Below are positions 1 to 64,000 of a stretch of DNA of 64,000 bases, piece after piece. The stretch comes from Imperialibacter roseus. GTDB lineage: Bacteria > Bacteroidota > Bacteroidia > Cytophagales > Cyclobacteriaceae. The DNA lies in the NCBI RefSeq assembly GCF_032999765.1, contig NZ_CP136051.1, positions 496,001 to 560,000 on the forward strand. Reading direction: 5' to 3'. Numbering within the stretch: the stretch's first letter is position 1; each line of letters starts with the position of its first letter. The notes beneath the pieces were generated by a model that saw only the letters and a list, made by a program, of their open reading frames with translations, ran no database searches and was not told the origin of the DNA. The position numbers were made by a program, and so were the translations under genes.

Positions 1-193
1 TGCCAATGCCAATCCATGGGAAGCCTGCATCGTTGCCGATTAGCTTCACATCTTTCACTCCTGAGTCTATGAGGCAGTCGATCAGTCCGGGGGGCGTGCC
101 TACACCACCAAATCCACCAAAAAGCAGGGTCATCCCATCAAAAAAAGCTGATTGGACGGTGGCATAGTCGGTAACTTTATCGAATAGGTGCAT
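1..193 (-). CDS. CoA-transferase subunit A (3-oxoacid/acetate CoA-transferase family), cut by the window edge
   Basis: The frame opens with ATG at 193 and stays open to the left edge, so only about 64 N-terminal residues are present. The peptide starts MHLFDKVTDYATVQ and carries the glycine-rich GGFGGVGTPPGLID stretch typical of the alpha subunit of family I CoA-transferases (ScoA/AtoD type), which move CoA between acyl-CoA and a carboxylic acid. Three bases separate it from the stop of the upstream aminotransferase, so the two are almost certainly co-transcribed and translationally coupled. A beta subunit would be expected just outside the window. The substrate cannot be told from this fragment. 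Confidence 0.85.
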   Translation of the reverse strand, partial: MHLFDKVTDYATVQSAFFDGMTLLFGGFGGVGTPPGLIDCLIDSGVKDVKLIGNDAGFPWIGIG

Positions 194-196
194 AGG

Positions 197-1459
197 TTAG
201 CTGCATTCTTTTAGTGATTGCTCCAGCTTGCCGAGGAGTTCATCGGTTTCGCTTTTGTTGATGGTAAATGGTGGTGAAATCAACACGCCGTTTTCATCCG
301 TTCCTTCTTTTCCTCCCACAGCCGGGTAAATCAGCAGGCCGTTTTGGTAGCAATGCTCAATGAGTTTTGCCTGCATTCCTTTGATGGCAGGATCCAATTC
401 GAAACCCATCATCAGCCCCTTGCCCCGCACTATTTGCATGACAGGGTATTTCTTTTGGAGGTCATAAAGGGCGGACTTGATGTAAGCACCTTTCTTGATT
501 ACGTTGTCCAGCAAGTCGTCTTCTTCTACGATATCCAGCACTTTGAGGGCAGTGGCGCAGGAGAGCGGGTGCCCGCTGTAGGTGTGGCCACTCATGATGA
601 GCCCGCTTCCTTTTTTTATCGGCGCAAGAACCTTGTCGGTCATCAAAGTGGCAGCTATGGGCGCATAGCCGGCTCCCAGGCTTTTTCCAACGGCAACGAT
701 GTCGGCCTGAGTGCCCCAGTGCTCCATGCCAAACCATGTTCCGGTTCTTCCCAGGCCTGTCATTACCTCATCGGCGATGAACAAAATCTCATGTTTGTCG
801 CAGACTGCCTTGAAGCAGGCATAGTATTCGTTTACCGGTGCCAGGGCAGTGCCGGCTGCTCCCACCATAGGCTCGGCGACAAAAGCAGCAATCTTTGAAG
901 GGCCGATGGTGTCGATTGCTTTTTCAAATTCGGCTACCTGATCCTCCAGTGAGTCGTTTTCCAGGTCAGCCGACAAAGCAGGGTATTTCTCCAGCATGGC
1001 TTCAAACCGCTGCCTTCTCAGGGCATGGCCCGATAAGGAAAGTGCCCCCATGGTGATGCCGTGGTAGCTTTTCTTCCGGGTGGTGAAATGTGTCTTTTCA
1101 GGCTTGCCGTTTTCCTGCCAGTACTGAATGGCGATTTTCATAGCCGTTTCAATGGCTTCGGTGCCACTGTTGACGAAAAAGCTGTGCGTCAGTGACTTGT
1201 CAGGCGATAGTTCGTAAAGTCTTGTGGCCAGCTGCTCGGCTTCCTCTGAGGCGAACTGCGACCGGTACACAAACTGGAGCTTGTCTAGTTGTTTTTTGAT
1301 AAAGGGCAGGAGCTTTTCGTGGGAATGGCCCAGCGAGCAAGTCACCGCTCCGGAAGATCCATCGAGGTAGGCCTTGCCGTTTTCATCGTAAATGTAGACG
1401 CCTTTGGCACTCGCTGCCTTGAGGTACGTCTTGTTCAGGTTGGGTTGTATGTTGTGCAC
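197..1459 (-). CDS. Class III PLP-dependent aminotransferase
   Basis: A 420-residue protein of normal family length. It has the fold-type I features of class III (omega-amino acid type) aminotransferases: NSGTEAIETAMK near residues 97-108, the PLP-ring aspartate in IADEVMTGLGRTG near 230, and the PLP-binding lysine in VAVGKSLGAGYAP near 259. No signal peptide, so cytosolic. It lies directly upstream of a CoA-transferase alpha subunit with a 3-bp gap. The same pairing occurs in the Bacillus subtilis kamA-yodPQRST cluster (YodT aminotransferase with YodR/YodS CoA-transferase), which is linked to beta-lysine breakdown. A role in degrading an omega-amino acid is therefore a reasonable inference, but the substrate is not shown by the sequence. 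Confidence 0.85.
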   Translation of the reverse strand: MHNIQPNLNKTYLKAASAKGVYIYDENGKAYLDGSSGAVTCSLGHSHEKLLPFIKKQLDKLQFVYRSQFASEEAEQLATRLYELSPDKSLTHSFFVNSGTEAIETAMKIAIQYWQENGKPEKTHFTTRKKSYHGITMGALSLSGHALRRQRFEAMLEKYPALSADLENDSLEDQVAEFEKAIDTIGPSKIAAFVAEPMVGAAGTALAPVNEYYACFKAVCDKHEILFIADEVMTGLGRTGTWFGMEHWGTQADIVAVGKSLGAGYAPIAATLMTDKVLAPIKKGSGLIMSGHTYSGHPLSCATALKVLDIVEEDDLLDNVIKKGAYIKSALYDLQKKYPVMQIVRGKGLMMGFELDPAIKGMQAKLIEHCYQNGLLIYPAVGGKEGTDENGVLISPPFTINKSETDELLGKLEQSLKECS

Positions 1460-1525
1460 TTTGCTGCAATTAATTCTGTAGAAAGTTGACGTCGTGGCTG
1501 GTTTTAAGAATCGTCATCTAAAATT

Positions 1526-1583
1526 AGCTTAAAAATCTTCCGATTCCCTTTAGGGTCAGGGTAGTGAGGAAGATTTTTAAGCT
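1526..1583 (-). terminator. Long stem-loop between two minus-strand genes
   Basis: Perfect 16-bp inverted repeat: agcttaaaaatcttcc at 1526-1541 and its complement at 1568-1583, with a 26-base loop. It lies just past the stop of the PHP/propeller gene (1593) and upstream of the aminotransferase gene, so it probably ends the first transcript. The stem is A+T-rich and lacks a clean U-run, so it is not a textbook intrinsic terminator. Confidence 0.5.
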
Positions 1584-1592
1584 TTCCTTATG

Positions 1593-4106
1593 TCACTTAC
1601 GCTCTTCAAATATCTTTCTAGCCTCTTTGATATCCTTAAGTACCCTGGTTTTTTCAGCTTCCGTATTCCACGTAGTAACAGCCGCAGCTGCTTCTTCAAT
1701 CCGATCAATCCAGGTGAGAAAGTAATCAGCGTCTTCAGCCGAATGTATGGGTTGCCCACCTACGTTTACAAACACCGCATTGGTAGTGGCATAAGGATAG
1801 ATATCGAGGACTTCAGGATTGGGTGCACTGTAAGCCCTGAGAAGCACCCAGGAACTGTTGGAAATATTCAAGGTTCCTGTGAAATCAGCAGTGGTACGGT
1901 CGCCGGTTAACGCAATGGTTTTCACCACCTTCCCATTTTGAATAATTTCCAGCTTGTCGATAGGCACAGAGGAGCGAACAAAGCCTTTGTAGCTGAGCTT
2001 CCCTTTTTTCGCAAGCGTTATGTCTCCGCCAGGGCCCTGGTTATCAAGACTAAACCCAAGGAGGGGCCCATTGCTGGCGAAAGTCTTCCCTTTCCTGATG
2101 CCATCAATGAATTTCTCATGGAGTAGCCGTTCATCGCCTTTCTCCATTTTCACAAACGCTCGTGTCAGACCAACAGGCCCCCGTAACGAGGCGTAATTGG
2201 CCATGGCGTCGGTGCCGCCAACAGGAGCCAGCCGAAAGCCACAGTTCATCAGCTTGTACCATACCCCGGCGGAAATATGATGATCGCTATACCCTACCGT
2301 CTCATAGTAGTCCACTTTGCCCAGTGCTACATCTACAGGCAAGGAAAAGCTCGTGGGCTTGCTGAGGTCAGGTTCGGTTTCAAAAGGATGCACGTAGCCC
2401 ACAATGCCGTTTTGGTCATGTGCGATGTCGGCCACCACAGTGTTGGAGGGGTAAGGGCTTTCGGTGCCTGTATGGGTATAGCCGACGTACCCTGGAAGAA
2501 GATAATTGGACGACATGCCCAGCAGACCAGTATGCCCCCAAAAGCTGGTGTGGTACTCTTGACCATGCATAATCAGGGTCTGTTCTTCTGAAGCATTGTC
2601 AGGATCCACAGAAAAATATTCAATATCCGGAATGCGCTGTTCTTTGTTCACCACAAGGTTGTATACGATGTCCAGGTCTTCTGCTTTAGCCTGCATGGCC
2701 AGGTGTGCTGGCGTATTGCGGTAGTGCCCGCCGTAGTTCATATGCACATGCACATCGGCTGACTTCCAGGTGCCGTGGTACGACGGAATGGTGGAGGGAG
2801 CCCATGAAAAAGCAATCTCTTTTTCCTCACCTGCTTTCACTGCGATGGTAGCATCATTTGCCTTTCGGAAGCCTTTCCAGGCGGTAATTTTTACCTCACC
2901 GACAGGCACCGTCACTTTCACTTCTCCTGGAGAATGGAAATAGTAGGTTTCAAATTTTTGTTTGCTTCGGTCAAAGGTCTCGTTGCCATGCATCCATGCA
3001 TCATCAGGTGCGAAGCTTTTGTCACCCACCATCACAGTCAGTCGGGCCGGAGTCGGTTGCTTGCTATCATTATAGGTTTTTATAATAATAGTTGCCGTTG
3101 GGTGGATGTACTTCTTTTCATTGATCAGCAATGACCACTTTTTACTGGTAAGCCAATCCATCAGGTAGAGTTCCGTGTTGCCTTGTTCATTGGTTATGTA
3201 GGCGATCTTGCTTCCGTCGGGTGACCATCGGGCATGAGTGGCGTCGAAATCGCCGTATCCCATGGCAATGGGGTAGCCTTTTTCATCGGCCGGAGTCATC
3301 CAGAGCTGGTGCCACTGCTGGCCGAGGTAAGACGAGTAAATAATGCGCTTGCCATCGGGCGACCAGTCGGGGCTGGCACGCCAGTTCGTTTCTTCCTCCC
3401 GTAGCAAAACAGGGTTGTAGTTGTTTACTTCGGTTCTATAAATATTGCCTGAGCCGTGCAGCACGTCGGGGTTGGTCACGAACACCAGCGACTTGCCATC
3501 GGGCGACCAGGAGGGACTCAGTTGGTGATCGGGCTGGCCATAGTAGTAGCGGGGAATGGCGGTGGTGCGCTCCGGAGAAAGAGGTTTAGCTGCCAGTCTA
3601 TTGTTGTTCAGGCTCCCTATCCAAATGCGGAAGTTGCCGGTTTCCTTGGTGGAAACAAAAGCTATTTGCGAGCCATCAGGGGAAAATCGAGGGTCGATAT
3701 TGACGGCGCTGCCTTCTGTAAGCTTGGTGATTTTGCCAGTAGACAAGTCCAGCAGGTGAAGCTCCATCGCATCGTTATCGTACCGAACAAACACGACGCT
3801 GTTTCCGTCCGGCGACCAGTCGGGCTGGTAGTCGTAGCCAGGCCCGTCTGTGATTTGGATGGCAGTGGTTTCATCTATTTTTTGCTGCCACAAGCTGCCA
3901 GCCATGGAGTAGATCAGGCTGGTGCCATCGGGTGACCAGGTGGCAGAAGAGGGGCCTGTGGTGAGCTGCGGCACATACATTTCCCGGTAATAGTAAGGGT
4001 GGGGGATGTCGATTTGGCTCAACACCCATGGCCTTTGCCCCAATAGAGGAGAGAATGAAAGCAGGCCAAAAAGCAAAAGGAGGTGCAGGCGTTTTTCCAT
4101 CCTCAC
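1593..4106 (-). CDS. Secreted TolB-like beta-propeller fused to a CehA/McbA-type PHP metallohydrolase
   Basis: An 837-residue protein with an N-terminal signal peptide (hydrophobic core about 7-22). Residues 50-310 hold six W/F-SPDG repeats (PD40 blades, as in TolB). After a linker comes a C-terminal PHP-type domain: ADVHVHMNYGGHY with the metal-binding HVH at 453-455, later GHTG, GYVHPFE and GGTDAMANYASLRGPVG. This is the CehA/McbA metallohydrolase arrangement, a family that includes carbaryl and carbofuran hydrolases but is mostly uncharacterised. The propeller probably binds a ligand or partner, and the PHP domain hydrolyses an ester or amide in the periplasm or outside the cell. It stands alone on its strand behind a stem-loop. 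The true substrate is unknown. Confidence 0.8.
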   Translation of the reverse strand: MRMEKRLHLLLLFGLLSFSPLLGQRPWVLSQIDIPHPYYYREMYVPQLTTGPSSATWSPDGTSLIYSMAGSLWQQKIDETTAIQITDGPGYDYQPDWSPDGNSVVFVRYDNDAMELHLLDLSTGKITKLTEGSAVNIDPRFSPDGSQIAFVSTKETGNFRIWIGSLNNNRLAAKPLSPERTTAIPRYYYGQPDHQLSPSWSPDGKSLVFVTNPDVLHGSGNIYRTEVNNYNPVLLREEETNWRASPDWSPDGKRIIYSSYLGQQWHQLWMTPADEKGYPIAMGYGDFDATHARWSPDGSKIAYITNEQGNTELYLMDWLTSKKWSLLINEKKYIHPTATIIIKTYNDSKQPTPARLTVMVGDKSFAPDDAWMHGNETFDRSKQKFETYYFHSPGEVKVTVPVGEVKITAWKGFRKANDATIAVKAGEEKEIAFSWAPSTIPSYHGTWKSADVHVHMNYGGHYRNTPAHLAMQAKAEDLDIVYNLVVNKEQRIPDIEYFSVDPDNASEEQTLIMHGQEYHTSFWGHTGLLGMSSNYLLPGYVGYTHTGTESPYPSNTVVADIAHDQNGIVGYVHPFETEPDLSKPTSFSLPVDVALGKVDYYETVGYSDHHISAGVWYKLMNCGFRLAPVGGTDAMANYASLRGPVGLTRAFVKMEKGDERLLHEKFIDGIRKGKTFASNGPLLGFSLDNQGPGGDITLAKKGKLSYKGFVRSSVPIDKLEIIQNGKVVKTIALTGDRTTADFTGTLNISNSSWVLLRAYSAPNPEVLDIYPYATTNAVFVNVGGQPIHSAEDADYFLTWIDRIEEAAAAVTTWNTEAEKTRVLKDIKEARKIFEERK

Positions 4107-4263
4107 TAGTTCGGAAAAAAGGCTGTGGTTTCAAAGATGTTTGATCGGAGTGGCCGCCTTGGCGATTAAATCTGACCAGCAGCCGTTGCATTTTGCACGG
4201 CTGTTTGAAACGACTCCTTCCTATATGGAACTCAGACAGTGCCAGGCTTCCCGGACATTTGAT

Positions 4264-6018
4264 TTAGCCCCAGGTATAGCTATCGAGTTTCTCCAGTATT
4301 TTGGTCAAAAATTGCGACATCTCATCGTCAGTGCCGTCCAACCTGCGACGCAGCCAAAAGCCAATGGCTATCTCCTCTGTGAAGTAATAGTAGTCATTGT
4401 TGTTCGTGGGAAATTCCTCATAATACTTAGAAAAAACACTATTTTTCAAGTCCTGAGTAGCGTAGCGGTCGTAGAGGTAGCCAGGACCGTAGAAGCCTTC
4501 GGATTGCATGGCGTTTTTGTAAGCCAAGGCCTCGCTCTCCCATTTATTGCCATCGGACAGATACTCGTAGCTGGTAGCCAGCATCCAAACCATTCGCCTG
4601 AAGGATACTCTGTAAATTTTTCCGGCTTCCTCTCCAAAAAACTGTTGGTTTGGTTCTGGGACGAGGTTGTTGCCCATCCAGCTTACGAAGTTAGGATTAA
4701 GTCTGCTGAAGGGCAGGTCGTTCAAGTCTCCAGTCGTCTGGTAAAGGTTGAACCCCGATGCTTCGGACACCGCCCTTTGCAGCGAGTAGGAATCAGCATT
4801 GGCATCTTCCGCTTTGAGGTATTGGCGAGCGCCATCGGGAAGGCTTGAGCGAAAAAGCGTAGCGAAATGAGCGTAAACGCCCATAGTGGTTCCGTTGATG
4901 GTTAGTTCTTCTGGTGAGGTGTTAAAATAAAAAGACTCTTCGCCAGGCAAAATAACGGCAACAAACCAGTCGAGCATCGACGTCAGGAACCTAGTCCGGT
5001 GTGCTTCATCAAGTGTAATTGGCCCGGTCTCTTCGTAAAACTCCATCGCAGGAGCCTCCGCCATATCGTCGCCGTCGTAGTACTCTTCCTCATAATATTC
5101 GTCTTCATAAACCTGGTTATCACCTGCATATAGCTGAGGAACCGGGTCGCTGTTTCTCAAAACGAACCTTTCTGTATTTCTATCATTGTCAAAAAAAGGC
5201 ACTTTGCGGATAAGGTAAAGCTCGTAGGCATTGACGGCTACCTCATCCTGAACGAAGATCATTTTTTTTGCCCAAACAGGAGGAAAGGAGGCGTACAGAT
5301 ACCCGTCCCTGTTTACCAGCGTAACCGTGTCGGATCGAAAGCAATCGCCTATACCCACTGCTTCATACTTGTCAGCAAAATAGGCAACCACCTTTCCGGG
5401 ACTGTTACCCTCTGTGGAAAGTCGGAATCCATCGAATTCGGTCAGTGCATTTAGGTGGACAATCGTGTATCCATCTATTGGGCCAGCGGCACTATTAGCG
5501 GAGTCGATGTACAATTCTCGGGTGACTGCATTGTTGGCATAGATGTAGCCAGCGGAAACAAAGATGGCCAGCCCAACAAATAGGCCGACCAATACGCCAT
5601 CGAACTTCGGCTTTGGAGTAGTATCTATGTCATTTGCCCAGGCCTTCACCGACTTGAAAAGCATGGTTGAGAAGATGAGTAGTGCATAGACGAAGAAGAG
5701 CAGTGCGTAGGCGAACATAATCAGAAACCCGTCCTTTCCAATATCATTGAGAACAGCCAACCCCTGGTACAAAATAGAAGCCGAATAAAGCAAGCCGACG
5801 GTGGCTGTAAGGTGAAGCATGGTGTATGACTTTGTTGAACCGGTCATCCACATAAGGCTGGAAATCAAAAACCAAACGCATGTGAAGCAGCTGGCCAATG
5901 CCCACCAGAAAGTGGCGAAGCCTGGCTGGAGGAAGACCAAAACTGATTGCAAAGCCAACCCGAAAAAAATCAGCAGGTTAAGAACCGCATAGATCCTGAA
6001 AACTATGGGAAACTTCAT
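4264..6018 (-). CDS. Unrecognised membrane protein with five N-terminal helices and a large soluble domain
   Basis: 584 residues, no family recognised. Hydrophobic segments lie near residues 8-32, 37-58, 66-86, 100-122 and 143-163. The remaining ~420 residues are hydrophilic. An acidic, tyrosine-rich low-complexity tract (EDEYYEEEYYDGDD) sits near residues 305-322. It resembles an inter-domain linker. The C-terminal part is rich in aromatic residues and may be a helical domain, ending in a conserved-looking leucine/tryptophan tail. ATG at 6018 starts directly in the first helix. The flanking genes are not close enough to argue for an operon. Existence of the gene is secure from its length; function is not. 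Confidence 0.7.
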   Translation of the reverse strand: MKFPIVFRIYAVLNLLIFFGLALQSVLVFLQPGFATFWWALASCFTCVWFLISSLMWMTGSTKSYTMLHLTATVGLLYSASILYQGLAVLNDIGKDGFLIMFAYALLFFVYALLIFSTMLFKSVKAWANDIDTTPKPKFDGVLVGLFVGLAIFVSAGYIYANNAVTRELYIDSANSAAGPIDGYTIVHLNALTEFDGFRLSTEGNSPGKVVAYFADKYEAVGIGDCFRSDTVTLVNRDGYLYASFPPVWAKKMIFVQDEVAVNAYELYLIRKVPFFDNDRNTERFVLRNSDPVPQLYAGDNQVYEDEYYEEEYYDGDDMAEAPAMEFYEETGPITLDEAHRTRFLTSMLDWFVAVILPGEESFYFNTSPEELTINGTTMGVYAHFATLFRSSLPDGARQYLKAEDANADSYSLQRAVSEASGFNLYQTTGDLNDLPFSRLNPNFVSWMGNNLVPEPNQQFFGEEAGKIYRVSFRRMVWMLATSYEYLSDGNKWESEALAYKNAMQSEGFYGPGYLYDRYATQDLKNSVFSKYYEEFPTNNNDYYYFTEEIAIGFWLRRRLDGTDDEMSQFLTKILEKLDSYTWG

Positions 6019-6202
6019 AAATGAAAAAGTTAGGTTTGATGAATGTAATTTAGATGATTACAGCATCACTTGTATCTGGCGGGAGGGCCAGGAGCAAAGT
6101 TTTTTTTCGCCAAATGACTGACAGGTAGGTGTTTGTAGGTAGATGTCTGGTAAAAGTTTTCGGAAGATGTTGGCAAACACCGTTAGATTGCCTTTGCTGT
6201 GG

Positions 6203-6754
6203 TTACTCAATGCTTACACCCTGCGTAGTAAAAGAAATGCCTTGCTGGCCAGAAGTTGATATCATCACCGCTTCAAACAGTGGCTTGTGAGTTTCATCTC
6301 TTACCGCCCAGTCGAAGATGAAGTTGGCCCCAGTGCCTCCTTCATTGTCTACTTCATCAATCACTATTTCTATCGTTTCCATTGGGCTGATGAATATCGG
6401 ATTCTTAAAGTATGTTCTGAGCAGCTCGCCATGTGTGTTGTAATAGTCAGCTTTCAGCATGTAGATAGAATCGGTAAGGCTGGTATTCCGCATACTGATG
6501 GTGGACGTCAGATCATGCGTTCGGCTTTCCGACCGGCTGTAAATTTGTGAGTAAACCGACAGGTAGGTTGATCCGGTAACCAGGGAGTCGGACTCATTCA
6601 GTTCTATGAACCTTTCTTTCCAGTTTACAGGTTTCACCGAACTTGTTGGCTCAGGTTCTTTGCAGGCGAAAAGTGCAACACTTAAAGTCGCTGCCAGGAG
6701 CAGGTGGCGTGCAAATGTCTTAATTGGTGATGTTGCCCGATTTGAAAAGCCCAT
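6203..6754 (-). CDS. DUF3124-like lipoprotein
   Basis: 183 residues with a lipoprotein signal peptide ending in LFAC (Cys31), followed by a proline/serine spacer. The body has the pattern I associate with DUF3124: STISMRNTSLTDSIYMLKADYYNTHGELLRTYFKNPIFISPMETIEI in outline, then DNEGGTGANFIFDW. This is a beta-sandwich-like domain of unknown function, often found near ion transport genes. Here it is divergent from a potassium channel gene about 170 bp away. A shared promoter region and a link in function are possible but unproven. Confidence 0.65.
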   Translation of the reverse strand: MGFSNRATSPIKTFARHLLLAATLSVALFACKEPEPTSSVKPVNWKERFIELNESDSLVTGSTYLSVYSQIYSRSESRTHDLTSTISMRNTSLTDSIYMLKADYYNTHGELLRTYFKNPIFISPMETIEIVIDEVDNEGGTGANFIFDWAVRDETHKPLFEAVMISTSGQQGISFTTQGVSIE

Positions 6755-6925
6755 GAATTGACTGGTTTCGTTTGAGAGTCAATTTACAGAACAATTGACT
6801 AAAGCCATGCTCCCCGGTCAATATTGATTGGCTAACAAAAAGTATTCTCTGCCAAAATCTCGTCAGCTTTATTCCTTCCACAAATTTCTCTAATTTCCGA
6901 GAACTATTTGGAGGCTCAATCACAG

Positions 6926-7972
6926 ATGTCAGAACTGAAGACCATCAATCATGTAAACAAGCAGCTTAGGAATCTCATCATTTCGTTCTTCCTTTTCCTT
7001 TTCAGTTTGGGTGTGGGTTTAGTCGGTTTCACGGTGATCGAGGAACTGGATTTTGTGAATGCTCTCTACATGACCATCATCACTGTGGGCACCGTTGGCT
7101 TCACGGAGGTAAAGGAGTTGAGTGCTGCAGGCAGGGTGTTCACCTCCATCTATATTTTAATGAATCTGGGTATTTTCGCCTATGTGGTGTCAGTGATATC
7201 CAGCTACATATTTGAAGGAAAACTAAAATCAATTGTTAAAAGCTATCGCTCGGGTATGGAAATAAGTAAGCTGAAGAACCATGTGATTGTGTGTGGCTAT
7301 GGAAGGAATGGCGCCCGCTCTAGTGAAGAGTTGAAAAAGAGCAAAGAGCAGTTTGTCATCATCGAGAAAGACCCCAATATGGTGAATGTCATTCCAGATG
7401 AGATGAAATTGTTCATCGGGGATGCCACGGAAGATGAGAACCTGCGGACGGTGGGGATTGAACGAGCCAGGGCCATTATTATTACCACACCCAACGATGC
7501 TTCCAACGTTTTCATCACGCTGACGGCCAGAGCACTTAACGAAAAAATCAGGATCATTGCAAGGGCTTCTAACATTGAAACGGAAAATAAGCTGTATAGG
7601 GCCGGTGCCAACAATGTCATTCTTCCCGACTTGCTCGGAGGCATGTTCATGGCCCAGCTCGTCACCAAGCCGATTGTTATCGAATTCCTAAACTTGCTCA
7701 ATGGTGTGTCAGGGATGAGCTACCATTTGGAGGAAGTGGGCTACGAGCATCTGAAGTCGGAGTATAGGGACAAGACCCTGAGACAGCTGGATATTTCGGC
7801 CACGACTGGCGTGATTGTGGTGGGAGTGAAGGACAACGTGAAGGGGCTTATCCCCGGACCATCCGCCGATACCTTTATCGGCGAAAATGACTACCTGATT
7901 GTGCTGGGTTCCAATGTCATTCTCAAAAAATTCTTCGATGTCTACACCACTCTCAACTACGACAAAATGTAG
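6926..7972 (+). CDS. RCK-type potassium channel protein (two TM helices plus TrkA-N/TrkA-C)
   Basis: 348 residues from ATG 6926. A TTG six codons upstream is in frame, but GGAGG at 6910-6914 sits better before the ATG. Two transmembrane helices (about 16-40 and 70-95) flank a pore loop, followed by a Rossmann RCK domain with GYGRNG at 124-129 and a C-terminal TrkA-C domain. This is the MthK-like layout of ligand-gated K+ channels. The selectivity filter reads TVGFTE (56-61) where the classical form is TVGYGD, so the second filter glycine is threonine. Convergent with the next gene, 8 bp apart at the stops. Gating ligand is not predictable. Confidence 0.88.
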   Translation: MSELKTINHVNKQLRNLIISFFLFLFSLGVGLVGFTVIEELDFVNALYMTIITVGTVGFTEVKELSAAGRVFTSIYILMNLGIFAYVVSVISSYIFEGKLKSIVKSYRSGMEISKLKNHVIVCGYGRNGARSSEELKKSKEQFVIIEKDPNMVNVIPDEMKLFIGDATEDENLRTVGIERARAIIITTPNDASNVFITLTARALNEKIRIIARASNIETENKLYRAGANNVILPDLLGGMFMAQLVTKPIVIEFLNLLNGVSGMSYHLEEVGYEHLKSEYRDKTLRQLDISATTGVIVVGVKDNVKGLIPGPSADTFIGENDYLIVLGSNVILKKFFDVYTTLNYDKM

Positions 7973-7980
7973 CCCGAAGA

Positions 7981-8451
7981 TTATTCACTTTTTTTCATCT
8001 GAAAGACTTCTGTTTCCACACTGTCCCCTCTTTTTAACCGAAGCTTGATGTCCATCTGGTTGTCGGATTTCCTTTCGAACACCAGGCCCTTCAGCTCGAT
8101 TTTGTCTTTGGAAAATGTTATCATTTCAAAAGTGAGATAGTTTTCTTTTGTTTCCCAACCGACCAACTCAGGCGTAAAGTGCTTGAGGCGGAGCCCCGTT
8201 TTGTCCAGCACCATAAACTCGTAGAAGTTGAGGCTGCCATCGGCATTGTGGTGTCGGTACACGCCCATCATGGTGCCGTCAGCCGAAGGTGGCGACCATA
8301 TTTCTTCGGACGTCCCTCCAAAGCCGTCACCTGTCCAGCGGCCGGAAAGCCAGGCGTAGTCGTTGATGTTGAAAGGTGTCGGCTCGTTGCCTGCGGAAAC
8401 GTAAGGCGTGAGAAAGAAAAGGCAGATGATCGTTGTGATAGTTGTTTTCAT
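7981..8451 (-). CDS. Secreted DUF6265-like protein
   Basis: 156 residues if started at ATG 8451, which gives a good signal peptide (MKTTITTIICLFFLTPYVSA). A longer in-frame start at 8502 would place charged residues before it. The mature part begins with FNINDYAWLSGRWTGDGFGG and continues EEIWSPPSADGTMMGVYRHH, the lipocalin-like pattern of DUF6265 proteins (small beta-barrel, function unknown). Probably periplasmic. It follows a minus-strand sulfatase gene by about 75 bp and could share its transcript. Confidence 0.7.
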   Translation of the reverse strand: MKTTITTIICLFFLTPYVSAGNEPTPFNINDYAWLSGRWTGDGFGGTSEEIWSPPSADGTMMGVYRHHNADGSLNFYEFMVLDKTGLRLKHFTPELVGWETKENYLTFEMITFSKDKIELKGLVFERKSDNQMDIKLRLKRGDSVETEVFQMKKSE

Positions 8452-8525
8452 ACATTGTTCCTTTAGAGGTTCCAGGGTATAGACAGACTCAAGTGCTGAC
8501 AATGGACAATTATCTCATTTTTTCT

Positions 8526-10052
8526 CTACTCCAGACAGGGAATCTCCTCTTTAGTAAACGGACGAGCGATGGCATAACCTTCGATGCCTTCAGCCAGATC
8601 AAAATCATGGAACTGGTAATTGGGCGTGTAAAGCACGGTGTCCCAATAGATCGTCAATGGATCTGTTGCTCTCAAGTCGCCGGTGGACTCCATCCATTGC
8701 TGAAGGTCAGCCTGCAGGCTGCTCATGGTCGATCGGTACTCCGGGTCAAGTGCAAGGTTGTGCAGTTGGAAGGGGTCTTTTTTGATGTCGTAGAGCTCTT
8801 CCGGCTGCCGCTTCGCAAAGGTCAGGTTGAAATAGTCGGGCGTGGTTTCCGCAGCTTTACCCTCCATCGCCATGATCAGGTATTTAGTGATGGAATTGTC
8901 TACATCGCCATATTGCCCCACCGATTGATGGGTAGTCGGATCACCCGCAGGCCATCTGTCGGGCATGAAGTTTTTGATGTAAAGGTATTGCTCCGTTCTC
9001 ACGCTGCGGCTGGGGTAGCTGAGGTCGCCAGCCCGCACGTTGGCATGGCGCTCTCTTTCCGAATATCCCCGACTTCTGTCCTTGCTATCAGTACCACCAG
9101 CCAACAGTGGCCACAAGCTACTGCCTGTTGTGAACATGCTGGCGTCCAATCCAGCAGCTTCCACGAAGGTGGGCGCAAAATCCACAGCGTTCGTGAACTC
9201 CGTTATCACCGTTCCCTCAGCTATTTTGGAAGGAAAGCGCATGGCCAGCGGCATGTGAGCACCATATTCATACAAGTTTGCTTTGGCTCGGGGAAAAGGC
9301 ATGCCGTTGTCACTCGTCATCACCACAATGGTATTGTCCAGCTCACCGGCTTCTTCCAGCATTTTGAGGATGCGGCCACTTTCCCTGTCGAACCGTTCCA
9401 CTTCGAAGTAATAATCAAGGATATCGTTTCTCACGCAGGGCAGGTCGGGTAGAAAGGCTGGCACAATCACGTCGTTCAGCGACATACCAGTTTGAACGCC
9501 CGTGTTGGGCACGTAGTCCCGGTGTGGATCGGTGCTGCCAAACCAAAAGGAGAACGGGGTTCCAGCAGGCTTCTGCGCAAAGAATTCCTCAAAGGAGGCA
9601 AAGTCTTTTCCAGCCGGGTTGTCGGTATAACCGCCTGCTTTGAAGTCACCGGGGCCCCAGCCTTTCCTGGTTTTGCCCGTGAAGTAGCCGTTTTCTCCCA
9701 GGATGGTGACCCAGTTGGCAAACTTTTTCGGAAACACCGACCACAGGTTGCCAGCTGACTCCAGCTGGTGCGGAAAGCGACCAGTTAATATGGCCGCTCT
9801 GGATGGCGAGCAGCTGGGCGCTGCGGTGTAAGCATTTTGAAACAAGGCACCTTCCCTGGCGATGCGGTCGAAAGTAGGGGTGCGCACCACAGGGTCGCCG
9901 TAAATACCGGCGTGGGGGTACGACCAGTCGTCGGCAATCAGGAACAGGACGTTGGGTTGCTTAACGGCAGGCACCTCTTTGGCAGGCTGCGATTCAGGTG
10001 TGCAGCTAATGGCGAGGAGGATTGAAAGGATAATCAGGAAAGAGTTTTTCAC
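8526..10052 (-). CDS. Sulfatase lipoprotein, N-sulfoglucosamine sulfohydrolase-like
   Basis: 508 residues with lipobox Cys17. Metal-binding NVLFLIADD near 34-42 and the formylglycine motif CSPSRAAILTGR, with Cys81 as the residue to be converted. The APSCSPSRA context resembles heparan N-sulfatase (SGSH-like) enzymes more than classical arylsulfatases. Further matches are GENGYFTGKTRKGWG and TSDNGMPFPRAKANLYEYG with the second metal-site Asp-Asn. It would remove sulfate from a glycan at the cell surface or in the periplasm. Activity needs a formylglycine-generating or anaerobic sulfatase-maturing enzyme, not present in this window. Substrate prediction is an inference. Confidence 0.88.
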   Translation of the reverse strand: MKNSFLIILSILLAISCTPESQPAKEVPAVKQPNVLFLIADDWSYPHAGIYGDPVVRTPTFDRIAREGALFQNAYTAAPSCSPSRAAILTGRFPHQLESAGNLWSVFPKKFANWVTILGENGYFTGKTRKGWGPGDFKAGGYTDNPAGKDFASFEEFFAQKPAGTPFSFWFGSTDPHRDYVPNTGVQTGMSLNDVIVPAFLPDLPCVRNDILDYYFEVERFDRESGRILKMLEEAGELDNTIVVMTSDNGMPFPRAKANLYEYGAHMPLAMRFPSKIAEGTVITEFTNAVDFAPTFVEAAGLDASMFTTGSSLWPLLAGGTDSKDRSRGYSERERHANVRAGDLSYPSRSVRTEQYLYIKNFMPDRWPAGDPTTHQSVGQYGDVDNSITKYLIMAMEGKAAETTPDYFNLTFAKRQPEELYDIKKDPFQLHNLALDPEYRSTMSSLQADLQQWMESTGDLRATDPLTIYWDTVLYTPNYQFHDFDLAEGIEGYAIARPFTKEEIPCLE

Positions 10053-10166
10053 GCAGGTAAGTAGGTTAGGGGTTCAACCAGAAGGATTAAGTTACAAAAA
10101 TCCCTCTACTTGCTGTACTGCCGCACCCTGCTTCTGTAGCAAAAACAGTCAAAAGTTCTATCATGA

Positions 10167-10247
10167 AACCCTCCAAGGGTTCTCTTTCATATAGTCGCAC
10201 CAGATATGACCTGCTATTTTCTTCACAAGACAAACCCTTGGAGGGTT
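10167..10247. repeat. 15-bp inverted repeat pair in the gap before the helicase gene
   Basis: aaccctccaagggtt at 10167-10181 and its exact complement aacccttggagggtt at 10233-10247, 51 bases apart. Each arm is itself nearly palindromic. The pair lies between the start of the sulfatase gene (10052) and the stop of the helicase gene (10267), so it could act as a transcript end for the helicase. It also looks like an interspersed REP-type element. No other copy was noticed in the window. Confidence 0.6.
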
Positions 10248-10266
10248 GAAGACAAACAGCCGCCAC

Positions 10267-11616
10267 CTACTTCTTCTTATTATTTTTAAATTTATCGCCC
10301 CTGGTCTTCGGCTTCGTGTATTTCAGCACGATCTCCCTTTTGTAAGAGCCGCCCAGGTTCACCTTCTTGTTCTTGGCTATCTTTTCGTGAAAGCTCGGCC
10401 CGGCCAGGTCTTTCTTGGCATTCCGGTGTGGGTTCTTGTTGTCGCCGCTTTTGGCCCTTTCTTCGGGCAACAGCTGGTGCGAAATTTCAATGCCTTCCGG
10501 CATTTCCAGTAGCGGTATCTCATGCAGCATCAGCACCTCAATGGCCAGCTTGTACTCTTCCTCTCTGTCGGTGAAGAAAAGGATGGCGTTGCCTTTTTCT
10601 TCCATCCGGCCGGTACGGCCAATACGGTGGATATAGTTTTCGGGGAAATTGGGCGTGTCAAAGCTCACCACATGGCTCACGGTGGCCAGGTCCAACCCAC
10701 GTGCCATGACGTCGGTGGCGATAAGGATGCGGTTTTTTCCGCTGTCGAAGTCCTCAATGGCCTTGATCCGGTTGTTCTGCGACTTATCGGTGTGGATGAT
10801 GCCCATTTCCGGTGCGTAGGGGTCTTCCAGCAGGTCGTAGAGGAGGTCTGCGTTCTTTTTGCCGGTAACGAACACCAGCACTTTCTGGAAGGTGTCTTTG
10901 TCCCGCAGCAGGTGACTCAGCAGGTTGGCCTTGGTGTGGAAGTTGGGCACCCGGTAGGCTGTTTGCTCGATGGTTTCGAGGCGGGCACCGCTGATGGCAA
11001 TAGATATTTTGACCGGAGCAATGAAGCTGTCGTTGATGAGCTCCTCCACTTCGTCGGTCATAGTGGCGGAAAACATGATGTTTTGGCGCCGTTCGGGGAT
11101 GAGCTCAAACAGGTTGGTAAGCTGAAAACGGAAGCCCAGGTCGAGCATCACGTCCACTTCGTCGATTACCAGCTTTTTGATTTCTTTGAGCTGCACTGCC
11201 TTGCTGATGGCCAGGTCGTAGATGCGGCCGGGGGTGGCCACCAGGATGTCCATACCCTGGGCTACTGCCAGCGCCTGGGTTTTGATATTGGTGCCGCCGT
11301 ATACACCCATCACCCGCACGTTCATGTATTTGGCGTAGGTGTTTACCTGCTCCACCACCTGCAGCACCAGCTCCCTGGTGGGCACGAGGATTAAGATGCG
11401 GGGATGCACCTGTTTCGAAAACTTCAGCTCCCTCAGCAACGGCAGCATATAGGCCAGGGTTTTGCCCGTACCGGTTTGTGCAATGCCCACCACATTTTTA
11501 CCGGAGAGGACGACGGGAAAGGCCTCTTCCTGAATCGGAGTAGGCCGGGCAAAGCCCAGGTCATCGAGGGCATTGAGGAGGGGATTGGACAGGTTGAGTT
11601 CTCTGAAGGAATTCAT
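10267..11616 (-). CDS. DEAD-box family RNA helicase
   Basis: 449 residues with the full SF2 set: Q motif (RPTPIQ near 24-29), Walker A AQTGTGKT (46-53), PTRE, TPGR, motif II VIDEVD (151-155), SAT (183-185), ARGLD, and HRIGRTGR near 331. Motif II reads DEVD instead of DEAD. The tail is lysine-rich (ends KFKNNKKK), as in RhlE-like helicases that act on ribosome assembly or mRNA turnover. Cytosolic. It follows the RT gene on the same strand, but palindromic elements separate them, so shared transcription is unlikely. Housekeeping base composition, unlike the RT. Confidence 0.92.
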   Translation of the reverse strand: MNSFRELNLSNPLLNALDDLGFARPTPIQEEAFPVVLSGKNVVGIAQTGTGKTLAYMLPLLRELKFSKQVHPRILILVPTRELVLQVVEQVNTYAKYMNVRVMGVYGGTNIKTQALAVAQGMDILVATPGRIYDLAISKAVQLKEIKKLVIDEVDVMLDLGFRFQLTNLFELIPERRQNIMFSATMTDEVEELINDSFIAPVKISIAISGARLETIEQTAYRVPNFHTKANLLSHLLRDKDTFQKVLVFVTGKKNADLLYDLLEDPYAPEMGIIHTDKSQNNRIKAIEDFDSGKNRILIATDVMARGLDLATVSHVVSFDTPNFPENYIHRIGRTGRMEEKGNAILFFTDREEEYKLAIEVLMLHEIPLLEMPEGIEISHQLLPEERAKSGDNKNPHRNAKKDLAGPSFHEKIAKNKKVNLGGSYKREIVLKYTKPKTRGDKFKNNKKK

Positions 11617-11689
11617 GGGTTGTGCGACTTATCAAACGAACTGCAAAAGTCGGGAGTATTGGCGAGGTAAAAAAATGGGGGAAGGGATT

Positions 11690-11740
11690 GGGGCGGAGAC
11701 CTTATGATAGAGCTTCTGGATTGTAATTCCAGAAGAGGGG
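11690..11740 (+). repeat. Palindromic element E1 (cassette-border family)
   Basis: Contains gagacc-ttatgatagag followed by a hairpin cttctgga (11713-11720) / tccagaag (11728-11735) and a G-rich end. It aligns with elements at 13693, 14371 and 16033: the shared core is GACCCTAtGATAGAcCTTCGGAATT followed by the return arm. It directly abuts the 3' end of the RT gene. E1 is the most diverged full-length copy. Confidence 0.6.
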
Positions 11741-11756
11741 TGTTCATTCCCCTCTT
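11733..11756 (-). terminator. Stem-loop across the RT stop codon
   Basis: aagagggg (11733-11740) pairs with cccctctt (11749-11756) around an 8-base loop. The stem covers the last codons and stop (11744-11746) of the RT gene and runs into element E1. It could stabilise or end the RT transcript. No uridine run follows on the RT strand. Confidence 0.4.
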
Positions 11757-13003
11757 TTGGAACGCACGAGCTCCATTAACAAAGGAATTCCTGAATTTTT
11801 TCTCTGAGCGGTTGACAGACAGTCGCCGCTTTCTCCTTTATTTCTGAAGTTCCTAGGAACTTTACCAATGGCTGTTTTGGTAAATCGCCAGTTAAACTTT
11901 CTGAGAGCGAGGTATAGCTGTCTACTTAAGTAATAATCAATTTCCTTTTTATATCGATCAATACTTGTGTAAAAGTATGCCGAAACCCAGCCATCGAAAA
12001 CATTGTAAATTTTTTCTAATAGTGAAAGAACTGTATACTGAATTTTTCCATTGCAGATATCCCTAATCTTGCTTTTTAAACGGTCAACATTTTCACGTGA
12101 AGGGTAGAATTGTTTGCCGTCGTATGTAATCGATAGAAATGTAAAGTACTCACCAGACAGGTTGATGATTTTTGTTTTTGTTTTATCATCTATCGGATGA
12201 ATTTCCAGATTCAATTTTTTGAGTATTACTTGACAATCAATATATGATTGTTGGCATTTGTCCTGATTGTCGCAAAGTACCACAAAATCATCTGCATATC
12301 TGACGAGGGCATAGCCTTTAGCACTCATTTCAAGATCAAAGGGAGACAGATATATATTCGAAAACAATGGAGAAAGTGCATTTCCCTGAGGAATTCCAGA
12401 ATTAAGGTTTTCGAAGTATTTTCGATCTTCCTTTTTAATCAATTCTAATCCTCCAACCTCTTGACTGAGGGAAGACATAATTAAATCATTGATAGAATCA
12501 TCAGGAAGTTGGGGTAATATTTGAAGCTTTAATAGGGAGTCTTTATTTACAGAGCCATAAAAGTCAATTATATCAGCCTCTAAGACATAATTATTGCCAG
12601 CGTTGTGTATTTCCTTTATTCGTTCAATGGCATCCCGAATTCCGGTATTCTTTTGGTATGCGAAACTAATTCCACTACTGGTTTTCAGTAGTGGTGTGAA
12701 TATATTCTCTAGTTCGATTGCTATAGATTTTATTACTAGGCGATCTGATACTTCAGGTACCTGTAACGGCCTCACTTTTCCATTTGATTTGGGAATTGCA
12801 ACAGCTCTTGTTTTTGAAAAGTAGTATTTGCCTGAAAGAAGCTTTTTTGAAATAGAAGAAATTTTGTCTTCAATGTTGTCTGAAAAAGTACGAATTGTCT
12901 CTCCAGATAAGCCATGGGAGGACTTGTTAAGTTTGTTGAGTTTGCCCCACGCATTTAGTAGATTGTGTTTACTAGCTATTTGGTCAAGCAGAGTTTGTTT
13001 CAT
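11744..13003 (-). CDS. Stand-alone reverse transcriptase, group II-intron-like, family unassigned
   Basis: 419 residues from ATG 13003. A TTG at 13099 is in frame but would put the start inside the upstream repeat. RT blocks in order: KSNGKVRPLQVPEVSDR (RT1), SSGISFAYQK (RT2), VLEADIIDFYGSV with the first catalytic Asp (RT3), SGIPQGNALSPLFSNIYL (RT4), VRYADDFVVLC with the YADD active site (RT5), LEIHPIDDKTK and FTFLSITYDG (RT6-7). The N-terminus and RT4 resemble group II intron RTs, but the tail is short, with no HNH nuclease and no intron domain V downstream. RT4 lacks the DGR pattern and RT7 lacks the retron VTG. The gene is visibly more A+T-rich than its neighbours, suggesting transfer. 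The long structured leader makes a defence-type RT with a partner RNA the best hypothesis. Confidence 0.85.
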   Translation of the reverse strand: MKQTLLDQIASKHNLLNAWGKLNKLNKSSHGLSGETIRTFSDNIEDKISSISKKLLSGKYYFSKTRAVAIPKSNGKVRPLQVPEVSDRLVIKSIAIELENIFTPLLKTSSGISFAYQKNTGIRDAIERIKEIHNAGNNYVLEADIIDFYGSVNKDSLLKLQILPQLPDDSINDLIMSSLSQEVGGLELIKKEDRKYFENLNSGIPQGNALSPLFSNIYLSPFDLEMSAKGYALVRYADDFVVLCDNQDKCQQSYIDCQVILKKLNLEIHPIDDKTKTKIINLSGEYFTFLSITYDGKQFYPSRENVDRLKSKIRDICNGKIQYTVLSLLEKIYNVFDGWVSAYFYTSIDRYKKEIDYYLSRQLYLALRKFNWRFTKTAIGKVPRNFRNKGESGDCLSTAQRKNSGIPLLMELVRSKRGE

Positions 13004-13069
13004 ATCTGTGTTGCAAAGGCCTAAGAAAGACATGGTTGCGTCCGTATGACAGCTCTTTACAATATAGGA

Positions 13070-13185
13070 ACAGAACATCTTATCGAGAAATAGAACCAAA
13101 TGACTAGAGCCGTTCGGAACCTATTACACCAAAGTTGTTCTAGGGCAATCCTGACCTTAGGTGTTAGAGTTCGCCTAAAGTCTAA
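13070..13185 (-). repeat. 116-bp direct repeat, copy 1 (next to the RT gene)
   Basis: Identical base for base to 13439-13554, which lies 369 bp away in the same orientation. Copy 1 ends 66 bp before the RT ATG. Read on the RT strand it begins ttagactttagg and holds a 9-bp stem (arms 13174-13182 and 13153-13161, 12-base loop). One pair in the stem is U-G on the RT strand but C-A on the other strand. Confidence 0.95.
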
Positions 13186-13290
13186 CGCTGGCTTGACTTG
13201 AAGTTCAAGCGAAATCTCTTGGGCGTTTTGGACTACAGTTTTTTGGATTGTCGACTTGTGTCCAGTTCGAAATAGTACGGTTTATCCATG

Positions 13291-13440
13291 TTATTCAAAT
13301 CTAGGTTTTTTCCTCACTTTCGCAAGTTTTTTTGAAAAATCGACTAATTGCTTGCACTCCTCACCAAATAAATGGCTTGATACCAACGTTTCCCTTGGCA
13401 ATGTGCTGTCATACACACTGGCATCAAACGAGATCTGCAC
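13291..13440 (-). CDS. Possible small or relict gene between the repeats
   Basis: A GTG lies exactly at the edge of repeat copy 2 (13440-13438). It opens a 49-residue frame starting MQISFDASVYDST and ending KVRKKPRFE, stop at 13293-13291. The composition looks protein-like (balanced charged and hydrophobic residues). The same frame is open upstream through the whole repeat to 13578 but has no ATG. One base after the stop, ATG 13289 opens an 18-codon frame (MDKPYYFELD...) ending at 13233. These may be remains of a gene that once shared the leader, a real small protein, or chance. No family was recognised and there is no clear ribosome site. Confidence 0.25.
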   Translation of the reverse strand: MQISFDASVYDSTLPRETLVSSHLFGEECKQLVDFSKKLAKVRKKPRFE

Positions 13441-13554
13441 AGAACATCTTATCGAGAAATAGAACCAAATGACTAGAGCCGTTCGGAACCTATTACACCA
13501 AAGTTGTTCTAGGGCAATCCTGACCTTAGGTGTTAGAGTTCGCCTAAAGTCTAA
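13439..13554 (-). repeat. 116-bp direct repeat, copy 2 (upstream copy)
   Basis: Second exact copy of the 116-bp unit. The flanks on both sides differ from those of copy 1, so identity stops sharply at the ends. The internal stem is at 13522-13551. A frame on the RT strand is open through the entire unit in both copies. It begins at 13578 for this copy and continues into the spacer. Confidence 0.95.
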
Positions 13555-13692
13555 TCCAAGTAAGTCAAAGAACTTATGTCACCAGTGACAATCTTTATGC
13601 CAGATGGTTAAGTCTGCCATTATGTCTGAGTGGAATGGTTTCAATCAGCCTCCGTAGAAGCTTAAATGAAATCGGATTAAGGTGTTTTATTC

Positions 13693-13743
13693 CGGGTCGC
13701 AAACCCTAAGATAGGCCTTCGGAATTACAAACCCTAAAGAGGA
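13693..13743 (+). repeat. Palindromic element E2
   Basis: Reads cgggtcgcaaaccctaagat, then aggccttcggaattacaa and accctaaagag. It aligns along its full length with element E4 at 16033. The first mini-hairpin keeps gggt/accc, while the return arm of the second hairpin has decayed. It lies between the RT leader and the 3' end of higA, in the same orientation as the other copies. Confidence 0.65.
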
Positions 13744-13756
13744 CTAAAAGTGGGCA

Positions 13757-14074
13757 CTATAAGGAGCCTTCAGTCGTTGACGCTTGTTTGATAGACTGCA
13801 ATTCACCTGAAATATTCGCCGTCTCTTCCTCCAGGTCATAGTAGTCCTGCAGACCGAGCCAAAACTTGGCGGTGGTGCCAAAGTACCGGCTCAATCGCAA
13901 AGCTGTATTTGCGGTAATTCGCCGGTTTCCTTTCAGGATCTCACTGATCCAGTTTTGAGGCACCTGAATGTCTTTGGAGAGTTTATAGGCACTAATGCCC
14001 AAAGGCGACAGAAACTCTTCTGCCAGCACCTCTCCGGGGTGAATATTGGGTAGTTTTTCTGTTGTGTCCATCAT
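13757..14074 (-). CDS. higA: HigA-family antitoxin (XRE-type helix-turn-helix)
   Basis: 105 residues; ATG at 14074 overlaps the stop of the upstream gene (TAATG), with a second ATG one codon later. Starts NIHPGEVLAEEFLSPLGISAYKLSKDI, then the helix-turn-helix VPQNWISEILKGNRRITANTALRLSRYFGTTAKFWL in outline, the classic HigA/VapI addiction-module pattern. It would neutralise the HigB RNase and repress the operon promoter. Toxin-first gene order is the normal order for higBA. The pair lies between palindromic elements E2 and E3 in the accessory block. Confidence 0.9.
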   Translation of the reverse strand: MMDTTEKLPNIHPGEVLAEEFLSPLGISAYKLSKDIQVPQNWISEILKGNRRITANTALRLSRYFGTTAKFWLGLQDYYDLEEETANISGELQSIKQASTTEGSL

Positions 14075-14268
14075 TAGTGATAGTCTATAATTTCAACCAA
14101 TGTGGCGTTTCCATCTGCCCAATTAAAAATGATCCGCCATTGGTCGTTTATCCTGATACTGTAGTAGTCTTTTAAATTGCCGCTAAGTTTCTCCAGCCTG
14201 TTGGAAGGAGGTATCCCCATAGCTCTCGTTTGCAACGAGGGCTGCTGAGATCTGCGCTGGTAGCGCAT
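14074..14268 (-). CDS. higB: HigB-type toxin (RelE/ParE fold), short and probably N-terminally truncated
   Basis: 64 residues from ATG 14268. The C-terminal half is convincing: IPPSNRLEKLSGNLKDYYSIRINDQWRIIF followed by ADGNATLVEIIDYH in outline, as in HigB mRNA interferases. HigB proteins are usually about 92 residues, and roughly 30 N-terminal residues (the usual KSFKHKGLEKF-like start) are missing. An in-frame TGA lies two codons before the ATG, so the frame cannot be extended. The upstream DNA shows no clear N-terminal coding in another frame. It may be an inactive remnant with a still intact antitoxin, or a naturally short variant. Confidence 0.75.
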   Translation of the reverse strand: MRYQRRSQQPSLQTRAMGIPPSNRLEKLSGNLKDYYSIRINDQWRIIFNWADGNATLVEIIDYH

Positions 14269-14370
14269 TATTCAATCAATATACCAATTAATCCTTTTCC
14301 ATGGTTGTAATTCCTGACACTACTATATAGATAGTCATCTGGGCGCTAATGAAAAAGAAAGTGTTTTTTA

Positions 14371-14410
14371 TCCGCTTCACAGACCCTGCGATTGGACTTC
14401 GGTTCTGCCA
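14371..14410 (+). repeat. Palindromic element E3 (half copy)
   Basis: tccgcttcacagaccctgcg followed by attggacttcggttctg. It matches the first half of E4 (cacagaccct..gat.g..cttcgg) and then diverges. It lies in the 267-bp gap between the divergent higB and ATPase genes. The rest of that gap is A+T-rich and presumably carries both promoters; no clear promoter box was identified. Confidence 0.5.
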
Positions 14411-14535
14411 ATGAGCTTGCCTGCCCCTTTTTCTATTTTTAAGTATTGAAATATTCAAAAATCACCTTATTTATGATTATTATTGTAAATAAGACGATTA
14501 TAACATTCTTATTTAATTAAAATTAAGAAAATAGT

Positions 14536-15969
14536 ATGACTTTACAGTCTGTATCGGAGAAGCAAATCATAGAACGCCTCAAGTTTGAGAACCCGTGGTG
14601 GGTCACCGGGGCGATCGAGGATTTCTATAACGAGATGCCCAGGAGGCTGTATTTCGGCCTGTTCAAAACGCTGGCCTACGAAACGGAGGTGCGCAGGGCC
14701 CTGATATTGATGGGGCCACGGCGGGTGGGCAAAACAGTCATGCTGTATCATACCGTGCAGGATTTGATTGCTTCAGGTGTTCCCGCCAATAAGATCATCT
14801 TTATTACGGTGGAAAGCCCTGTTTATCTGAATGTAGGGCTGGAGCAAATGCTGCAATACGCCATGACGGCAGCTGGCCAGGAAGAGCTGTCTGGTCTTTA
14901 TGTGTTCTTCGACGAGGTTCAATACCTGAAAAACTGGGAGGTTCACCTCAAGTCGCTGGTTGACAGCTACCGGACATGCAAATTCATAGCGTCGGGTTCA
15001 GCGGCAGCGGCGTTAAAGTACAAGAGCTTGGAAAGCGGGGCGGGCCGGTTCACGGATTTCCTGCTTCCGCCGCTCACCTTCAACGAGTACATCCATTTGA
15101 AAGGGCTGGAAAATTTAATCAGGCCTTCAAAGGTAGCCTGGCGGGGGGCTGATATCGACTTCTATTCTACCACCCATATTGAGGAGCTCAATAAACATTT
15201 TATTGACTACATGAATTTTGGAGGCTACCCGGAAGTCATTTTTTCGGAGAAGATTCAGGCCAACCCGGGGCGGTTTATCAGGCAGGATGTGATCGACAAG
15301 GTGCTGCTGAGGGATTTGCCAAGTTTGTATGGCATTCGGGATGTGCAGGAGTTGAACTCGCTGTTTACCACCATTGCGTACAATACTGGCAACGAGTTTT
15401 CGCTGGAGACGCTGAGTAAAGAATCGGGAGGCGTGAAGAAGCAGACGATCAAGACCTATGTCGAGTATTTGGAGTCTGCGTTTTTGATCAAGACGGTCAG
15501 AAGAGTAGGGCAGGATGCCAAGCGGTTTCAGCGGGATAACTTTTTTAAGATGTACCTCACCAACCCATCCCTTCGGGCGGCTTTGTTCTCGCCTATGTCC
15601 GCCACCGACGATATGATTGGCAACATGGTGGAAACGGCGATCTATGCCCAATGGATGCACCGTGACTGGTTCACTCCGTGGTATGCCAGGTGGCAAAATG
15701 GGGAAGTGGATTTGGTTGCTCTGTCGGAGGCTAAGTTTGAGCCGCTGTGGGCGCTGGAGGTGAAGTGGTCGAACAGGTACTTCGAAAAGCCCAGAGCGTT
15801 AAAAAGTTTGCTGAAGTTCAGTGCCGAAAATGGTCTGAAACATGTGCTGGTGACCACCATCGATAAGGAAGGAAGCAAAGAGCTTGAGGGAGTCAGTTTG
15901 CACTATTTTCCGGCAGCCACTTATGCTTATACCGTTGGCAAGAATACTTTGAAAATGAAGGGCGGGTAA
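14536..15969 (+). CDS. AAA-type ATPase with DUF4143 domain
   Basis: 477 residues. Walker A GPRRVGKT at 60-67, Walker B YVFFDEVQYLKNW, sensor-like SGSAAAALK, then AGRFTDFLLPPLTFNEY. The C-terminal half fits DUF4143 with a winged-helix-like stretch (KESGGVKKQTIKTYVEYLESAFLI) and a PD-(D/E)XK-like region near NGEVDLVAL...LWALEVKWS. The family is abundant in accessory regions of bacteria and archaea, with functions still unclear. Divergent from higB and placed between palindromic elements E3 and E4. Cytosolic. Confidence 0.88.
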   Translation: MTLQSVSEKQIIERLKFENPWWVTGAIEDFYNEMPRRLYFGLFKTLAYETEVRRALILMGPRRVGKTVMLYHTVQDLIASGVPANKIIFITVESPVYLNVGLEQMLQYAMTAAGQEELSGLYVFFDEVQYLKNWEVHLKSLVDSYRTCKFIASGSAAAALKYKSLESGAGRFTDFLLPPLTFNEYIHLKGLENLIRPSKVAWRGADIDFYSTTHIEELNKHFIDYMNFGGYPEVIFSEKIQANPGRFIRQDVIDKVLLRDLPSLYGIRDVQELNSLFTTIAYNTGNEFSLETLSKESGGVKKQTIKTYVEYLESAFLIKTVRRVGQDAKRFQRDNFFKMYLTNPSLRAALFSPMSATDDMIGNMVETAIYAQWMHRDWFTPWYARWQNGEVDLVALSEAKFEPLWALEVKWSNRYFEKPRALKSLLKFSAENGLKHVLVTTIDKEGSKELEGVSLHYFPAATYAYTVGKNTLKMKGG

Positions 15970-16032
15970 AATCGAGCGCTCTTGGATTTGAAGGGCTACG
16001 ACGAGATTCCAACCTGGTTGGGGTGTTTTGGT

Positions 16033-16086
16033 CGGGTCACAGACCCTATGATAGACCTTCGGAATTTCAAATTCCGAAGAGCGGGT
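16033..16086 (+). repeat. Palindromic element E4 (best-preserved copy)
   Basis: Two adjacent hairpins: gggtc (16034-16038) / gaccc (16042-16046), then cttcggaattt (16057-16067) / aaattccgaag (16069-16079) with a one-base gap, followed by agcgggtg. It lies between the convergent ATPase and DHFR-fold genes. Its second hairpin is near-perfect, which suggests recent spread or selection on the stem. Confidence 0.75.
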
Positions 16087-16091
16087 GCATG

Positions 16092-16646
16092 TTAATTTCT
16101 CTTCACCTCGTACCACAGCTCCACCATGCCATTCTTGTAAGCAGTGACGTCCTTGAGGTGCAGGGGCTGCTCCACGCCTATGTAGTCAAAAAACAAGAGC
16201 CCTTCTCCCAATAGCATCGACTTTACTGTAACGATGATTTCGTCAACTAGTCTGGCCCGAAGCAAGTCCCGGGCTATGACAGCGCCACCTACCACCCAGA
16301 TGTTTTTGTAGGCGGGCTTCAGCCGATCAGTGACCAGCTTTTCAAGGTTGCCTTTATAAAAAGAGACATTCACCCTGGCGGACTTCAGCGGTCGCCTGGT
16401 GAGGACTATTACCGGCTTATTTCCGTAGGGCCAGCCCAGTGCCAGGGCATGTTCATAGGTTTTAGCACCCATTACATAGCAGTCGATGCCCTCGAGAAAG
16501 GTTGTGATTTGTTCGTCAGTTAGGTCGATACCCCTTTCATACGTATCAGGCGTTTCAATCCACGACACGTCGTTGTCCTTTCTGGCAATAAAGCCGTCGA
16601 GGCTGGAGACCATGTGTAGGGTGACTTTGGACGGGGTGGAGCTCAT
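16092..16646 (-). CDS. Dihydrofolate reductase-fold / RibD C-terminal domain protein
   Basis: 184 residues. Begins KVTLHMVSSLDGFIARKDNDVSWIE, followed by YVMGAKTYEHAL, KPVIVLTRR and NIWVVGGAVIARDLL, the RibD-C/DHFR-fold pattern seen in the YyaP/YwjB group. These bind NADPH-like cofactors, but most are not the true folate enzyme. Their substrate is usually unknown. Cytosolic. It follows the minus-strand gene at 16653 by 6 bp, so the two are likely co-transcribed. Confidence 0.85.
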   Translation of the reverse strand: MSSTPSKVTLHMVSSLDGFIARKDNDVSWIETPDTYERGIDLTDEQITTFLEGIDCYVMGAKTYEHALALGWPYGNKPVIVLTRRPLKSARVNVSFYKGNLEKLVTDRLKPAYKNIWVVGGAVIARDLLRARLVDEIIVTVKSMLLGEGLLFFDYIGVEQPLHLKDVTAYKNGMVELWYEVKRN

Positions 16647-16652
16647 TTCTTT

Positions 16653-17288
16653 CTATTTGACCTTTAGCCGTATCACATAAATGGAGTCTGTGGAGAAAAT
16701 ATGAATACTGTTGCTGCTAAGGGTAAAGCCAGCATTAAAAAGCTCTTCAGCACTCATCATGCTGAGCGAATCGACGGTTGCTTGGTCAAGTTTGCCCTCG
16801 TACATATAGGGAAGGCCATTGCTCAGCTGGCGTGACTTAGTCAAAACTGTGGAGGACTTCGCTTGCAGCGTCCGCTTCATGTCATGCTTGGTTGTGAGGA
16901 GCTTGGTGAGCGTGAGTGAGGTACTGCTCAGTTCAGTCAGCGAAAATATTCCCCCAAAGTTAAGCTTGTCCTGATCGGCCTTGTCGTCAAACGTATGCTC
17001 GATATACTTGTCGTCGATCACTTTCCAGCTGCCGAAGGATCCATTGTAGAAAAACTTTCCGTTGGGATAATAGCTCAGCGAAACATTCATTGGCGAGGGA
17101 AGTGTGTGGCCTTTGTTCTCGGTGGCATCTTCAAATACCCTCCAGTAGCCACCGGTCAAAGTAGCTAAAGCCTGATCGTTGAGCATGATGGCGTCAGGGT
17201 TACTGAGTTTGAAGCTCTTAGGCTGTGCGATAGCGGAAGTCAACAAAAGATAACAGGCGGCAGAGAAAAAATACTTTACAGCTTTCAT
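16653..17288 (-). CDS. Secreted protein of unknown function
   Basis: 211 residues from ATG 17288, chosen because it starts a clean signal peptide (MKAVKYFFSAACYLLLTSAIAQ). A longer start at 17318 would spoil it. The mature part contains LTGGYWRVFED, SLSYYPNGKFFYNGSFGSWKVIDDKYIEH in outline. This looks like a lipocalin-like or DUF4488-like small beta-barrel, but I do not recognise the family with confidence. Six bases upstream of the DHFR-fold gene. Confidence 0.65.
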   Translation of the reverse strand: MKAVKYFFSAACYLLLTSAIAQPKSFKLSNPDAIMLNDQALATLTGGYWRVFEDATENKGHTLPSPMNVSLSYYPNGKFFYNGSFGSWKVIDDKYIEHTFDDKADQDKLNFGGIFSLTELSSTSLTLTKLLTTKHDMKRTLQAKSSTVLTKSRQLSNGLPYMYEGKLDQATVDSLSMMSAEELFNAGFTLSSNSIHIFSTDSIYVIRLKVK

Positions 17289-17730
17289 GACATAGCGGGT
17301 AAGTTGCAAAAATGCCAATGCTAACGGTTCGTCCGACAGGTGGCTTTCATGTAACTAAAATAAACATTCTTTGCGCTCGGGGTTCATTTTTCTTGCAAAA
17401 TCTAACCAGCGCAGTGACTGGTGAAGACACCGACGCTGTCAGGAAGAAATAGAAATGCAGACAAGTTAATGTGCGGCGAAGCATACAAGTACATGTAAAA
17501 GAACACCAATGCCAGTATTGGAATGTTTTTCAAGCTGTGGTTTAATTTACGGTAATCACCACATTTCCCTTTTTGCCAGCCAAAGACCATTGAAACGCTC
17601 CATTTTCTGCAAATCGTGAACAAGGAAAATAATTCCGACAATTAGTTCCTATCATTTTCGTGTTTCGGGTTTGTCTCCTACATTTGCTATTATTTGTAAT
17701 AAGTCTAAATAATAATAAGACAAATAAAGG
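17289..17730. other. 442-bp divergent intergenic region upstream of xusA
   Basis: No convincing gene. A minus-strand frame of 79 codons (17402-17641) has no recognisable content and crosses a likely promoter region. The right end holds an operator-like inverted repeat described separately. Otherwise nothing structured was seen. Confidence 0.6.
17690..17727 (+). promoter_or_regulatory. Candidate operator of the xus operon
   Basis: ttatttgt (17690-17697) and acaaataa (17720-17727) form an 8-bp inverted repeat with a 22-base A+T-rich centre containing aataagtc and aataataagac. It ends three bases before the xusA ATG. Iron operons are normally Fur-controlled, so a Fur-type site is plausible. The match to the classical Fur box is loose, and this is inference. 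Confidence 0.35.
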
Positions 17731-20118
17731 ATGACGAGACTGGTACTTGTATGGATGTTAGCTTGTTGCACACAGGCCGTGTGGGGCCAGGCTTTCGAAG
17801 GTCATGCCACCATCACAGGGAAGGTCACCTCTGCGTCGGGTGAAGAGATGGCAGGAGCCAGTGTGTTATTGAAAGGTACCACCACGGGAACTGTGACAAG
17901 TGTGGGTGGCAGTTTCGAAATCGCCCACATTGCAGCCGGATCTTATGTGCTTCAGGCTCATCTGCTGGGGTTTGAGGGGTTTGAGAAAGAGGTGAGATTG
18001 GCGGCTGGTCAACGTTTGAGGATTGATATCACGCTTGAGGAGGCCAGCTATGAGCTTGACAATTTGGAAATAGTGGGCAAATCGGAAAGCACCGAGGTTC
18101 GTGAGCTGCCCTATGCCGTGTCGGTAATAAATACGAAAAATTTATACAACAGCACTTCCAATGCCAAAGAGGTGCTCAACCGTGTGCCTGGTGTGAGGGC
18201 CAGGGAAGACGGCGGCGTTGGCTCCAACCTGAGCTTTACGCTCAACGGCTTTTCCGGTGATCAGGTGAAGTTCTTCCTGGACGGCATCCCTATGGACAAC
18301 TATGGGTCGTCACTCAGCCTCAACAATATTCCCGTCAACACCATAGAGCGCATAGAGGTTTACAAAGGCGTGGTGCCGGTGTGGCTGGGTACCGATGCCC
18401 TTGGTGGTGCAGTGAACATTGTATCGAACAAGCGCCACAACTTTATTGATGCTTCCTATTCTCTGGGGTCGTTCAATACGCATTTGGTGTCGCTGAATGG
18501 CGCTTATACGCACCCACAAAATGGATTTACCGTAAGGGCAAATGCCAATGTCAACTACTCCGACAACAGCTACCGGGTGTGGGTGCCGGTAAAGGAGGGG
18601 AACAACATTGTGGATTCGGCTAATGTGAGAAGGTTCCACGACCAGTACCGCTCGGGTGTGGTGAAGCTGGAAGCTGGGGTCGTCAATAAGCCCTATGCCG
18701 ACAACCTGCTGCTGGGGCTGATGGTATCGGGCAACGACAAGGAAGTGCAGACGGGCGCCACGATGAACAGCGTGTATGGAGGGATCTTGAGAAACAGCCA
18801 ATCGGTTATTCCCTCGCTGAAATACAACAAGGAAAACCTGCTGGTAAAAGGATTTAACCTAAGCTTGAATAGCGCTTTTAATGCGACAAAAAGCCAGGTG
18901 ATTGACACTTTGAGAGGAGTAACTTACAATTGGCTGGGCGACACCACCTATACTCCCAATTCCAACGATGGCGAGTTGTCACGGACTTTTACCACGCTGA
19001 CCGACGGTGAGTTCAACAGTCAGGTCAACGCCGGTTATATCATCAATACCCAACATTCACTGGCCTTTAACCATTCTTTTTCTCACTTCGAAAGAGAGGT
19101 GTTTGACAGAGAAAACCCTGACAGAATCGAAAATCGGTTTCCTAAGGCCATCAACAAGCAGGTGATGGGACTGGCTTACAAATTCGACGCCAGCGAAAAG
19201 TGGAGCACCACCGTGTTTGGCAAGTTTTACCTGCTGAAAGCTGCCACGAGTAAGCAGTTCGACTTTGGGCTGCCGACCCAGCGGACGGAGGCTACTGAAA
19301 GTAGAAAACAAAACCTGGGTTATGGACTGGCCAGTACTTATTTCTTATTGCCCAAACTTCAGATGAAAGTTTCCTACGAACACACCTACCGCATGCCCTG
19401 GGCAACTGAGATTTTTGGAGATGGTCTGTTTGTGCAGCCCAACCCCGACCTGGGGCCAGAGCAGAGCGACAACCTGAACCTGGGAGCGGCCTACCAGTTC
19501 ACACTCAAGCGCCACAACCAACTCACGCTCGAGAGCAGCTTTGTTTATCGGGAGTCGAAGGATCTGATATACCAGGTGGTGAGAGTGGCGAGCCCGGAAA
19601 CGTATTACGAGAACCTGGCCCAAACGAAGGTGGTGGGTATGGAAGGCAGTGTGAGCTACCAGTGGAAAAAGTTGTTGAGGGTGGGTGGAAATGTCACCTT
19701 TCAGGACATTACCGACCAGGCCGATTCGGTGTACAATGAATCTTACACCAACACAGGCTACCAAAGGAATTTCCAAAAGGGATACCGGCTGCCCAACACC
19801 CCTTATTTTTTCGGACATGCCTTTGCAGGCTTAACGTTTCAAAACGTAGCGGGCAAAGGGTCTTCTTTGAATGCGAATTACTATTTCAATTTCGTTCAGA
19901 AGTATTTCTTAAGCTGGGCTGAGCTGGGCTCCAGAGACACCAAGAAAGTCATTCCGCAGCAGGCTTCCCACGACGTGGAGCTGTCTCTAAGCCTCAGAGA
20001 GAGCAAATACAATATTTCGCTGGAATGCAGGAACCTGGCCAATGCCAGGCTGTACGACAAATACTATTTGCAGAAACCGGGAAGGGCATTCTACCTGAAG
20101 CTCAGGTATACACTTTAA
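17731..20118 (+). CDS. xusA: TonB-dependent outer-membrane receptor, XusA-like
   Basis: 795 residues: signal peptide (1-19), a carboxypeptidase-regulatory-like domain (about 25-110, ITGKVTSASGEEMAGASVLLKG), a plug domain (SVINTKNLYNSTSNAKEVLNRVPGVR in outline, then LDGIPMDNYG and GTDALGGAVNIVS), and a 22-strand barrel ending in an aromatic-rich strand (FYLKLRYTL). Followed by a DUF4374 lipoprotein and a PepSY protein on the same strand. That order matches the Bacteroides XusABC xenosiderophore system, so the cargo is probably an iron-siderophore complex. It uses proton-motive force through TonB. Confidence 0.85.
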   Translation: MTRLVLVWMLACCTQAVWGQAFEGHATITGKVTSASGEEMAGASVLLKGTTTGTVTSVGGSFEIAHIAAGSYVLQAHLLGFEGFEKEVRLAAGQRLRIDITLEEASYELDNLEIVGKSESTEVRELPYAVSVINTKNLYNSTSNAKEVLNRVPGVRAREDGGVGSNLSFTLNGFSGDQVKFFLDGIPMDNYGSSLSLNNIPVNTIERIEVYKGVVPVWLGTDALGGAVNIVSNKRHNFIDASYSLGSFNTHLVSLNGAYTHPQNGFTVRANANVNYSDNSYRVWVPVKEGNNIVDSANVRRFHDQYRSGVVKLEAGVVNKPYADNLLLGLMVSGNDKEVQTGATMNSVYGGILRNSQSVIPSLKYNKENLLVKGFNLSLNSAFNATKSQVIDTLRGVTYNWLGDTTYTPNSNDGELSRTFTTLTDGEFNSQVNAGYIINTQHSLAFNHSFSHFEREVFDRENPDRIENRFPKAINKQVMGLAYKFDASEKWSTTVFGKFYLLKAATSKQFDFGLPTQRTEATESRKQNLGYGLASTYFLLPKLQMKVSYEHTYRMPWATEIFGDGLFVQPNPDLGPEQSDNLNLGAAYQFTLKRHNQLTLESSFVYRESKDLIYQVVRVASPETYYENLAQTKVVGMEGSVSYQWKKLLRVGGNVTFQDITDQADSVYNESYTNTGYQRNFQKGYRLPNTPYFFGHAFAGLTFQNVAGKGSSLNANYYFNFVQKYFLSWAELGSRDTKKVIPQQASHDVELSLSLRESKYNISLECRNLANARLYDKYYLQKPGRAFYLKLRYTL

Positions 20119-20156
20119 TCAATTTCAACAAACACAAATAGTCAAAACAGAAGGAT

Positions 20157-21374
20157 ATGTTTTCTAAAAATCAATTCAAGCCATGGGCTATGCCGGCACT
20201 GATCTTAAGTGCGGCCATTTTCTTCACAGGATGCGGTGGGTCGGACGATCCCGAACCGGAAGAAACAGAGAGTCCGTTTGTGGTATCGCTGGCGATTCAG
20301 GGCAGCGACAATGGATTCACTTACTATTCCGTGCCTTTCAGTGATGTGATGACAGGCTCACTTTCGGCAGTAGGCCAGGGCATTGAGCAGCCGGGCTACT
20401 ACGACTTTACCCAAATCGGCAGCACCATTTACAGCATTGGTGGCCTCGACGATGTGAATGTGGTGGGTATCTCGAAAAATGAAGATGGCTCTCTGGAGCA
20501 GGTTGGCGATATTTCCTTTGTTAATAGTCTGTCGGACATCATCAAAGCGGACGATAATACGCTGGTGGCCCTGGAGCTTTCGGCAACTTCTGATCAGGTA
20601 AAGTTCCATACCATTGACATCAATTCGGTCGCTGTCAAATCAACCGTATCACGTCCTGTGTCTGACCTGGTGTCTGAGTATTCTGCTGCCTATGGGGGCA
20701 TGAGAATCAGTGGTGATTATCTGTACCTGGCGTACTATGTGAGCGACCCCACTACCTACAACACCCCTTCTACTGAGCAAGCTGAAGTAGCTGTGTATTC
20801 TTATCCAGCCTTCGAATTTCAGAAAATAATGACCGACTCCAGGGTAGGGCCTATTGGTGGCTTCAATGTAAAGGCGGGCTTGATCAAAGACGAAAAAGGA
20901 GATGTGTACGCCTTGTCGCATTCCAATCCTGCCAATGGCTATAGCCAAACTACAAAGAGTGCTGGTATTCTTAAAATTGAGAGTGGAGCCACAGCCTTCG
21001 ACGAGGAGTATTTTCTCGACATTGAGGAGCTGACTGGCGGCAAAACCACTGCCCACCTCATGTACCTTGGCGATGGCAAGGCTTTTGCCGAAATCAATAT
21101 GGCTGACCGTGCCGATCAGGCAAGATGGTCTGACGGCCCTTTGCGGTCGGCGGTGATCGATCTTTACGCCAAAACCGTCACCTACATCAGCGGAGTGCCT
21201 GAGCATGCAGGGCAGGGTCGCCGACTGGCAGCAGTGCACGACGGCGACTTCGTGTATATGTGCGTTCCTGAGGCTACGGGCATTTTCGTGTACAAAATGG
21301 ATGTGAAAAACTTCACCGCAACCAAAGGTGCAGAGGTAGAAGCAAACTTCGTCGCTGGATTCTTCAAGCTATAA
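20157..21374 (+). CDS. xusB: DUF4374 surface lipoprotein, XusB-like siderophore binder
   Basis: 405 residues. Lipobox FTGC with Cys26 followed by an acidic spacer (GGSDDPEPEETE), typical of surface-exposed Bacteroidota lipoproteins. The body has repeated beta-propeller-like stretches, e.g. YYDFTQIGSTIYSIGGLDD and ALSHSNPANGYSQTTKSAGILKI. XusB of Bacteroides thetaiotaomicron is a DUF4374 lipoprotein that captures iron-bound enterobactin-type siderophores for XusA. The ligand here is inferred from that homology and gene order. Starts 38 bp after xusA. Confidence 0.8.
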   Translation: MFSKNQFKPWAMPALILSAAIFFTGCGGSDDPEPEETESPFVVSLAIQGSDNGFTYYSVPFSDVMTGSLSAVGQGIEQPGYYDFTQIGSTIYSIGGLDDVNVVGISKNEDGSLEQVGDISFVNSLSDIIKADDNTLVALELSATSDQVKFHTIDINSVAVKSTVSRPVSDLVSEYSAAYGGMRISGDYLYLAYYVSDPTTYNTPSTEQAEVAVYSYPAFEFQKIMTDSRVGPIGGFNVKAGLIKDEKGDVYALSHSNPANGYSQTTKSAGILKIESGATAFDEEYFLDIEELTGGKTTAHLMYLGDGKAFAEINMADRADQARWSDGPLRSAVIDLYAKTVTYISGVPEHAGQGRRLAAVHDGDFVYMCVPEATGIFVYKMDVKNFTATKGAEVEANFVAGFFKL

Positions 21375-21387
21375 TATTTGAACTGCC

Positions 21388-21418
21388 AACCTCCGGCCTG
21401 GTGGGCAGGCCGGAGGTT
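21388..21418 (+). terminator. Strong hairpin between xusB and xusC
   Basis: aacctccggcctg (21388-21400) and caggccggaggtt (21406-21418), a 13-bp G+C-rich stem with a 5-base loop, followed by a weak U-rich stretch (gttgctgatctt). It may reduce read-through into xusC or protect the xusAB message. Confidence 0.6.
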
Positions 21419-21438
21419 GTTGCTGATCTTGACTGTCG

Positions 21439-22638
21439 ATGAAAAACAAAAAAAGGAAGGCTAAAAACAAAAGTGCCATCAGGCGGCTTAACGATTGGCT
21501 GCACCTCTGGCTGGGGCTGACTTCCGGAGTCATTGTTTTAGTGGTGAGCCTTACCGGGTGCATCTATGTTTTTCAGCAAGACATAAAAGATGCACTGGAA
21601 CCATGGCGTTTTGTAGAGGCGCAGGATCAACCTTATGCTCCTCCCAGTCAGCTGCTCGACACGGCTCAAGCTTATATGCCTGGTGCGAAGGCTACCGGCT
21701 TGACTTATGCCACCCGGAAGGGTGCTGCAGCGGTTGGTTTTTCCTCTTTTGAAGAAGGGAAACGCAGCTTTACGGTCGTTTTTATGAATCCGTATACCGC
21801 TGGGTTTCTCCGGAAGCAGCAGACCATTGGTAGCGGGCAGTTTGATTTTTTTCGTTTCATCATCGATGGGCACCGTGCACTCTGGCTGCCCTATGAGATT
21901 GGCCGACCGATTGTTGGCGTTGCCACTTTGGTCTTTCTGGTTTTGCTCGTGACTGGTCTGGTCATGTGGTGGCCTAAAAACAGAAAGAAGGCAGAAATGA
22001 AAAAGGGGCTTACGATAAGATGGAACGCCAGTTTTAAGCGGGTTAACTATGATTTGCACAATGTGGTGGGTTTCTATAGCCTGATATTGGCACTGGTGCT
22101 GGGCATCACAGGCCTGGTGTACAGCTTTGAGTGGTTTGCCGATGGACTCTATTATGTGACATCGGGAGGAGAGAGCCGACCCGAGCACAGTCACCCTCAC
22201 TCCGATGTATCGAAGGCTGGCCTCGTACAACATAATGATAGCATTTCACCATTAGATCGAGCCTGGTACAAAGCCGTGGCGCTGGAGCCTGATGCACAGG
22301 GGTGGTATATGACACCTATCCTCAGCGATGAAGACGATGCGATTGAGCTAATTGCCTATCAGGATGATGGGGCATTCTATAACCACAATACTTATTTTTA
22401 TGACCGATACACACTGGAGCCTTACCGCACCCGGGGAGACAGGTTTGTGGAGGCAGGCTTTGCCGATCAGCTGGCCATGCTGAACTACGATATGCACGTG
22501 GGGGTGGCATTGGGTTTGCCCGGAAAAATACTGGCTTTCTTTGTCAGTTTGATTTGTGCGAGCTTGCCAGTCACCGGGTTTATGGTGTGGTTGAACAAAA
22601 AGAAGAAATCAAAAAAGCGGGAAAAGATTCGGCCTTAG
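21439..22638 (+). CDS. xusC: PepSY-domain inner-membrane protein, XusC-like iron reductase
   Basis: 399 residues with a basic N-terminus and four transmembrane helices (first near SGVIVLVVSLTGCIYVFQ, then VGVATLVFLVLLVTGLVMWW, VVGFYSLILALVLGITGLVYSF and ILAFFVSLICASLPVTGFMVW). Histidines in or near helices (LNDWLHLWLGLTSG, DGHRALWLP, NYDLHNVVGFYS, YDMHVG) could bind haem. The PepSY-TM family includes siderophore-iron reductases such as FhuF-like partners and XusC, which release ferrous iron. Third gene of the xus cluster, after the hairpin at 21388-21418. Confidence 0.82.
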   Translation: MKNKKRKAKNKSAIRRLNDWLHLWLGLTSGVIVLVVSLTGCIYVFQQDIKDALEPWRFVEAQDQPYAPPSQLLDTAQAYMPGAKATGLTYATRKGAAAVGFSSFEEGKRSFTVVFMNPYTAGFLRKQQTIGSGQFDFFRFIIDGHRALWLPYEIGRPIVGVATLVFLVLLVTGLVMWWPKNRKKAEMKKGLTIRWNASFKRVNYDLHNVVGFYSLILALVLGITGLVYSFEWFADGLYYVTSGGESRPEHSHPHSDVSKAGLVQHNDSISPLDRAWYKAVALEPDAQGWYMTPILSDEDDAIELIAYQDDGAFYNHNTYFYDRYTLEPYRTRGDRFVEAGFADQLAMLNYDMHVGVALGLPGKILAFFVSLICASLPVTGFMVWLNKKKKSKKREKIRP

Positions 22639-22697
22639 CCAATACACGACCAAGCAAAAAAATGAAGAGTTTGCAAACGGTTGGGTTCAAAGGAAAA

Positions 22698-22725
22698 AGA
22701 AAGGCCATCGTCAGATGGCCTTTCT
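22698..22725. terminator. Bidirectional terminator between convergent genes
   Basis: agaaaggccatc (22698-22709) and gatggcctttct (22714-22725), a 12-bp stem with a 4-base loop, flanked by an A-rich tract on the left and a U-rich tract on the right. It serves both xusC (plus) and the M16 peptidase gene (minus). Confidence 0.85.
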
Positions 22726-22747
22726 TTTCAGGTATTTTTGATGTCTG

Positions 22748-25609
22748 CTATTTATCTACTTTGATCGAATTTTTGTCAATAACATCCCCTTTGGCATCAA
22801 GCTCCACCACTTCATAGCCTAGCTGCTCCAGCTTTTCCCGATTGGTGGCGCCATCGCCAACAACGAGGATATAAATACTGTCGTCGTCGAGGTATTTCTT
22901 CGCCAGTTTGTTGATTTCGTCTTTTGAAATCGTATTGATGATTTTTGTCTGCTGGTCTACATAGCTTTTATCGAGGTTGTAATGAGCGATCGTCCGCAGG
23001 AAGCCCGCCTTCTGACCCGGCGTTTCATAACTTCTTGCATCCCGCTGACCAACTGAATTTCTCATAAAGGCCAGCTCATCGTCAGTAATGCCTTTTTCCC
23101 GATAGTCAGTGATCTCTTTCATAAATTCCACCACGGCACTGTCGGTAGCTGTTGCCAACACCCCCGCATAGGCCTGATAGGGCCCCGGGTCTTCGGTAGA
23201 GCTGAAATAAGCGCCGGCACCATACGTCCAGCCTTTGTCTTCCCTTAGGTTGAGGTTGATGCGGCTGTTGAAAGCGCCTCCAAGCGGATAGTTCATCAGG
23301 TAGGACTTGAAATAATCACCCGTCGCATCGTATTTCAGGTCGGTCATGTAACCCACACGGATTTGTGACTGAGGTGCGTTAGGCTTGTCGACCAGATAAA
23401 TCTTGGTTTTGTCACCAGGCTTAGCGGGAGGCAGCGTTGGAATGGCCACTTTTTTGTTGGGCCAGCTTTTCAGGAAGCCCAGTTTTGGCAAGATATCTTT
23501 CTGATCAACATCCCCCACAATTACCAGCTCGCCCAGGTTGGGCGAGTAGTACTTGTTGTAGAACGCTTTTACGTCGTCGAGGGTGATATTGGCCACCGTT
23601 TCTTCTATGCCAGAAGTTGGCACTGAATAAATATGCTCATCGCCATACAGCAGCCTGTCAAATACCTGCCCGGCAATAGCTGATGGATCCTGCTGGCTGG
23701 CCTTTATGCCTTCCATTTGTTGCTTGATCACCCTGTCAAAGTCGATTTGCTGGAAGCCTGGTCGCAGGAGTTTTTCCTCCGCAAGCTGTAGCGTTTTGTC
23801 GAGGTTCTTCTTCAGTGTGTTAATACTCACCACCGTCGAGGTACGGTTGGCATAGATATTAATGCTGCTGCCAATCTTCCGCAGCTCTTCCTGCATGGCT
23901 TCGGCCGAGTAGTTTTGGGTCGACTCATCCATCATGGAAGCTGTGATTTGTGCAAGCCCGCTTTTCTTTGGGTCGGCTGCATCGAACTTGTGGCCGCCTA
24001 CCAGCGTCAGCTGTATGGCCACGGTCGGTATTTCATTGCTTTTTGTGCCAATCACCTTAATGCCGTTGTCGAATTTGGTTTCCCAAAACTCAGGCACTTT
24101 TACGAGCGGGCTCGGGCCGGAAACGGGTCTTTTGCTTCTGTCGAAAGGCTCGTTGGTGGGTTTTTTATAGTTAAGGCCGGTGTAGTCCGTTTTTGGAAAT
24201 GCGCTGACGCCACTTGTTGGCTTCTCAAAATTGTCAGGCTTGGCGGGGGCCGTTTCTGCATTGGGCAGGTAGCTGAGAATAACGCCAGGCTTGTTGTATA
24301 TATACTTATTGAACACCCGCATCACGTCGTCGGCTGTGATGTCGAGGTAGCGCTGCAGGTCTTTTTTGATCAGGTTGGGGTTGCCGAATGCGTACTGGTA
24401 TCTTGATAGCTGTGATACTTTGCCGCTCACACTGGCCAGCCCGTTGATGGTATTCGACTCCTGGTTGGCTTTGAATTTTTTCAGGTCATCTTCGCTCACA
24501 CCATTTTTGGCGAATTCGTCCAGTATCTGGCGCATTGCTGTTTCGAAGTCGGCCAGGGTTTGCCCAGGGTAGGGCAGCACAAACATGGTAAACTCGCCTG
24601 AAAGCTCTGCCGCCGGATGGAATACCGACGCCTGAATGGCTTTCTGGGTCAATACAAATTTTTTGAAGAAGTAAGAGCTTTGCCCAGTTCCCAAAATCTC
24701 TGAAAGGCAATCAAGCGCTGCTTCGTCAGGGTGCATATTGGGCACGGTAGGATAAGTGAACATCAGTGCTGGGAAGCGGATGTTGTTGTCGACATGCGAA
24801 ATGTAGCGATCGGCGGGAATCACCGGGGCGTCCAGCTTCATTTTTGCTACCTCCGGCCCTCTCGGAATACTTCCAAAATACTTTTCAACAAGGGTGATCA
24901 CCTTTTTCGGATCAACATCGCCACCCACAGTGAGGGAGGCGTTGTTAGGGCCATACCACCGCAGGAAGAAGTTTTTCAGGTCTTCCAGATTAGCCCTGTC
25001 GAGATCCTCCAATAGTCCGATGGTCGACCACGAGTAAGGGTGCCCATAAGGATACACGGCGGCAATCGTCTTTTCGTTCCACATACCGTAGGGAGCATTG
25101 AGCACGCCCTGGCCTTTTTCGTTCTTCACAGTCGCCCGCTGCACTTCGAATTTTTTCGTTGTCACAGCGTCGAGGAAGAAGCCCATCCTGTCAGCCTCCA
25201 GCCACAGCATGGTTTCCAGCTGGTTGCTGGGCACTGTTTCGAAATAGTTGGTTCGATCACGGTTGGTGGTGCCATTTAGCGTACCGCCCGATTCTGTAAC
25301 AATCTTGAAATGTTCTTCATCGGCCACATGATCCGATCCCTGGAACATCATGTGTTCGAAAAAGTGAGCAAAGCCAGATTTGTTGAGCTCCTCCCTGGCA
25401 GAGCCCACGTGGTAAGTAACGTCGACATGCACCAGCGGGTCGGAATGATCTTCGTGAATGATCAACGTCAAGCCGTTGGCCAGTTCGTATTTTTCATAAG
25501 GAATCACCAGCTCATCACCGGTTTTTGTCACCTTTTCGATGAGCTTGGTTTGTGATTGGGAGGTCAATGCCATCGAAATGGCAAGACAGATAAGTAGCAG
25601 TTTTTTCAT
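22748..25609 (-). CDS. M16 family zinc peptidase, two-lobed
   Basis: 953 residues with a signal peptide (MKKLLLICLAISMALTSQSQ). The first M16 lobe has the inverted zinc motif HFFEH (82-86) and the distal glutamate in VKNEKGQ. The second lobe, from about residue 510, has the fold-typical sequences (DNGIKVIGTKSNEIPT, VGDVDQKDILPKL) but no HxxEH, so it is the inactive half. This matches PqqL-like or processing-peptidase-like enzymes with both lobes in one chain. Probably periplasmic, degrading peptides. Convergent with xusC. Confidence 0.9.
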   Translation of the reverse strand: MKKLLLICLAISMALTSQSQTKLIEKVTKTGDELVIPYEKYELANGLTLIIHEDHSDPLVHVDVTYHVGSAREELNKSGFAHFFEHMMFQGSDHVADEEHFKIVTESGGTLNGTTNRDRTNYFETVPSNQLETMLWLEADRMGFFLDAVTTKKFEVQRATVKNEKGQGVLNAPYGMWNEKTIAAVYPYGHPYSWSTIGLLEDLDRANLEDLKNFFLRWYGPNNASLTVGGDVDPKKVITLVEKYFGSIPRGPEVAKMKLDAPVIPADRYISHVDNNIRFPALMFTYPTVPNMHPDEAALDCLSEILGTGQSSYFFKKFVLTQKAIQASVFHPAAELSGEFTMFVLPYPGQTLADFETAMRQILDEFAKNGVSEDDLKKFKANQESNTINGLASVSGKVSQLSRYQYAFGNPNLIKKDLQRYLDITADDVMRVFNKYIYNKPGVILSYLPNAETAPAKPDNFEKPTSGVSAFPKTDYTGLNYKKPTNEPFDRSKRPVSGPSPLVKVPEFWETKFDNGIKVIGTKSNEIPTVAIQLTLVGGHKFDAADPKKSGLAQITASMMDESTQNYSAEAMQEELRKIGSSINIYANRTSTVVSINTLKKNLDKTLQLAEEKLLRPGFQQIDFDRVIKQQMEGIKASQQDPSAIAGQVFDRLLYGDEHIYSVPTSGIEETVANITLDDVKAFYNKYYSPNLGELVIVGDVDQKDILPKLGFLKSWPNKKVAIPTLPPAKPGDKTKIYLVDKPNAPQSQIRVGYMTDLKYDATGDYFKSYLMNYPLGGAFNSRINLNLREDKGWTYGAGAYFSSTEDPGPYQAYAGVLATATDSAVVEFMKEITDYREKGITDDELAFMRNSVGQRDARSYETPGQKAGFLRTIAHYNLDKSYVDQQTKIINTISKDEINKLAKKYLDDDSIYILVVGDGATNREKLEQLGYEVVELDAKGDVIDKNSIKVDK

Positions 25610-25848
25610 TCGAACATAGATTAGTTAAAAAGTAGCATTGAGTCTTTAACGTTTGATTACGAAAAAGTGGTGTTGCGGATATAATTTAGTACAAAACTGT
25701 GGTTCTAATAGGGTTTCGAAAGCAAAATAACCTGAATCAGGCTTTTATTGGACTTTCGGCTTATATTTTTCTGTATGAAGGTAATTCTTTGAGGCCATAG
25801 TGCCATGTGATGGCTGGCAGAGGTGTGTTGCACACTTCTGTCGATCCC

Positions 25849-26964
25849 TTAATTTGAAACCAGCTGATAATAGGTACTTCTCCCACCACCTTCTGCTTTT
25901 GTCAGTATGTGTTTTGCTACCAAATCCTGTATGTCTCTCAGGGCGGTGTCGGGGGAACACCCGGTTATCTTCGCCCACTTGGAGGTGGTGAGGTTGCCTT
26001 CAAAGCCGTCCATCAGTTTTTCGAGCATGAGCTTCTGACGCTCGTTGCCTAACAAAAGTGCGTTCTTGTTCCAGAAGGTATGCTTGAACATCACCGCATC
26101 CAACACATCGTACGATGCATTGAGCGAGTTGAGCAGGCAGTTTAAAAACCAGTCGAGCCAGCTGGTGATATCCACATCCCCCTGCTGGGTTTTTTCAAGT
26201 ATGTCGTAATAAGCTTTTCGCTCCTTCCTTATCTGCGCCGACATGCTGTAAAACCTTTGGGGCATGCCGTCGGCCCTGGCCAGCAGCATATCGGCGATGG
26301 CCCTGGCTATTCTGCCGTTGCCGTCCTCAAAAGGGTGTATGGTAACGAACCATAAGTGGGCTATGGCGGCTTTCACAACCAGGTCATTGCTGTCGTTTTC
26401 GTTGAGCCAAAGCAGGAACCTGTCCATTTCTTCATCGACGTGCTTGGCCGGTGGTGCTTCAAAATGCACTTTTTCCTTGCCCAGTGCTCCTGATACCACC
26501 TGCATGGGGCCGGTGGAATCGTCTCGCCACTTGCCCACGAGCACTTTGTACATGCCGCTTCTGCCGGTTGGGAACAGGGAGCTGTGCCAGGCGAATAGCC
26601 TGTCTTTTGTCAAAGGGGCGTTGTATTGCTGGGTGGCGTCCAGCATCATATCGACTACACCGTCTACATCCCTGTCGGAGGGGACGAGTCCGGATATGTC
26701 CATGCCTAAGCGACGAGCCACCGAAGAACGCACCTGCTGCGGATTCAGGATCTGGCCTTCTATTTCAGTTGATTTCAGCACGTCGAGGGTGAGCGTTTCC
26801 AGTACCGCTTCATTTTGCAGCACAAACCCCAACGATTCCATTTTGCCTACCAGCTTCCCTTGCAAGTGGCGCACCCTGCCTAGTAGTGGTGTGAGCTGTT
26901 CCTGCCTCCATTCAAAGGCTGGCCAGCTGGTTTTCTGATAGATGTATGGTATTAATCTCCGCAT
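25849..26964 (-). CDS. Fic family AMP-transferase with N-terminal inhibitory helix and C-terminal winged helix
   Basis: 371 residues. A DUF4172-like N-terminus contains the inhibitory motif STEIEG (65-70), marking a class II Fic protein kept inactive by its own helix. The catalytic motif HPFEDGNGR (210-218) is intact. The C-terminus (about 310-371) is a winged-helix-like domain (LTTSKWAKITGCSPDTALRDIQDLV). Fic enzymes move AMP from ATP onto hydroxyl groups of target proteins. The start codon lies inside the first of several palindromes with matching half-sites, so self-regulation through the winged helix is likely. The target is unknown. Confidence 0.9.
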   Translation of the reverse strand: MRRLIPYIYQKTSWPAFEWRQEQLTPLLGRVRHLQGKLVGKMESLGFVLQNEAVLETLTLDVLKSTEIEGQILNPQQVRSSVARRLGMDISGLVPSDRDVDGVVDMMLDATQQYNAPLTKDRLFAWHSSLFPTGRSGMYKVLVGKWRDDSTGPMQVVSGALGKEKVHFEAPPAKHVDEEMDRFLLWLNENDSNDLVVKAAIAHLWFVTIHPFEDGNGRIARAIADMLLARADGMPQRFYSMSAQIRKERKAYYDILEKTQQGDVDITSWLDWFLNCLLNSLNASYDVLDAVMFKHTFWNKNALLLGNERQKLMLEKLMDGFEGNLTTSKWAKITGCSPDTALRDIQDLVAKHILTKAEGGGRSTYYQLVSN

Positions 26965-27026
26965 AATATGCGGTAAATATACCTGTTATTCTCCGCATTC
27001 AGAAATAATATCCGCAAATTATGCGG
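26959..27026 (-). promoter_or_regulatory. Operator array at the Fic gene start
   Basis: Perfect palindrome ccgcat-aat-atgcgg at 26959-26973 overlapping the start codon, a half-site ccgcatt near 26993, and a second palindrome ccgca-aatta-tgcgg at 27012-27026. The phrase atgcggtaaata occurs twice (26968 and 27021). Repeated sites at a gene whose product has its own DNA-binding tail suggest autorepression. Confidence 0.6.
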
Positions 27027-27044
27027 TAAATAAGAGAGCTAATC

Positions 27045-27273
27045 GCCGCAGTGGTGCCACCAGCTATCGCTGTGGGCACCACCTAAGAGGGTTTCGGCTC
27101 CGTTTAGCATGAGACTACAAAAGTTTGGATTGGCCGAAGGAGGCTGTATGACCAACCTGGCTAATGCGATCTTTCTTTTCAGTAAAACAGCTGAAACTTT
27201 TGTAGTCTTTCGCTGCCTGGTCACTAGCCAGTCGTGCCACCAACCTGGCAAAGGCCATCGTTGTGGGCACGAC
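27045..27273. repeat. Palindrome cluster A
   Basis: Three inverted repeats in a row: gtggtgcc/ggcaccac (27051-27082), gactacaaaagttt (27113-27126) / aaacttttgtagtc (27194-27207), and gtcgtgcc/ggcacgac (27231-27273). All three modules recur in cluster B at 28224-28431, with rearranged order. The cluster fills the 362-bp gap between the Fic and DUF1801 genes. It is not a recognised transposon. Confidence 0.85.
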
Positions 27274-27326
27274 TTGCGGGACTACTCATCTCCACAAAAG
27301 ATCGACGTGAAATAAGTTGCGAAATG

Positions 27327-27713
27327 CTATTTCTTCTTTTTCTCTCTGGCCTTATCCAGGTTTTCCTCTACCCTGAATTTTACAATCTGGCCGATAAGGT
27401 CTAGCGGCAGCGTCTTATCGATGGGAAACTGAACCGAGCCTTTAGCGCCTTTGTAGCCAGACAGTTCTTTTTTGAAAGCTTCAATACCGGAAGGGGTGGG
27501 GTAAAAGCCGATGTGTTTATCGTAGCCGGCGTAATACACCAGCATGCCCTCAAGCATGAAGGCTGGCATGTTGTAGCTAATCTTCTCTATTGCCTGAGGG
27601 GCTGCTTTTTTGATCGTTGCCCTCAGACTTCCCATCAGTTGCTGTGTTTTTTTAGGAAATGCGGCGAAGTATTCTTCAACAGTTTTGAATTTGTGAGAAG
27701 GTGCTGCTTCCAT
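27327..27713 (-). CDS. DUF1801 protein (first of a tandem pair)
   Basis: 128 residues. Pattern VEEYFAAFPKKTQQLMGSLRATIKKAAPQAIEKISYNMPAF, then YAGYDKHIGFYPTPSGIEAF, typical of DUF1801 (YdhG-like, structural relative of the frataxin-like fold family members). Function unknown, cytosolic. Ends in a lysine-rich tail. Six bases from the stop of the next paralogue; the two are about half identical by eye, so they are a tandem duplicate. Confidence 0.85.
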   Translation of the reverse strand: MEAAPSHKFKTVEEYFAAFPKKTQQLMGSLRATIKKAAPQAIEKISYNMPAFMLEGMLVYYAGYDKHIGFYPTPSGIEAFKKELSGYKGAKGSVQFPIDKTLPLDLIGQIVKFRVEENLDKAREKKKK

Positions 27714-27719
27714 GGTGTT

Positions 27720-28094
27720 TTACTTTTTTGAGGTAGACTGGACTCTTTGGTTGTTCTCCTTTAGTCTGAATGCAACCAGCTGCGCAATCAGTTTCAGTGG
27801 CATGGGTTGGTTTAGCGGAAATTGCGCCGTCGACTTTTCGGTAGTAAAGGGAGCTATGGCTTTTTGGAAGGCCTGGTCACCCGCTGGCACCGGATACATG
27901 CCGATATGCTTTTTCCAGGCGGCGTATGATACCAGAAAACCATTTTGTTTGAAAGCAGGCATGTTGTAACTGATCAGCTCTTCTGCCTGGGGTGCCGCTT
28001 GTTTAATTGTTTGCCTCAGGGCTGTCAAAATTGACTGCACCTCCTCAGGAAAAGTGCCGATATACTCATCGACTGATTTGAATTTTGCTCCCAT
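27720..28094 (-). CDS. DUF1801 protein (second of a tandem pair)
   Basis: 124 residues: VDEYIGTFPEEVQSILTALRQTIKQAAPQAEELISYNMPAF, YAAWKKHIGMYPVPAGDQAF and FPLNQPMPLKLIAQLVAFRLKE in outline. Same domain and length as its neighbour at 27327, sharing the SYNMPAFK and KHIGxYP cores. It is the upstream gene of the pair. The two genes lie between palindrome clusters A and B. Confidence 0.85.
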   Translation of the reverse strand: MGAKFKSVDEYIGTFPEEVQSILTALRQTIKQAAPQAEELISYNMPAFKQNGFLVSYAAWKKHIGMYPVPAGDQAFQKAIAPFTTEKSTAQFPLNQPMPLKLIAQLVAFRLKENNQRVQSTSKK

Positions 28095-28223
28095 TACCTA
28101 ATGTTTTTGTAGTATCCGACGTAACAAAAATACCTTTATCCTTATAAATTCCTCCGGTGCAGAAGCGGCAATTGGAGGGGTGGTTTGCGGCAAGGGTCGC
28201 TAGTGCCCTTTAGTCATTTAATG

Positions 28224-28431
28224 GTCGTGCCACCAACTTGGCAAGGGCCTTCGTTGTGGGCACGACATGCGGCAGTGGTGCCCACAGCGATAGCTGGTGG
28301 CACCATCTCAGAGGAGTTCGGCTCCCGTTTGCAAGAGACTACAAAAGTTTGGATTGTCAACTTTAGGCTGGGCAGCCAGCCTGGCTCATGCCGCAGTGTT
28401 CCTCAGCTAAACCAGCGAAACTTTTGTAGTC
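28224..28431. repeat. Palindrome cluster B
   Basis: gtcgtgcc/ggcacgac module at 28224-28266 (43 bp, three differences from cluster A), then a 28-bp module at 28277-28304 that is the exact reverse complement of 27053-27080, then gactacaaaagttt (28337-28350) / aaacttttgtagtc (28418-28431). It occupies the 350-bp gap between the DUF1801 and sulfatase genes. Confidence 0.85.
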
Positions 28432-28444
28432 TTTTGACGCCTCT

Positions 28445-29809
28445 TCATTTGGACAGACTTTCAATTTCCTCATTGCACTGCTTACGAAGCGATGCCAGTA
28501 TCTTCTGCGATGCCTTGTCTTGTACCAGGTTTTTTGTTTCCCATGGATCGTTGACAAGGTCGTAAAGTTCTTCAGAATCTGGAATATCCCTGTACCTGAA
28601 GTACTTGTATTTCTCGGTTCGAATGCCCTCACTGGCAGCGATAGGCTTAAAGTCCCAGAGGTGTTCGCACAGGAAGGCGTCCCGTCGTGGTACAGCCATT
28701 TTCGTTTTTTTGGTGTGACCGGTGAGGCTCATGCCCTGATAAGACGCTGGAATTTTGGCCTGAGCAAAGTCAAGGATAGTGGGAGCAATGTCGGCATTCA
28801 GTGCCATGTCTTCCACCGTTTTTGAACCAACGCCTGACGGATGATAGATAATCAGTGGCACACGCAGCGACGGTTCGTACATCAGCCACTTGCCAGCGAG
28901 CTGGCGTTCCCCGAGAAAGTAGCCGTTGTCGCCCATGAGGATGATGACTGTGTTTTTATCAACTCCTTTTGCTTCCAGCGCTGTTCGTATTTTGGCGATG
29001 GCTCGGTCTATCCCGGTGATCATCCGGTAGTAGCCCTTTACCATTTGCTGGTATTTTTCCGGGCTTTCGAACCGCCAGTTCCAGCGGGTTCGGTTGAAGC
29101 CTTCTCGCACAGGCAACGGCAGCTTCATGAAATAGTTGTCGTCGGCCATGGCCGGGCCTGGGATAGTCACATTTTTGTACAGGCTGTCTACCTCCTGGGG
29201 CCAGAAGTACTGCAGCGGCGAGCTATCGTCGGCGTGAGGCGCATGGAAGCTAATGGAAAGGCAGAACGGCTTGTCTTCTGGCGCATTTTCGATAAAATCG
29301 ATGGCATTGTCCCTGATCACGTCGGTGGTGTGTTTGTGCCTGGTGCCTTCTTCTACCAGCCTGAAGTAGGCCCCAACGGGTTCGGGCTTGTATACGTCGA
29401 AAAGGCTCGTGTCTCTTTTGTTTTCAAAATTGACACCCATTTTCCCCAAAAATCCGCTGTAGTAGCCCTCACTTTTCAGCACGGATGGATAACTGTTGTC
29501 GGTGAATTCATTGTTGATCGGAGGCTGCTGGAAAGTGTACTTGTGTTTCCTTTCGTACAGTCCGGTGATGATGGTAGCCCGGCTGGCTGCGCAAATGGGG
29601 GTGGTGACGAAGGCATTTTTGAAGTAGACACCCTCACGGGCCAGCTTGTCCATTTCCGGTGTTTGAATGATTGTGTTACCCGCATAGCCCAGGGCATCCC
29701 AGCGTTGGTCGTCGGTGAGAATGAAAACGATGTTGGGCCTGGACTTTTGCCCATACACGTAGCCAGAGAAGCAAATCAGGAGGAGGGTTAGGAGGTTTTT
29801 TGACGTCAT
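28445..29809 (-). CDS. Secreted sulfatase
   Basis: 454 residues with signal peptide (1-20). RPNIVFILTDDQRWDALG holds the metal-binding Asp pair. PICAASRATIITGLYERKH has Cys73 for formylglycine formation (CAASR form of the CxAxR/CxPxR motif). Later GDNGYFLGERQLAGKW and YDLVNDPWETKNL fit family S1 sulfatases. Periplasmic, acting on sulfated glycans or small sulfate esters. Stands apart from the other sulfatase at 8526, to which it is only distantly related. Confidence 0.9.
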   Translation of the reverse strand: MTSKNLLTLLLICFSGYVYGQKSRPNIVFILTDDQRWDALGYAGNTIIQTPEMDKLAREGVYFKNAFVTTPICAASRATIITGLYERKHKYTFQQPPINNEFTDNSYPSVLKSEGYYSGFLGKMGVNFENKRDTSLFDVYKPEPVGAYFRLVEEGTRHKHTTDVIRDNAIDFIENAPEDKPFCLSISFHAPHADDSSPLQYFWPQEVDSLYKNVTIPGPAMADDNYFMKLPLPVREGFNRTRWNWRFESPEKYQQMVKGYYRMITGIDRAIAKIRTALEAKGVDKNTVIILMGDNGYFLGERQLAGKWLMYEPSLRVPLIIYHPSGVGSKTVEDMALNADIAPTILDFAQAKIPASYQGMSLTGHTKKTKMAVPRRDAFLCEHLWDFKPIAASEGIRTEKYKYFRYRDIPDSEELYDLVNDPWETKNLVQDKASQKILASLRKQCNEEIESLSK

Positions 29810-29833
29810 GGGAGAATCGTTTTTAGCGTAAAG

Positions 29834-30301
29834 TCAGGCTGTCGGTTGCTTCTGTAGCTCCTTCGCAAAGCAGATGCTGCTGGCCATATTGGCATATTGT
29901 CCATAGTTTTCGATCACCGTGTAGCCAGCTTTTTTGTATAACCGGATGGCATTTTCGTACTGCCTGCCGGTTTCTAAAATACAATATTCGCAGGAAAGCT
30001 CTGTAGCCCATCGCTCTAACTCGTAGAGAATTTTAGAGGCAATTCCCCGCCCTCTGCCTTCAGGAGAAGTGTACATTCTTTTGACTTCCATAGTGGTGGC
30101 GTCGAATTTTTTGATAGCGCCGCAGCCGAGAGCTGTTTCTCCATCGTAAGCCACCACTACGTGCCTGATCTTGTCGATGTGATTGTATTGGGCATAAAAG
30201 GCATGGTCTTCACCGTCCATGGCTGTCACGTACACATCCAGTTGCTTGACAAGCTTGACGAAGTCTGGATTTTCAGAAGTGGTTCGTTGTAATTGAAACA
30301 T
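29834..30301 (-). CDS. GNAT family N-acetyltransferase
   Basis: 155 residues from ATG 30301 (a TTG two codons upstream is less likely). Acetyl-CoA binding motif EVKRMYTSPEGRGRGIASKIL, then CEYCILETGRQYENAIRLYKKAGYTVI. Substrate unknown. Six bases after the stop of the response-regulator gene on the same strand, so probably part of that transcript. Confidence 0.88.
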   Translation of the reverse strand: MFQLQRTTSENPDFVKLVKQLDVYVTAMDGEDHAFYAQYNHIDKIRHVVVAYDGETALGCGAIKKFDATTMEVKRMYTSPEGRGRGIASKILYELERWATELSCEYCILETGRQYENAIRLYKKAGYTVIENYGQYANMASSICFAKELQKQPTA

Positions 30302-30307
30302 GCTCAA

Positions 30308-31009
30308 TTACAATATCTGCATTTTCTCGAACAAACCGGCTCTGTAGGCTTTGCCAATGGGTATCGTTTCTCCGCCCACTTTCGCCACACTATGTTCTAT
30401 CAGGTCGATATATTCCAGGTTGATCAGATAGGATTTGTGCACTCTGCAGAAAATCGAGGCAGGCAACTTATCTTCAATACTCTTGAGTGTGTGGCTCACC
30501 GTAAACTTCTTATTGCCCGCCATATGCAGGATGGTGTAATTGCTTTCGCCTCTGACAAATAATACTTCTTCCGCTTTGATGGGCTTCAGAATGCCACCAT
30601 CCCTAACGAAGAGCTTTCCTGGTGTTCCGGCCGCTAATGCCGATCTGTTTTTCTTTAGTGCCAGCTGAATATTTGCGAGCACCTCTTCTTCCTTAAATGG
30701 CTTCACGATATAAGCTGCGGGATTTACTCCCTTTACCCGCTCCAGCGTTTGTGCATCGTAGTAAGAGGTGATGAAAATGAATGGCACAGGAAGGAGGGCA
30801 TTAACCTTCCTGGCCAGAGCAATGCCGTCTTCGGATCCTTTTATATTGATGTCGAGTAGCAGCAGATCCGGCGAGGTGGCTGCGATTTGTGGAAGCGCTT
30901 CTGCGGCCGTTTCAGCCATGCCGGCTATTTCGTGACCGGCCTGCTCGACACACAGCCTGAGGTCATAAGCAATGATGGGTTCGTCTTCAACTATAAACAG
31001 TCTGGCCAT
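30308..31009 (-). CDS. LytTR response regulator
   Basis: 234 residues from ATG 31009, which begins the receiver domain directly (MARLFIVEDEP). A longer frame start at 31087 lies inside the kinase gene and is not needed. Phospho-acceptor Asp53 in LLLLDINIKG, signalling Lys in AYIVKPFKEEE. The C-terminal LytTR DNA-binding domain includes ILHMAGNKKFTVSHTLKSIEDKL and FCRVHKSYLINLEYI. Overlaps the kinase gene by 23 bp, so it is translationally coupled to it. It would activate target promoters on phosphorylation. Confidence 0.92.
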   Translation of the reverse strand: MARLFIVEDEPIIAYDLRLCVEQAGHEIAGMAETAAEALPQIAATSPDLLLLDINIKGSEDGIALARKVNALLPVPFIFITSYYDAQTLERVKGVNPAAYIVKPFKEEEVLANIQLALKKNRSALAAGTPGKLFVRDGGILKPIKAEEVLFVRGESNYTILHMAGNKKFTVSHTLKSIEDKLPASIFCRVHKSYLINLEYIDLIEHSVAKVGGETIPIGKAYRAGLFEKMQIL

Positions 31010-32933
31010 AGGGTTGGGAAAGTTTGATGGTGAAACAGGTGCCGTTGGTGCTATCGACAGACAACGTGCCTTTGATGGAGCGGACAAGTGCTTCGATCAA
31101 TTGCATGCCAAACGACTGCTGGGGATTTTCGAGGCCAACACCATTGTCGGAAATACTGAGAGAAATATGCTCAGCTGCAGCAACAAGAGATACCGAAATC
31201 GCCGAGCCCTTTTTGTCTGGTGCTGGGAACGCATGCTTGAATGCGTTGGTAATGATTTCGTTGCTGATGAGGCCGAGGTTCATGGCCATATCGGGAGGTA
31301 AGGCCACAGGTTCCAATTGCAGGTTGAGCTGGCGATTCCCTTCCGGATCAAACGACCTGCAAACCGACAGAATGAGCTGCTCCAGGTACTCGTTGGCAGA
31401 TACTTCACCCACCTCACCACTTGAATAGAGGTTTTGGTGCACCAGCGACATGGAATGCACCCTCGACTGACTGTCACGAATTGCCTGCTTTGCTGCTTCG
31501 TCTTTCACCATTTTCGATTGGATATTCAAAAGGCTGGAAACGATTTGAAGGTTGTTTTTTACCCGATGGTGAATTTCCTTGAGCACCATTTCTTTTTCCT
31601 GAAGCGTGCGGGAAATGATTTCGTTCTTTACCGAGAGCTGCTCATTGGCCTTTTGCTTGACTCTGTAAAACCGGTAGATAACGAATAGCAATACAAAAGC
31701 CAGCCCAAGTCCGAAGAAGGTTGACATTTGAACAAGTTCTCGGCGCTTGATCTCTGAGTTATATGAGAGGAGTTCCTTTTCTCTGGCAAACTGCAGCGAG
31801 TCTTTCTCGTCTTTGAACTGATAATTTACCTCCATCCGGGTGAGTTGTTCCGTCAGGTCTTCGTTGAGCAGATTGTCTGTCACTGATTTGTTTATTTCGA
31901 GGAAACTCAGCGCCTGATCAATGTTGCCCCTTGACTTATAAAATTCATACAGTGATTTCGAAGCATCTTTTACCTGCACTTTCAAGTCGTTGGCTTCGGC
32001 TACGTCGTAGCTTTCCTTCAACCGTCGTTCGGCCAGAGTATATTGCTTGTTGGCAACACTAATTTTACCAAGAGTCTCCAGACTGGAAGACAGTATCACC
32101 GGGTCGTTGCAGGCGACAGCCTCTGTGTATGCTTCGTCGAGAAATTTGTGCGCCGCTTCGAGTTTGCCGAGCTGATAGTAGGTTTGGCCGAGTCCGTTAG
32201 CAGGATACATTTTCTGGCACTCAAGCTTTAAAGAGTCCATCTTTTGATACGCCCGCAGGTAGTTCTGCAGGGCTTCGTTCAGCTTCCCTGTCTCCAGGTA
32301 TACCAACCCCACATTGCCAAGCGACCGCCCTTGCCCCATGGTGTTGCCCATTTTATTCTCGATCTCCAGGGCACGCTCGTAGTATTGCAGCGACAGGTCG
32401 TAGTTTTTCTGGTAGTAGTAGATGTTACCAATGTTATTGAGTGAGTTGGCGGCGCCTTTTTCGTTGCCAAGCTTCAATTTAAGTTCCAATGACTGCTGGT
32501 AATTTTCGAGGGCTTCGGGGTAGTTGCCCTGCACAGCGTAAATGGAAGCCATATTGTTGAGAAGACCTGCCACACCTGCCGAGTCATTTTGCTCTCGCCT
32601 GAGGAGTAGGCTGGAGGAGTATTGGTTAAGCGCCACGGGAAAATTGCCCCTGATGTGGTTGGCAATGCCGAGGTTATTCAGTGCATCGGCTTTGCCTTTG
32701 GGTTCATTTTCCTTGACAGCCAATTGGAGAGAAGCTTCTGATAGACGAATGGCAGAGTCGGCATTCACATAGCACAGCTCGTAAGCCAGGGCGTTCAGAA
32801 GCCTGATTTTATCGCTATTGCTGGTCGCCATTTTGAGACTGGCCGCCAGGCTATCGAGCAGCGATTCCTGGGCAACGCTCTCTGGAATTGCCCAATGAAT
32901 TAGCATAAAAAGTACTGCAAGTCCTCTTTTCAC
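30987..32933 (-). CDS. TPR sensor histidine kinase (HisKA_2 type)
   Basis: 648 residues. Signal peptide, then about six to eight tetratricopeptide repeats (residues 40-330; e.g. NSLNNIGNIYYYQKNYDLSLQYYERAL in outline), one transmembrane helix near 400 (FFGLGLAFVLLFVIYRFY), a coiled region, and a HisKA_2 dimerisation domain with EIHHRVKNNLQIVSSLL near 450. The HATPase domain has NEIITNAFKHAF and SDNGVGL. A periplasmic TPR sensor with a cytoplasmic kinase is a common Bacteroidota design paired with LytTR regulators. The signal is unknown. Confidence 0.9.
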   Translation of the reverse strand: MKRGLAVLFMLIHWAIPESVAQESLLDSLAASLKMATSNSDKIRLLNALAYELCYVNADSAIRLSEASLQLAVKENEPKGKADALNNLGIANHIRGNFPVALNQYSSSLLLRREQNDSAGVAGLLNNMASIYAVQGNYPEALENYQQSLELKLKLGNEKGAANSLNNIGNIYYYQKNYDLSLQYYERALEIENKMGNTMGQGRSLGNVGLVYLETGKLNEALQNYLRAYQKMDSLKLECQKMYPANGLGQTYYQLGKLEAAHKFLDEAYTEAVACNDPVILSSSLETLGKISVANKQYTLAERRLKESYDVAEANDLKVQVKDASKSLYEFYKSRGNIDQALSFLEINKSVTDNLLNEDLTEQLTRMEVNYQFKDEKDSLQFAREKELLSYNSEIKRRELVQMSTFFGLGLAFVLLFVIYRFYRVKQKANEQLSVKNEIISRTLQEKEMVLKEIHHRVKNNLQIVSSLLNIQSKMVKDEAAKQAIRDSQSRVHSMSLVHQNLYSSGEVGEVSANEYLEQLILSVCRSFDPEGNRQLNLQLEPVALPPDMAMNLGLISNEIITNAFKHAFPAPDKKGSAISVSLVAAAEHISLSISDNGVGLENPQQSFGMQLIEALVRSIKGTLSVDSTNGTCFTIKLSQPYGQTVYS

Positions 32934-33121
32934 GGAGGGAAATATAATGCGTATAGCAGGTATTTTCTAACAAAACAGAGTATTTGAAAAGACAGAAATT
33001 TTCGTTGCCTCCAGGTGGTCGTTCACTCAAAAAAAAGGTCGTTGACTCAATGCTAGCTGGATAATTGATGCCATTGGGCAAGCTTTCGAATCAAGAAGTC
33101 GAAACCGAAAAACTTTTGATC

Positions 33122-34048
33122 ATGAAAACCAGATTAACGCTACTGATTTTTTTCTGCGCTTGCTATTTGGCCAATGCCCAGCTTTCTGCTGATAAATGGC
33201 GGGATAAAATGTTTCCTGATGCAGGTAAGATAAAAGATGAAAATGCCACCAATGCCATATTGTATGGTGATCTTCAGAAAAATAAAACTGTGTCAACCAT
33301 AGACGGAACGGTAAATCAATACCTGCTCTATTTTCCGGTGACTGCTGCCAGCACTAGCGAAACCATGGGCAGCGCTATGACTGGCGGGTCGGTCAATTAT
33401 GCGGTGCGGTTTTATTTCATCACAGAAAATGAGTGTCTGAAAGAGTATGCTTTCTATGACACGAATACTGACATTGAGGGCGATATGTCCGACGTAGCCA
33501 AAAAGCAAGGGTACATAGAAGAGGAAATAGACGGGGACTACCTGAACGGAAGAATCAGTGATAGGCTGGACGACTGCAGTTGGCCGGAGGGAACCCACCA
33601 GGTGCAGGCACGGCTGGAAACCGGCGGAAAAAAGGGTGCGGGCATCATCGTATCGCAGGCTACTTTCCCTATTTCGAGCGCAAAGGGTAGTGGACTATAC
33701 GATGGCTATAGAGAGCAAATCGTTCGCAAATGGACCAGCGGTGATGCATCAAACACGGTCGACGATGAGGCTCTGCTCGCCACTATCGAAAAACACCTGG
33801 AGAAGAGCTGGGGCTATGATGTCACCACTGTCAACCTCACGTATTTGAAGTACGAAAGCCCCAAGAGCTTTCGATTTGAAGGCATGTTTGCCGGCAAGGA
33901 TCCAAAAGAGGGCACTTGCATGATGGGTGATCTTTTTGGTACAGGCGGTGTATCGTCCAACGGTGCCTACTTCATTAATGCGGGCAACAATTCCATGGGA
34001 TTCAGCCCGTTTGACTGCGACATTGCCGCAGAAGTAAAAAACCGATAA
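33122..34048 (+). CDS. Secreted protein of unknown function
   Basis: 308 residues from ATG 33122, which starts a signal peptide (MKTRLTLLIFFCACYLANAQ). An upstream in-frame start at 33065 would add 19 unlikely residues. The mature part has no motif I recognise. It contains several cysteines (NECLKE, DDCSWP, GTCMMG, PFDCDI) that may pair in the periplasm. Divergent from the kinase gene and ended by a strong terminator. Confidence 0.65.
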   Translation: MKTRLTLLIFFCACYLANAQLSADKWRDKMFPDAGKIKDENATNAILYGDLQKNKTVSTIDGTVNQYLLYFPVTAASTSETMGSAMTGGSVNYAVRFYFITENECLKEYAFYDTNTDIEGDMSDVAKKQGYIEEEIDGDYLNGRISDRLDDCSWPEGTHQVQARLETGGKKGAGIIVSQATFPISSAKGSGLYDGYREQIVRKWTSGDASNTVDDEALLATIEKHLEKSWGYDVTTVNLTYLKYESPKSFRFEGMFAGKDPKEGTCMMGDLFGTGGVSSNGAYFINAGNNSMGFSPFDCDIAAEVKNR

Positions 34049-34093
34049 GGGCAAACCATCGACCTTATTTATCTGGCTGCTTAATCTGTGGGG

Positions 34094-34119
34094 CCCCTTT
34101 CTGGAAAGAAAGGGGTTTT
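34094..34119 (+). terminator. Intrinsic terminator
   Basis: cccctttc (34094-34101) and gaaagggg (34108-34115) with a 6-base loop, followed by TTTT. It ends the plus-strand gene at 34048 and lies 4 bp from the stop of the convergent SGNH gene. Confidence 0.85.
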
Positions 34120-34122
34120 CTA

Positions 34123-35925
34123 TTACTTACTCATCAATGGCTTTAACAACTCTCTCATCTTCACATACCCAGCAGCATTAGGGTGCAGACCATCTGAGAA
34201 AAGGCTTTCGTCAATCTTGTTGTCTTTGTTTAAGAAGATGGCACCCAGGTCAGCGTATTTTACCTGCTGAGTACTTGAAAGCCTGGCCATTTCCTGGTTT
34301 AGATTCGCCACTCGCTGTTCGTTATTTCTTCGTGGTAAAAGCCCCATTAACGTAACTTCCGCTTTCGGCTGGCGGATTTTGATGGCGTCGAGCAACAGGC
34401 TCAGCCCCTCCAGAATTTCGTCGTCCGTATTCAAGTGCAGGTTATTAGTGCCTATCATGATGAAGATTTTTTTGGTTTCGAAACCATCCAGTTCACCATG
34501 GTATACCCGCCAGAGGACGTTTTCCACTCTGTCCCAGCCATAGGCCAGGTTGCGCATGCCTGCAGGTGTGAACAGCGTTTTCCACGATTCTTCTTCTACC
34601 ACTCTTTTGGTTCGGGGAAGTCCACCCCAAAAGTGGATGATGGAGTTGGCCAGGAATACCATACTAGGTGGCGCAGCGGCGTTCATTTGCAAAATTTCGT
34701 TGTGGCGCTCTTCCCAGTCGTAGTTGTTAGGCTCTCGGTATTGTGTGACTGGTTTGGTAGTGGAGGCGACTCCCACCGGTTCATTCAAAATGGCCCTCAA
34801 GCTTTTTTCGTAGCCCTGCGCATAGTGAAGCATGCCGAGGTCTGTCGGGTGGGTGCCATCTACCGTATCGTCCAGTCCCAGGCCAATCTCCTCTTTTGTC
34901 AGGTAGAAGAGCCCGCTTACTCCTTCTTTTTTTAACTGATAAAATGCCTCCTGTTGAACACGGTTGGCCGTGGTGTATTGCCACTTTCTATCGTCGTTGA
35001 CAAGAGCGTCTGTATAGCCAGCGTTATCCACCAGCAAAATTGGTGTAGTGAGATGCTTTGCCCTCAAAGCACGAACTGACGTTAGCACCCGATCCTTTAG
35101 CCCCTGTTCTCCGTTGATGCCGAGCCTTTCCCACGTGCCTGGAATCAGGTTGGGCAGGCAGTCGAGCACAAACACTTGGGCGTCGATCTCATTGACAAAA
35201 TCTACGACGGAGCTGTCGAGGCGGCCATTGCCACTGAAAGCCAGGTTGATCAGTGGCCTATCCATTTTTCTTCCCAATATCGATGTCCATGCCATGCCGG
35301 GCCGGGAAGCGCAGGCACCGTGAGCAATGGACGTGCCGTACACGACGATAGGCTTTTCTTTTCGAACAGGCAGAGGCTTGAAATGAGCACTGGTTTCCAC
35401 GCCCACTTCCAGCCAGGAAACCGAATTGTAAAGCGGCAAATATAGGCGGTATTCTCGGCCCAATTCGTGGAATTGGTCGTTGGGCCTCAGCCCTTCGTAG
35501 CGGTAGGTAATGGTATCACCAAAGTTTCGTTTGGCAGCGCACCAGATTTCCCGTCCCTCATTAGTAATGGCGTAGAGGTCGACACCACTTACGCCCGTGG
35601 CGGGCATGTGATCCATGCCGTAGTTGTTGCCTTCTCCCTTCGGTTTCGAAATGTAGCGAACAACAATCTGCGAAGAATTAGAACGAAACCGCATCATCAG
35701 GCCAGCTGAATGTTGAGAAAGATTCCAAACTGCTGGTGGAACCTTGCCTTCCGCCCTGGCAGGTAGCCTGTCGTAAGGAGCTTTCGTTTCGCCTGCCCAG
35801 GCTTGTCCTTCTATCACGGGAAAATCGTGTTGGGCCGGGTTCCACCATTTGAGCGTCGGGGTTTCTTGTGAGACGGCGCTGAAGGTAACAAGGCAAACGA
35901 CGATGGCGAGTAGGTGTTTTTTCAT
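34123..35925 (-). CDS. Secreted protein with two tandem SGNH/GDSL hydrolase domains
   Basis: 600 residues with signal peptide. A beta-sandwich-like N-terminal module (about 25-175) is followed by SGNH domain 1 (VVYGTSIAHGACASRPGMAW, FSGNGRLD, and GTHPTDLGML as the Asp-His block) and SGNH domain 2 from about 405 (MVFLANSIIHFWGG, MIGTNNLHLN, FSDGLHPNAAGY). In domain 2 the block I glycine-aspartate is changed (ANSI for GDSI) but the serine stays. The likely reaction is removal of acetyl or other acyl groups from polysaccharide. Two SGNH modules in one chain could attack two positions. Confidence 0.85.
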   Translation of the reverse strand: MKKHLLAIVVCLVTFSAVSQETPTLKWWNPAQHDFPVIEGQAWAGETKAPYDRLPARAEGKVPPAVWNLSQHSAGLMMRFRSNSSQIVVRYISKPKGEGNNYGMDHMPATGVSGVDLYAITNEGREIWCAAKRNFGDTITYRYEGLRPNDQFHELGREYRLYLPLYNSVSWLEVGVETSAHFKPLPVRKEKPIVVYGTSIAHGACASRPGMAWTSILGRKMDRPLINLAFSGNGRLDSSVVDFVNEIDAQVFVLDCLPNLIPGTWERLGINGEQGLKDRVLTSVRALRAKHLTTPILLVDNAGYTDALVNDDRKWQYTTANRVQQEAFYQLKKEGVSGLFYLTKEEIGLGLDDTVDGTHPTDLGMLHYAQGYEKSLRAILNEPVGVASTTKPVTQYREPNNYDWEERHNEILQMNAAAPPSMVFLANSIIHFWGGLPRTKRVVEEESWKTLFTPAGMRNLAYGWDRVENVLWRVYHGELDGFETKKIFIMIGTNNLHLNTDDEILEGLSLLLDAIKIRQPKAEVTLMGLLPRRNNEQRVANLNQEMARLSSTQQVKYADLGAIFLNKDNKIDESLFSDGLHPNAAGYVKMRELLKPLMSK

Positions 35926-36080
35926 GAGGTGTTGAAAATAGAATAACGAAAGCCTTTTTTTGCTAAAAAGGGAAATTCAATCTAATAGATTTTACTTAAA
36001 AAGCCTTTCGAAAAACTATTAGGTGGTTTTATTCCTGCTCTGGAAAGGGTTGTATAGTTTCGTCTCTGGAAAATAACAAA

Positions 36081-36119
36081 AAGACCGGCCCGGTGAGTTT
36101 GAAGCTACCGGCCGGTCTT
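36081..36119 (-). terminator. Intrinsic terminator after the VWA gene
   Basis: aagaccgg (36081-36088) pairs with ccggtctt (36112-36119), extended inward by ccggt/accgg with one bulge. A U-run follows on the minus strand. It lies 5 bp beyond the stop of the VWA gene. Confidence 0.85.
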
Positions 36120-36124
36120 CTTTT

Positions 36125-37957
36125 TTAGTTATCTAAAGGGGTGTCAAGCAAACTGGCAGTTTCCACCAGCCTGATCATCTCAGCACGATAGCCCTTTGGG
36201 TCGTCGCCTCGAGCATTGATGGCAAGTTCGTAGGTCGATTCCCACGTAGCTGAACCTTTTTTGTCAGAATCCCTTAAAAGCATGCCAAACTGAGCTACCG
36301 AGGCTGAAAACCGGAAATTGGCGCTTGTAGCTTCCAGTGCCACCGGCTCATCTTTTACCACGAATTCCACCAGTTGGCTTCTGAACCCATCGGGCTTTTT
36401 GTACCTGAGTTTTAAAGTTACCAGGTCGTTACTTATCAACGCCACCTCTGATGGCTGTGAGTTCTGGTACTTCAACCCTGAAGCAGTGCCTTTCTTTCCG
36501 GCTGGTACAATTTCGTAGAGGGCAGTAACTGTGTGGCCAGCACCAATTTCCCCTGCATCCTTTTTGTCATTATCGAAGTCTTCATCGTCCAGAATTCTGT
36601 TTTCGTAGCCGATGAGGCGGTACTCCGCCACATGAACCGGGTTAAACTCCAATTGGAATTTTACGTCTTTGGCGATAGTGAAGAAGGTACCTCCAAACTC
36701 ACTCACAAGTACCTTTTGGGCCTCGAGCAGATTGTCGATGTAGGAGTAGTTGCCATTTCCTTTGTCGGCGATGATCTCCATTTTGTCATCTTTGATATTC
36801 CCTCTACCAAAGCCTAATACTGAAATGGAGATACCCCTTTTTCTTTCTTCTTCGATCAGCTGTTCCATTTCATCATTGCTTTGTAAGCCAACGTTAAAAT
36901 CTCCGTCCGTTGCAAGTACAATCCTGTTGTTACCTTCTTCAATAAAATTCCTTGCGGCCACTTTGTATGCCAACTTCAATCCCTCGCCACCAGCAGTCGA
37001 TCCGCCAGCAGATAACTTGTCCAGCGCCGCAAGAATGACATCCTTTCGGTCGCCATCGGTCGACGGTAAAACCAGGCCTGAACTTCCGGCGTACACAACC
37101 ATTGCGACCCGGTCAACCGGTCTTAAATGCTGAACCAAGAGCCTTAGTGATGATTTCAGAAGGGGGAGTTTGTCAGGATCGGACATCGACCCCGAAACAT
37201 CGATGAGGAAGACGATGTTGGAGGGAGGCAGTTGATCCATTTCAATTTTTCTGCCCTGTAACCCAATATGCAGGAGCAGGCTCTTCTTGTTCCAGGGGGA
37301 CGACGATAGCTCATAGTTCACACTAAAAGGTGTTTCTCCTTCGGGCTGAGCGTAATCGTAGTCAAAGTAATTGATCATTTCTTCGATCCTGACAGCATCT
37401 TTTGGAGGCAGCGAGCCACTTTCTATATACCGACGCATATTGCTGTAGGAAGCGCCGTCCACATCAACTGAGAAGGTAGACAGAGGTTTTTTGGTTACCT
37501 TTTGAAAGCCGGACTCTTCAATTTTGGCATAGCTTTCCTGGGAAACAGGCTGGTATTGCTGTTTTTTCCGGCCTCTTGTTACAACGGAAACACCGGCTAC
37601 TCGGCCCTGGAGTTGTGACGCCAGCCCAGTTACGACTACTTCCTGCAATTGCTGAACATCTGCTGACAGGGTCACGTCGACTACAGTTCTCTTGCCGACA
37701 TCAACCTCCTGGGTGACGTAGCCAAGGAATGAAAATACAATGATGTTCTTATCTGCTGGATCCAGCTCAATTTGGTAGTGGCCGTTTACGTCGGAAGCTG
37801 TGCCCAGGGTTGATCCCTTTTTTACAATATTTACGCCCGGGATAGGTGAACCATCGCCCTGGTCGGTGATCCTACCCGATACAATTTGCCCAAAGGCAGT
37901 TGCTTCAGCTATTGATACAAACTGGCTGAGCAGCATGAGGTGTAGAAGTTTTTTCAT
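36125..37957 (-). CDS. VWA-domain protein, YfbK-like, with carboxypeptidase-regulatory-like N-terminus
   Basis: 610 residues. Signal peptide, then a carboxypeptidase-regulatory-like domain (about 27-105, VSGRITDQGDGSPIPGVNIVKKG), a VWA_N region (RIEEMINYFDYDY), a VWA domain with the metal-site motif FLIDVSGSMSD near 257-267 and ATDGDFNVG, and a C-terminal DUF3520 region. The YfbK group is anchored at the envelope, function unclear. The regulatory-like domain is a Bacteroidota addition. Probably periplasmic or surface-attached and involved in metal-dependent protein binding. Confidence 0.88.
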   Translation of the reverse strand: MKKLLHLMLLSQFVSIAEATAFGQIVSGRITDQGDGSPIPGVNIVKKGSTLGTASDVNGHYQIELDPADKNIIVFSFLGYVTQEVDVGKRTVVDVTLSADVQQLQEVVVTGLASQLQGRVAGVSVVTRGRKKQQYQPVSQESYAKIEESGFQKVTKKPLSTFSVDVDGASYSNMRRYIESGSLPPKDAVRIEEMINYFDYDYAQPEGETPFSVNYELSSSPWNKKSLLLHIGLQGRKIEMDQLPPSNIVFLIDVSGSMSDPDKLPLLKSSLRLLVQHLRPVDRVAMVVYAGSSGLVLPSTDGDRKDVILAALDKLSAGGSTAGGEGLKLAYKVAARNFIEEGNNRIVLATDGDFNVGLQSNDEMEQLIEEERKRGISISVLGFGRGNIKDDKMEIIADKGNGNYSYIDNLLEAQKVLVSEFGGTFFTIAKDVKFQLEFNPVHVAEYRLIGYENRILDDEDFDNDKKDAGEIGAGHTVTALYEIVPAGKKGTASGLKYQNSQPSEVALISNDLVTLKLRYKKPDGFRSQLVEFVVKDEPVALEATSANFRFSASVAQFGMLLRDSDKKGSATWESTYELAINARGDDPKGYRAEMIRLVETASLLDTPLDN

Positions 37958-38156
37958 AACGGTATGTTTACGGTTTATAATGTTACTTATGTAGTTGGTA
38001 ACATTTTAGAACCGATCAACCTGTATTTTTACCGCTCATTCATCTCGTTAATTATTGAGTTTAAACTGAGTGATACTTGTAACCGTCAGACAGACAAAGC
38101 TTTCCCACCAAAGCCATGGCGGGTACGAAATATAGAGGTGGTGTAAGTGAGGGCCG

Positions 38157-39041
38157 TTAATGAGTTTCCTCGGGCGTCACCACAAACCCTCTTTCTCTCA
38201 GCTGACTGATCAATCCGCATTCAAACTGTAGATGACTTAGGCCGACAGCGACAAAACAGCTTGAGGACTGGAGATCACCAGCGATTTTTTCTATCCATCG
38301 AGCGTTGCGTTCGGTCAGCATGAGGCTGTTACGGCAGGGCTCCGTTAGCCGGTAATCAAAGGCCATTTCCCGGTACATGCTGGTGGCTTCGCAGCTTTGG
38401 GTATCACCTCCGCTCTTTATCAATTGGATAAGCCGGGACAGACGTTTTTTATGCACTTTTGGTGGCATGCCTTCAATGTCTTTCCTGATTAACTCCAGTT
38501 GCTCTTCGGCCGTTTCCAGGCCAATCACCCGCTTGCCTGCCTGCTTGGCAAGAAAGCCGATAATTTCGTCGATTGAGAGATTGGGATCGGCGGCGGATCT
38601 TGTGTTGCAGGTGTTAATGGTGTATTCTCTGTTGAGAGCTGCGTGCAGTTCCTCAGGCCGCAGCTTTTCAAAGTTGGCGGGGCTGTGTTGCAGGCGCTCT
38701 CGTAAGTAGGCCAGGTCAGTTTTTGTCAGGTATTTTGGCCATTGAGTGTCAGCCGTGCGGGTGTTCACAATGTCGTTGGCTGTGTGCCCGGGTGCGGGGT
38801 CTGATTCTGTAATCACGATCTCCGCTGCCATGAGTTTGTCCTTCGCAGTTTTCAGTGTATCAAAGAAAGACTTGCTAAAGGCGTGGTGAGTACCAAAGAG
38901 GTAGGATTCAGTTGTGCCATCGGGTGAAACTACCCGGAATAAAAGTGTGCCGGGTACCTCACCCTGGTGGTTGCTGGCAGCAAGCCTTCCAGCGATAAAG
39001 CCGAGGAATATTGCAAGAAGAATAGATGCAAATTTTTTCAT
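38157..39041 (-). CDS. TraB/GumN family protein
   Basis: 294 residues with an N-terminal signal or anchor segment. GTLLFRVVSPDGTTESYLFGTHHAFSKSF matches the FGTxH start of TraB/GumN domains, and CFVAVGLSHLQFECGLISQLRERGFVV matches the closing block. Intermediate RVIGLETAEEQ also fits. The family contains metal-dependent peptidase-like proteins (TIKI relatives). Function in bacteria is uncertain. Periplasmic by its signal. Confidence 0.85.
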   Translation of the reverse strand: MKKFASILLAIFLGFIAGRLAASNHQGEVPGTLLFRVVSPDGTTESYLFGTHHAFSKSFFDTLKTAKDKLMAAEIVITESDPAPGHTANDIVNTRTADTQWPKYLTKTDLAYLRERLQHSPANFEKLRPEELHAALNREYTINTCNTRSAADPNLSIDEIIGFLAKQAGKRVIGLETAEEQLELIRKDIEGMPPKVHKKRLSRLIQLIKSGGDTQSCEATSMYREMAFDYRLTEPCRNSLMLTERNARWIEKIAGDLQSSSCFVAVGLSHLQFECGLISQLRERGFVVTPEETH

Positions 39042-39178
39042 CAGTCAGTGTTGTATCTACTTAGATATCCTTGAGTATGCCTTGGTGAAATAGAGGAAGC
39101 CAGCTATGATTTTAATTGCCAAAATTGCGAGGTTACAACACAGCAGGATAGTAAAAACTGGACAAAAGATGTTTAGCT

Positions 39179-40006
39179 TCAGTTTCTTGTGAAAATGGGC
39201 ATCTGCAATTCCCTTGGAGCTTTTAGGTACTCTCCTGGTGTTAGGCGTGTGAACTTCTTCATTTCTTTGATAAAGTGCATCTGGTCATAAAAGCCATTGT
39301 CGTGGGCAATGCTTGTCAGGTTGACCTGGCTGGCTTTGTTGGTGGCTTTCAGTGTATGAAACAACCTAATCAGCTGCCCGCACTGCTTGGGTGACACACC
39401 CAGGTTTTGCAGGAATTTTCTCTCAAAAGTTTTTATGGTGACGCCAGTTTCTTCAGCCAGATCGAGTATGCGGTGAGCGCCCCTGCCGTCCACAATGCGG
39501 TTAATCAGGTAGTCGAAGGTAGCGTCAGCCTGCCGATTGAGCGTCAGCAATCTTTTCAAAAAGTAGGTTTCAATATGCCTAACCCTATCCAGCAGGCAGT
39601 GGGTTTCAAAGAGCTGGCTCTCCAACTCCAGTATATCTTTTCCAAAAAGGTCTTCAATAGGAATTGACTGATTGATGGTTTCCTGAAGGCGTGGTTTGAT
39701 AAATGGGTAAAGTCCGTGGGGCTTGAAACGAACAGAAAGGTTCATTTCTCCGTCAACTTTTACATCCTGTGCAATGGTTTTCAATCCTGAGAGGTGACTT
39801 CCCAAAACCTCTACTTTTCCCAGCCCATCTTTTATTTTTCTTTCCAGCGTACCGGAGGTAAAGATTAGCTCCACTGTATTGTCAGGTACCACGAGGTAGG
39901 TTCGCCCCTTGTTTTCTGGCCGCTGTGTGTAGCTTTCTGTCCACACACAGTCGATATACCGACTAAGCACGCTGTTCAGCTTAAACTCCTGGTACTCATA
40001 AATCAT
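39179..40006 (-). CDS. AraC family transcriptional regulator
   Basis: 275 residues from ATG 40006, where a conserved-looking start (MIYEYQEFKLNSVLSRYIDCVW) begins; a frame start at 40090 is longer without support. The N-terminal sensing domain resembles DUF6597. The C-terminal AraC domain has two helix-turn-helices: DLAEETGVTIKTFERKFLQNLGVSPKQ and LTSIAHDNGFYDQMHFIKEMKKFTRLTPGEYL in outline. Target genes are not evident, though the esterase gene begins on the same strand upstream. The ligand is unknown. Confidence 0.9.
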   Translation of the reverse strand: MIYEYQEFKLNSVLSRYIDCVWTESYTQRPENKGRTYLVVPDNTVELIFTSGTLERKIKDGLGKVEVLGSHLSGLKTIAQDVKVDGEMNLSVRFKPHGLYPFIKPRLQETINQSIPIEDLFGKDILELESQLFETHCLLDRVRHIETYFLKRLLTLNRQADATFDYLINRIVDGRGAHRILDLAEETGVTIKTFERKFLQNLGVSPKQCGQLIRLFHTLKATNKASQVNLTSIAHDNGFYDQMHFIKEMKKFTRLTPGEYLKAPRELQMPIFTRN

Positions 40007-40145
40007 ACTGATGCTCTTATGACCGCATGGAATGAGTATACTTTGGCGGGTAGAATTTGTTGCAAAACTGTGGTGAGTGGTTGAGGACACCCTCCCTGGT
40101 CACAAGCAATATCAAATCAGGCCTACTCTTTGGTTGCAGCCTGAG

Positions 40146-41687
40146 TTATTGTGTTTTCTCGTACTTTAAAAAACTGCTTGCCCATGGAATGAAATATTGG
40201 AAGTTGGGGGCATCGGTGTGCCCTCCGTCATGTTGTCGCCATGCCAGCTCACCACCGAGCAGACCTGTGAGAACGGGCGGCATTTGCTCAGTCTGATAAT
40301 TATTGGAGACTCCAATGTCTTTGACGCCTAACAGCTTGAATGCCGGGCCGGCCGCCACCGTAGCCATGTAGCTTCCCTGCTGATCCAGCCATTTGGCATC
40401 GCCTTTTTCTGGTATTCCGTAGCTGATGAATGTTAAACGAGGAGCACACAGTGCAATTAATTGGTGAGAATCAACGGGCAGGTCACAGCCTGTCTTGCTG
40501 CCAAATTTTGCTTTGGAGGCGCCATATTTAAGATAATTGCCCGCCATCCAGTGGTATTCGCCCGAACCAGTGAGGTTTTCCACGGCTTCGCCAAAAACAC
40601 GTCGGTGAAGTACAGCGCCTCCCTTTCCTGAAGATCCGATCAATCCTACGGCAAATCTCTGCTCCAAAGCGAGGGTTACCAGGGCAGCTTTTCCGTACCG
40701 TGATACGCCTTCGATACCCACTTTCTTTGCATCTACCAGGGTGTCTGTTTCCAAATAGTCGAGGCCTCTTGCGGCTCCCCATGCCCACGCACGCAGTGAG
40801 CCCCAGTCTTCAGGTTTGCGTGGTTGGCCTTTGTTCACCAGGCCAATAATCCCCCGGGTGAGCCCGGCACCGTTGTCGGCCTGGATGCTGGCAGGCTCAA
40901 TGGTGGCATAACCCCAGCCCGCTGCCAACAGCTGCTCCGTGGGGGGAGAATCGCCGGTAGGAGCCGGTGCAAAGAAGTTAGGGCCGGGCAGTTTCGTGAC
41001 GGGCGTATAGGCGGGATAACGATCAAAAATTTCCTTTACCTCAGGATTGCTCTTAATCATCATTTCTTTAAAAGCAGCATTCAGGGTCTCCATGTCGCTA
41101 TTGGAAGGCTGGGCTGGTGAAGGGAATGAGGGACGGCCAAACATCATTAAAACGGGTACAGGGCCTTTCACATTGGTGGGCACCACCAGCATCATGTTGA
41201 TGTCGACATTGATGAGCGGGTATGCGCTGTTGTCGACATGCCCCACCAATTGCTTAGCTATAACAGGTATGCGGCCTACGAACTCTTTGTCGGTGATTTT
41301 CACTTCCCAGGTCACTGCCGGGATGTTTTTCGGCAGGCGGCCGTACATCTCCCGTTCAATGTCTTCTACAATTTCAGGCCGGCGCTGCTTCCACCACATG
41401 TCGGCCGAGGTGACTTTTTTGCCGCTGCTGGTTACGAGAAGGTCTGGCAACTGAGGGCAGGGGTTCGCAATGGATTCGTCGTAGTTGGCATGGTTGGGTG
41501 CCGACTCATTGCCACTAGGGCCTGGTCTTAGCTGTTGAATGCCCAGCTGCTGCATCATGTTGGCGTGGTCTTCCTGGGCTGTAAAGGTGACCAGGGGCGG
41601 GTATTTGCTGCTGTCATTTTTTGCCCCCTGGCCAACAGCCACCTGGCTGAGTGAAGCAGTAAATAATAGGATAAGTAGGTTTTTCAT
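40146..41687 (-). CDS. CE15-like glucuronoyl esterase / alpha-beta hydrolase
   Basis: 513 residues with signal peptide. SLRAWAWGAARGLDYLETD followed by VGIEGVSRYGKAALV gives the nucleophile motif GxSRxGK of CE15 glucuronoyl esterases; GGHTDAPNF provides the histidine. CE15 enzymes split ester bonds between lignin and glucuronic acid in xylan. The N-terminal portion contains WWKQRRPEIVEDIEREMYGRLP, also common in CE15. Closely followed upstream by a sialate O-acetylesterase-like gene, 50 bp away, so the two are a likely operon for plant or algal polysaccharide use. Confidence 0.85.
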   Translation of the reverse strand: MKNLLILLFTASLSQVAVGQGAKNDSSKYPPLVTFTAQEDHANMMQQLGIQQLRPGPSGNESAPNHANYDESIANPCPQLPDLLVTSSGKKVTSADMWWKQRRPEIVEDIEREMYGRLPKNIPAVTWEVKITDKEFVGRIPVIAKQLVGHVDNSAYPLINVDINMMLVVPTNVKGPVPVLMMFGRPSFPSPAQPSNSDMETLNAAFKEMMIKSNPEVKEIFDRYPAYTPVTKLPGPNFFAPAPTGDSPPTEQLLAAGWGYATIEPASIQADNGAGLTRGIIGLVNKGQPRKPEDWGSLRAWAWGAARGLDYLETDTLVDAKKVGIEGVSRYGKAALVTLALEQRFAVGLIGSSGKGGAVLHRRVFGEAVENLTGSGEYHWMAGNYLKYGASKAKFGSKTGCDLPVDSHQLIALCAPRLTFISYGIPEKGDAKWLDQQGSYMATVAAGPAFKLLGVKDIGVSNNYQTEQMPPVLTGLLGGELAWRQHDGGHTDAPNFQYFIPWASSFLKYEKTQ

Positions 41688-41736
41688 TTGCTGGTGTTGT
41701 TAATAATCTGGTAGAAATAGCTGTAAGGGCCATGCA

Positions 41737-43713
41737 TCATTGATCTGTCCTGAACGGGGAGGCCGGTAAGCCTTCCCGGTTATACAGGTTTGGATTGTCA
41801 GGGTTGTCGGCCCAGGCGTACCGCACATATTTTGGTTCGGTCACTTCGTCGCTCCAAACAATCACTTTGTCACCTTCAATCTTCGCCTGTGCCCAAACAA
41901 ATTTTTTGTCCTCTCCGGCAATGGCAAATTCGCTCAGTGCTTCTCCATCATCGGCGATTAAACCACCACCGGTATGAGAGAAGGAGATCGTTATTTTGTT
42001 GCCCTCGATGGAGTAATTTTGATACAAAGGGCCTGAATAAACAACTTCTTCACCATAAGCTATCCTAAGGGCAGCAAGGGCCATTCTTTCTCCTACATCC
42101 TTTTTATTGTCAGGGTGAATATCATTCCATTCTCCCAAATCAATATTTACCGTCATGGCCGTGTTGGGAACTTTCAGGCCCTTCAATTGCGATTCCCTCA
42201 AAATGGCCCAGTTACTTTCTGAGGGCAGGTAGTTCACGTCCATAAAATTGGGTAATTGGGCATAAATAAAGGGTGCGTCGGGATAACTGAATTGATTTCT
42301 CCAGTCTTTGATCAGTGCTGGCAGGAGGTCAGCGTATTCAGCAGGTTTGCCTGCGTTACTTTCGCCCTGATACCACAGTATTCCTTTGATGCGATAATTG
42401 TTGATGGGAGCGACCATGGCATTGAACAGTGACGTGGGCTGATTTTGGGCACTGATGCCTGGTGGCAATGTTGGCTGGGGCTCAAACACAACGCCTACTT
42501 TGTATTGCCAGTAGCCCTTAAGGTCGACAGTGTCGGTGCCGGCAAACAAGCAATAGGGCTTATCGGGCACGAACCCACCTTTGCCATTGTAGTTAGTGAC
42601 CTTAACCACAAAGACATTCTTTCCAGCCTTTAGCAGACCAGCGGGAACCGGGTACCTTCGTTGTGGGTATTGATACGTTTTGTTTCCGACTTCTTTTCCG
42701 TTGATGTAGAGCACATCTGCGTCCACTATCCGCCCAAGAAATACCTTCGCCTCTTTGTCTGCCATTGAGGCTGGCACATCAATTTCTTTCCTGTACCAAA
42801 CGATGCCATTCAGGTCTTTGGCACCCTGGTCTTCCCAGTAGCCTGGGATGTTGATGGTACGCCAGTTTTTTGGGACAAAATCAACAGCATACCATGGTTT
42901 TGGCTCGGTTAGTCCCTTGTCTTCGGGTTGCTTTAGAGGCTGGCTGGGCCTTGCCTTTCTATTGATGGCATTGACATAGGCCGTGTCCTTATTGTTTTCT
43001 ATGGTTTGCAGGATCGAAGGGAATTCTTTGAAGCCTTCCTCACTTGTCCACGCCTCAATAGGGGTGCCGCCCACGCTGGCGTTGATCAGGCCGATGGGCA
43101 CATGGTATTTCTCATAGATCTTTTTCGCAAAAAAATAGGCCACGGCCGAAAAAGGTCTCACCTCTTCTGACACGGCCTGGCTCCAGGAGCCGTCAGCCAA
43201 ATCTTCCAATGGGCTGGCCAGACTATTGCGGGTTGGGATAAGAAACTGCCGTATTTCAGGGTAGTTGGCATTGGCTATTTCATCGGCATAGGTCACATCA
43301 TGGATGTTTAGCTGGTGAACCATGTTCGATTGCCCCGAGCAAAACCAAACATCACCAAGCAGGATATTTTCGAGGGTAATGGTGTTCTTGCCAGAAATAG
43401 TCATGCGATACGGGCCACCGGCTTTCATGGCAGGCAACTCTACCTGCCATTTTCCCTCTGCAGAGGTTGTTGCCTTATATCGCTTGTTGTTGAATGCAAG
43501 GGTGACCTTTTCGCCGGGAGACGCCCACCCCCACATGTTGAGTTTTGCGTCACGCTGCAAAACCATACCATTTGTGATGATTTGTGGCAGCTTCACTTGC
43601 GAAAAGCCGTGCGTCAGCGGGGCTATCAGTAGCGCAAGTAGAAGGAGTCTTCTGACAGTTACCAACGAATTATGCTTTTTGAGCATTCCTGTCTCTTTCT
43701 TCATTTGTTTCAA
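41737..43713 (-). CDS. Sialate O-acetylesterase-like carbohydrate esterase (SASA)
   Basis: 658 residues with a basic N-terminus and signal segment near 21-38. LPQIITNGMVLQRDAKLNMWGWASPGEKV, then the catalytic GQSNM in GDVWFCSGQSNMVHQL. A galactose-binding-like jelly roll is inserted (about 280-400, WEDQGAKDLNGIVWYRKEIDVPA in outline). YQGESNAG and DIHPDNKKDVGERMA supply the remaining catalytic blocks. Removes O-acetyl groups from sugars in the periplasm. Precedes the CE15-like gene on the same strand, suggesting joint removal of decorations from hemicellulose. Confidence 0.9.
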   Translation of the reverse strand: MKQMKKETGMLKKHNSLVTVRRLLLLALLIAPLTHGFSQVKLPQIITNGMVLQRDAKLNMWGWASPGEKVTLAFNNKRYKATTSAEGKWQVELPAMKAGGPYRMTISGKNTITLENILLGDVWFCSGQSNMVHQLNIHDVTYADEIANANYPEIRQFLIPTRNSLASPLEDLADGSWSQAVSEEVRPFSAVAYFFAKKIYEKYHVPIGLINASVGGTPIEAWTSEEGFKEFPSILQTIENNKDTAYVNAINRKARPSQPLKQPEDKGLTEPKPWYAVDFVPKNWRTINIPGYWEDQGAKDLNGIVWYRKEIDVPASMADKEAKVFLGRIVDADVLYINGKEVGNKTYQYPQRRYPVPAGLLKAGKNVFVVKVTNYNGKGGFVPDKPYCLFAGTDTVDLKGYWQYKVGVVFEPQPTLPPGISAQNQPTSLFNAMVAPINNYRIKGILWYQGESNAGKPAEYADLLPALIKDWRNQFSYPDAPFIYAQLPNFMDVNYLPSESNWAILRESQLKGLKVPNTAMTVNIDLGEWNDIHPDNKKDVGERMALAALRIAYGEEVVYSGPLYQNYSIEGNKITISFSHTGGGLIADDGEALSEFAIAGEDKKFVWAQAKIEGDKVIVWSDEVTEPKYVRYAWADNPDNPNLYNREGLPASPFRTDQ

Positions 43714-43962
43714 CGGGTGGTTAGTTTAAGCTTCAGACCGAATGGCTTTTGTTCTTTAAAAAATTGCCGATAAATGCAAACATGCTTTCAAGTTCGACAA
43801 TGAAGATATGATATTTTGTATACATGCCCTAGAGCATAGGTGGCGTACCCTGCGTCCGACTTGGCTTTGTTTTGCGACACAGACATGAAATGCCGATCTG
43901 TTGAATGTCTCCAGAAAGTGAAAAAGGAGAATTAGCGTTCGGATTCCCGATTACTATGAAGA

Positions 43963-44736
43963 CTATTTGGGAGGCATCACTTCGTTTGGTTTTGACATTA
44001 TTTCCCGTACAACGGCCGCATGAATTTCTATGCCATTGTGCACACTACCATCCTTCATTGCAAATTGATCCTCCTCATTTCCAACATAACCAAAGAGCAC
44101 AATTTTGTTCTGCAGAGAAGCGCTGTCAAAATTACCAAGGAGCAGGTCTTTGTAGTCAATTATCGTGATGCTGTCCATTTGCAGTGTCGGCATGATCTCA
44201 AATAATTCATCTGGCTTATTCTGATATTTGTCTTTCACACCATATGCCTTTGCAGCCAGTTCGTAGCTAAACGAGTTGAATATTTTATCCCCAAGTTTCA
44301 TTTGAGCGACATAGGATTTGTCAATGGTTCTAAGTGCAGCAGGGATATTTCCGGTTGCTTGATTTTCAACAATTAAATTGGCAAAGCCGTAGCTGTAGGA
44401 ATTGGCCTGAAATTTTGGATGCGGGTATATCAACTCATCAAATTCATTGGTTTGTTGATTATAACCCTCTGGTTTGAAAATATGGACTACCTGACGGGCA
44501 TTTTTTAGCTCCCTCACAATAATGGAATCCTTGGCGAGGCTGTCTTTTAGTAGAAAGATGTCGAGGCCAATTACCTTTGGACTAAACTTATTGACTACAG
44601 CCAACTGTTGGCCAAGACTGACTCTGTCGGTCTTGCCTATGTTGATGATGGTGACCACGTCTTTCTGAATTGGAGAGCTCTTCGGCACGCTACAGCTCAG
44701 CAGTGTGAGGCTTAGAAGAATGACATACCTATTCAT
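43963..44736 (-). CDS. Stand-alone CHASE2-domain lipoprotein
   Basis: 257 residues with lipobox LLSC (Cys15). The rest matches a CHASE2 sensory domain: VVTIINIGKTDRVSLGQQLAVV, SPKVIGLDIFLL, then LQNKIVLFGYVGNEEDQF and VHNGIEIHAAVVREIM. CHASE2 is usually the periplasmic half of adenylate cyclases or kinases and is followed by membrane helices. Here there is no helix or output domain after it, and the protein is only lipid-anchored. It may bind a ligand or act with a separate partner. Confidence 0.75.
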   Translation of the reverse strand: MNRYVILLSLTLLSCSVPKSSPIQKDVVTIINIGKTDRVSLGQQLAVVNKFSPKVIGLDIFLLKDSLAKDSIIVRELKNARQVVHIFKPEGYNQQTNEFDELIYPHPKFQANSYSYGFANLIVENQATGNIPAALRTIDKSYVAQMKLGDKIFNSFSYELAAKAYGVKDKYQNKPDELFEIMPTLQMDSITIIDYKDLLLGNFDSASLQNKIVLFGYVGNEEDQFAMKDGSVHNGIEIHAAVVREIMSKPNEVMPPK

Positions 44737-44764
44737 AGATTGATCGCTGGTTCAAAGTCTGACC

Positions 44765-46225
44765 TCACTCTACTTTATAAAACCTGTAGTTGTTGTTCCA
44801 AAGCAAGACCACCGGGCCATTCTCACTGGCTGAAAAGACAATCTGGTCTCCTTTTTCCAGGTCGATGAATTTCATAGCCTCCGTCGGTGTCAGACTGAAT
44901 GATGTGTTTTGGTCAGGGTCAATTACAGTCAGCTGACCATTCGTCAGCCTTACTTCAATATAATAGCTGCCGGATCCCGGCACCTGCTCTGAATACTGAT
45001 ACTTTCCGACAAATTCCTGTAGTTTTTCCGAAGAAAGTTTGATGGTTTCAATGGTTCTTACGTTCGAAAGTCCCCAGTCGTAGTAGTCAGAGGCCGAATT
45101 GATGATTTCGCCAATCAGCCGGCCACCGTTGTCGGCATTCGTCATTATGATAATGGCTTCTCCCTTATGGGCAAAGGCTACCATATTGTTTGTGAAGCCT
45201 GCATTTTTGCCGCCATGTTGAAAAATCAGGTCTTCGCTATCGTTTTTCAGTGATGGCCCCAGTCCCCAGTCATTTTTGCCTTTGGTGAGCATGCGGGTCA
45301 CCATTTCCTGCGATAAGATGCCATCCTTTTTGCCAGCCACTATGGATTGAATTTCGATGCAATATTTGGCCAGGTCGGATGGGGTGGTCCAGAGGCCGGC
45401 AGCTGCCTGTTCAGGATAGTTGTGCCAAAGCCCGTCAATGAGGGTGCCATTGCTATCATAGGCGGCACTGGCTTCAGCAGCACGATCGGCAGGTAGTGGC
45501 TGCGTATAAGTGCTGTGTTCCATACCCAGAGGTTCCAAAACACTTTGCTTCAGGTAAATGTCGAGTGGCAAGTCGGTTACATCTTCAACTACCTTTTCCA
45601 TGATCGTATAGCCACCGCCTGAATACCTCCAAAGGGTGCCGGGAGTTGTATCTACGTAGATGGCGGGTGTGTTGCCTCTGCCATTCAATACCGTTTCAAT
45701 GCCCGGAAATATCATGGAGGGGTGATAACCAGGGAAACCGTGAACAGTGGTGCCAGCCGTATGAGTCAGCAGCCGACGGAGTGTTACTTTTTCAGTTTGA
45801 GTAAATTCGCTGTCAGGGACTTTCCAGCTTGTCAAATACGTATTTACATCGGCATCCAGCTCAACTTTCCCCTCCTCAGCAAGCTTTAACGCAGCCAGAG
45901 CGGCAATAGGCTTGCTGATGGATCCTGCCTGAAAGAGTGTGTTCACATCAACCAGGCTACCGGTTTGAGCGTTGGCGGTTCCGTAGCCTTTGGCCCAGCT
46001 AACCTTTCCGTCTTTTACTACGGCAATGCTTACTCCAGGCACGTTATAGTGGGCCATTCTCTCAGCAAGCGTGTAGATCTTCTTTGGTTCACCTTTGATT
46101 TGCAAGCCAGCCACCAGGCTGTTTTCGATAACCTGGGCGGCGTCTCCATTGCCTACCTGGGTTGGGGTGGAACAGGAGTAAAAGATGGAAAAACAAATGA
46201 GCGCAGGAAATGTCAGAAGTTTCAT
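44765..46225 (-). CDS. Serine hydrolase of the class C beta-lactamase family (lipoprotein)
   Basis: 486 residues with lipobox YSC (Cys18). SxxK motif in FQAGSISKPIAAL, Tyr motif in WRYSGGGYTIMEKVV, and FQHGGKNAGF as the third block. A C-terminal lipocalin-like domain (about 380-486) follows, as in many esterase or peptidase members. Likely a periplasmic esterase or D-amino peptidase and not an antibiotic-degrading enzyme, but the sequence alone cannot settle this. It lies 28 bp upstream of the CHASE2 gene on the same strand. Confidence 0.88.
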   Translation of the reverse strand: MKLLTFPALICFSIFYSCSTPTQVGNGDAAQVIENSLVAGLQIKGEPKKIYTLAERMAHYNVPGVSIAVVKDGKVSWAKGYGTANAQTGSLVDVNTLFQAGSISKPIAALAALKLAEEGKVELDADVNTYLTSWKVPDSEFTQTEKVTLRRLLTHTAGTTVHGFPGYHPSMIFPGIETVLNGRGNTPAIYVDTTPGTLWRYSGGGYTIMEKVVEDVTDLPLDIYLKQSVLEPLGMEHSTYTQPLPADRAAEASAAYDSNGTLIDGLWHNYPEQAAAGLWTTPSDLAKYCIEIQSIVAGKKDGILSQEMVTRMLTKGKNDWGLGPSLKNDSEDLIFQHGGKNAGFTNNMVAFAHKGEAIIIMTNADNGGRLIGEIINSASDYYDWGLSNVRTIETIKLSSEKLQEFVGKYQYSEQVPGSGSYYIEVRLTNGQLTVIDPDQNTSFSLTPTEAMKFIDLEKGDQIVFSASENGPVVLLWNNNYRFYKVE

Positions 46226-46323
46226 GAAGTAAGTTAGGTGGGTTTGTGTTAAGGGTAAAGTTGTTTAATAGTAAGCAAGATAGCAGAATGTACCGAAAGG
46301 AGGTCAATTTGCGGAACATCAAA

Positions 46324-46349
46324 AAAAGCCACCCCACCGGATGGCTTTT
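46324..46349 (-). terminator. Intrinsic terminator of the permease operon
   Basis: aaaagcca (46324-46331) and tggctttt (46342-46349) around a 10-base loop, with a run of U on the minus strand. It lies 29 bp past the permease stop. Confidence 0.8.
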
Positions 46350-46377
46350 AAGTTGCTCGAATGCTCTTCTTTGGGTA

Positions 46378-49005
46378 CTATTCGTATCTCAGTGTTTTTG
46401 AAGGATCCAAAACAGCCACTTTGTATACCTGATAGCCTACCGTGAGCAAGGCAATCGCCAGCACAATGAACAGCGACAAGCCAAGAAACAGCCACGGGAA
46501 GCTGATCCGGTAAGCATAGCCGTCCAGCCAATCATTCATTCCAAAGTAAATAAGTGGCGCTCCCACAAGGAAAGCCATAATTATCAGGCTTAAGAAGTCT
46601 TTGTAGAAAATACCAATAATGTGTCCCACCGATGCGCCCAGCACTTTTCGAACGCCCACTTCCTTGGTGCGCTGAATCGCCATGAAAGAGGAGAGGCCAA
46701 AAAGGCCAAGCGTGGCCACTATGAGAGCGAGTACTGAGAACGCACCGAAAACGGAGCCAAACCTTTTGTCTTCCTGGTACAATCCGTCAAACCTTTCATC
46801 CAGAAAAGCATACTTCAGAGGTGCACTGGGAAAAAACTGGTCCCAGGTGGCAGCCAGCGCATCGAGACCCTCCTGATACTTGCCTGCTTCCAGCTTTACC
46901 ATCACCTGTGGTGGTGCATCATTGTAGAAATAAACGGTTGGTTCAACAGCATTTTTGAGAGAGCTGCGGTTCACGTCCTCAACGATTCCCACGATGTTCC
47001 ATTTTGGGTTTTCGGGGTTTTTGCCGAACTGAATCTTTTCATTGACTATCGTTTCATTTACCTCCAGGCCAAACCGCTTGATAAAGGATTCGTTTACCAG
47101 CACGGTTGCCGTGTCGATACCCCTGGTTCTGTCGAAGTTGCGGCCAAAAAGGAGATTGATGTCAAGCAGATCGATTACTTCATCGTTAACATACAGAATG
47201 TAAGTGGTGGCTTCCAGTAAGTCGGTTTTGCCGACGATTTTGATCCCTCCGCTGCTTGAATTCACGTCGGAGCTGCCACCGCCCGGCAGATTGGAGATCA
47301 TGGCCACGCCCTTTATTTCAGGGTGGTTTTTTAGCTCCTCAGCAAACAAAGTACGTTTCTGGGTTTGAGCTGCAAAATCTTCGTTGTTGGATCTGGGGCC
47401 TCTGAACCCAACTATCTGATCAATTGACATGCCGATGTCCTTTGACCGCATGAAACTGACCTGCTGATAGACGATAAAGGTGCAGGCAATTAGCGACAGA
47501 GAGGCGGCAAACTGAAGCACCACGAGCCCTTTTCTGAGCCAAATCCCTTGCCTGGAGTTTCTGAATTTGCCTTTCAGCACCATCACGGGCCTGAACCCGG
47601 AGAGCACCAGGGCAGGGTACACACCAGACACCAGTGTGCCAACAAAAGCAAAGAGACCTACATTATTGAGAAATCCTTCATCATTCCAGGCATGATCGAG
47701 TATTTCTTTGCTGATCAGGTTGTTGAACGATGGCAAGGCAAGCTCTGCCAGCCCAAGGGCAAGTAAAGCCCCCAGCACATTGATCATAAAAGCCTCTGTC
47801 ATGAATTGAAAAACGAGCTGATTCCGACGGGCGCCCACTACCTTTCTGATGCCCACTTCTTTCGCTCTGTCAAAAGACCTGGCCGTGGAGAGGTTCACGT
47901 AATTGACCCACGCAATGACCAGGATAAAAATGGAAATAAGGTTGAGGAAGCTGACTGCCCGGGCGCTGCCGTGTATCTCTGGTTCAAAGGTTAAATCGGA
48001 ATAAAGGTGAATGTCAATCACGGGCTGAAGATTGAATACGAGGGTGTTGTCTTCTCCCATGTATTTCTTTGACAGGGCAGGCAGCATTGGCCTGATATTG
48101 TCGATATTGGCCTCTTTGTCGAGTTTTACATAGGTATAGTAGTTATAACCGTTCCAAGCCTCTTCATCAAGCCGCTCTTTGATGGTGCTGATGGCCATAA
48201 GGATATCAAATTTGTAATGAGTGTTCTGACCGGGGTCAGCAATCACACCAGCGACCTTAAAATCTTTCTCAAAATCTTGCAGGTAGATGGTTTTGCCAAC
48301 AGGATCTTGACTCTCAAAATAAAACCTGGCCTTCGATTCCGATAACACAAGGCTGTTCGGTTCACTTAAGAGAGAGGCAGTATTGCCGCTGAGCACTTCG
48401 TAAGTGAACAAATTCAGGAAATGTTCATCGACGGCTATTACACGTTCCTCGGTTACGAAGCTTTCTCCTTTTCTGAAGATCAACCCCCCAAATTGGTAGG
48501 TGGTGGTGGCGTCGATAATTTCCGGCACCTCTTCCACCAGCGCTTTGCCAGAGGGGGCGAATGACATGGCATCCCTGGTGCCCAGCACGCTGTCTACCAC
48601 CTGATCGGTTGTCAGGCGATACAATTGGTCAGAATCGGCAAAGTGCCGGTCATAGCTTTCTTCAAACTTTACATACTGCTGAATCAGCAGGAAGGCCGCC
48701 AGCCCAACTGCCAGCCCCATTACATTGATAAAGGTGAAGGCCTTCTGTTTGAGCAGGCTCCTTACACCTATTTTGAAATAATTTTTTAACATACCTGTGT
48801 CCTTTATAATTGAGTTTTTGAAAAATGTTCGCATCAATGAAGGCCGAAAAAGTACAATCACTTGCAGCATGTACTTCCAATCGGCCACCAACGGCGAAGC
48901 TGCCCTGTTGCGCAGGTATAGCTCCTCCAGGTCACCACTGATGTCGGGGTAAAAATCGGGGTGGAGGTACCACCTGAGCAGCCGGTTCGCCAGCCGTTTG
49001 ATCAT
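46378..49005 (-). CDS. FtsX/MacB-type ABC transporter permease with N-terminal prefix domain
   Basis: 875 residues. A prefix of about 80 residues (RLLRWYLHPDFYPDISGDLEELYLRN) precedes two FtsX-MacB periplasmic and membrane units. TM helices lie near 99-120, 365-385, 420-445, 460-485 and 505-525, and three at the C-terminus (e.g. VLALIVATLGLFGLSSFMAI). The motif AKEVGIRKVVGARRNQLVFQF and its repeat TKEVGVRKVLGASVGHIIGIF are the family signatures. Such proteins extrude lipoproteins, antimicrobials or peptides with a separate ATPase. Overlaps PadR by 4 bp, so it is translationally coupled. Confidence 0.92.
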   Translation of the reverse strand: MIKRLANRLLRWYLHPDFYPDISGDLEELYLRNRAASPLVADWKYMLQVIVLFRPSLMRTFFKNSIIKDTGMLKNYFKIGVRSLLKQKAFTFINVMGLAVGLAAFLLIQQYVKFEESYDRHFADSDQLYRLTTDQVVDSVLGTRDAMSFAPSGKALVEEVPEIIDATTTYQFGGLIFRKGESFVTEERVIAVDEHFLNLFTYEVLSGNTASLLSEPNSLVLSESKARFYFESQDPVGKTIYLQDFEKDFKVAGVIADPGQNTHYKFDILMAISTIKERLDEEAWNGYNYYTYVKLDKEANIDNIRPMLPALSKKYMGEDNTLVFNLQPVIDIHLYSDLTFEPEIHGSARAVSFLNLISIFILVIAWVNYVNLSTARSFDRAKEVGIRKVVGARRNQLVFQFMTEAFMINVLGALLALGLAELALPSFNNLISKEILDHAWNDEGFLNNVGLFAFVGTLVSGVYPALVLSGFRPVMVLKGKFRNSRQGIWLRKGLVVLQFAASLSLIACTFIVYQQVSFMRSKDIGMSIDQIVGFRGPRSNNEDFAAQTQKRTLFAEELKNHPEIKGVAMISNLPGGGSSDVNSSSGGIKIVGKTDLLEATTYILYVNDEVIDLLDINLLFGRNFDRTRGIDTATVLVNESFIKRFGLEVNETIVNEKIQFGKNPENPKWNIVGIVEDVNRSSLKNAVEPTVYFYNDAPPQVMVKLEAGKYQEGLDALAATWDQFFPSAPLKYAFLDERFDGLYQEDKRFGSVFGAFSVLALIVATLGLFGLSSFMAIQRTKEVGVRKVLGASVGHIIGIFYKDFLSLIIMAFLVGAPLIYFGMNDWLDGYAYRISFPWLFLGLSLFIVLAIALLTVGYQVYKVAVLDPSKTLRYE

Positions 49006-49340
49006 GCGAATTTGAAATCCAATGCAACAGGGGGAATGTCATTGTACAGCGCCAGCCGCACATCCTTTGAGTGATCCAGCGCCTTTTTTCCATAAGCCGT
49101 GATAGTGAAAAAGCGCTTGGGCTTTCCGCCCCTTTCGGTATTGGGTTCGCCTTCTCTGGAGTGGAGGTAGCCTTTGCCTTCCATCCTGCGCAGGGCAGAC
49201 TGCAGAGCCCCAACACTCACTTTTCGCTTCAGTCGGCTCTCGATTTCATCTTTTAATGCTACCCCATAGGCTTCAGGGTACAAAACACCAACGGTCAGGA
49301 GTACAATCTCCTCGAACTCGCCTAGTTGAAATTCTTTCAT
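49002..49340 (-). CDS. PadR family transcriptional regulator
   Basis: 112 residues. Winged helix pattern EEIVLLTVGVLYPEAYGVALKDEIESRL, then VGALQSALRRMEGKGYLHSREG and GGKPKRFFTITAYGKKAL. PadR regulators are paired with prefix-bearing FtsX permeases in many Bacteroidota genomes. It overlaps the permease start (ATGA-type, 4 bp) and follows the ankyrin-like gene by 12 bp, so all three form one operon. Expected to repress it. Confidence 0.92.
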   Translation of the reverse strand: MKEFQLGEFEEIVLLTVGVLYPEAYGVALKDEIESRLKRKVSVGALQSALRRMEGKGYLHSREGEPNTERGGKPKRFFTITAYGKKALDHSKDVRLALYNDIPPVALDFKFA

Positions 49341-49352
49341 ATGTCAATCTTC

Positions 49353-49856
49353 TTATTTAATAGCTACTTTGGTTTCCTTCAGCCCTTTCGACTCGAAATA
49401 GGCAAGTAATTCGGCGGCGTCTTCCTTGCCTTTTTGGGCGTGATGCAGAAAAGTGAAACCATGTGGTCCGAGTGTATGGACCATCTGAGGATAGGCTTCA
49501 ATAATAGGCTTGATCAATTCAGTCTTGCCAAGCATAGTAAGCGCATGCAGGGTGGGTCTTGCTCCGGCATCGATGAGGAAATTGACCATTTCCTTGTAGC
49601 CGACATGGCCACCGGCTCCGATGGCTGTTTCGAAGTCGCCATTGCCCCAGTCGTGGCTGCTGTAAATCAGGTTGGGAAACTCAGCCAACAGCTCTTTTAC
49701 CTTGCCAAGGTTGCTATGGCCGGCACCAACAAACTGTTGCACGATGTCTTTTTGGTAAGGGGCGGGTTTGTCCTCCTGGCCAAGGATGGTATTTGGTGCG
49801 ATCAGTAAAGCCGATGCACTTAAGCCAAAGCCTTTCATGAATTGTGATCTGTTCAT
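49353..49856 (-). CDS. Secreted ankyrin-repeat-like protein
   Basis: 167 residues. N-terminus MNRSQFMKGFGLSASALLIAPNTILG resembles a Tat-type or Sec signal without the twin-arginine. The rest has ankyrin-like helices, e.g. GYKEMVNFLIDAGARPTLHALTMLGKTELI and GFTFLHHAQKGKEDAAELLAYFESKG in outline. Ankyrin modules bind proteins; the partner is unknown. First gene of the PadR-permease operon, 12 bp before padR. Confidence 0.7.
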   Translation of the reverse strand: MNRSQFMKGFGLSASALLIAPNTILGQEDKPAPYQKDIVQQFVGAGHSNLGKVKELLAEFPNLIYSSHDWGNGDFETAIGAGGHVGYKEMVNFLIDAGARPTLHALTMLGKTELIKPIIEAYPQMVHTLGPHGFTFLHHAQKGKEDAAELLAYFESKGLKETKVAIK

Positions 49857-49953
49857 AATAAGTCCTTTTTAGTGAGTTTTTGTTTGCTAACCGGCTGCGA
49901 TGAGGATTCCCTTTTCACATTCCGGCCGCCCTACACACAAGCAATGTCTTATT

Positions 49954-50006
49954 TGTAGTATTGGTAAAGGTAGTGATAATCAATCAATATCCTAATTGTA
50001 GTATTG
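49954..50006 (-). promoter_or_regulatory. Repeated decamer in the promoter region of the PadR operon
   Basis: tgtagtattg occurs at 49954-49963 and 49997-50006, 43 bp apart, with an A+T-rich caatcaatat-type spacer between. Four turns of DNA would place both on one face. It lies upstream of the ankyrin-padR-permease operon. A regulator site is possible, but no assignment to PadR is made. Confidence 0.3.
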
Positions 50007-50082
50007 ATGATTGTCGGCTTAAAGAAGATAATATGAGGTCCACCAATTTTGTGAGTCTGTGGTGGTTGCTGGTAACTGAATA

Positions 50083-50541
50083 TTAGATTTTACCGCCTTC
50101 AAGCATTTGTATGGCTTTTTCAACTCTTCTGGCTCTTGTTTCCTCTGTTTTCGCATCTTCAATTGGAAGCACCAGCAGTTTTTTCTTGCTGTTTGAGAGT
50201 CCTTCGAATTTGCTGTTAAGGGCAGGCTGAGCGTCCAGTGCTTTCTGAAGATCTTCCGGTACTTCCACCGTTCTGGGAGCCGTATCTACTTCCAGCGTTA
50301 CTTTCACTTTGTCGCCACCAGCGAGGCCGGAGGCTGCTCTGTGGGCAGCACTGAAACTAATCATGAATTTTCCGCCCATGGTGGCAATGGCGCTTCGGTA
50401 GGTATAGTCGTTTACTGTGACCACCACGAGGGGTTTTTTGCCCGCACCAAGCGCTTCAACAATTTCTGCTGGCACAGGAATGCCTGTGTTATTACCCGTT
50501 TGAAGAATGGTCGTTTGAAAGGTCTGCTTCGATCCGCTCAT
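50083..50541 (-). CDS. DUF1905 / YdeI-type protein (OmdA family)
   Basis: 152 residues. FQTTILQTGNNTGIPVPAEIVEALGAGKKPLVVVTVNDYTYRSAIA in outline is DUF1905, and the C-terminal DAQPALNSKFEGLSNSKKKLLVLPIEDAKTEETRARRVEKAIQML is the OmdA (bacteriocin-protection, YdeI/OmpD-associated) motif. No signal peptide. Function poorly known. Monocistronic by its neighbours. Confidence 0.85.
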   Translation of the reverse strand: MSGSKQTFQTTILQTGNNTGIPVPAEIVEALGAGKKPLVVVTVNDYTYRSAIATMGGKFMISFSAAHRAASGLAGGDKVKVTLEVDTAPRTVEVPEDLQKALDAQPALNSKFEGLSNSKKKLLVLPIEDAKTEETRARRVEKAIQMLEGGKI

Positions 50542-50673
50542 CTGTTTTCATTTTTGGTTGAATCAAAGTTGGTAAATCTGCTCAAAGCCGAAAGTGGCAT
50601 TGCCGACATAAAAGGAGGTGAAATGCGACACGAGGTAACTTTTCCAACCACGGCTTTTTTCACCTCGGAGGCA

Positions 50674-51849
50674 TCAGATTCTGTTGAGCGCCTGGGTGAG
50701 ATCGGCGAGCAGGTCGTCGAGGTTTTCGATGCCGACCGAATAGCGGATAAGGCTTTCAGGAATGCCTAACTGTGCACGTTGGGCTGTGGTCAGCTCCACA
50801 TGACTGGTGGTGCGGGGCGGGCCGGCCAGCGTGCTTACTGAGCCTAGGCTGGCAGCCAGGTGCACCAGCTTGAGGCCGTGCAGGAATGTTTTTACACTTT
50901 CGTAATCGCCTTTCAGCGCAAAACTCATCATCCCTCCAAAGCCCGACATTTGCGATTTCGCAATAGCATGGCCTGAATGGCTTTCCAGGCCCGGATAAAA
51001 CACATCGTCGATTTTTGGATGGGCTTTCAGGAAGGTGGCGATCTTCATAGCCGAAGCGTTTTGCCGCTCAATGCGCAGCTCCAGGGTTTTCATACCCCGC
51101 GCAATGAGGTAGGCGGGATCGGCCTGCAGACTAGCGCCGTTGATTTCCCGGAACTGGTACACTTTGCGAATCAAATCTGCTTTACCAGCCAGCAGTCCCC
51201 CCATGGCATCAGAATGTCCGCAGAGGTATTTGGTGGCACTGTGCACTACCAGGTCAGCACCCAGGCTCAGTGGTGTTTGATTGATGGGAGTGGCAAACGT
51301 GTTGTCGACGACAACGACTGCCCCGACTTTCTTAGCCGCAGCTGCCAGCCGTTTGATGTCCACTACTTTAAGCGTGGGGTTGGTGGGCGTTTCGAGGTAA
51401 ACGAGGTCACAGCCTTTGGCAATTTCAGCTTCCAGCGCTTCATGATTTGTGGTATCACATAGTGCGACATCCACTTTGTAAGAGGGTAGGAAGTCGAGAA
51501 AAATGCGGCTTGTGCCGCCGTAGATGTCTTTCAGTGAAACGACTCTTTTTCCTGCCGTAAGAAAGGCAAACAATGTATTGCTGATGGCTCCCATGCCGGT
51601 GGCGAAGGATATGGCTGCTTCGGCTCCTTCCAGGGCGGTAATTTTCTCTTCGAGCACCCGCACGGTTGGGTTGGTGTTGCGGCTATAAATGTGGCCTTCC
51701 TGCTTGCCGATGGCCACGTCGTACCAGTCGTCGAGATTTTCGTAGGCATAGGTAACGCTATTGACAATCGGTGGTGTGGTGGCGCCATATGGGAATCTTT
51801 CAGTTTCGCCGCCCCACACGGCGAGCGTGCCTTTTTTAAGTTGGGTCAT
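50674..51849 (-). CDS. PLP-dependent trans-sulfuration enzyme (cystathionine gamma-synthase / methionine gamma-lyase family)
   Basis: 391 residues from ATG 51849 (MTQLKKGTLAVWGGE); an in-frame start at 51885 adds a poor N-terminus. SATKYLCGHSDAMGG holds the PLP lysine, FATGMGAI and ETPTNPTLKVVDI are family blocks, and VVVDNTFATP holds the PLP-contact aspartate. Cytosolic, forming or splitting C-S bonds in cysteine/methionine metabolism. Which reaction it performs cannot be told from these motifs. Confidence 0.9.
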   Translation of the reverse strand: MTQLKKGTLAVWGGETERFPYGATTPPIVNSVTYAYENLDDWYDVAIGKQEGHIYSRNTNPTVRVLEEKITALEGAEAAISFATGMGAISNTLFAFLTAGKRVVSLKDIYGGTSRIFLDFLPSYKVDVALCDTTNHEALEAEIAKGCDLVYLETPTNPTLKVVDIKRLAAAAKKVGAVVVVDNTFATPINQTPLSLGADLVVHSATKYLCGHSDAMGGLLAGKADLIRKVYQFREINGASLQADPAYLIARGMKTLELRIERQNASAMKIATFLKAHPKIDDVFYPGLESHSGHAIAKSQMSGFGGMMSFALKGDYESVKTFLHGLKLVHLAASLGSVSTLAGPPRTTSHVELTTAQRAQLGIPESLIRYSVGIENLDDLLADLTQALNRI

Positions 51850-52086
51850 AAATGGTAGGTTTATCGATCTCTTTGGACATCCCACCAGGTGATGGCCGGA
51901 TGGTCAACCTAAAATACGGCATTGTCAATCATGCTTCTACCAATTTTACACCAAATGTTGTGCATGCAGTGCCTCTGTTTTTTTTTGTGCCGCTGCTTTT
52001 GACATGGCGGATGGAGCCGATGTCCCGAGCCAGACCGGAGTCACCCTTACATCGTCATCCCAACGCAGGACGGGAAAAACAATAGC

Positions 52087-52467
52087 TCATCTGCCGAATC
52101 CAACCCTGAGCTTGCCGCCCAACCAGGCACTTGGCCAGCCAAGAATAACCAATGCAACCGGATACCAATGAGGCGGCTCACTCCACATGGCCGCTGCGCC
52201 AAGAATACCCAACACAGTGCCAATGGTAGCGAGAATAATAGCGTGCCTCATTGGATTAATATGGGCTACTCTGGCAGTGACGTAACCGCCGACAAACACA
52301 TAAAAAGTGCGGTAGAAAGTGACGAAGAGTTTGAACCAAAGTGGATTTAAATCGAATGGTAACAGCATAAGCCCCGATTTCTCAAGAACAACATCGGTGA
52401 TATGAGACAACGCAAAGATGACAACCAGTCCAAGCAGAACGGCCCCTGCGCTTTTAAAGAAGTTCAT
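52087..52467 (-). CDS. Small four-helix membrane protein, unknown function
   Basis: 126 residues with helices near 6-26, 44-66, 74-94 and 102-120. Conserved-looking SHITDVVLEKSGLM, TARVAHINPMRHAIILATIGTVLG and GWPSAWLGG. The family is often found near SRPBCC/VOC stress-type genes. It ends the minus-strand run ArsR, SRPBCC, VOC, membrane protein, 26 bp after the VOC gene. Confidence 0.75.
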   Translation of the reverse strand: MNFFKSAGAVLLGLVVIFALSHITDVVLEKSGLMLLPFDLNPLWFKLFVTFYRTFYVFVGGYVTARVAHINPMRHAIILATIGTVLGILGAAAMWSEPPHWYPVALVILGWPSAWLGGKLRVGFGR

Positions 52468-52492
52468 AGTAGTAGGTTTAGGTTGGTGAAAG

Positions 52493-52906
52493 TTAATTTT
52501 TCATTTTACTCATGTCCATGTAGAGCACATTCCAGCGGTGCCCATCCAGATCAATAAAAAGACTGCCATACATCCAGCCGCTCATTGCGGACGGCTTGTG
52601 CGAGCTTTTCCCGCCCGCATCAATCGCTTTCTGAGTCAAAGTATCTACTTCCTCTTTGCTTTCGGTATCTATGGAGAGTAGCACCTCGCAGCCTTTGCTT
52701 GTGTCGGCAATTTCAGCATTTGCAAAACCCTTAAAGGCAGGCTCTTCAAACAGCATCACCACCACATTTTTCTCTCCGACCAAGAGAGCCGCAGAGGTTT
52801 CAGTGTCTCCAGGCCCGGTGCTGAACTGAAAACCAAGCTTGGTAAAAAAGGCTTTTGACTTCTTTACATCTTTCACAGGCAGGTTGAGCCAAAGTTGCTT
52901 TGTCAT
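52493..52906 (-). CDS. VOC superfamily (glyoxalase/bleomycin resistance-like) protein
   Basis: 137 residues. LWLNLPVKDVKKSKAFFTKLGFQF and GSLFIDLDGHRWNVLYM are typical beta-alpha-beta-beta-beta halves of VOC proteins. Residues in the usual metal positions are only partly kept, so catalysis is uncertain. Cytosolic. Part of the ArsR-led run, 120 bp after the SRPBCC gene. Confidence 0.85.
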   Translation of the reverse strand: MTKQLWLNLPVKDVKKSKAFFTKLGFQFSTGPGDTETSAALLVGEKNVVVMLFEEPAFKGFANAEIADTSKGCEVLLSIDTESKEEVDTLTQKAIDAGGKSSHKPSAMSGWMYGSLFIDLDGHRWNVLYMDMSKMKN

Positions 52907-53026
52907 ATCGGTATTGGGTTGGGTTTTCGATAGTCAAATATCAGTTTTTTTGACAATGACACTACGGTATGAATGCGACAAACACAAGGGGAGTCTGCGA
53001 CTTGCCGCATTCATGAAAAGAGATTT

Positions 53027-53518
53027 TTAGACAAGTGTTTTGATTAGCTCGTCCAGATTGTCGTGCGCCATGGCGAAGCCCTCCTGGAAGCCCATGTTCA
53101 CCATGGCTTCAAGCTCTTCCACCGAGTTGTATGATGTGACTACATTTACTTTAGTGCCGGTGCCCGTCGGAGAAAAGCTGACCTCCCAGTACGCTCCCGG
53201 AAAGTCTTTATTGATTTTACCATCCTCATCGCAAAAGGAATCTTTGGCCGAATAGCTGATCGGAATTTTGATCTTCCCATAGTCAAGCCTCGCCCAGGCT
53301 ACTTCTCCTTCAGGCCCCACCATGCAGTAGTGCCAGTAGCCACCTTCTTTAAAGTTCATCGATTTTGTTTTGGCTTTCCATGGGCTTGGGGCCCACCATT
53401 GGTCGAGGTAGGTGCTTTCCGTCCAGGTTTTCCAAACCAGTGCTACGGGCGCATCAAAATGCCTTTCAACTAATATTCTCTTATTAGTTAAATCTTTGGT
53501 GAAAACTGTCTTATTCAT
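53027..53518 (-). CDS. SRPBCC (AHSA1-like, START fold) protein
   Basis: 163 residues. ILVERHFDAPVALVWKTWTESTYLDQWWAPSPWKAKTK matches AHSA1-type START-fold proteins, ending in NMGFQEGFAMAHDNLDELIKTL. Such proteins bind hydrophobic ligands. Overlaps the ArsR gene by 8 bp, so the two are coupled. The ArsR/SRPBCC pair is common in soil Bacteroidota; its physiological role is unclear. Confidence 0.9.
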   Translation of the reverse strand: MNKTVFTKDLTNKRILVERHFDAPVALVWKTWTESTYLDQWWAPSPWKAKTKSMNFKEGGYWHYCMVGPEGEVAWARLDYGKIKIPISYSAKDSFCDEDGKINKDFPGAYWEVSFSPTGTGTKVNVVTSYNSVEELEAMVNMGFQEGFAMAHDNLDELIKTLV

Positions 53519-53840
53519 CTTTGTCTTCTTTTAATTGATTAAGCAAATTATCGAGTTGGTTAAATCTATTTTCCCACATTTTGCGGAAGGGCTCCAGCCA
53601 ATCGGCCACTGCGCTCAGCTTTTCAGGCTGTACCTGGCAGTAGCGCTCCCGTCCTTTCTGATCGATAACAATGAGCCCGCACTCGGTCAGTATTTTGATA
53701 TGCTGAGATATTGCTGGTCGGCTAACGTCAAAGTTTTCGGCGATGCTATTGAGGTTGAGAGACTTGTGGGTGAGCAGGTTCAAGATGTCTCTTCTTGTTG
53801 GGTCGGCTATGGCTTGAAATACGTCTCGTCTTATTTCCAT
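53511..53840 (-). CDS. ArsR family transcriptional regulator
   Basis: 109 residues. AIADPTRRDILNLLTHKSLNLNSIAENFDVSRPAISQHIKILTECGLI in outline is the ArsR winged helix; no metal-binding CxC is present, so it is not a classical arsenic sensor. Overlaps the SRPBCC gene by 8 bp. Two palindromes immediately upstream suggest self-regulation. Confidence 0.92.
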   Translation of the reverse strand: MEIRRDVFQAIADPTRRDILNLLTHKSLNLNSIAENFDVSRPAISQHIKILTECGLIVIDQKGRERYCQVQPEKLSAVADWLEPFRKMWENRFNQLDNLLNQLKEDKDE

Positions 53841-53850
53841 TCTGCATTAT

Positions 53851-53893
53851 GTAAGTATTTACTTACAAATATATACGTAAGGATATGCTTACG
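53851..53893 (-). promoter_or_regulatory. Palindromic operators upstream of arsR
   Basis: gtaagta-tt-tacttac at 53851-53866 (perfect 7-bp arms) and cgtaag-gatatg-cttacg at 53876-53893. Both start 10-50 bp upstream of the arsR ATG (53840). Shared core gtaag/cttac supports one regulator binding both, most likely ArsR itself. The remaining 295 bp to tamB hold no gene that I can see. Confidence 0.6.
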
Positions 53894-54188
53894 CAAATAA
53901 TTTTTATTTTTCTTTTTTGTTAAGGAATGATTGTGACCTCAGGGGTGTTTAGAATTACTGTAATTAACTGATTGTTAATGAAATAATTATTAAATAGCTT
54001 TTGGGAAGGCATCGCAATTGTGTCAGAATCTCAATGCATGAACTATTTGCTGAAACAATGATCCTTTCATTATCGAATTAGAAAATAGCTGTTTGGTGCT
54101 ATCTTGCGTTATTATCTTATACCCCTCCAATCTAATTAGAATATTTTCCCACATTGCCACCCTGCACATGAGGGTATGATTGGAATGT

Positions 54189-57100
54189 ATGCCAGAAAGA
54201 AAAGGAAATAAATTCATTAAGATCATTGCCGGAATTGTGTTGAGCATATTGATGCTTTTCATTATTGTCGTTTTGATCATCCGAAGTCCCTGGGGCCAGG
54301 ATATCATTGTGAGCAAGGCAGTTGGTTTTGTAGAGGAGAAGACGGGGGCAAAAGTGGGTATCAGGAGACTCTTTGTCACTTTCTCGGGCAATGCTTTCCT
54401 CGAAGGGCTTTATGTAGAAGACCAGCGGAGCGACACACTGGTTTATTCGGAGAGCCTGGAGATATCGGTAGCGCTGATTCCGCTAATTAAAGGAGATGGT
54501 CTCAACCTGAAAATGCTGGAATGGTCAGGGCTTACTGCCAGGGTAAACAGAAAAGAGCCCAGTGGAGTCTACAATTTCGATTTTCTGATAGCTGCATTTG
54601 CAGCTGAGCCCGACTTGACTCAGGCAGCTACTGAACCACCTAAAGAAGAAGCTCCTTTCACCATCGAGATTGGATCTATCGCTTTCAATGATTTTGATAT
54701 TACTTATGATGACGAAGTTGGCGGTATGCTGGCTTTGTTGAAAATAGGTACTCTTGAGCTCGAAATGGACGACTTCGACCTCGATCAGATGAAGTTTCAC
54801 GTCGAATCTTTTGCGCTCGATCAGTCAGCAGTTACCTACAAACAATATCAAACAGCCAGTTCGCCGGAAGATACCACAGCCGCCGCATCGTCACTTCCGC
54901 TTCTTATAGTTGATGAAATAGCGCTTGAAGACGTTAGTTTCCTTTATGAATCAGCTCCTGATTCCCTGCTGCTTTTGGTTGATGTAGGGTACTTGTTGGC
55001 TGAGATACCGGTGTTGAATCTGGAAGAAAATATTGTTGAAGTAGCATCATTCACTTTTAACAATTCTGAAATTGCCTACACGTCTGGTCGACACTTGCAG
55101 CCAGCGGCCTCACAGCCCGACAGTACTGTAAGTGAGCCCTCCCTGATCACCTTCGAATGGCCCGACTGGCAGGTAGCCGTGGAATCAATCACACTTGAAA
55201 ATAACCAGGTAACCTACCAGGCAGACACCATTCGGCCGAAGGAAGGTATATTCAACCCAAATGCCATGGCTATTACCGACCTTTCCTTCGAAGCGTCGGA
55301 CGTTACTCTTCATCCGGGATTGGCCCACATTCAAGTCGGCGGTTTCACTTTCCGGGAGTCTAGTGATTTTCAGCTCGACCAGCTGGCGTTTGACTTGAAA
55401 GTGGGCGATGAAAATTTGTCGCTGTCAGACCTGGAGTTGTCAACTGGCAAGAGCAATATGAAGGCAGACCTAAAGCTGAGTTACCCATCTATCGCTGGCG
55501 CCCTGAATGAGCCGGAGCGAGCGGTGGCAGACGTCGACATCAGCGAGCTGCAGGTCGATGTGAGCGATGCCTTTGTTTTTGCGCCAGAATTAAAAGACAA
55601 CGAATACCTTTTAACATTGAGTAAAAAAATCATCAATGGCAGGGTTCGAGTCGCTGGCGGGCTCGATGATTTCAGTGTGGAAGACGCTTTCATTGCCTGG
55701 GGTGAAGGCACGTCGCTAAGGTGGAGCGGCGGGCTGAAGCACGCCCTGCAGCCCGAGTACTTGCGGGTTGAAGCCATGCCGCTGCTGATCAAATCGCAAA
55801 AATCCGACATCCTTCGCTTCATAGACGAAGAAGCACTTGGTATTGCCCTCCCTGAAACAATCACTTTGCGGGCGGAAGCGAAAGGTGACAAAGATGGATC
55901 GACTTTGCTTGCTACTTTGACTATTCCTGAGGGCGAAGTAAATATCGACGGGAAATTTACCAACAAGGAGCAACTGGCTTTCAGCGCTCACATTGATGTC
56001 AACCAGCTTCAACTCAATAAGCTATTGAAAAATGAGCAGTTGGGCACTCTTACTTTCGAGGCAACTGCTTCCGGCTCGGGGGCAGATTTGTCCACACTCA
56101 ACGCCTCGCTTCAATCTGACTTTAAAACGCTTGAGTTTAACCATTACGATTTCTCGGGGCTAACGCTGGTAGGAGACATGCAAAACGGCCAGGGTGACGT
56201 TACGCTATCTTTCAAAGATGAAAACCTGGATGTTTCCCTGAAAACACTACTGGAGCTAGACTCCACTTCCTCCACCATTGGGTTGACGCTGGATTTGAAA
56301 GGGGCAGACTTTAGGGCGCTGGGCGTAACAAGCAAGGACCTCAGGGCAAGGTTCAAGCTGCAGGCTGATTTTGAAGGCAACACCGACTTTTTTACTGTTA
56401 AGGCCGATATCAAAGATGGGTTGGCAGTCTATGAAGGAGAGTCGTTTCCGCTGGGTAGCTTCAAGGCGGGTGCCTCAATTCAAGAAGACACAACTACACT
56501 TAACATTTCCAGTCGTTCGCTCAATCTGGATCTTAGATCAAATACACCTCCGGCTTCTCTGGCAACAGCCCTCACCCGGCAGTTCACCCGGTATTTCCCT
56601 GACTCCGTCGCTACTGACACCGTGCTGCAGGCAGCTTCCATGAAGTTGAGCCTGACGGTGCGTGAATCTCCTTTTCTAAACGAAGTGATGCTCGATGGAC
56701 TGGAGCGACTGGATTCCGTTACCCTGAAGGTGGAATTTGATGAGGCTCTTCAAACTGTCGCTGCAAGATTAAGAGCACCTTTTGTGCAGTACAATGGCAA
56801 TACGATCGATAGTCTCCGAATGGATGTGCGGGGAGCCAGAGACAGCTTGACTTTTGAGTTTGGCTGGGCTGGTGTAAATGCAGGGCCGCTCGCTGTTGAG
56901 AAAACGACTTTTGCCGGCGTGCTGCAAGACCGCTTGCTCCTGCTTGACTTCACCTCACTTAACGAAGATGCGACCCTGGCTTATATTCAGTCTGAAATTC
57001 GAATGGAAAAAGGTGCTATCACCTATCATCTCGTGCCTGCTGGGCTTATCCTCGACAAAGAACCCTGGAAAATTCCTGAAACCAATCAAATCCGCTATTC

Positions 57101-59213
57101 TGACAAACTCATGGTATTTGAGGATTTCACTTTCAGTAAAGGGAATCAGTCGCTGACGGTTAGTTCATCACTGCCAGACACTCAGGAAGAACATATTGGA
57201 ATTTTGTTTCAGGAGTTCAGCCTTGCTACCCTACTTAGTGCCCTAAATCCTGACCAGCAGCTGGCGACCGGCGTTTTGGCCGGAAAGCTGATCATTGAAA
57301 ATCCATTCCGGGACGCTGGCATTTTAGCCAACCTCAATATTGATCAGCTGGAGGTGATGAAAGTTGCATTTGGTAAGATGGTTGTCAATGCGAAATCAGT
57401 TGGTAGAGGAAGCTACGATTTTAACCTGGCACTTAGTGGTGAGAATGCCGACCTCGACCTGACAGGCGATTATACGGCAGCCGAAGAAGGAGCCAATATT
57501 GACCTCGATCTGAACCTCAATAGTGTCGATATGAAAGCAGTTGAGGGCTTTGCCTCTGAGGCGGTTTCTGATGCCAGCGGAAAGATTTCTGGCAAAGTCA
57601 AAATTACTGGCACTACTGCTTCGCCGGAATATACCGGCAAGCTCAACTTTGCAGCCGCCAGTCTCAAAGTTAATTCACTGAATACCCAGTTTACCTTGCC
57701 AAACGAGGTGCTGACTGTCGATAACGCAGGTTTGTATATGGACAACTTTACAATCGTTGATAAGGACAAAAATGCCTTTCGACTGGACGGCAAAGTGCTC
57801 ACTGAAAGCCTGACCAACCCTACTTTCGACTTTACAGTGAAGGCAGAGAATTTCCAACCGGTGAATGCGTCAGAAAATGACAATGAACTCTTTTATGGCA
57901 AAGTGAAAATGGATGCAGACCTCGCTGTTAGCGGAGATCTGAAAGTGCCGGTTGTGAAAGGGAAGCTGGCGATCAAAGAAGGCACGGATTTCACATTTGT
58001 GGTACCTGAATCTCAGGTGGACATCATGGAACGAGAAGGGGTGTTACTTTTTGTGAACAAAGAAAATCCGGACGATATTCTCACCAGGGGAGACGACAAA
58101 ACTGCGGCTGGCCAGTTGGTCGGCTACGATGTAAACACCAATTTGTCTGTAGAGAAGAATGCCGTTTTTAAGATTATCATAGATGAGAAAACGGGCGACA
58201 ACTTCCAGGTGTCCGGTACCGGCGATCTGATCGTGGGCCTTGAGCCAAACGGCAGAACCACGCTGTCTGGCACCTACTCCATTAATAGCGGGCATTACGA
58301 GACCAACCTCTACAACCTGGTAAAAAAACGATTTGAAATCTCTCCACAGAGTACCATCACCTGGCGGGGAGATCCCTTTGATGCTTTGCTCAATGTGAGG
58401 GCTATCTATAAGGTAGAAACCTCGGCGGCTCCTCTGATGGCTATTCGAACATCAGGAGAAAGCACCAATCTGGCCAGTAAATACCAGCAAAAGCTTCCTT
58501 TCCTGGTCTATCTGAATGTGGATGGGCAGTTGCTGCAACCAGAGCTGTCTTTTGCGCTGGATATGCCTGAAGATGAGCAGGGAGCCATTGGCGGTGATGT
58601 ATATGGCAGGCTGCAGCAGTTGAACAGTCAGGAAAGTGAGTTGAACAAGCAGGTATTCTCTCTGCTGGTGCTCAACCGGTTTTTCCCCGGATCTGGCAGC
58701 GATGGCAGTGGCGGTGGTGCTGTGTCTGTAGCCAGAGGCAACGTAAACAAAGTACTGTCGGGTCAGCTGAATAATTTTTCTGATAAACTGGTCGGCAAAA
58801 CTGGCCTTGATCTCAATTTTGGACTCGATAGCTACACCGACTACCAGGGGGAGAGCCCGCAGGATCGTACGCAACTCGATATTAATGCACAAAAGAAGCT
58901 GTTCAATGATCGACTGATTGTGCAGGTGGGCAGCGCTGTCAATATTGAGGGTAGCAGCCAGGCCACGGAGGGAACCACGCCCGTTATCGGTAATATAAGT
59001 CTCGAGTACCTGCTGTCTGAAAGCGGCCAATACAGGTTGAAAGGCTTTAGAAAAAACGAATTTGAAAGTGTAATCGATGGACAGCTGATAGTCACTGGTA
59101 TTGCATTTTTGTACAACAAGGAGTTTAATAAGTTCAGAGAGCTTTGGCAGAAAATGGCAAAGGACGAGGGTTTGGAAAAGGAGATTGAAGAGGAACAAGC
59201 TGAAAAGAAGTAA
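54189..59213 (+). CDS. tamB: TamB-like translocation and assembly module
   Basis: 1,674 residues from ATG 54189; a TTG three codons upstream is less likely. A single N-terminal transmembrane helix (about 10-30, IIAGIVLSILMLFIIVVLII) anchors a very long repetitive beta-taco body (DUF490/TamB C-terminal domain, from about 1,300: GKLAIKEGTDFTFVVPESQVD). It spans the periplasm and works with an Omp85 partner in outer-membrane protein or lipid delivery. The next gene, 4 bp away, encodes that partner. Length is normal for Bacteroidota TamB. Confidence 0.92.
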   Translation: MPERKGNKFIKIIAGIVLSILMLFIIVVLIIRSPWGQDIIVSKAVGFVEEKTGAKVGIRRLFVTFSGNAFLEGLYVEDQRSDTLVYSESLEISVALIPLIKGDGLNLKMLEWSGLTARVNRKEPSGVYNFDFLIAAFAAEPDLTQAATEPPKEEAPFTIEIGSIAFNDFDITYDDEVGGMLALLKIGTLELEMDDFDLDQMKFHVESFALDQSAVTYKQYQTASSPEDTTAAASSLPLLIVDEIALEDVSFLYESAPDSLLLLVDVGYLLAEIPVLNLEENIVEVASFTFNNSEIAYTSGRHLQPAASQPDSTVSEPSLITFEWPDWQVAVESITLENNQVTYQADTIRPKEGIFNPNAMAITDLSFEASDVTLHPGLAHIQVGGFTFRESSDFQLDQLAFDLKVGDENLSLSDLELSTGKSNMKADLKLSYPSIAGALNEPERAVADVDISELQVDVSDAFVFAPELKDNEYLLTLSKKIINGRVRVAGGLDDFSVEDAFIAWGEGTSLRWSGGLKHALQPEYLRVEAMPLLIKSQKSDILRFIDEEALGIALPETITLRAEAKGDKDGSTLLATLTIPEGEVNIDGKFTNKEQLAFSAHIDVNQLQLNKLLKNEQLGTLTFEATASGSGADLSTLNASLQSDFKTLEFNHYDFSGLTLVGDMQNGQGDVTLSFKDENLDVSLKTLLELDSTSSTIGLTLDLKGADFRALGVTSKDLRARFKLQADFEGNTDFFTVKADIKDGLAVYEGESFPLGSFKAGASIQEDTTTLNISSRSLNLDLRSNTPPASLATALTRQFTRYFPDSVATDTVLQAASMKLSLTVRESPFLNEVMLDGLERLDSVTLKVEFDEALQTVAARLRAPFVQYNGNTIDSLRMDVRGARDSLTFEFGWAGVNAGPLAVEKTTFAGVLQDRLLLLDFTSLNEDATLAYIQSEIRMEKGAITYHLVPAGLILDKEPWKIPETNQIRYSDKLMVFEDFTFSKGNQSLTVSSSLPDTQEEHIGILFQEFSLATLLSALNPDQQLATGVLAGKLIIENPFRDAGILANLNIDQLEVMKVAFGKMVVNAKSVGRGSYDFNLALSGENADLDLTGDYTAAEEGANIDLDLNLNSVDMKAVEGFASEAVSDASGKISGKVKITGTTASPEYTGKLNFAAASLKVNSLNTQFTLPNEVLTVDNAGLYMDNFTIVDKDKNAFRLDGKVLTESLTNPTFDFTVKAENFQPVNASENDNELFYGKVKMDADLAVSGDLKVPVVKGKLAIKEGTDFTFVVPESQVDIMEREGVLLFVNKENPDDILTRGDDKTAAGQLVGYDVNTNLSVEKNAVFKIIIDEKTGDNFQVSGTGDLIVGLEPNGRTTLSGTYSINSGHYETNLYNLVKKRFEISPQSTITWRGDPFDALLNVRAIYKVETSAAPLMAIRTSGESTNLASKYQQKLPFLVYLNVDGQLLQPELSFALDMPEDEQGAIGGDVYGRLQQLNSQESELNKQVFSLLVLNRFFPGSGSDGSGGGAVSVARGNVNKVLSGQLNNFSDKLVGKTGLDLNFGLDSYTDYQGESPQDRTQLDINAQKKLFNDRLIVQVGSAVNIEGSSQATEGTTPVIGNISLEYLLSESGQYRLKGFRKNEFESVIDGQLIVTGIAFLYNKEFNKFRELWQKMAKDEGLEKEIEEEQAEKK

Positions 59214-59217
59214 GAAA

Positions 59218-61494
59218 TTGAAGTTATTGATTAAGATATCGGTATTTTTTATGCTAAGCGCCTTGCTTGGAGCGTCCTCCTGCAGGGTAAAAAAGTATAT
59301 CCCGGAGGACGAGTTGCTTTATACCGGGTCAAAAATTGACTTGACTGCCGAAACCAAAGTGGATCAGCTAAGCGACATTGAAGAGGAGCTGGAAACTGTG
59401 ATGAGGCCCGAGCCCAACTCTAAAATACTTGGGGTTCGCCTTGGGCTGCTGGCTCACTACAAAGCACAAAGGAAACACCCCGGCCTTTACTACCGCTTTC
59501 TGAATAAAAAGATAGGCGAGGAGCCTGTTTATCTCTCCGACGTTAATCCGCTTCGGGTGGAGGAGCTTGTCAACAATCGCCTTGAAAACCGGGGCTTTTT
59601 CAGAAGTGAGATTAGTTCGGTGGAAAAAAAAGGCAAACATACCGGCTCCGTTAAGTACACGGTTCATGTAGACGCCCCTTACACTATCAAGAGCTATCAG
59701 CTGGACAGCGGCTCTCTGCCGATTTACAAAGAGATTAGCAAGTATATGAATCGCAGTGGCTTTGTTAAACCCGGAGGCAGGTTTGATTTGGAGCGTTTCA
59801 AAGTGGAGCGGGATCGGATTGACTTTTTTCTGAAGGACAAAGGCTACTACAATTTCAACGCAGACTTTCTCATTTTTGAAGCCGACACCAATGGATACAA
59901 TGATAAATCCGTCGACCTCTACCTCAGGCTAAAAAGAGATGTGCCTCATAAGTCGGTAATCCCTTACGAGGTTGCCTCCATCAATGTGTTTCCGCATTAT
60001 TCACTAAACGAAGGAGTGAAAAATGACACTGTAGCGCTTTCGGGAATCAACTATATTCAGGATTCTGCTTTTTTCCAACCCAGGCGGCTGGCTCCTTATA
60101 TTTTGCTTGAAAAAGGGAAGAGGTATAATCCCACCGACTCACGGCGGACGAGCAACCGGCTGTCTTCTATCGGTAGCTATAAGTTTGTGAATATTCAGTA
60201 TGATGAGGTCGGAGAGGCGAATGCGAGCGATTCGTTGGGTCAACTGGCCACTAATATCTATCTGTCTCCTTTGAAAAAGCGAGCTTTGAGAGCAGAACTT
60301 CAGGGTGTCACCAAGTCCAACAACTTTGTGGGGCCGTCTTTGTCGCTTACTTACAGCAACCGCAACCTTTTCCGTGGAGGAGAAACGCTGAGTGCGACCG
60401 GCAAAGCTGGCTATGAGCAGCAGCTAATCAAAGGTGACAACACGGGTTTAAAGAGTATTCAACTGGGCCTAAAGGGCGATCTGGTATTTCCCAGGCTTTT
60501 GTTTCCTGTTGAAATAGTGCGGGATTTTAAATATGCTGTGCCCAAGACCAAGTTTAGCACCGGGGTGGAGTACTTGAACAGAAGTAAGCTTTATGTCCTG
60601 CAATCGCTCACAAGCACGTTTGGTTATAGCTGGAATGCCACCCGATATGTTTATCACGAACTCAATCCCATCAGCATCAACTTTGTGAACCTGGCCAAAA
60701 CGACGCCTGAATTTGACGCAATCCTTGCGGAGAATGATTTCTTGAGAAGTAGCTTTGACCAAAAGTTTATTGGAGGCCTGACTTATACCTTCACTTACAA
60801 CGAGTTGATGAGCTCAGGCATCCGGAACCCCTTCTTTGTTACTTTGAATGTGGACATGGCTGGCAACGGGTTGGGGTTACTCAACAAGCTAACATCGCAG
60901 CGTGAGAAAAATACATTCTTTGGGCTTGAGTATGCCCAGTATTACAAGAGCGATATCAATGTTCAGTACTACGGATACCTCAGCAAGACCCAAAAGTTGG
61001 TGGCCAGGGTTTTTGCAGGGTTTGGCTTTCCATTTGGCAATTCGGTCACACTTCCATTCTCCAAACAGTACTTTTCCGGTGGACCTTACAGCGTACGGGC
61101 ATTCAGGGTGAGATCGCTGGGGCCGGGCACTTATAAGCCTGATAGTGAAAGTGTAGGGTCTTTCTTCGATCAGGCTGGTGATATCCGGCTGGAAGCCAAC
61201 CTTGAATACCGTTTCCCCATCTATTCGTTTCTAAAAGGTGCCGTGTTCGCCGATGCCGGTAATGTTTGGCTGACCAACGAGAATGCCTCCTTACCGGGCG
61301 GTAAGTTCACTTCCGATTTTATACGGGAGCTGGGCGTTGGTTTCGGAACCGGCTTGCGGGTCGATATTCAGAATTTTGTGATCAGGCTCGACCTGGCAGC
61401 GCCTATTCAAAAACCCTACCTTCCCAAAGGAGAGCGGTTTGGTTTTGACTGGAAAAACCCGGTGCTGAATTTTGCGATTGGGTATCCGTTCTAA
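59218..61494 (+). CDS. tamL: TamL-type Omp85 lipoprotein
   Basis: 758 residues from a proposed TTG at 59218, giving a signal peptide (MKLLIKISVFFMLSALLGASSC) that ends in a lipobox-like Cys; ATG at 59251 is the alternative but leaves a short n-region. POTRA-type domains fill the N-terminal half. The Omp85 barrel has GGPYSVRAFRVRSLGPG (a variant of the VRGY loop) and RLEANLEYRFPIYSF. A lipid-anchored TamA variant, TamL, is known from Bacteroidota and pairs with TamB. Four bases after tamB; a longer frame overlapping tamB is unlikely. Confidence 0.85.
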   Translation: MKLLIKISVFFMLSALLGASSCRVKKYIPEDELLYTGSKIDLTAETKVDQLSDIEEELETVMRPEPNSKILGVRLGLLAHYKAQRKHPGLYYRFLNKKIGEEPVYLSDVNPLRVEELVNNRLENRGFFRSEISSVEKKGKHTGSVKYTVHVDAPYTIKSYQLDSGSLPIYKEISKYMNRSGFVKPGGRFDLERFKVERDRIDFFLKDKGYYNFNADFLIFEADTNGYNDKSVDLYLRLKRDVPHKSVIPYEVASINVFPHYSLNEGVKNDTVALSGINYIQDSAFFQPRRLAPYILLEKGKRYNPTDSRRTSNRLSSIGSYKFVNIQYDEVGEANASDSLGQLATNIYLSPLKKRALRAELQGVTKSNNFVGPSLSLTYSNRNLFRGGETLSATGKAGYEQQLIKGDNTGLKSIQLGLKGDLVFPRLLFPVEIVRDFKYAVPKTKFSTGVEYLNRSKLYVLQSLTSTFGYSWNATRYVYHELNPISINFVNLAKTTPEFDAILAENDFLRSSFDQKFIGGLTYTFTYNELMSSGIRNPFFVTLNVDMAGNGLGLLNKLTSQREKNTFFGLEYAQYYKSDINVQYYGYLSKTQKLVARVFAGFGFPFGNSVTLPFSKQYFSGGPYSVRAFRVRSLGPGTYKPDSESVGSFFDQAGDIRLEANLEYRFPIYSFLKGAVFADAGNVWLTNENASLPGGKFTSDFIRELGVGFGTGLRVDIQNFVIRLDLAAPIQKPYLPKGERFGFDWKNPVLNFAIGYPF

Positions 61495-61498
61495 AAGA

Positions 61499-64000
61499 CT
61501 AGACCGTTTTAGCGGCTACTCTTGACCTCCACTTTATCATCTCAAACCAAATCACCGCCAAGAGACCGATGACCACGCTTGTCAAAAGCTGCACAGCACT
61601 GATATTATCAAAACCAAAGAAATTTGTCAGTGGAGGCACAAAGAGCAGTAGGCCTGTAATTGCCACAGTGGCGCCAATGATCAGGCCAACGAGGTTGTTT
61701 TTATACGCCAGCGTAGTGAGGACAGAGTAATAGAAAGAGCGATTGACAAGTGTAAGGAAGATATTGGACGAAATGAGAGTCACAAAAACCAGGGTACGGG
61801 TCACTTCCTCGTTGGCTCCTCCGTGGACGGCCAGCTGGTAGATCGACAAGGTCCCCGCTGTAATCGCCAAGCCCTGCACCACGCTTGTTGTCAGTTCCTT
61901 CCAGTTGAAGAAGGTGCTGGTGAAAGGCCGTGGTTTTTTGATCATCATGTTTTTTTCCATTGGCTCGTTCTCATAAATGATAGAGCACGTAGGGCCCATA
62001 ATCAGCTCGAGCAAAATGATGTGCAGCGGCGAGAAAATATTGGGATAGATCCAGCCAAGGGCCAATGGAAGGAACACAGTAAGGATGATAGGGATATGAA
62101 TGGAAATAATGTACTGAATGGCTTTTTTTAGGTTGGTGTAGATTTTTCGTCCCATGGCTACAGCTTCCACCATTTTGGATAGGTCGTCTTCCAGCAAGAT
62201 AAGTGAAGCAGCCTGTTTGGCTATCTCGGTGCCCTTTTTGCCCATGGCTATGCCAATATGGGCGGCTTTTAGTGCAGGCCCATCGTTCACGCCGTCGCCT
62301 GTCATGGCCACAATTTCATTCCTCACCTTCAGGGCGTTAATGATTTTCAGCTTGGCCTCGGGAAACATGCGGGTGAATACTTGCATATCTTCCACTTTTT
62401 CCTTCAGCTCGCCTTCAGATAGTTTCATTAACTCATCGCCGCTGATACTTTTGTCGAAACCACGAAACCCAACCTGTCGGGCAATGGCCCCCGTAGTGAG
62501 GGCATTGTCTCCAGTCACAATTTTCACCTTGATACCTGCTGCATAAAACTGTTCCAGTACGAACGGAATATTCTTTTTTGGCGGATCGTAAAAAGCCACC
62601 AAACCTTTGAAAGAAAAGGAAAACTCCTGCTGAGTAGCAGGGAAGTCGTTGCCATTAAAGCTGGCTTCGCCTACCCCCAACACCCTGTAACCATCCTTTG
62701 CCAGGGTGTTAATGGCTTCATGCACTTGCTCCTTTTCACTTGCCGACAGGCCAGATACAGCAATCATCGCCTCGGGGGCACCCTTGGCGGCAATGATTCT
62801 TTTACCATTGCCATCTTCAAAAATATGCGTCATCATGGGCGGTTTTCCACCCAGCGGATACTCATGCGCCATGTTGAATACAAGCCGCTCATCGGTGACC
62901 ATAAACTTACCGTAAGCTTCGTGCAGCGCCACCTCCATAGGATCGAAAGGGATGGGTTCGCTGGCCCACATGGCCAACCGAACAAGAGACTGGGCATCTG
63001 CTGAAAGCGGCTGACTAGCATCCGCTATTTCCTGTGAAGACAGCACAAACAACCTCGCCAGGCTCATTTTGTTTTCGGTAAGTGTGCCGGTTTTGTCAGT
63101 GCAAATCACCGTGGCGCTACCCAGTGTCTCCACAGTTTTCATCTGCTTCACCACTATGCCAAGCTTCATCAGTCGCCAGGCACCCAACGCCATAAATGTG
63201 GTGAAGGCCACGGGTATTTCTTCAGGCAAAATGCTCATGGCCAGTGTCAGTGCCTTCAATAGACTGTCGACCACATTGTAAGACCGGAAATAGTTGATGG
63301 CCCATACCACCAGAAAGACAATGGCACCGATCAGTACCATCTTCTTAACAAAATTGGTTATCTGCTTTTCCAGTGGTGTTTTTTCTTCAGCGATGTCTTC
63401 GAGGCTTTTGCCAATTTTACCGAGGTTAGTGGCGTTGCCAATGGCGGTAACAGTGGCTATGGCCAATCCGCTGGCAACTGTTGTGCCTAGTGAAACCTTG
63501 TTATCTTCCTTGGAAGCATCTTTATATACTGCCATCGACTCGCCCGTGAGAATTGATTCGTTGACTGAAAAATCGTTGGAATGCACGATGATGCCATCTG
63601 CGGCAATGGTATTACCCTCTTCAATCATCAGGCTGTCGCCCACCACCAGTTCCTCACTTTTTATTTCTATCGTTTCGCCGTCTCTTATCACCTTGCACAT
63701 AGGCTGGGTGAAGTTCTTGAGCTTCTCCAGGGCGTTGCGGCTGCGGGAGTCCTGGTACAGAGAAATGCCTGCTACGAGCACAATGGCCGCCGCCAGAAAA
63801 AGGCCATCACCAACATTGCCGGTGAAAAAATAAATGGAAGAGACAACCAGCAGCAGCACAACCATGGGCTCTGCGGCGATGCTTTTGAGCGCTTCGATAA
63901 GGCCGCTCTCCTTTTTGAAGTTCAGTGTATTGGCACCATGCTTTTTCCTGGCTTCGAAGACTTCTTTAGCTGAAAGACCCTGAATATTAAAGTTATTGCT
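61499..64000 (-). CDS. P-type cation-transporting ATPase, N-terminus beyond the window
   Basis: The ATG at 63865 is internal: 45 further in-frame codons reach the right edge and read as the P-type N-terminal domain (LSAKEVFEARKKHGANTL), so the CDS is partial at its 5' end. At least 833 residues. TGES actuator motif, phosphorylated Asp in CTDKTGTLTENK, GDNALTTGAIARQVG, and MTGDGVNDGPAL. Membrane helix 4 carries PEEIP instead of PEGLP of Ca2+ pumps; the cation (Ca2+, Mg2+ or Na+) therefore cannot be named. The C-terminal helices follow. Ends 4 bp from tamL, convergent. Confidence 0.92.
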   Translation of the reverse strand, partial: SNNFNIQGLSAKEVFEARKKHGANTLNFKKESGLIEALKSIAAEPMVVLLLVVSSIYFFTGNVGDGLFLAAAIVLVAGISLYQDSRSRNALEKLKNFTQPMCKVIRDGETIEIKSEELVVGDSLMIEEGNTIAADGIIVHSNDFSVNESILTGESMAVYKDASKEDNKVSLGTTVASGLAIATVTAIGNATNLGKIGKSLEDIAEEKTPLEKQITNFVKKMVLIGAIVFLVVWAINYFRSYNVVDSLLKALTLAMSILPEEIPVAFTTFMALGAWRLMKLGIVVKQMKTVETLGSATVICTDKTGTLTENKMSLARLFVLSSQEIADASQPLSADAQSLVRLAMWASEPIPFDPMEVALHEAYGKFMVTDERLVFNMAHEYPLGGKPPMMTHIFEDGNGKRIIAAKGAPEAMIAVSGLSASEKEQVHEAINTLAKDGYRVLGVGEASFNGNDFPATQQEFSFSFKGLVAFYDPPKKNIPFVLEQFYAAGIKVKIVTGDNALTTGAIARQVGFRGFDKSISGDELMKLSEGELKEKVEDMQVFTRMFPEAKLKIINALKVRNEIVAMTGDGVNDGPALKAAHIGIAMGKKGTEIAKQAASLILLEDDLSKMVEAVAMGRKIYTNLKKAIQYIISIHIPIILTVFLPLALGWIYPNIFSPLHIILLELIMGPTCSIIYENEPMEKNMMIKKPRPFTSTFFNWKELTTSVVQGLAITAGTLSIYQLAVHGGANEEVTRTLVFVTLISSNIFLTLVNRSFYYSVLTTLAYKNNLVGLIIGATVAITGLLLFVPPLTNFFGFDNISAVQLLTSVVIGLLAVIWFEMIKWRSRVAAKTV

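Follow-up and report, generated by a model that had tools for sequence, protein, structure and literature searches.

A stand-alone lineage of group-II-like reverse transcriptases preceded by a leader with long direct repeats

Introduction

What does a stand-alone reverse transcriptase (RT) do with a leader of some 750 bp in which the same long sequence occurs twice? The question is raised by a locus of Imperialibacter roseus, which we analysed within a 64,000-nucleotide stretch of contig NZ_CP136051.1 (positions 496,001 to 560,000; hereafter the window, with positions counted from its first letter). An earlier note, made from the letters alone, had described a YADD-bearing RT behind a leader of about 750 bp that held two exact 116-bp repeats, and we found both the gene and the repeats in place. 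Our preferred reading, to which we give a probability of about 0.45, is that a stand-alone group-II-like RT copies an RNA of the form R-U-R and that strand transfer through the homology of R yields tandem-repeat cDNA in phage defence.

Results

The reverse transcriptase and its leader

Between the HigA stop (13757) and the RT start lies a leader of 753 bp. The RT start was set by alignment with homologues, and the repeats were delimited by sequence comparison. The features of this region are as follows.

11744..13003, minus strand: RT gene, from ATG 13003 to the stop at 11744, 419 amino acids
13439..13554, minus strand: R1, 116-nt direct repeat, 5' in the leader transcript
13186..13438, minus strand: U, unique segment of 253 nt between R1 and R2
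13070..13185, minus strand: R2, 116-nt direct repeat adjoining the RT gene, an exact copy of R1 with a counterpart in all three homologues
13296..13326, minus strand: candidate Bacteroidota-type promoter in U, CTTG-N19-TAGATTTG, a consensus match only
11714..11754, minus strand: two hairpins at the RT stop (GAGGGG..CCCCTC and CTTCTGG..CCAGAAG), a possible transcript end read from the sequence

All elements are encoded on the minus strand and would be transcribed in the order R1-U-R2-RT. R1 and R2 are identical over 116 bp, with a start-to-start spacing of 369. No other direct repeat of 80 nt or longer was found within 150-900 bp anywhere in the 64-kb window, and neither R nor U has a further copy there. 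Across about 710 kb (overlapping loci counted), repeats of this type occurred at the loci of the RT clade described below, at L033 and at the identical pair L051/L062; apart from these last exceptions of the wider scan, about 50 other RT loci had no comparable near-exact upstream repeat. The repeats of L033, a viral contig, are imperfect and DGR-like (about 3849-4532, before the RT, 594 apart, 91% identical). L068, another viral contig, has imperfect direct repeats before its RT, 650 apart, that resemble the variable and template repeats of DGRs.

The catalytic YADD of the RT is encoded at about 12287-12298 and is present in all four clade RTs in the homologue alignment, and the C-terminus carries a conserved QR..SG.P motif. 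Profile searches found no D/En domain and, of the maturase domain, a weak match alone (16.9 bits against the X/maturase domain model, cut-off 23). The gene is single-copy in the 6.75-Mb genome. An AlphaFold model (pLDDT 84.5) comprises a complete RT; its nearest structure is the GsI-IIC RT (TM 0.73), including the template-switching complex 7k9y, and it is also near the G2L4 RT (TM 0.71; about 24% identity in the structural alignment). The predicted fold is that of a full-length group-II-like RT.

Homologues keep the repeats and their spacing

We searched about 2,000 genome slots with protein and profile searches and found three homologues of the RT, at 43-46% amino acid identity. They scored 685-722 bits against the family profile, and the next RT scored 205. 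Beyond these four members, none was found in the viral, phage, plasmid, family, order, class, phylum and genus collections, and the family is rare, at about one per several hundred Bacteroidota genomes. One genome (G296, C1) had 12 or more matches to RTs of the group II-like kind, several with identical scores, and group II introns seem to be actively expanding there. The repeats of the four loci compare as follows.

Window: repeats of 116 nt, 100% identical, spacing 369
G181:C9 (L004/L019): RT 46% identity; repeats of 112 nt, 97% identical, spacing 371
G400:C7 (L018/L020): RT 44% identity; repeats of 92 nt, 99% identical, spacing 381
G752:C2 (L022/L066): RT 43% identity; repeats of 109 nt, 98% identical, spacing 348

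The layout R1-U-R2-RT was thus present in all four clade members, with the repeats directly before the RT and the spacing held at 348-381. It is not due to chance. The repeats have diverged strongly between species while staying near-identical inside each locus, which indicates either concerted evolution of the two copies or selection that keeps them identical. Close homologues lacking a conserved leader would have refuted the earlier note; the comparison of leaders instead revealed a conserved one, with the element duplicated in 4 out of 4 loci.

Concerted evolution of the repeats, together with the order R1-R2-RT, which equals the VR-TR-RT order of a DGR, would fit a DGR-like or retrohoming element in which R2 is the template repeat and R1 a variable copy, the two kept alike by cDNA-mediated conversion. 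However, just three of the six R1/R2 differences across all loci fall on an A in R2, and no recognisable target gene has R1 as its 3' terminus. In the R-containing frame, Pfam gave no match. With no A bias among the differences, the DGR reading of R1/R2 was rejected, and we consider an element of this kind extremely unlikely.

The reverse transcriptases form a new group-II-like lineage

The best sequence matches of the RT were group II RTs. It scored 215 bits against NCBIfam TIGR04416, under the cut-off of 300, and viral intron-type RTs scored 340-401. The best PADLOC UG model gave 137 bits, below the 206 bits of the generic RT model. That model was UG17, and its score lies inside the range of 111-175 bits of group II and RT-Cas1 cross-hits; membership of UG17 was rejected, the match being a cross-hit equal to group II and RT-Cas1 scores. 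A profile search matched none of Drt2-5 (63 bits against Drt2, cut-off 390), and the score against the retron RT model NF038233 was 69.8 bits (cut-off 235). A general Rfam scan gave no match to a retron msr/msd, and no Cas1 domain was found within the 419 amino acids. The profile scores and the lack of A bias agree with the earlier note, which could assign the RT neither to retrons or DGRs nor to any named DRT.

The same note had proposed a phylogenetic placement of the RT. In the tree, the four RTs formed one clade (support 100/100) on a long stem, separate from the Rfam-confirmed group II introns and from RT-Cas1; the clustering with group II introns that would have counted against the note was not seen. 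The four RTs are a new stand-alone group-II-like lineage and no member of DRT2, DRT10, retrons, DGRs, G2L4 or group II introns.

The group-II-like sequence and fold of the RT would also be expected of a decayed or domesticated group II intron ORF that has no RNA partner, with the repeats a by-product of insertion or local duplication. Using cmscan, we obtained zero Rfam matches in the window, as the earlier claim of no intron RNA had it; group-II-D1D4 RNA was detected at 5 out of 5 control intron loci, whereas none of the four clade loci had it. In G181, the RT stop directly adjoins a convergent gene, so that DV/DVI could not fit in between. In addition, the catalytic motif is intact, and the repeats and their spacing are kept in four distant loci with unrelated contexts. 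The decayed-ORF explanation is already disfavoured by these results, and we regard it as very unlikely.

The leader is conserved and predicted to fold

Two further elements of the leader are predicted to form hairpins.

13371..13429, minus strand: predicted hairpin at the 5' end of U, directly after R1, folding in four species
13010..13064, minus strand: conserved element with a predicted hairpin between R2 and the RT start

The sense strand of the R-U-R-tail region folded better than dinucleotide shuffles in all four species (z -3.3, -2.2, -2.6 and -2.5), and the corresponding antisense values were 0.2, -0.8, -1.9 and -2.3. For U, RNAalifold gave z -4.8 with three species and -10 with four, and 0 out of 60 column shuffles were as stable, although the antisense of U scored too (-5.2 with three species and -4.5 with four). 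For the hairpin after R1, the fold z values in the four species were -2.6, -0.8, -1.5 and -3.6; its named pairs could form in 92% of cells, compared with 25-47% for slid versions, and two pairs were altered on both sides (three species). The element after R2 showed 73% mean column identity (three species), had the same predicted stem in the window and G181, and was paired in 90% of cells with no compensatory change. With few two-sided changes, the evidence for leader structure is moderate, not strong. The earlier suggestion of a structured leader is supported by nucleotide-level conservation and these predicted hairpins.

The repeat alone had no RNAalifold support; it folded somewhat better than shuffles in 4 out of 4 species (z -1.7 to -3.2). 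This slight folding preference, in a leader conserved and structured at the nucleotide level, raises the alternative that R is duplicated for a structural or protein-binding role, for instance as a pair of RT-binding sites through which an oligomer assembles, and that any cDNA is non-repetitive. Binding sites, however, would not need 97-100% identity over 92-116 nt, and structure is usually kept as sequence drifts. We consider this explanation doubtful, though it deserves weight.

Long direct repeats also recombine readily, and U of the window holds the candidate promoter, with a homologous near-match in G400. R1 and R2 might therefore act as a DNA-level switch, in which their recombination deletes or amplifies U and the promoter and turns the RT off or up (phase variation). 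The RT, whose fold is near that of the G2L4 RT, would then work on other substrates, for example in repair as G2L4 does. But the two-copy form was found in all four assemblies, U contains conserved hairpins, and loss of U would be irreversible. A switch of this kind is unlikely, and copying of an R-U-R RNA with strand transfer remains our preferred reading.

A permuted open frame in the R-U unit

When the R-U unit was read as a circle, a sense frame was open over 119, 112, 117 and 111 codons, in the same register in all four species. In the window, it would be split into two parts.

13070..13281, minus strand: 5' part of the hypothetical permuted ORF, from U into R2
13291..13554, minus strand: 3' part of the hypothetical permuted ORF, from R1 into U, ending in TAA

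The frame was open on both inner sides and mostly closed on the outer sides, as for a permuted gene, and G181 has a stop in R2 and none in R1. Its openness by itself had a p of about 0.018, and raw protein similarity reached a z of up to 9. However, translated similarity was as high or higher in other frames (z 15.8 in frame +1 versus 10.9 in frame 0), and identity by codon position was flat (.47/.54/.46, compared with.51/.68/.35 for the RT). Since similarity is not frame-specific and codon positions are flat, conservation of the leader lies at the nucleotide level. Pfam gave no match to the frame. The permuted gene was demoted as the main reading, its codon-level support having failed.

What it would mean can still be stated: transfer from R1 to R2 would make a concatemer in which the permuted gene (111-119 amino acids, with a hydrophobic segment in R and a basic tail) becomes continuous, which we think improbable. 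If true, a gene joined by concatemerisation would mean that a group-II-like RT had arrived independently, by an LTR-like route, at de novo gene assembly in the manner of DRT2. At 13236-13292 of the window, an ATG past the stop of the R1 frame is followed by an A6 run, in frame +1 relative to the R frame. The ATG and the A6 run are present in all four species, and A6 runs are common in U; a (-1) frameshift start or chance are both possible.

Neighbouring genes

The earlier note had also pointed to a toxin-antitoxin pair and an accessory ATPase beside the RT.

14074..14268, minus strand: HigB-like toxin, with only the C-terminal half of PF05015 matched (44-91/91)
14536..15969, plus strand: AAA_14/DUF4143 ATPase, matching the PADLOC candidate defence model PDC-S01 at 198 bits

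The HigA antitoxin next to the leader is intact and the ATPase is real, but HigB has no N-terminal half, and no open frame for the missing part was found upstream; judged by sequence, the pair appears to be a decayed toxin with a kept antitoxin. As evidence of defence, a truncated HigB and an ATPase that matches only a candidate model are weak.

Known anti-phage systems lie directly beside the RT in two of the three homologues. The RT of G181 adjoins IetS/IetA (1005 and 475 bits), and that of G400 lies between the type I restriction subunit HsdR (1399 bits) and ZorA2/B2/E2. The proposal that an RT with its RNA has the layout of a defence system gains from these homologues, while the window's own neighbours add little. 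In G752, we recognised no defence neighbours, and housekeeping genes such as recA were found.

The gene order of G400 (L020, 4868-14145) is HsdR, a small metalloprotease-like ORF, the RT and ZorA/ZorB/ZorE (Zorya type II). Downstream of the RT locus of G752 (L022, 3974-4040) is a DUF805 cis-regulatory RNA (RF03081, 68.6 bits).

Discussion

A proposed route to repeat cDNA

In the strand-transfer reading, a domesticated RT would be paired with an upstream structured ncRNA of the order 5'-R1-U-R2-tail hairpin-(RT mRNA). The RT would start near the conserved tail element and copy R2, U and R1. Once the template's 5' end is reached, the newly made R1 cDNA would re-anneal to the identical R2, and this strand transfer would give a cDNA of tandem repeats that recur every 350-380 nt or so (about 369 in the window). 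The cDNA, or a cDNA-RNP, would act against phage. For this R-U-R system, we infer transcription, templating, strand transfer, the repeat cDNA and the role in defence alike. Counting against the reading are the small number of members (only four), the modest support for structure, G752 without defence neighbours, and an RT that belongs to none of the UG classes known to synthesise repeats. To our knowledge, repeat-templated cDNA synthesis in bacterial immunity has so far been described in UG-class RTs.

If the reading is true, a second RT lineage, near group II introns and with a giant R-U-R template, would mean that the strategy arose more than once, here by an LTR-like route, and the enzyme would be a naturally occurring RT adapted to switching templates over long stretches of homology. 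Immunity by an RT and a template RNA is itself already known; what is added here is an R-U-R leader on a new RT lineage. In the open-access literature, with subscription papers and most preprints outside the scope, our searches turned up no account of an RT whose leader carries long terminal direct repeats.

Comparison with known systems

The RT of the window shares the RT0-to-thumb fold with the RTs of mobile group II introns (GsI-IIC and others), which provide its top sequence and structure matches, but differs in having no ribozyme RNA, a weak X/maturase domain and a single copy in its genome. G2L4 RT is a domesticated group II-like RT that acts in repair (PMC12337344), with YIDD as its hallmark (PMC4244168). 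The clade RT resembles it in standing alone with no intron RNA and in size and fold; in contrast, it has YADD, not YIDD, and a conserved leader RNA that ends in repeats.

DRT10 consists of a UG17 RT, an ncRNA and SLATT, and A-B-A' homology in its template, through which nascent cDNA can re-anneal, is necessary and sufficient for repeat addition (PMC12632851). The clade is similar in its upstream RNA, a putative template, and in direct repeats on a plan like A-B-A', whose homology would set the re-annealing, whereas its RT lies outside UG17, and no SLATT gene was recognised among the part of the neighbouring ORFs that was scanned. The scale also differs: DRT10 has an A of 2-4 nt and a B of 5 nt, compared with 92-116 nt for R and about 240-290 nt for U. 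Repeat addition by DRT10 was undetectable with B swapped for a 20-mer (PMC12632851), which, given the length of U, counts against the strand-transfer reading.

The template of DRT2 lies between two ACA motifs, and the cDNA copied from it is concatemeric (PMC12039810). Both systems combine an RT with an upstream structured RNA in which copies of a motif flank the template (putative here), and they differ in the long repeats of the RT clade. In DRT2, the neo frame runs antisense to the ncRNA and has no end; the permuted frame described above runs in the sense direction, contains stops and shows no codon conservation. By analogy, R1-U-R2 may work like DRT2 and DRT10, as the same logic at the scale of an LTR.
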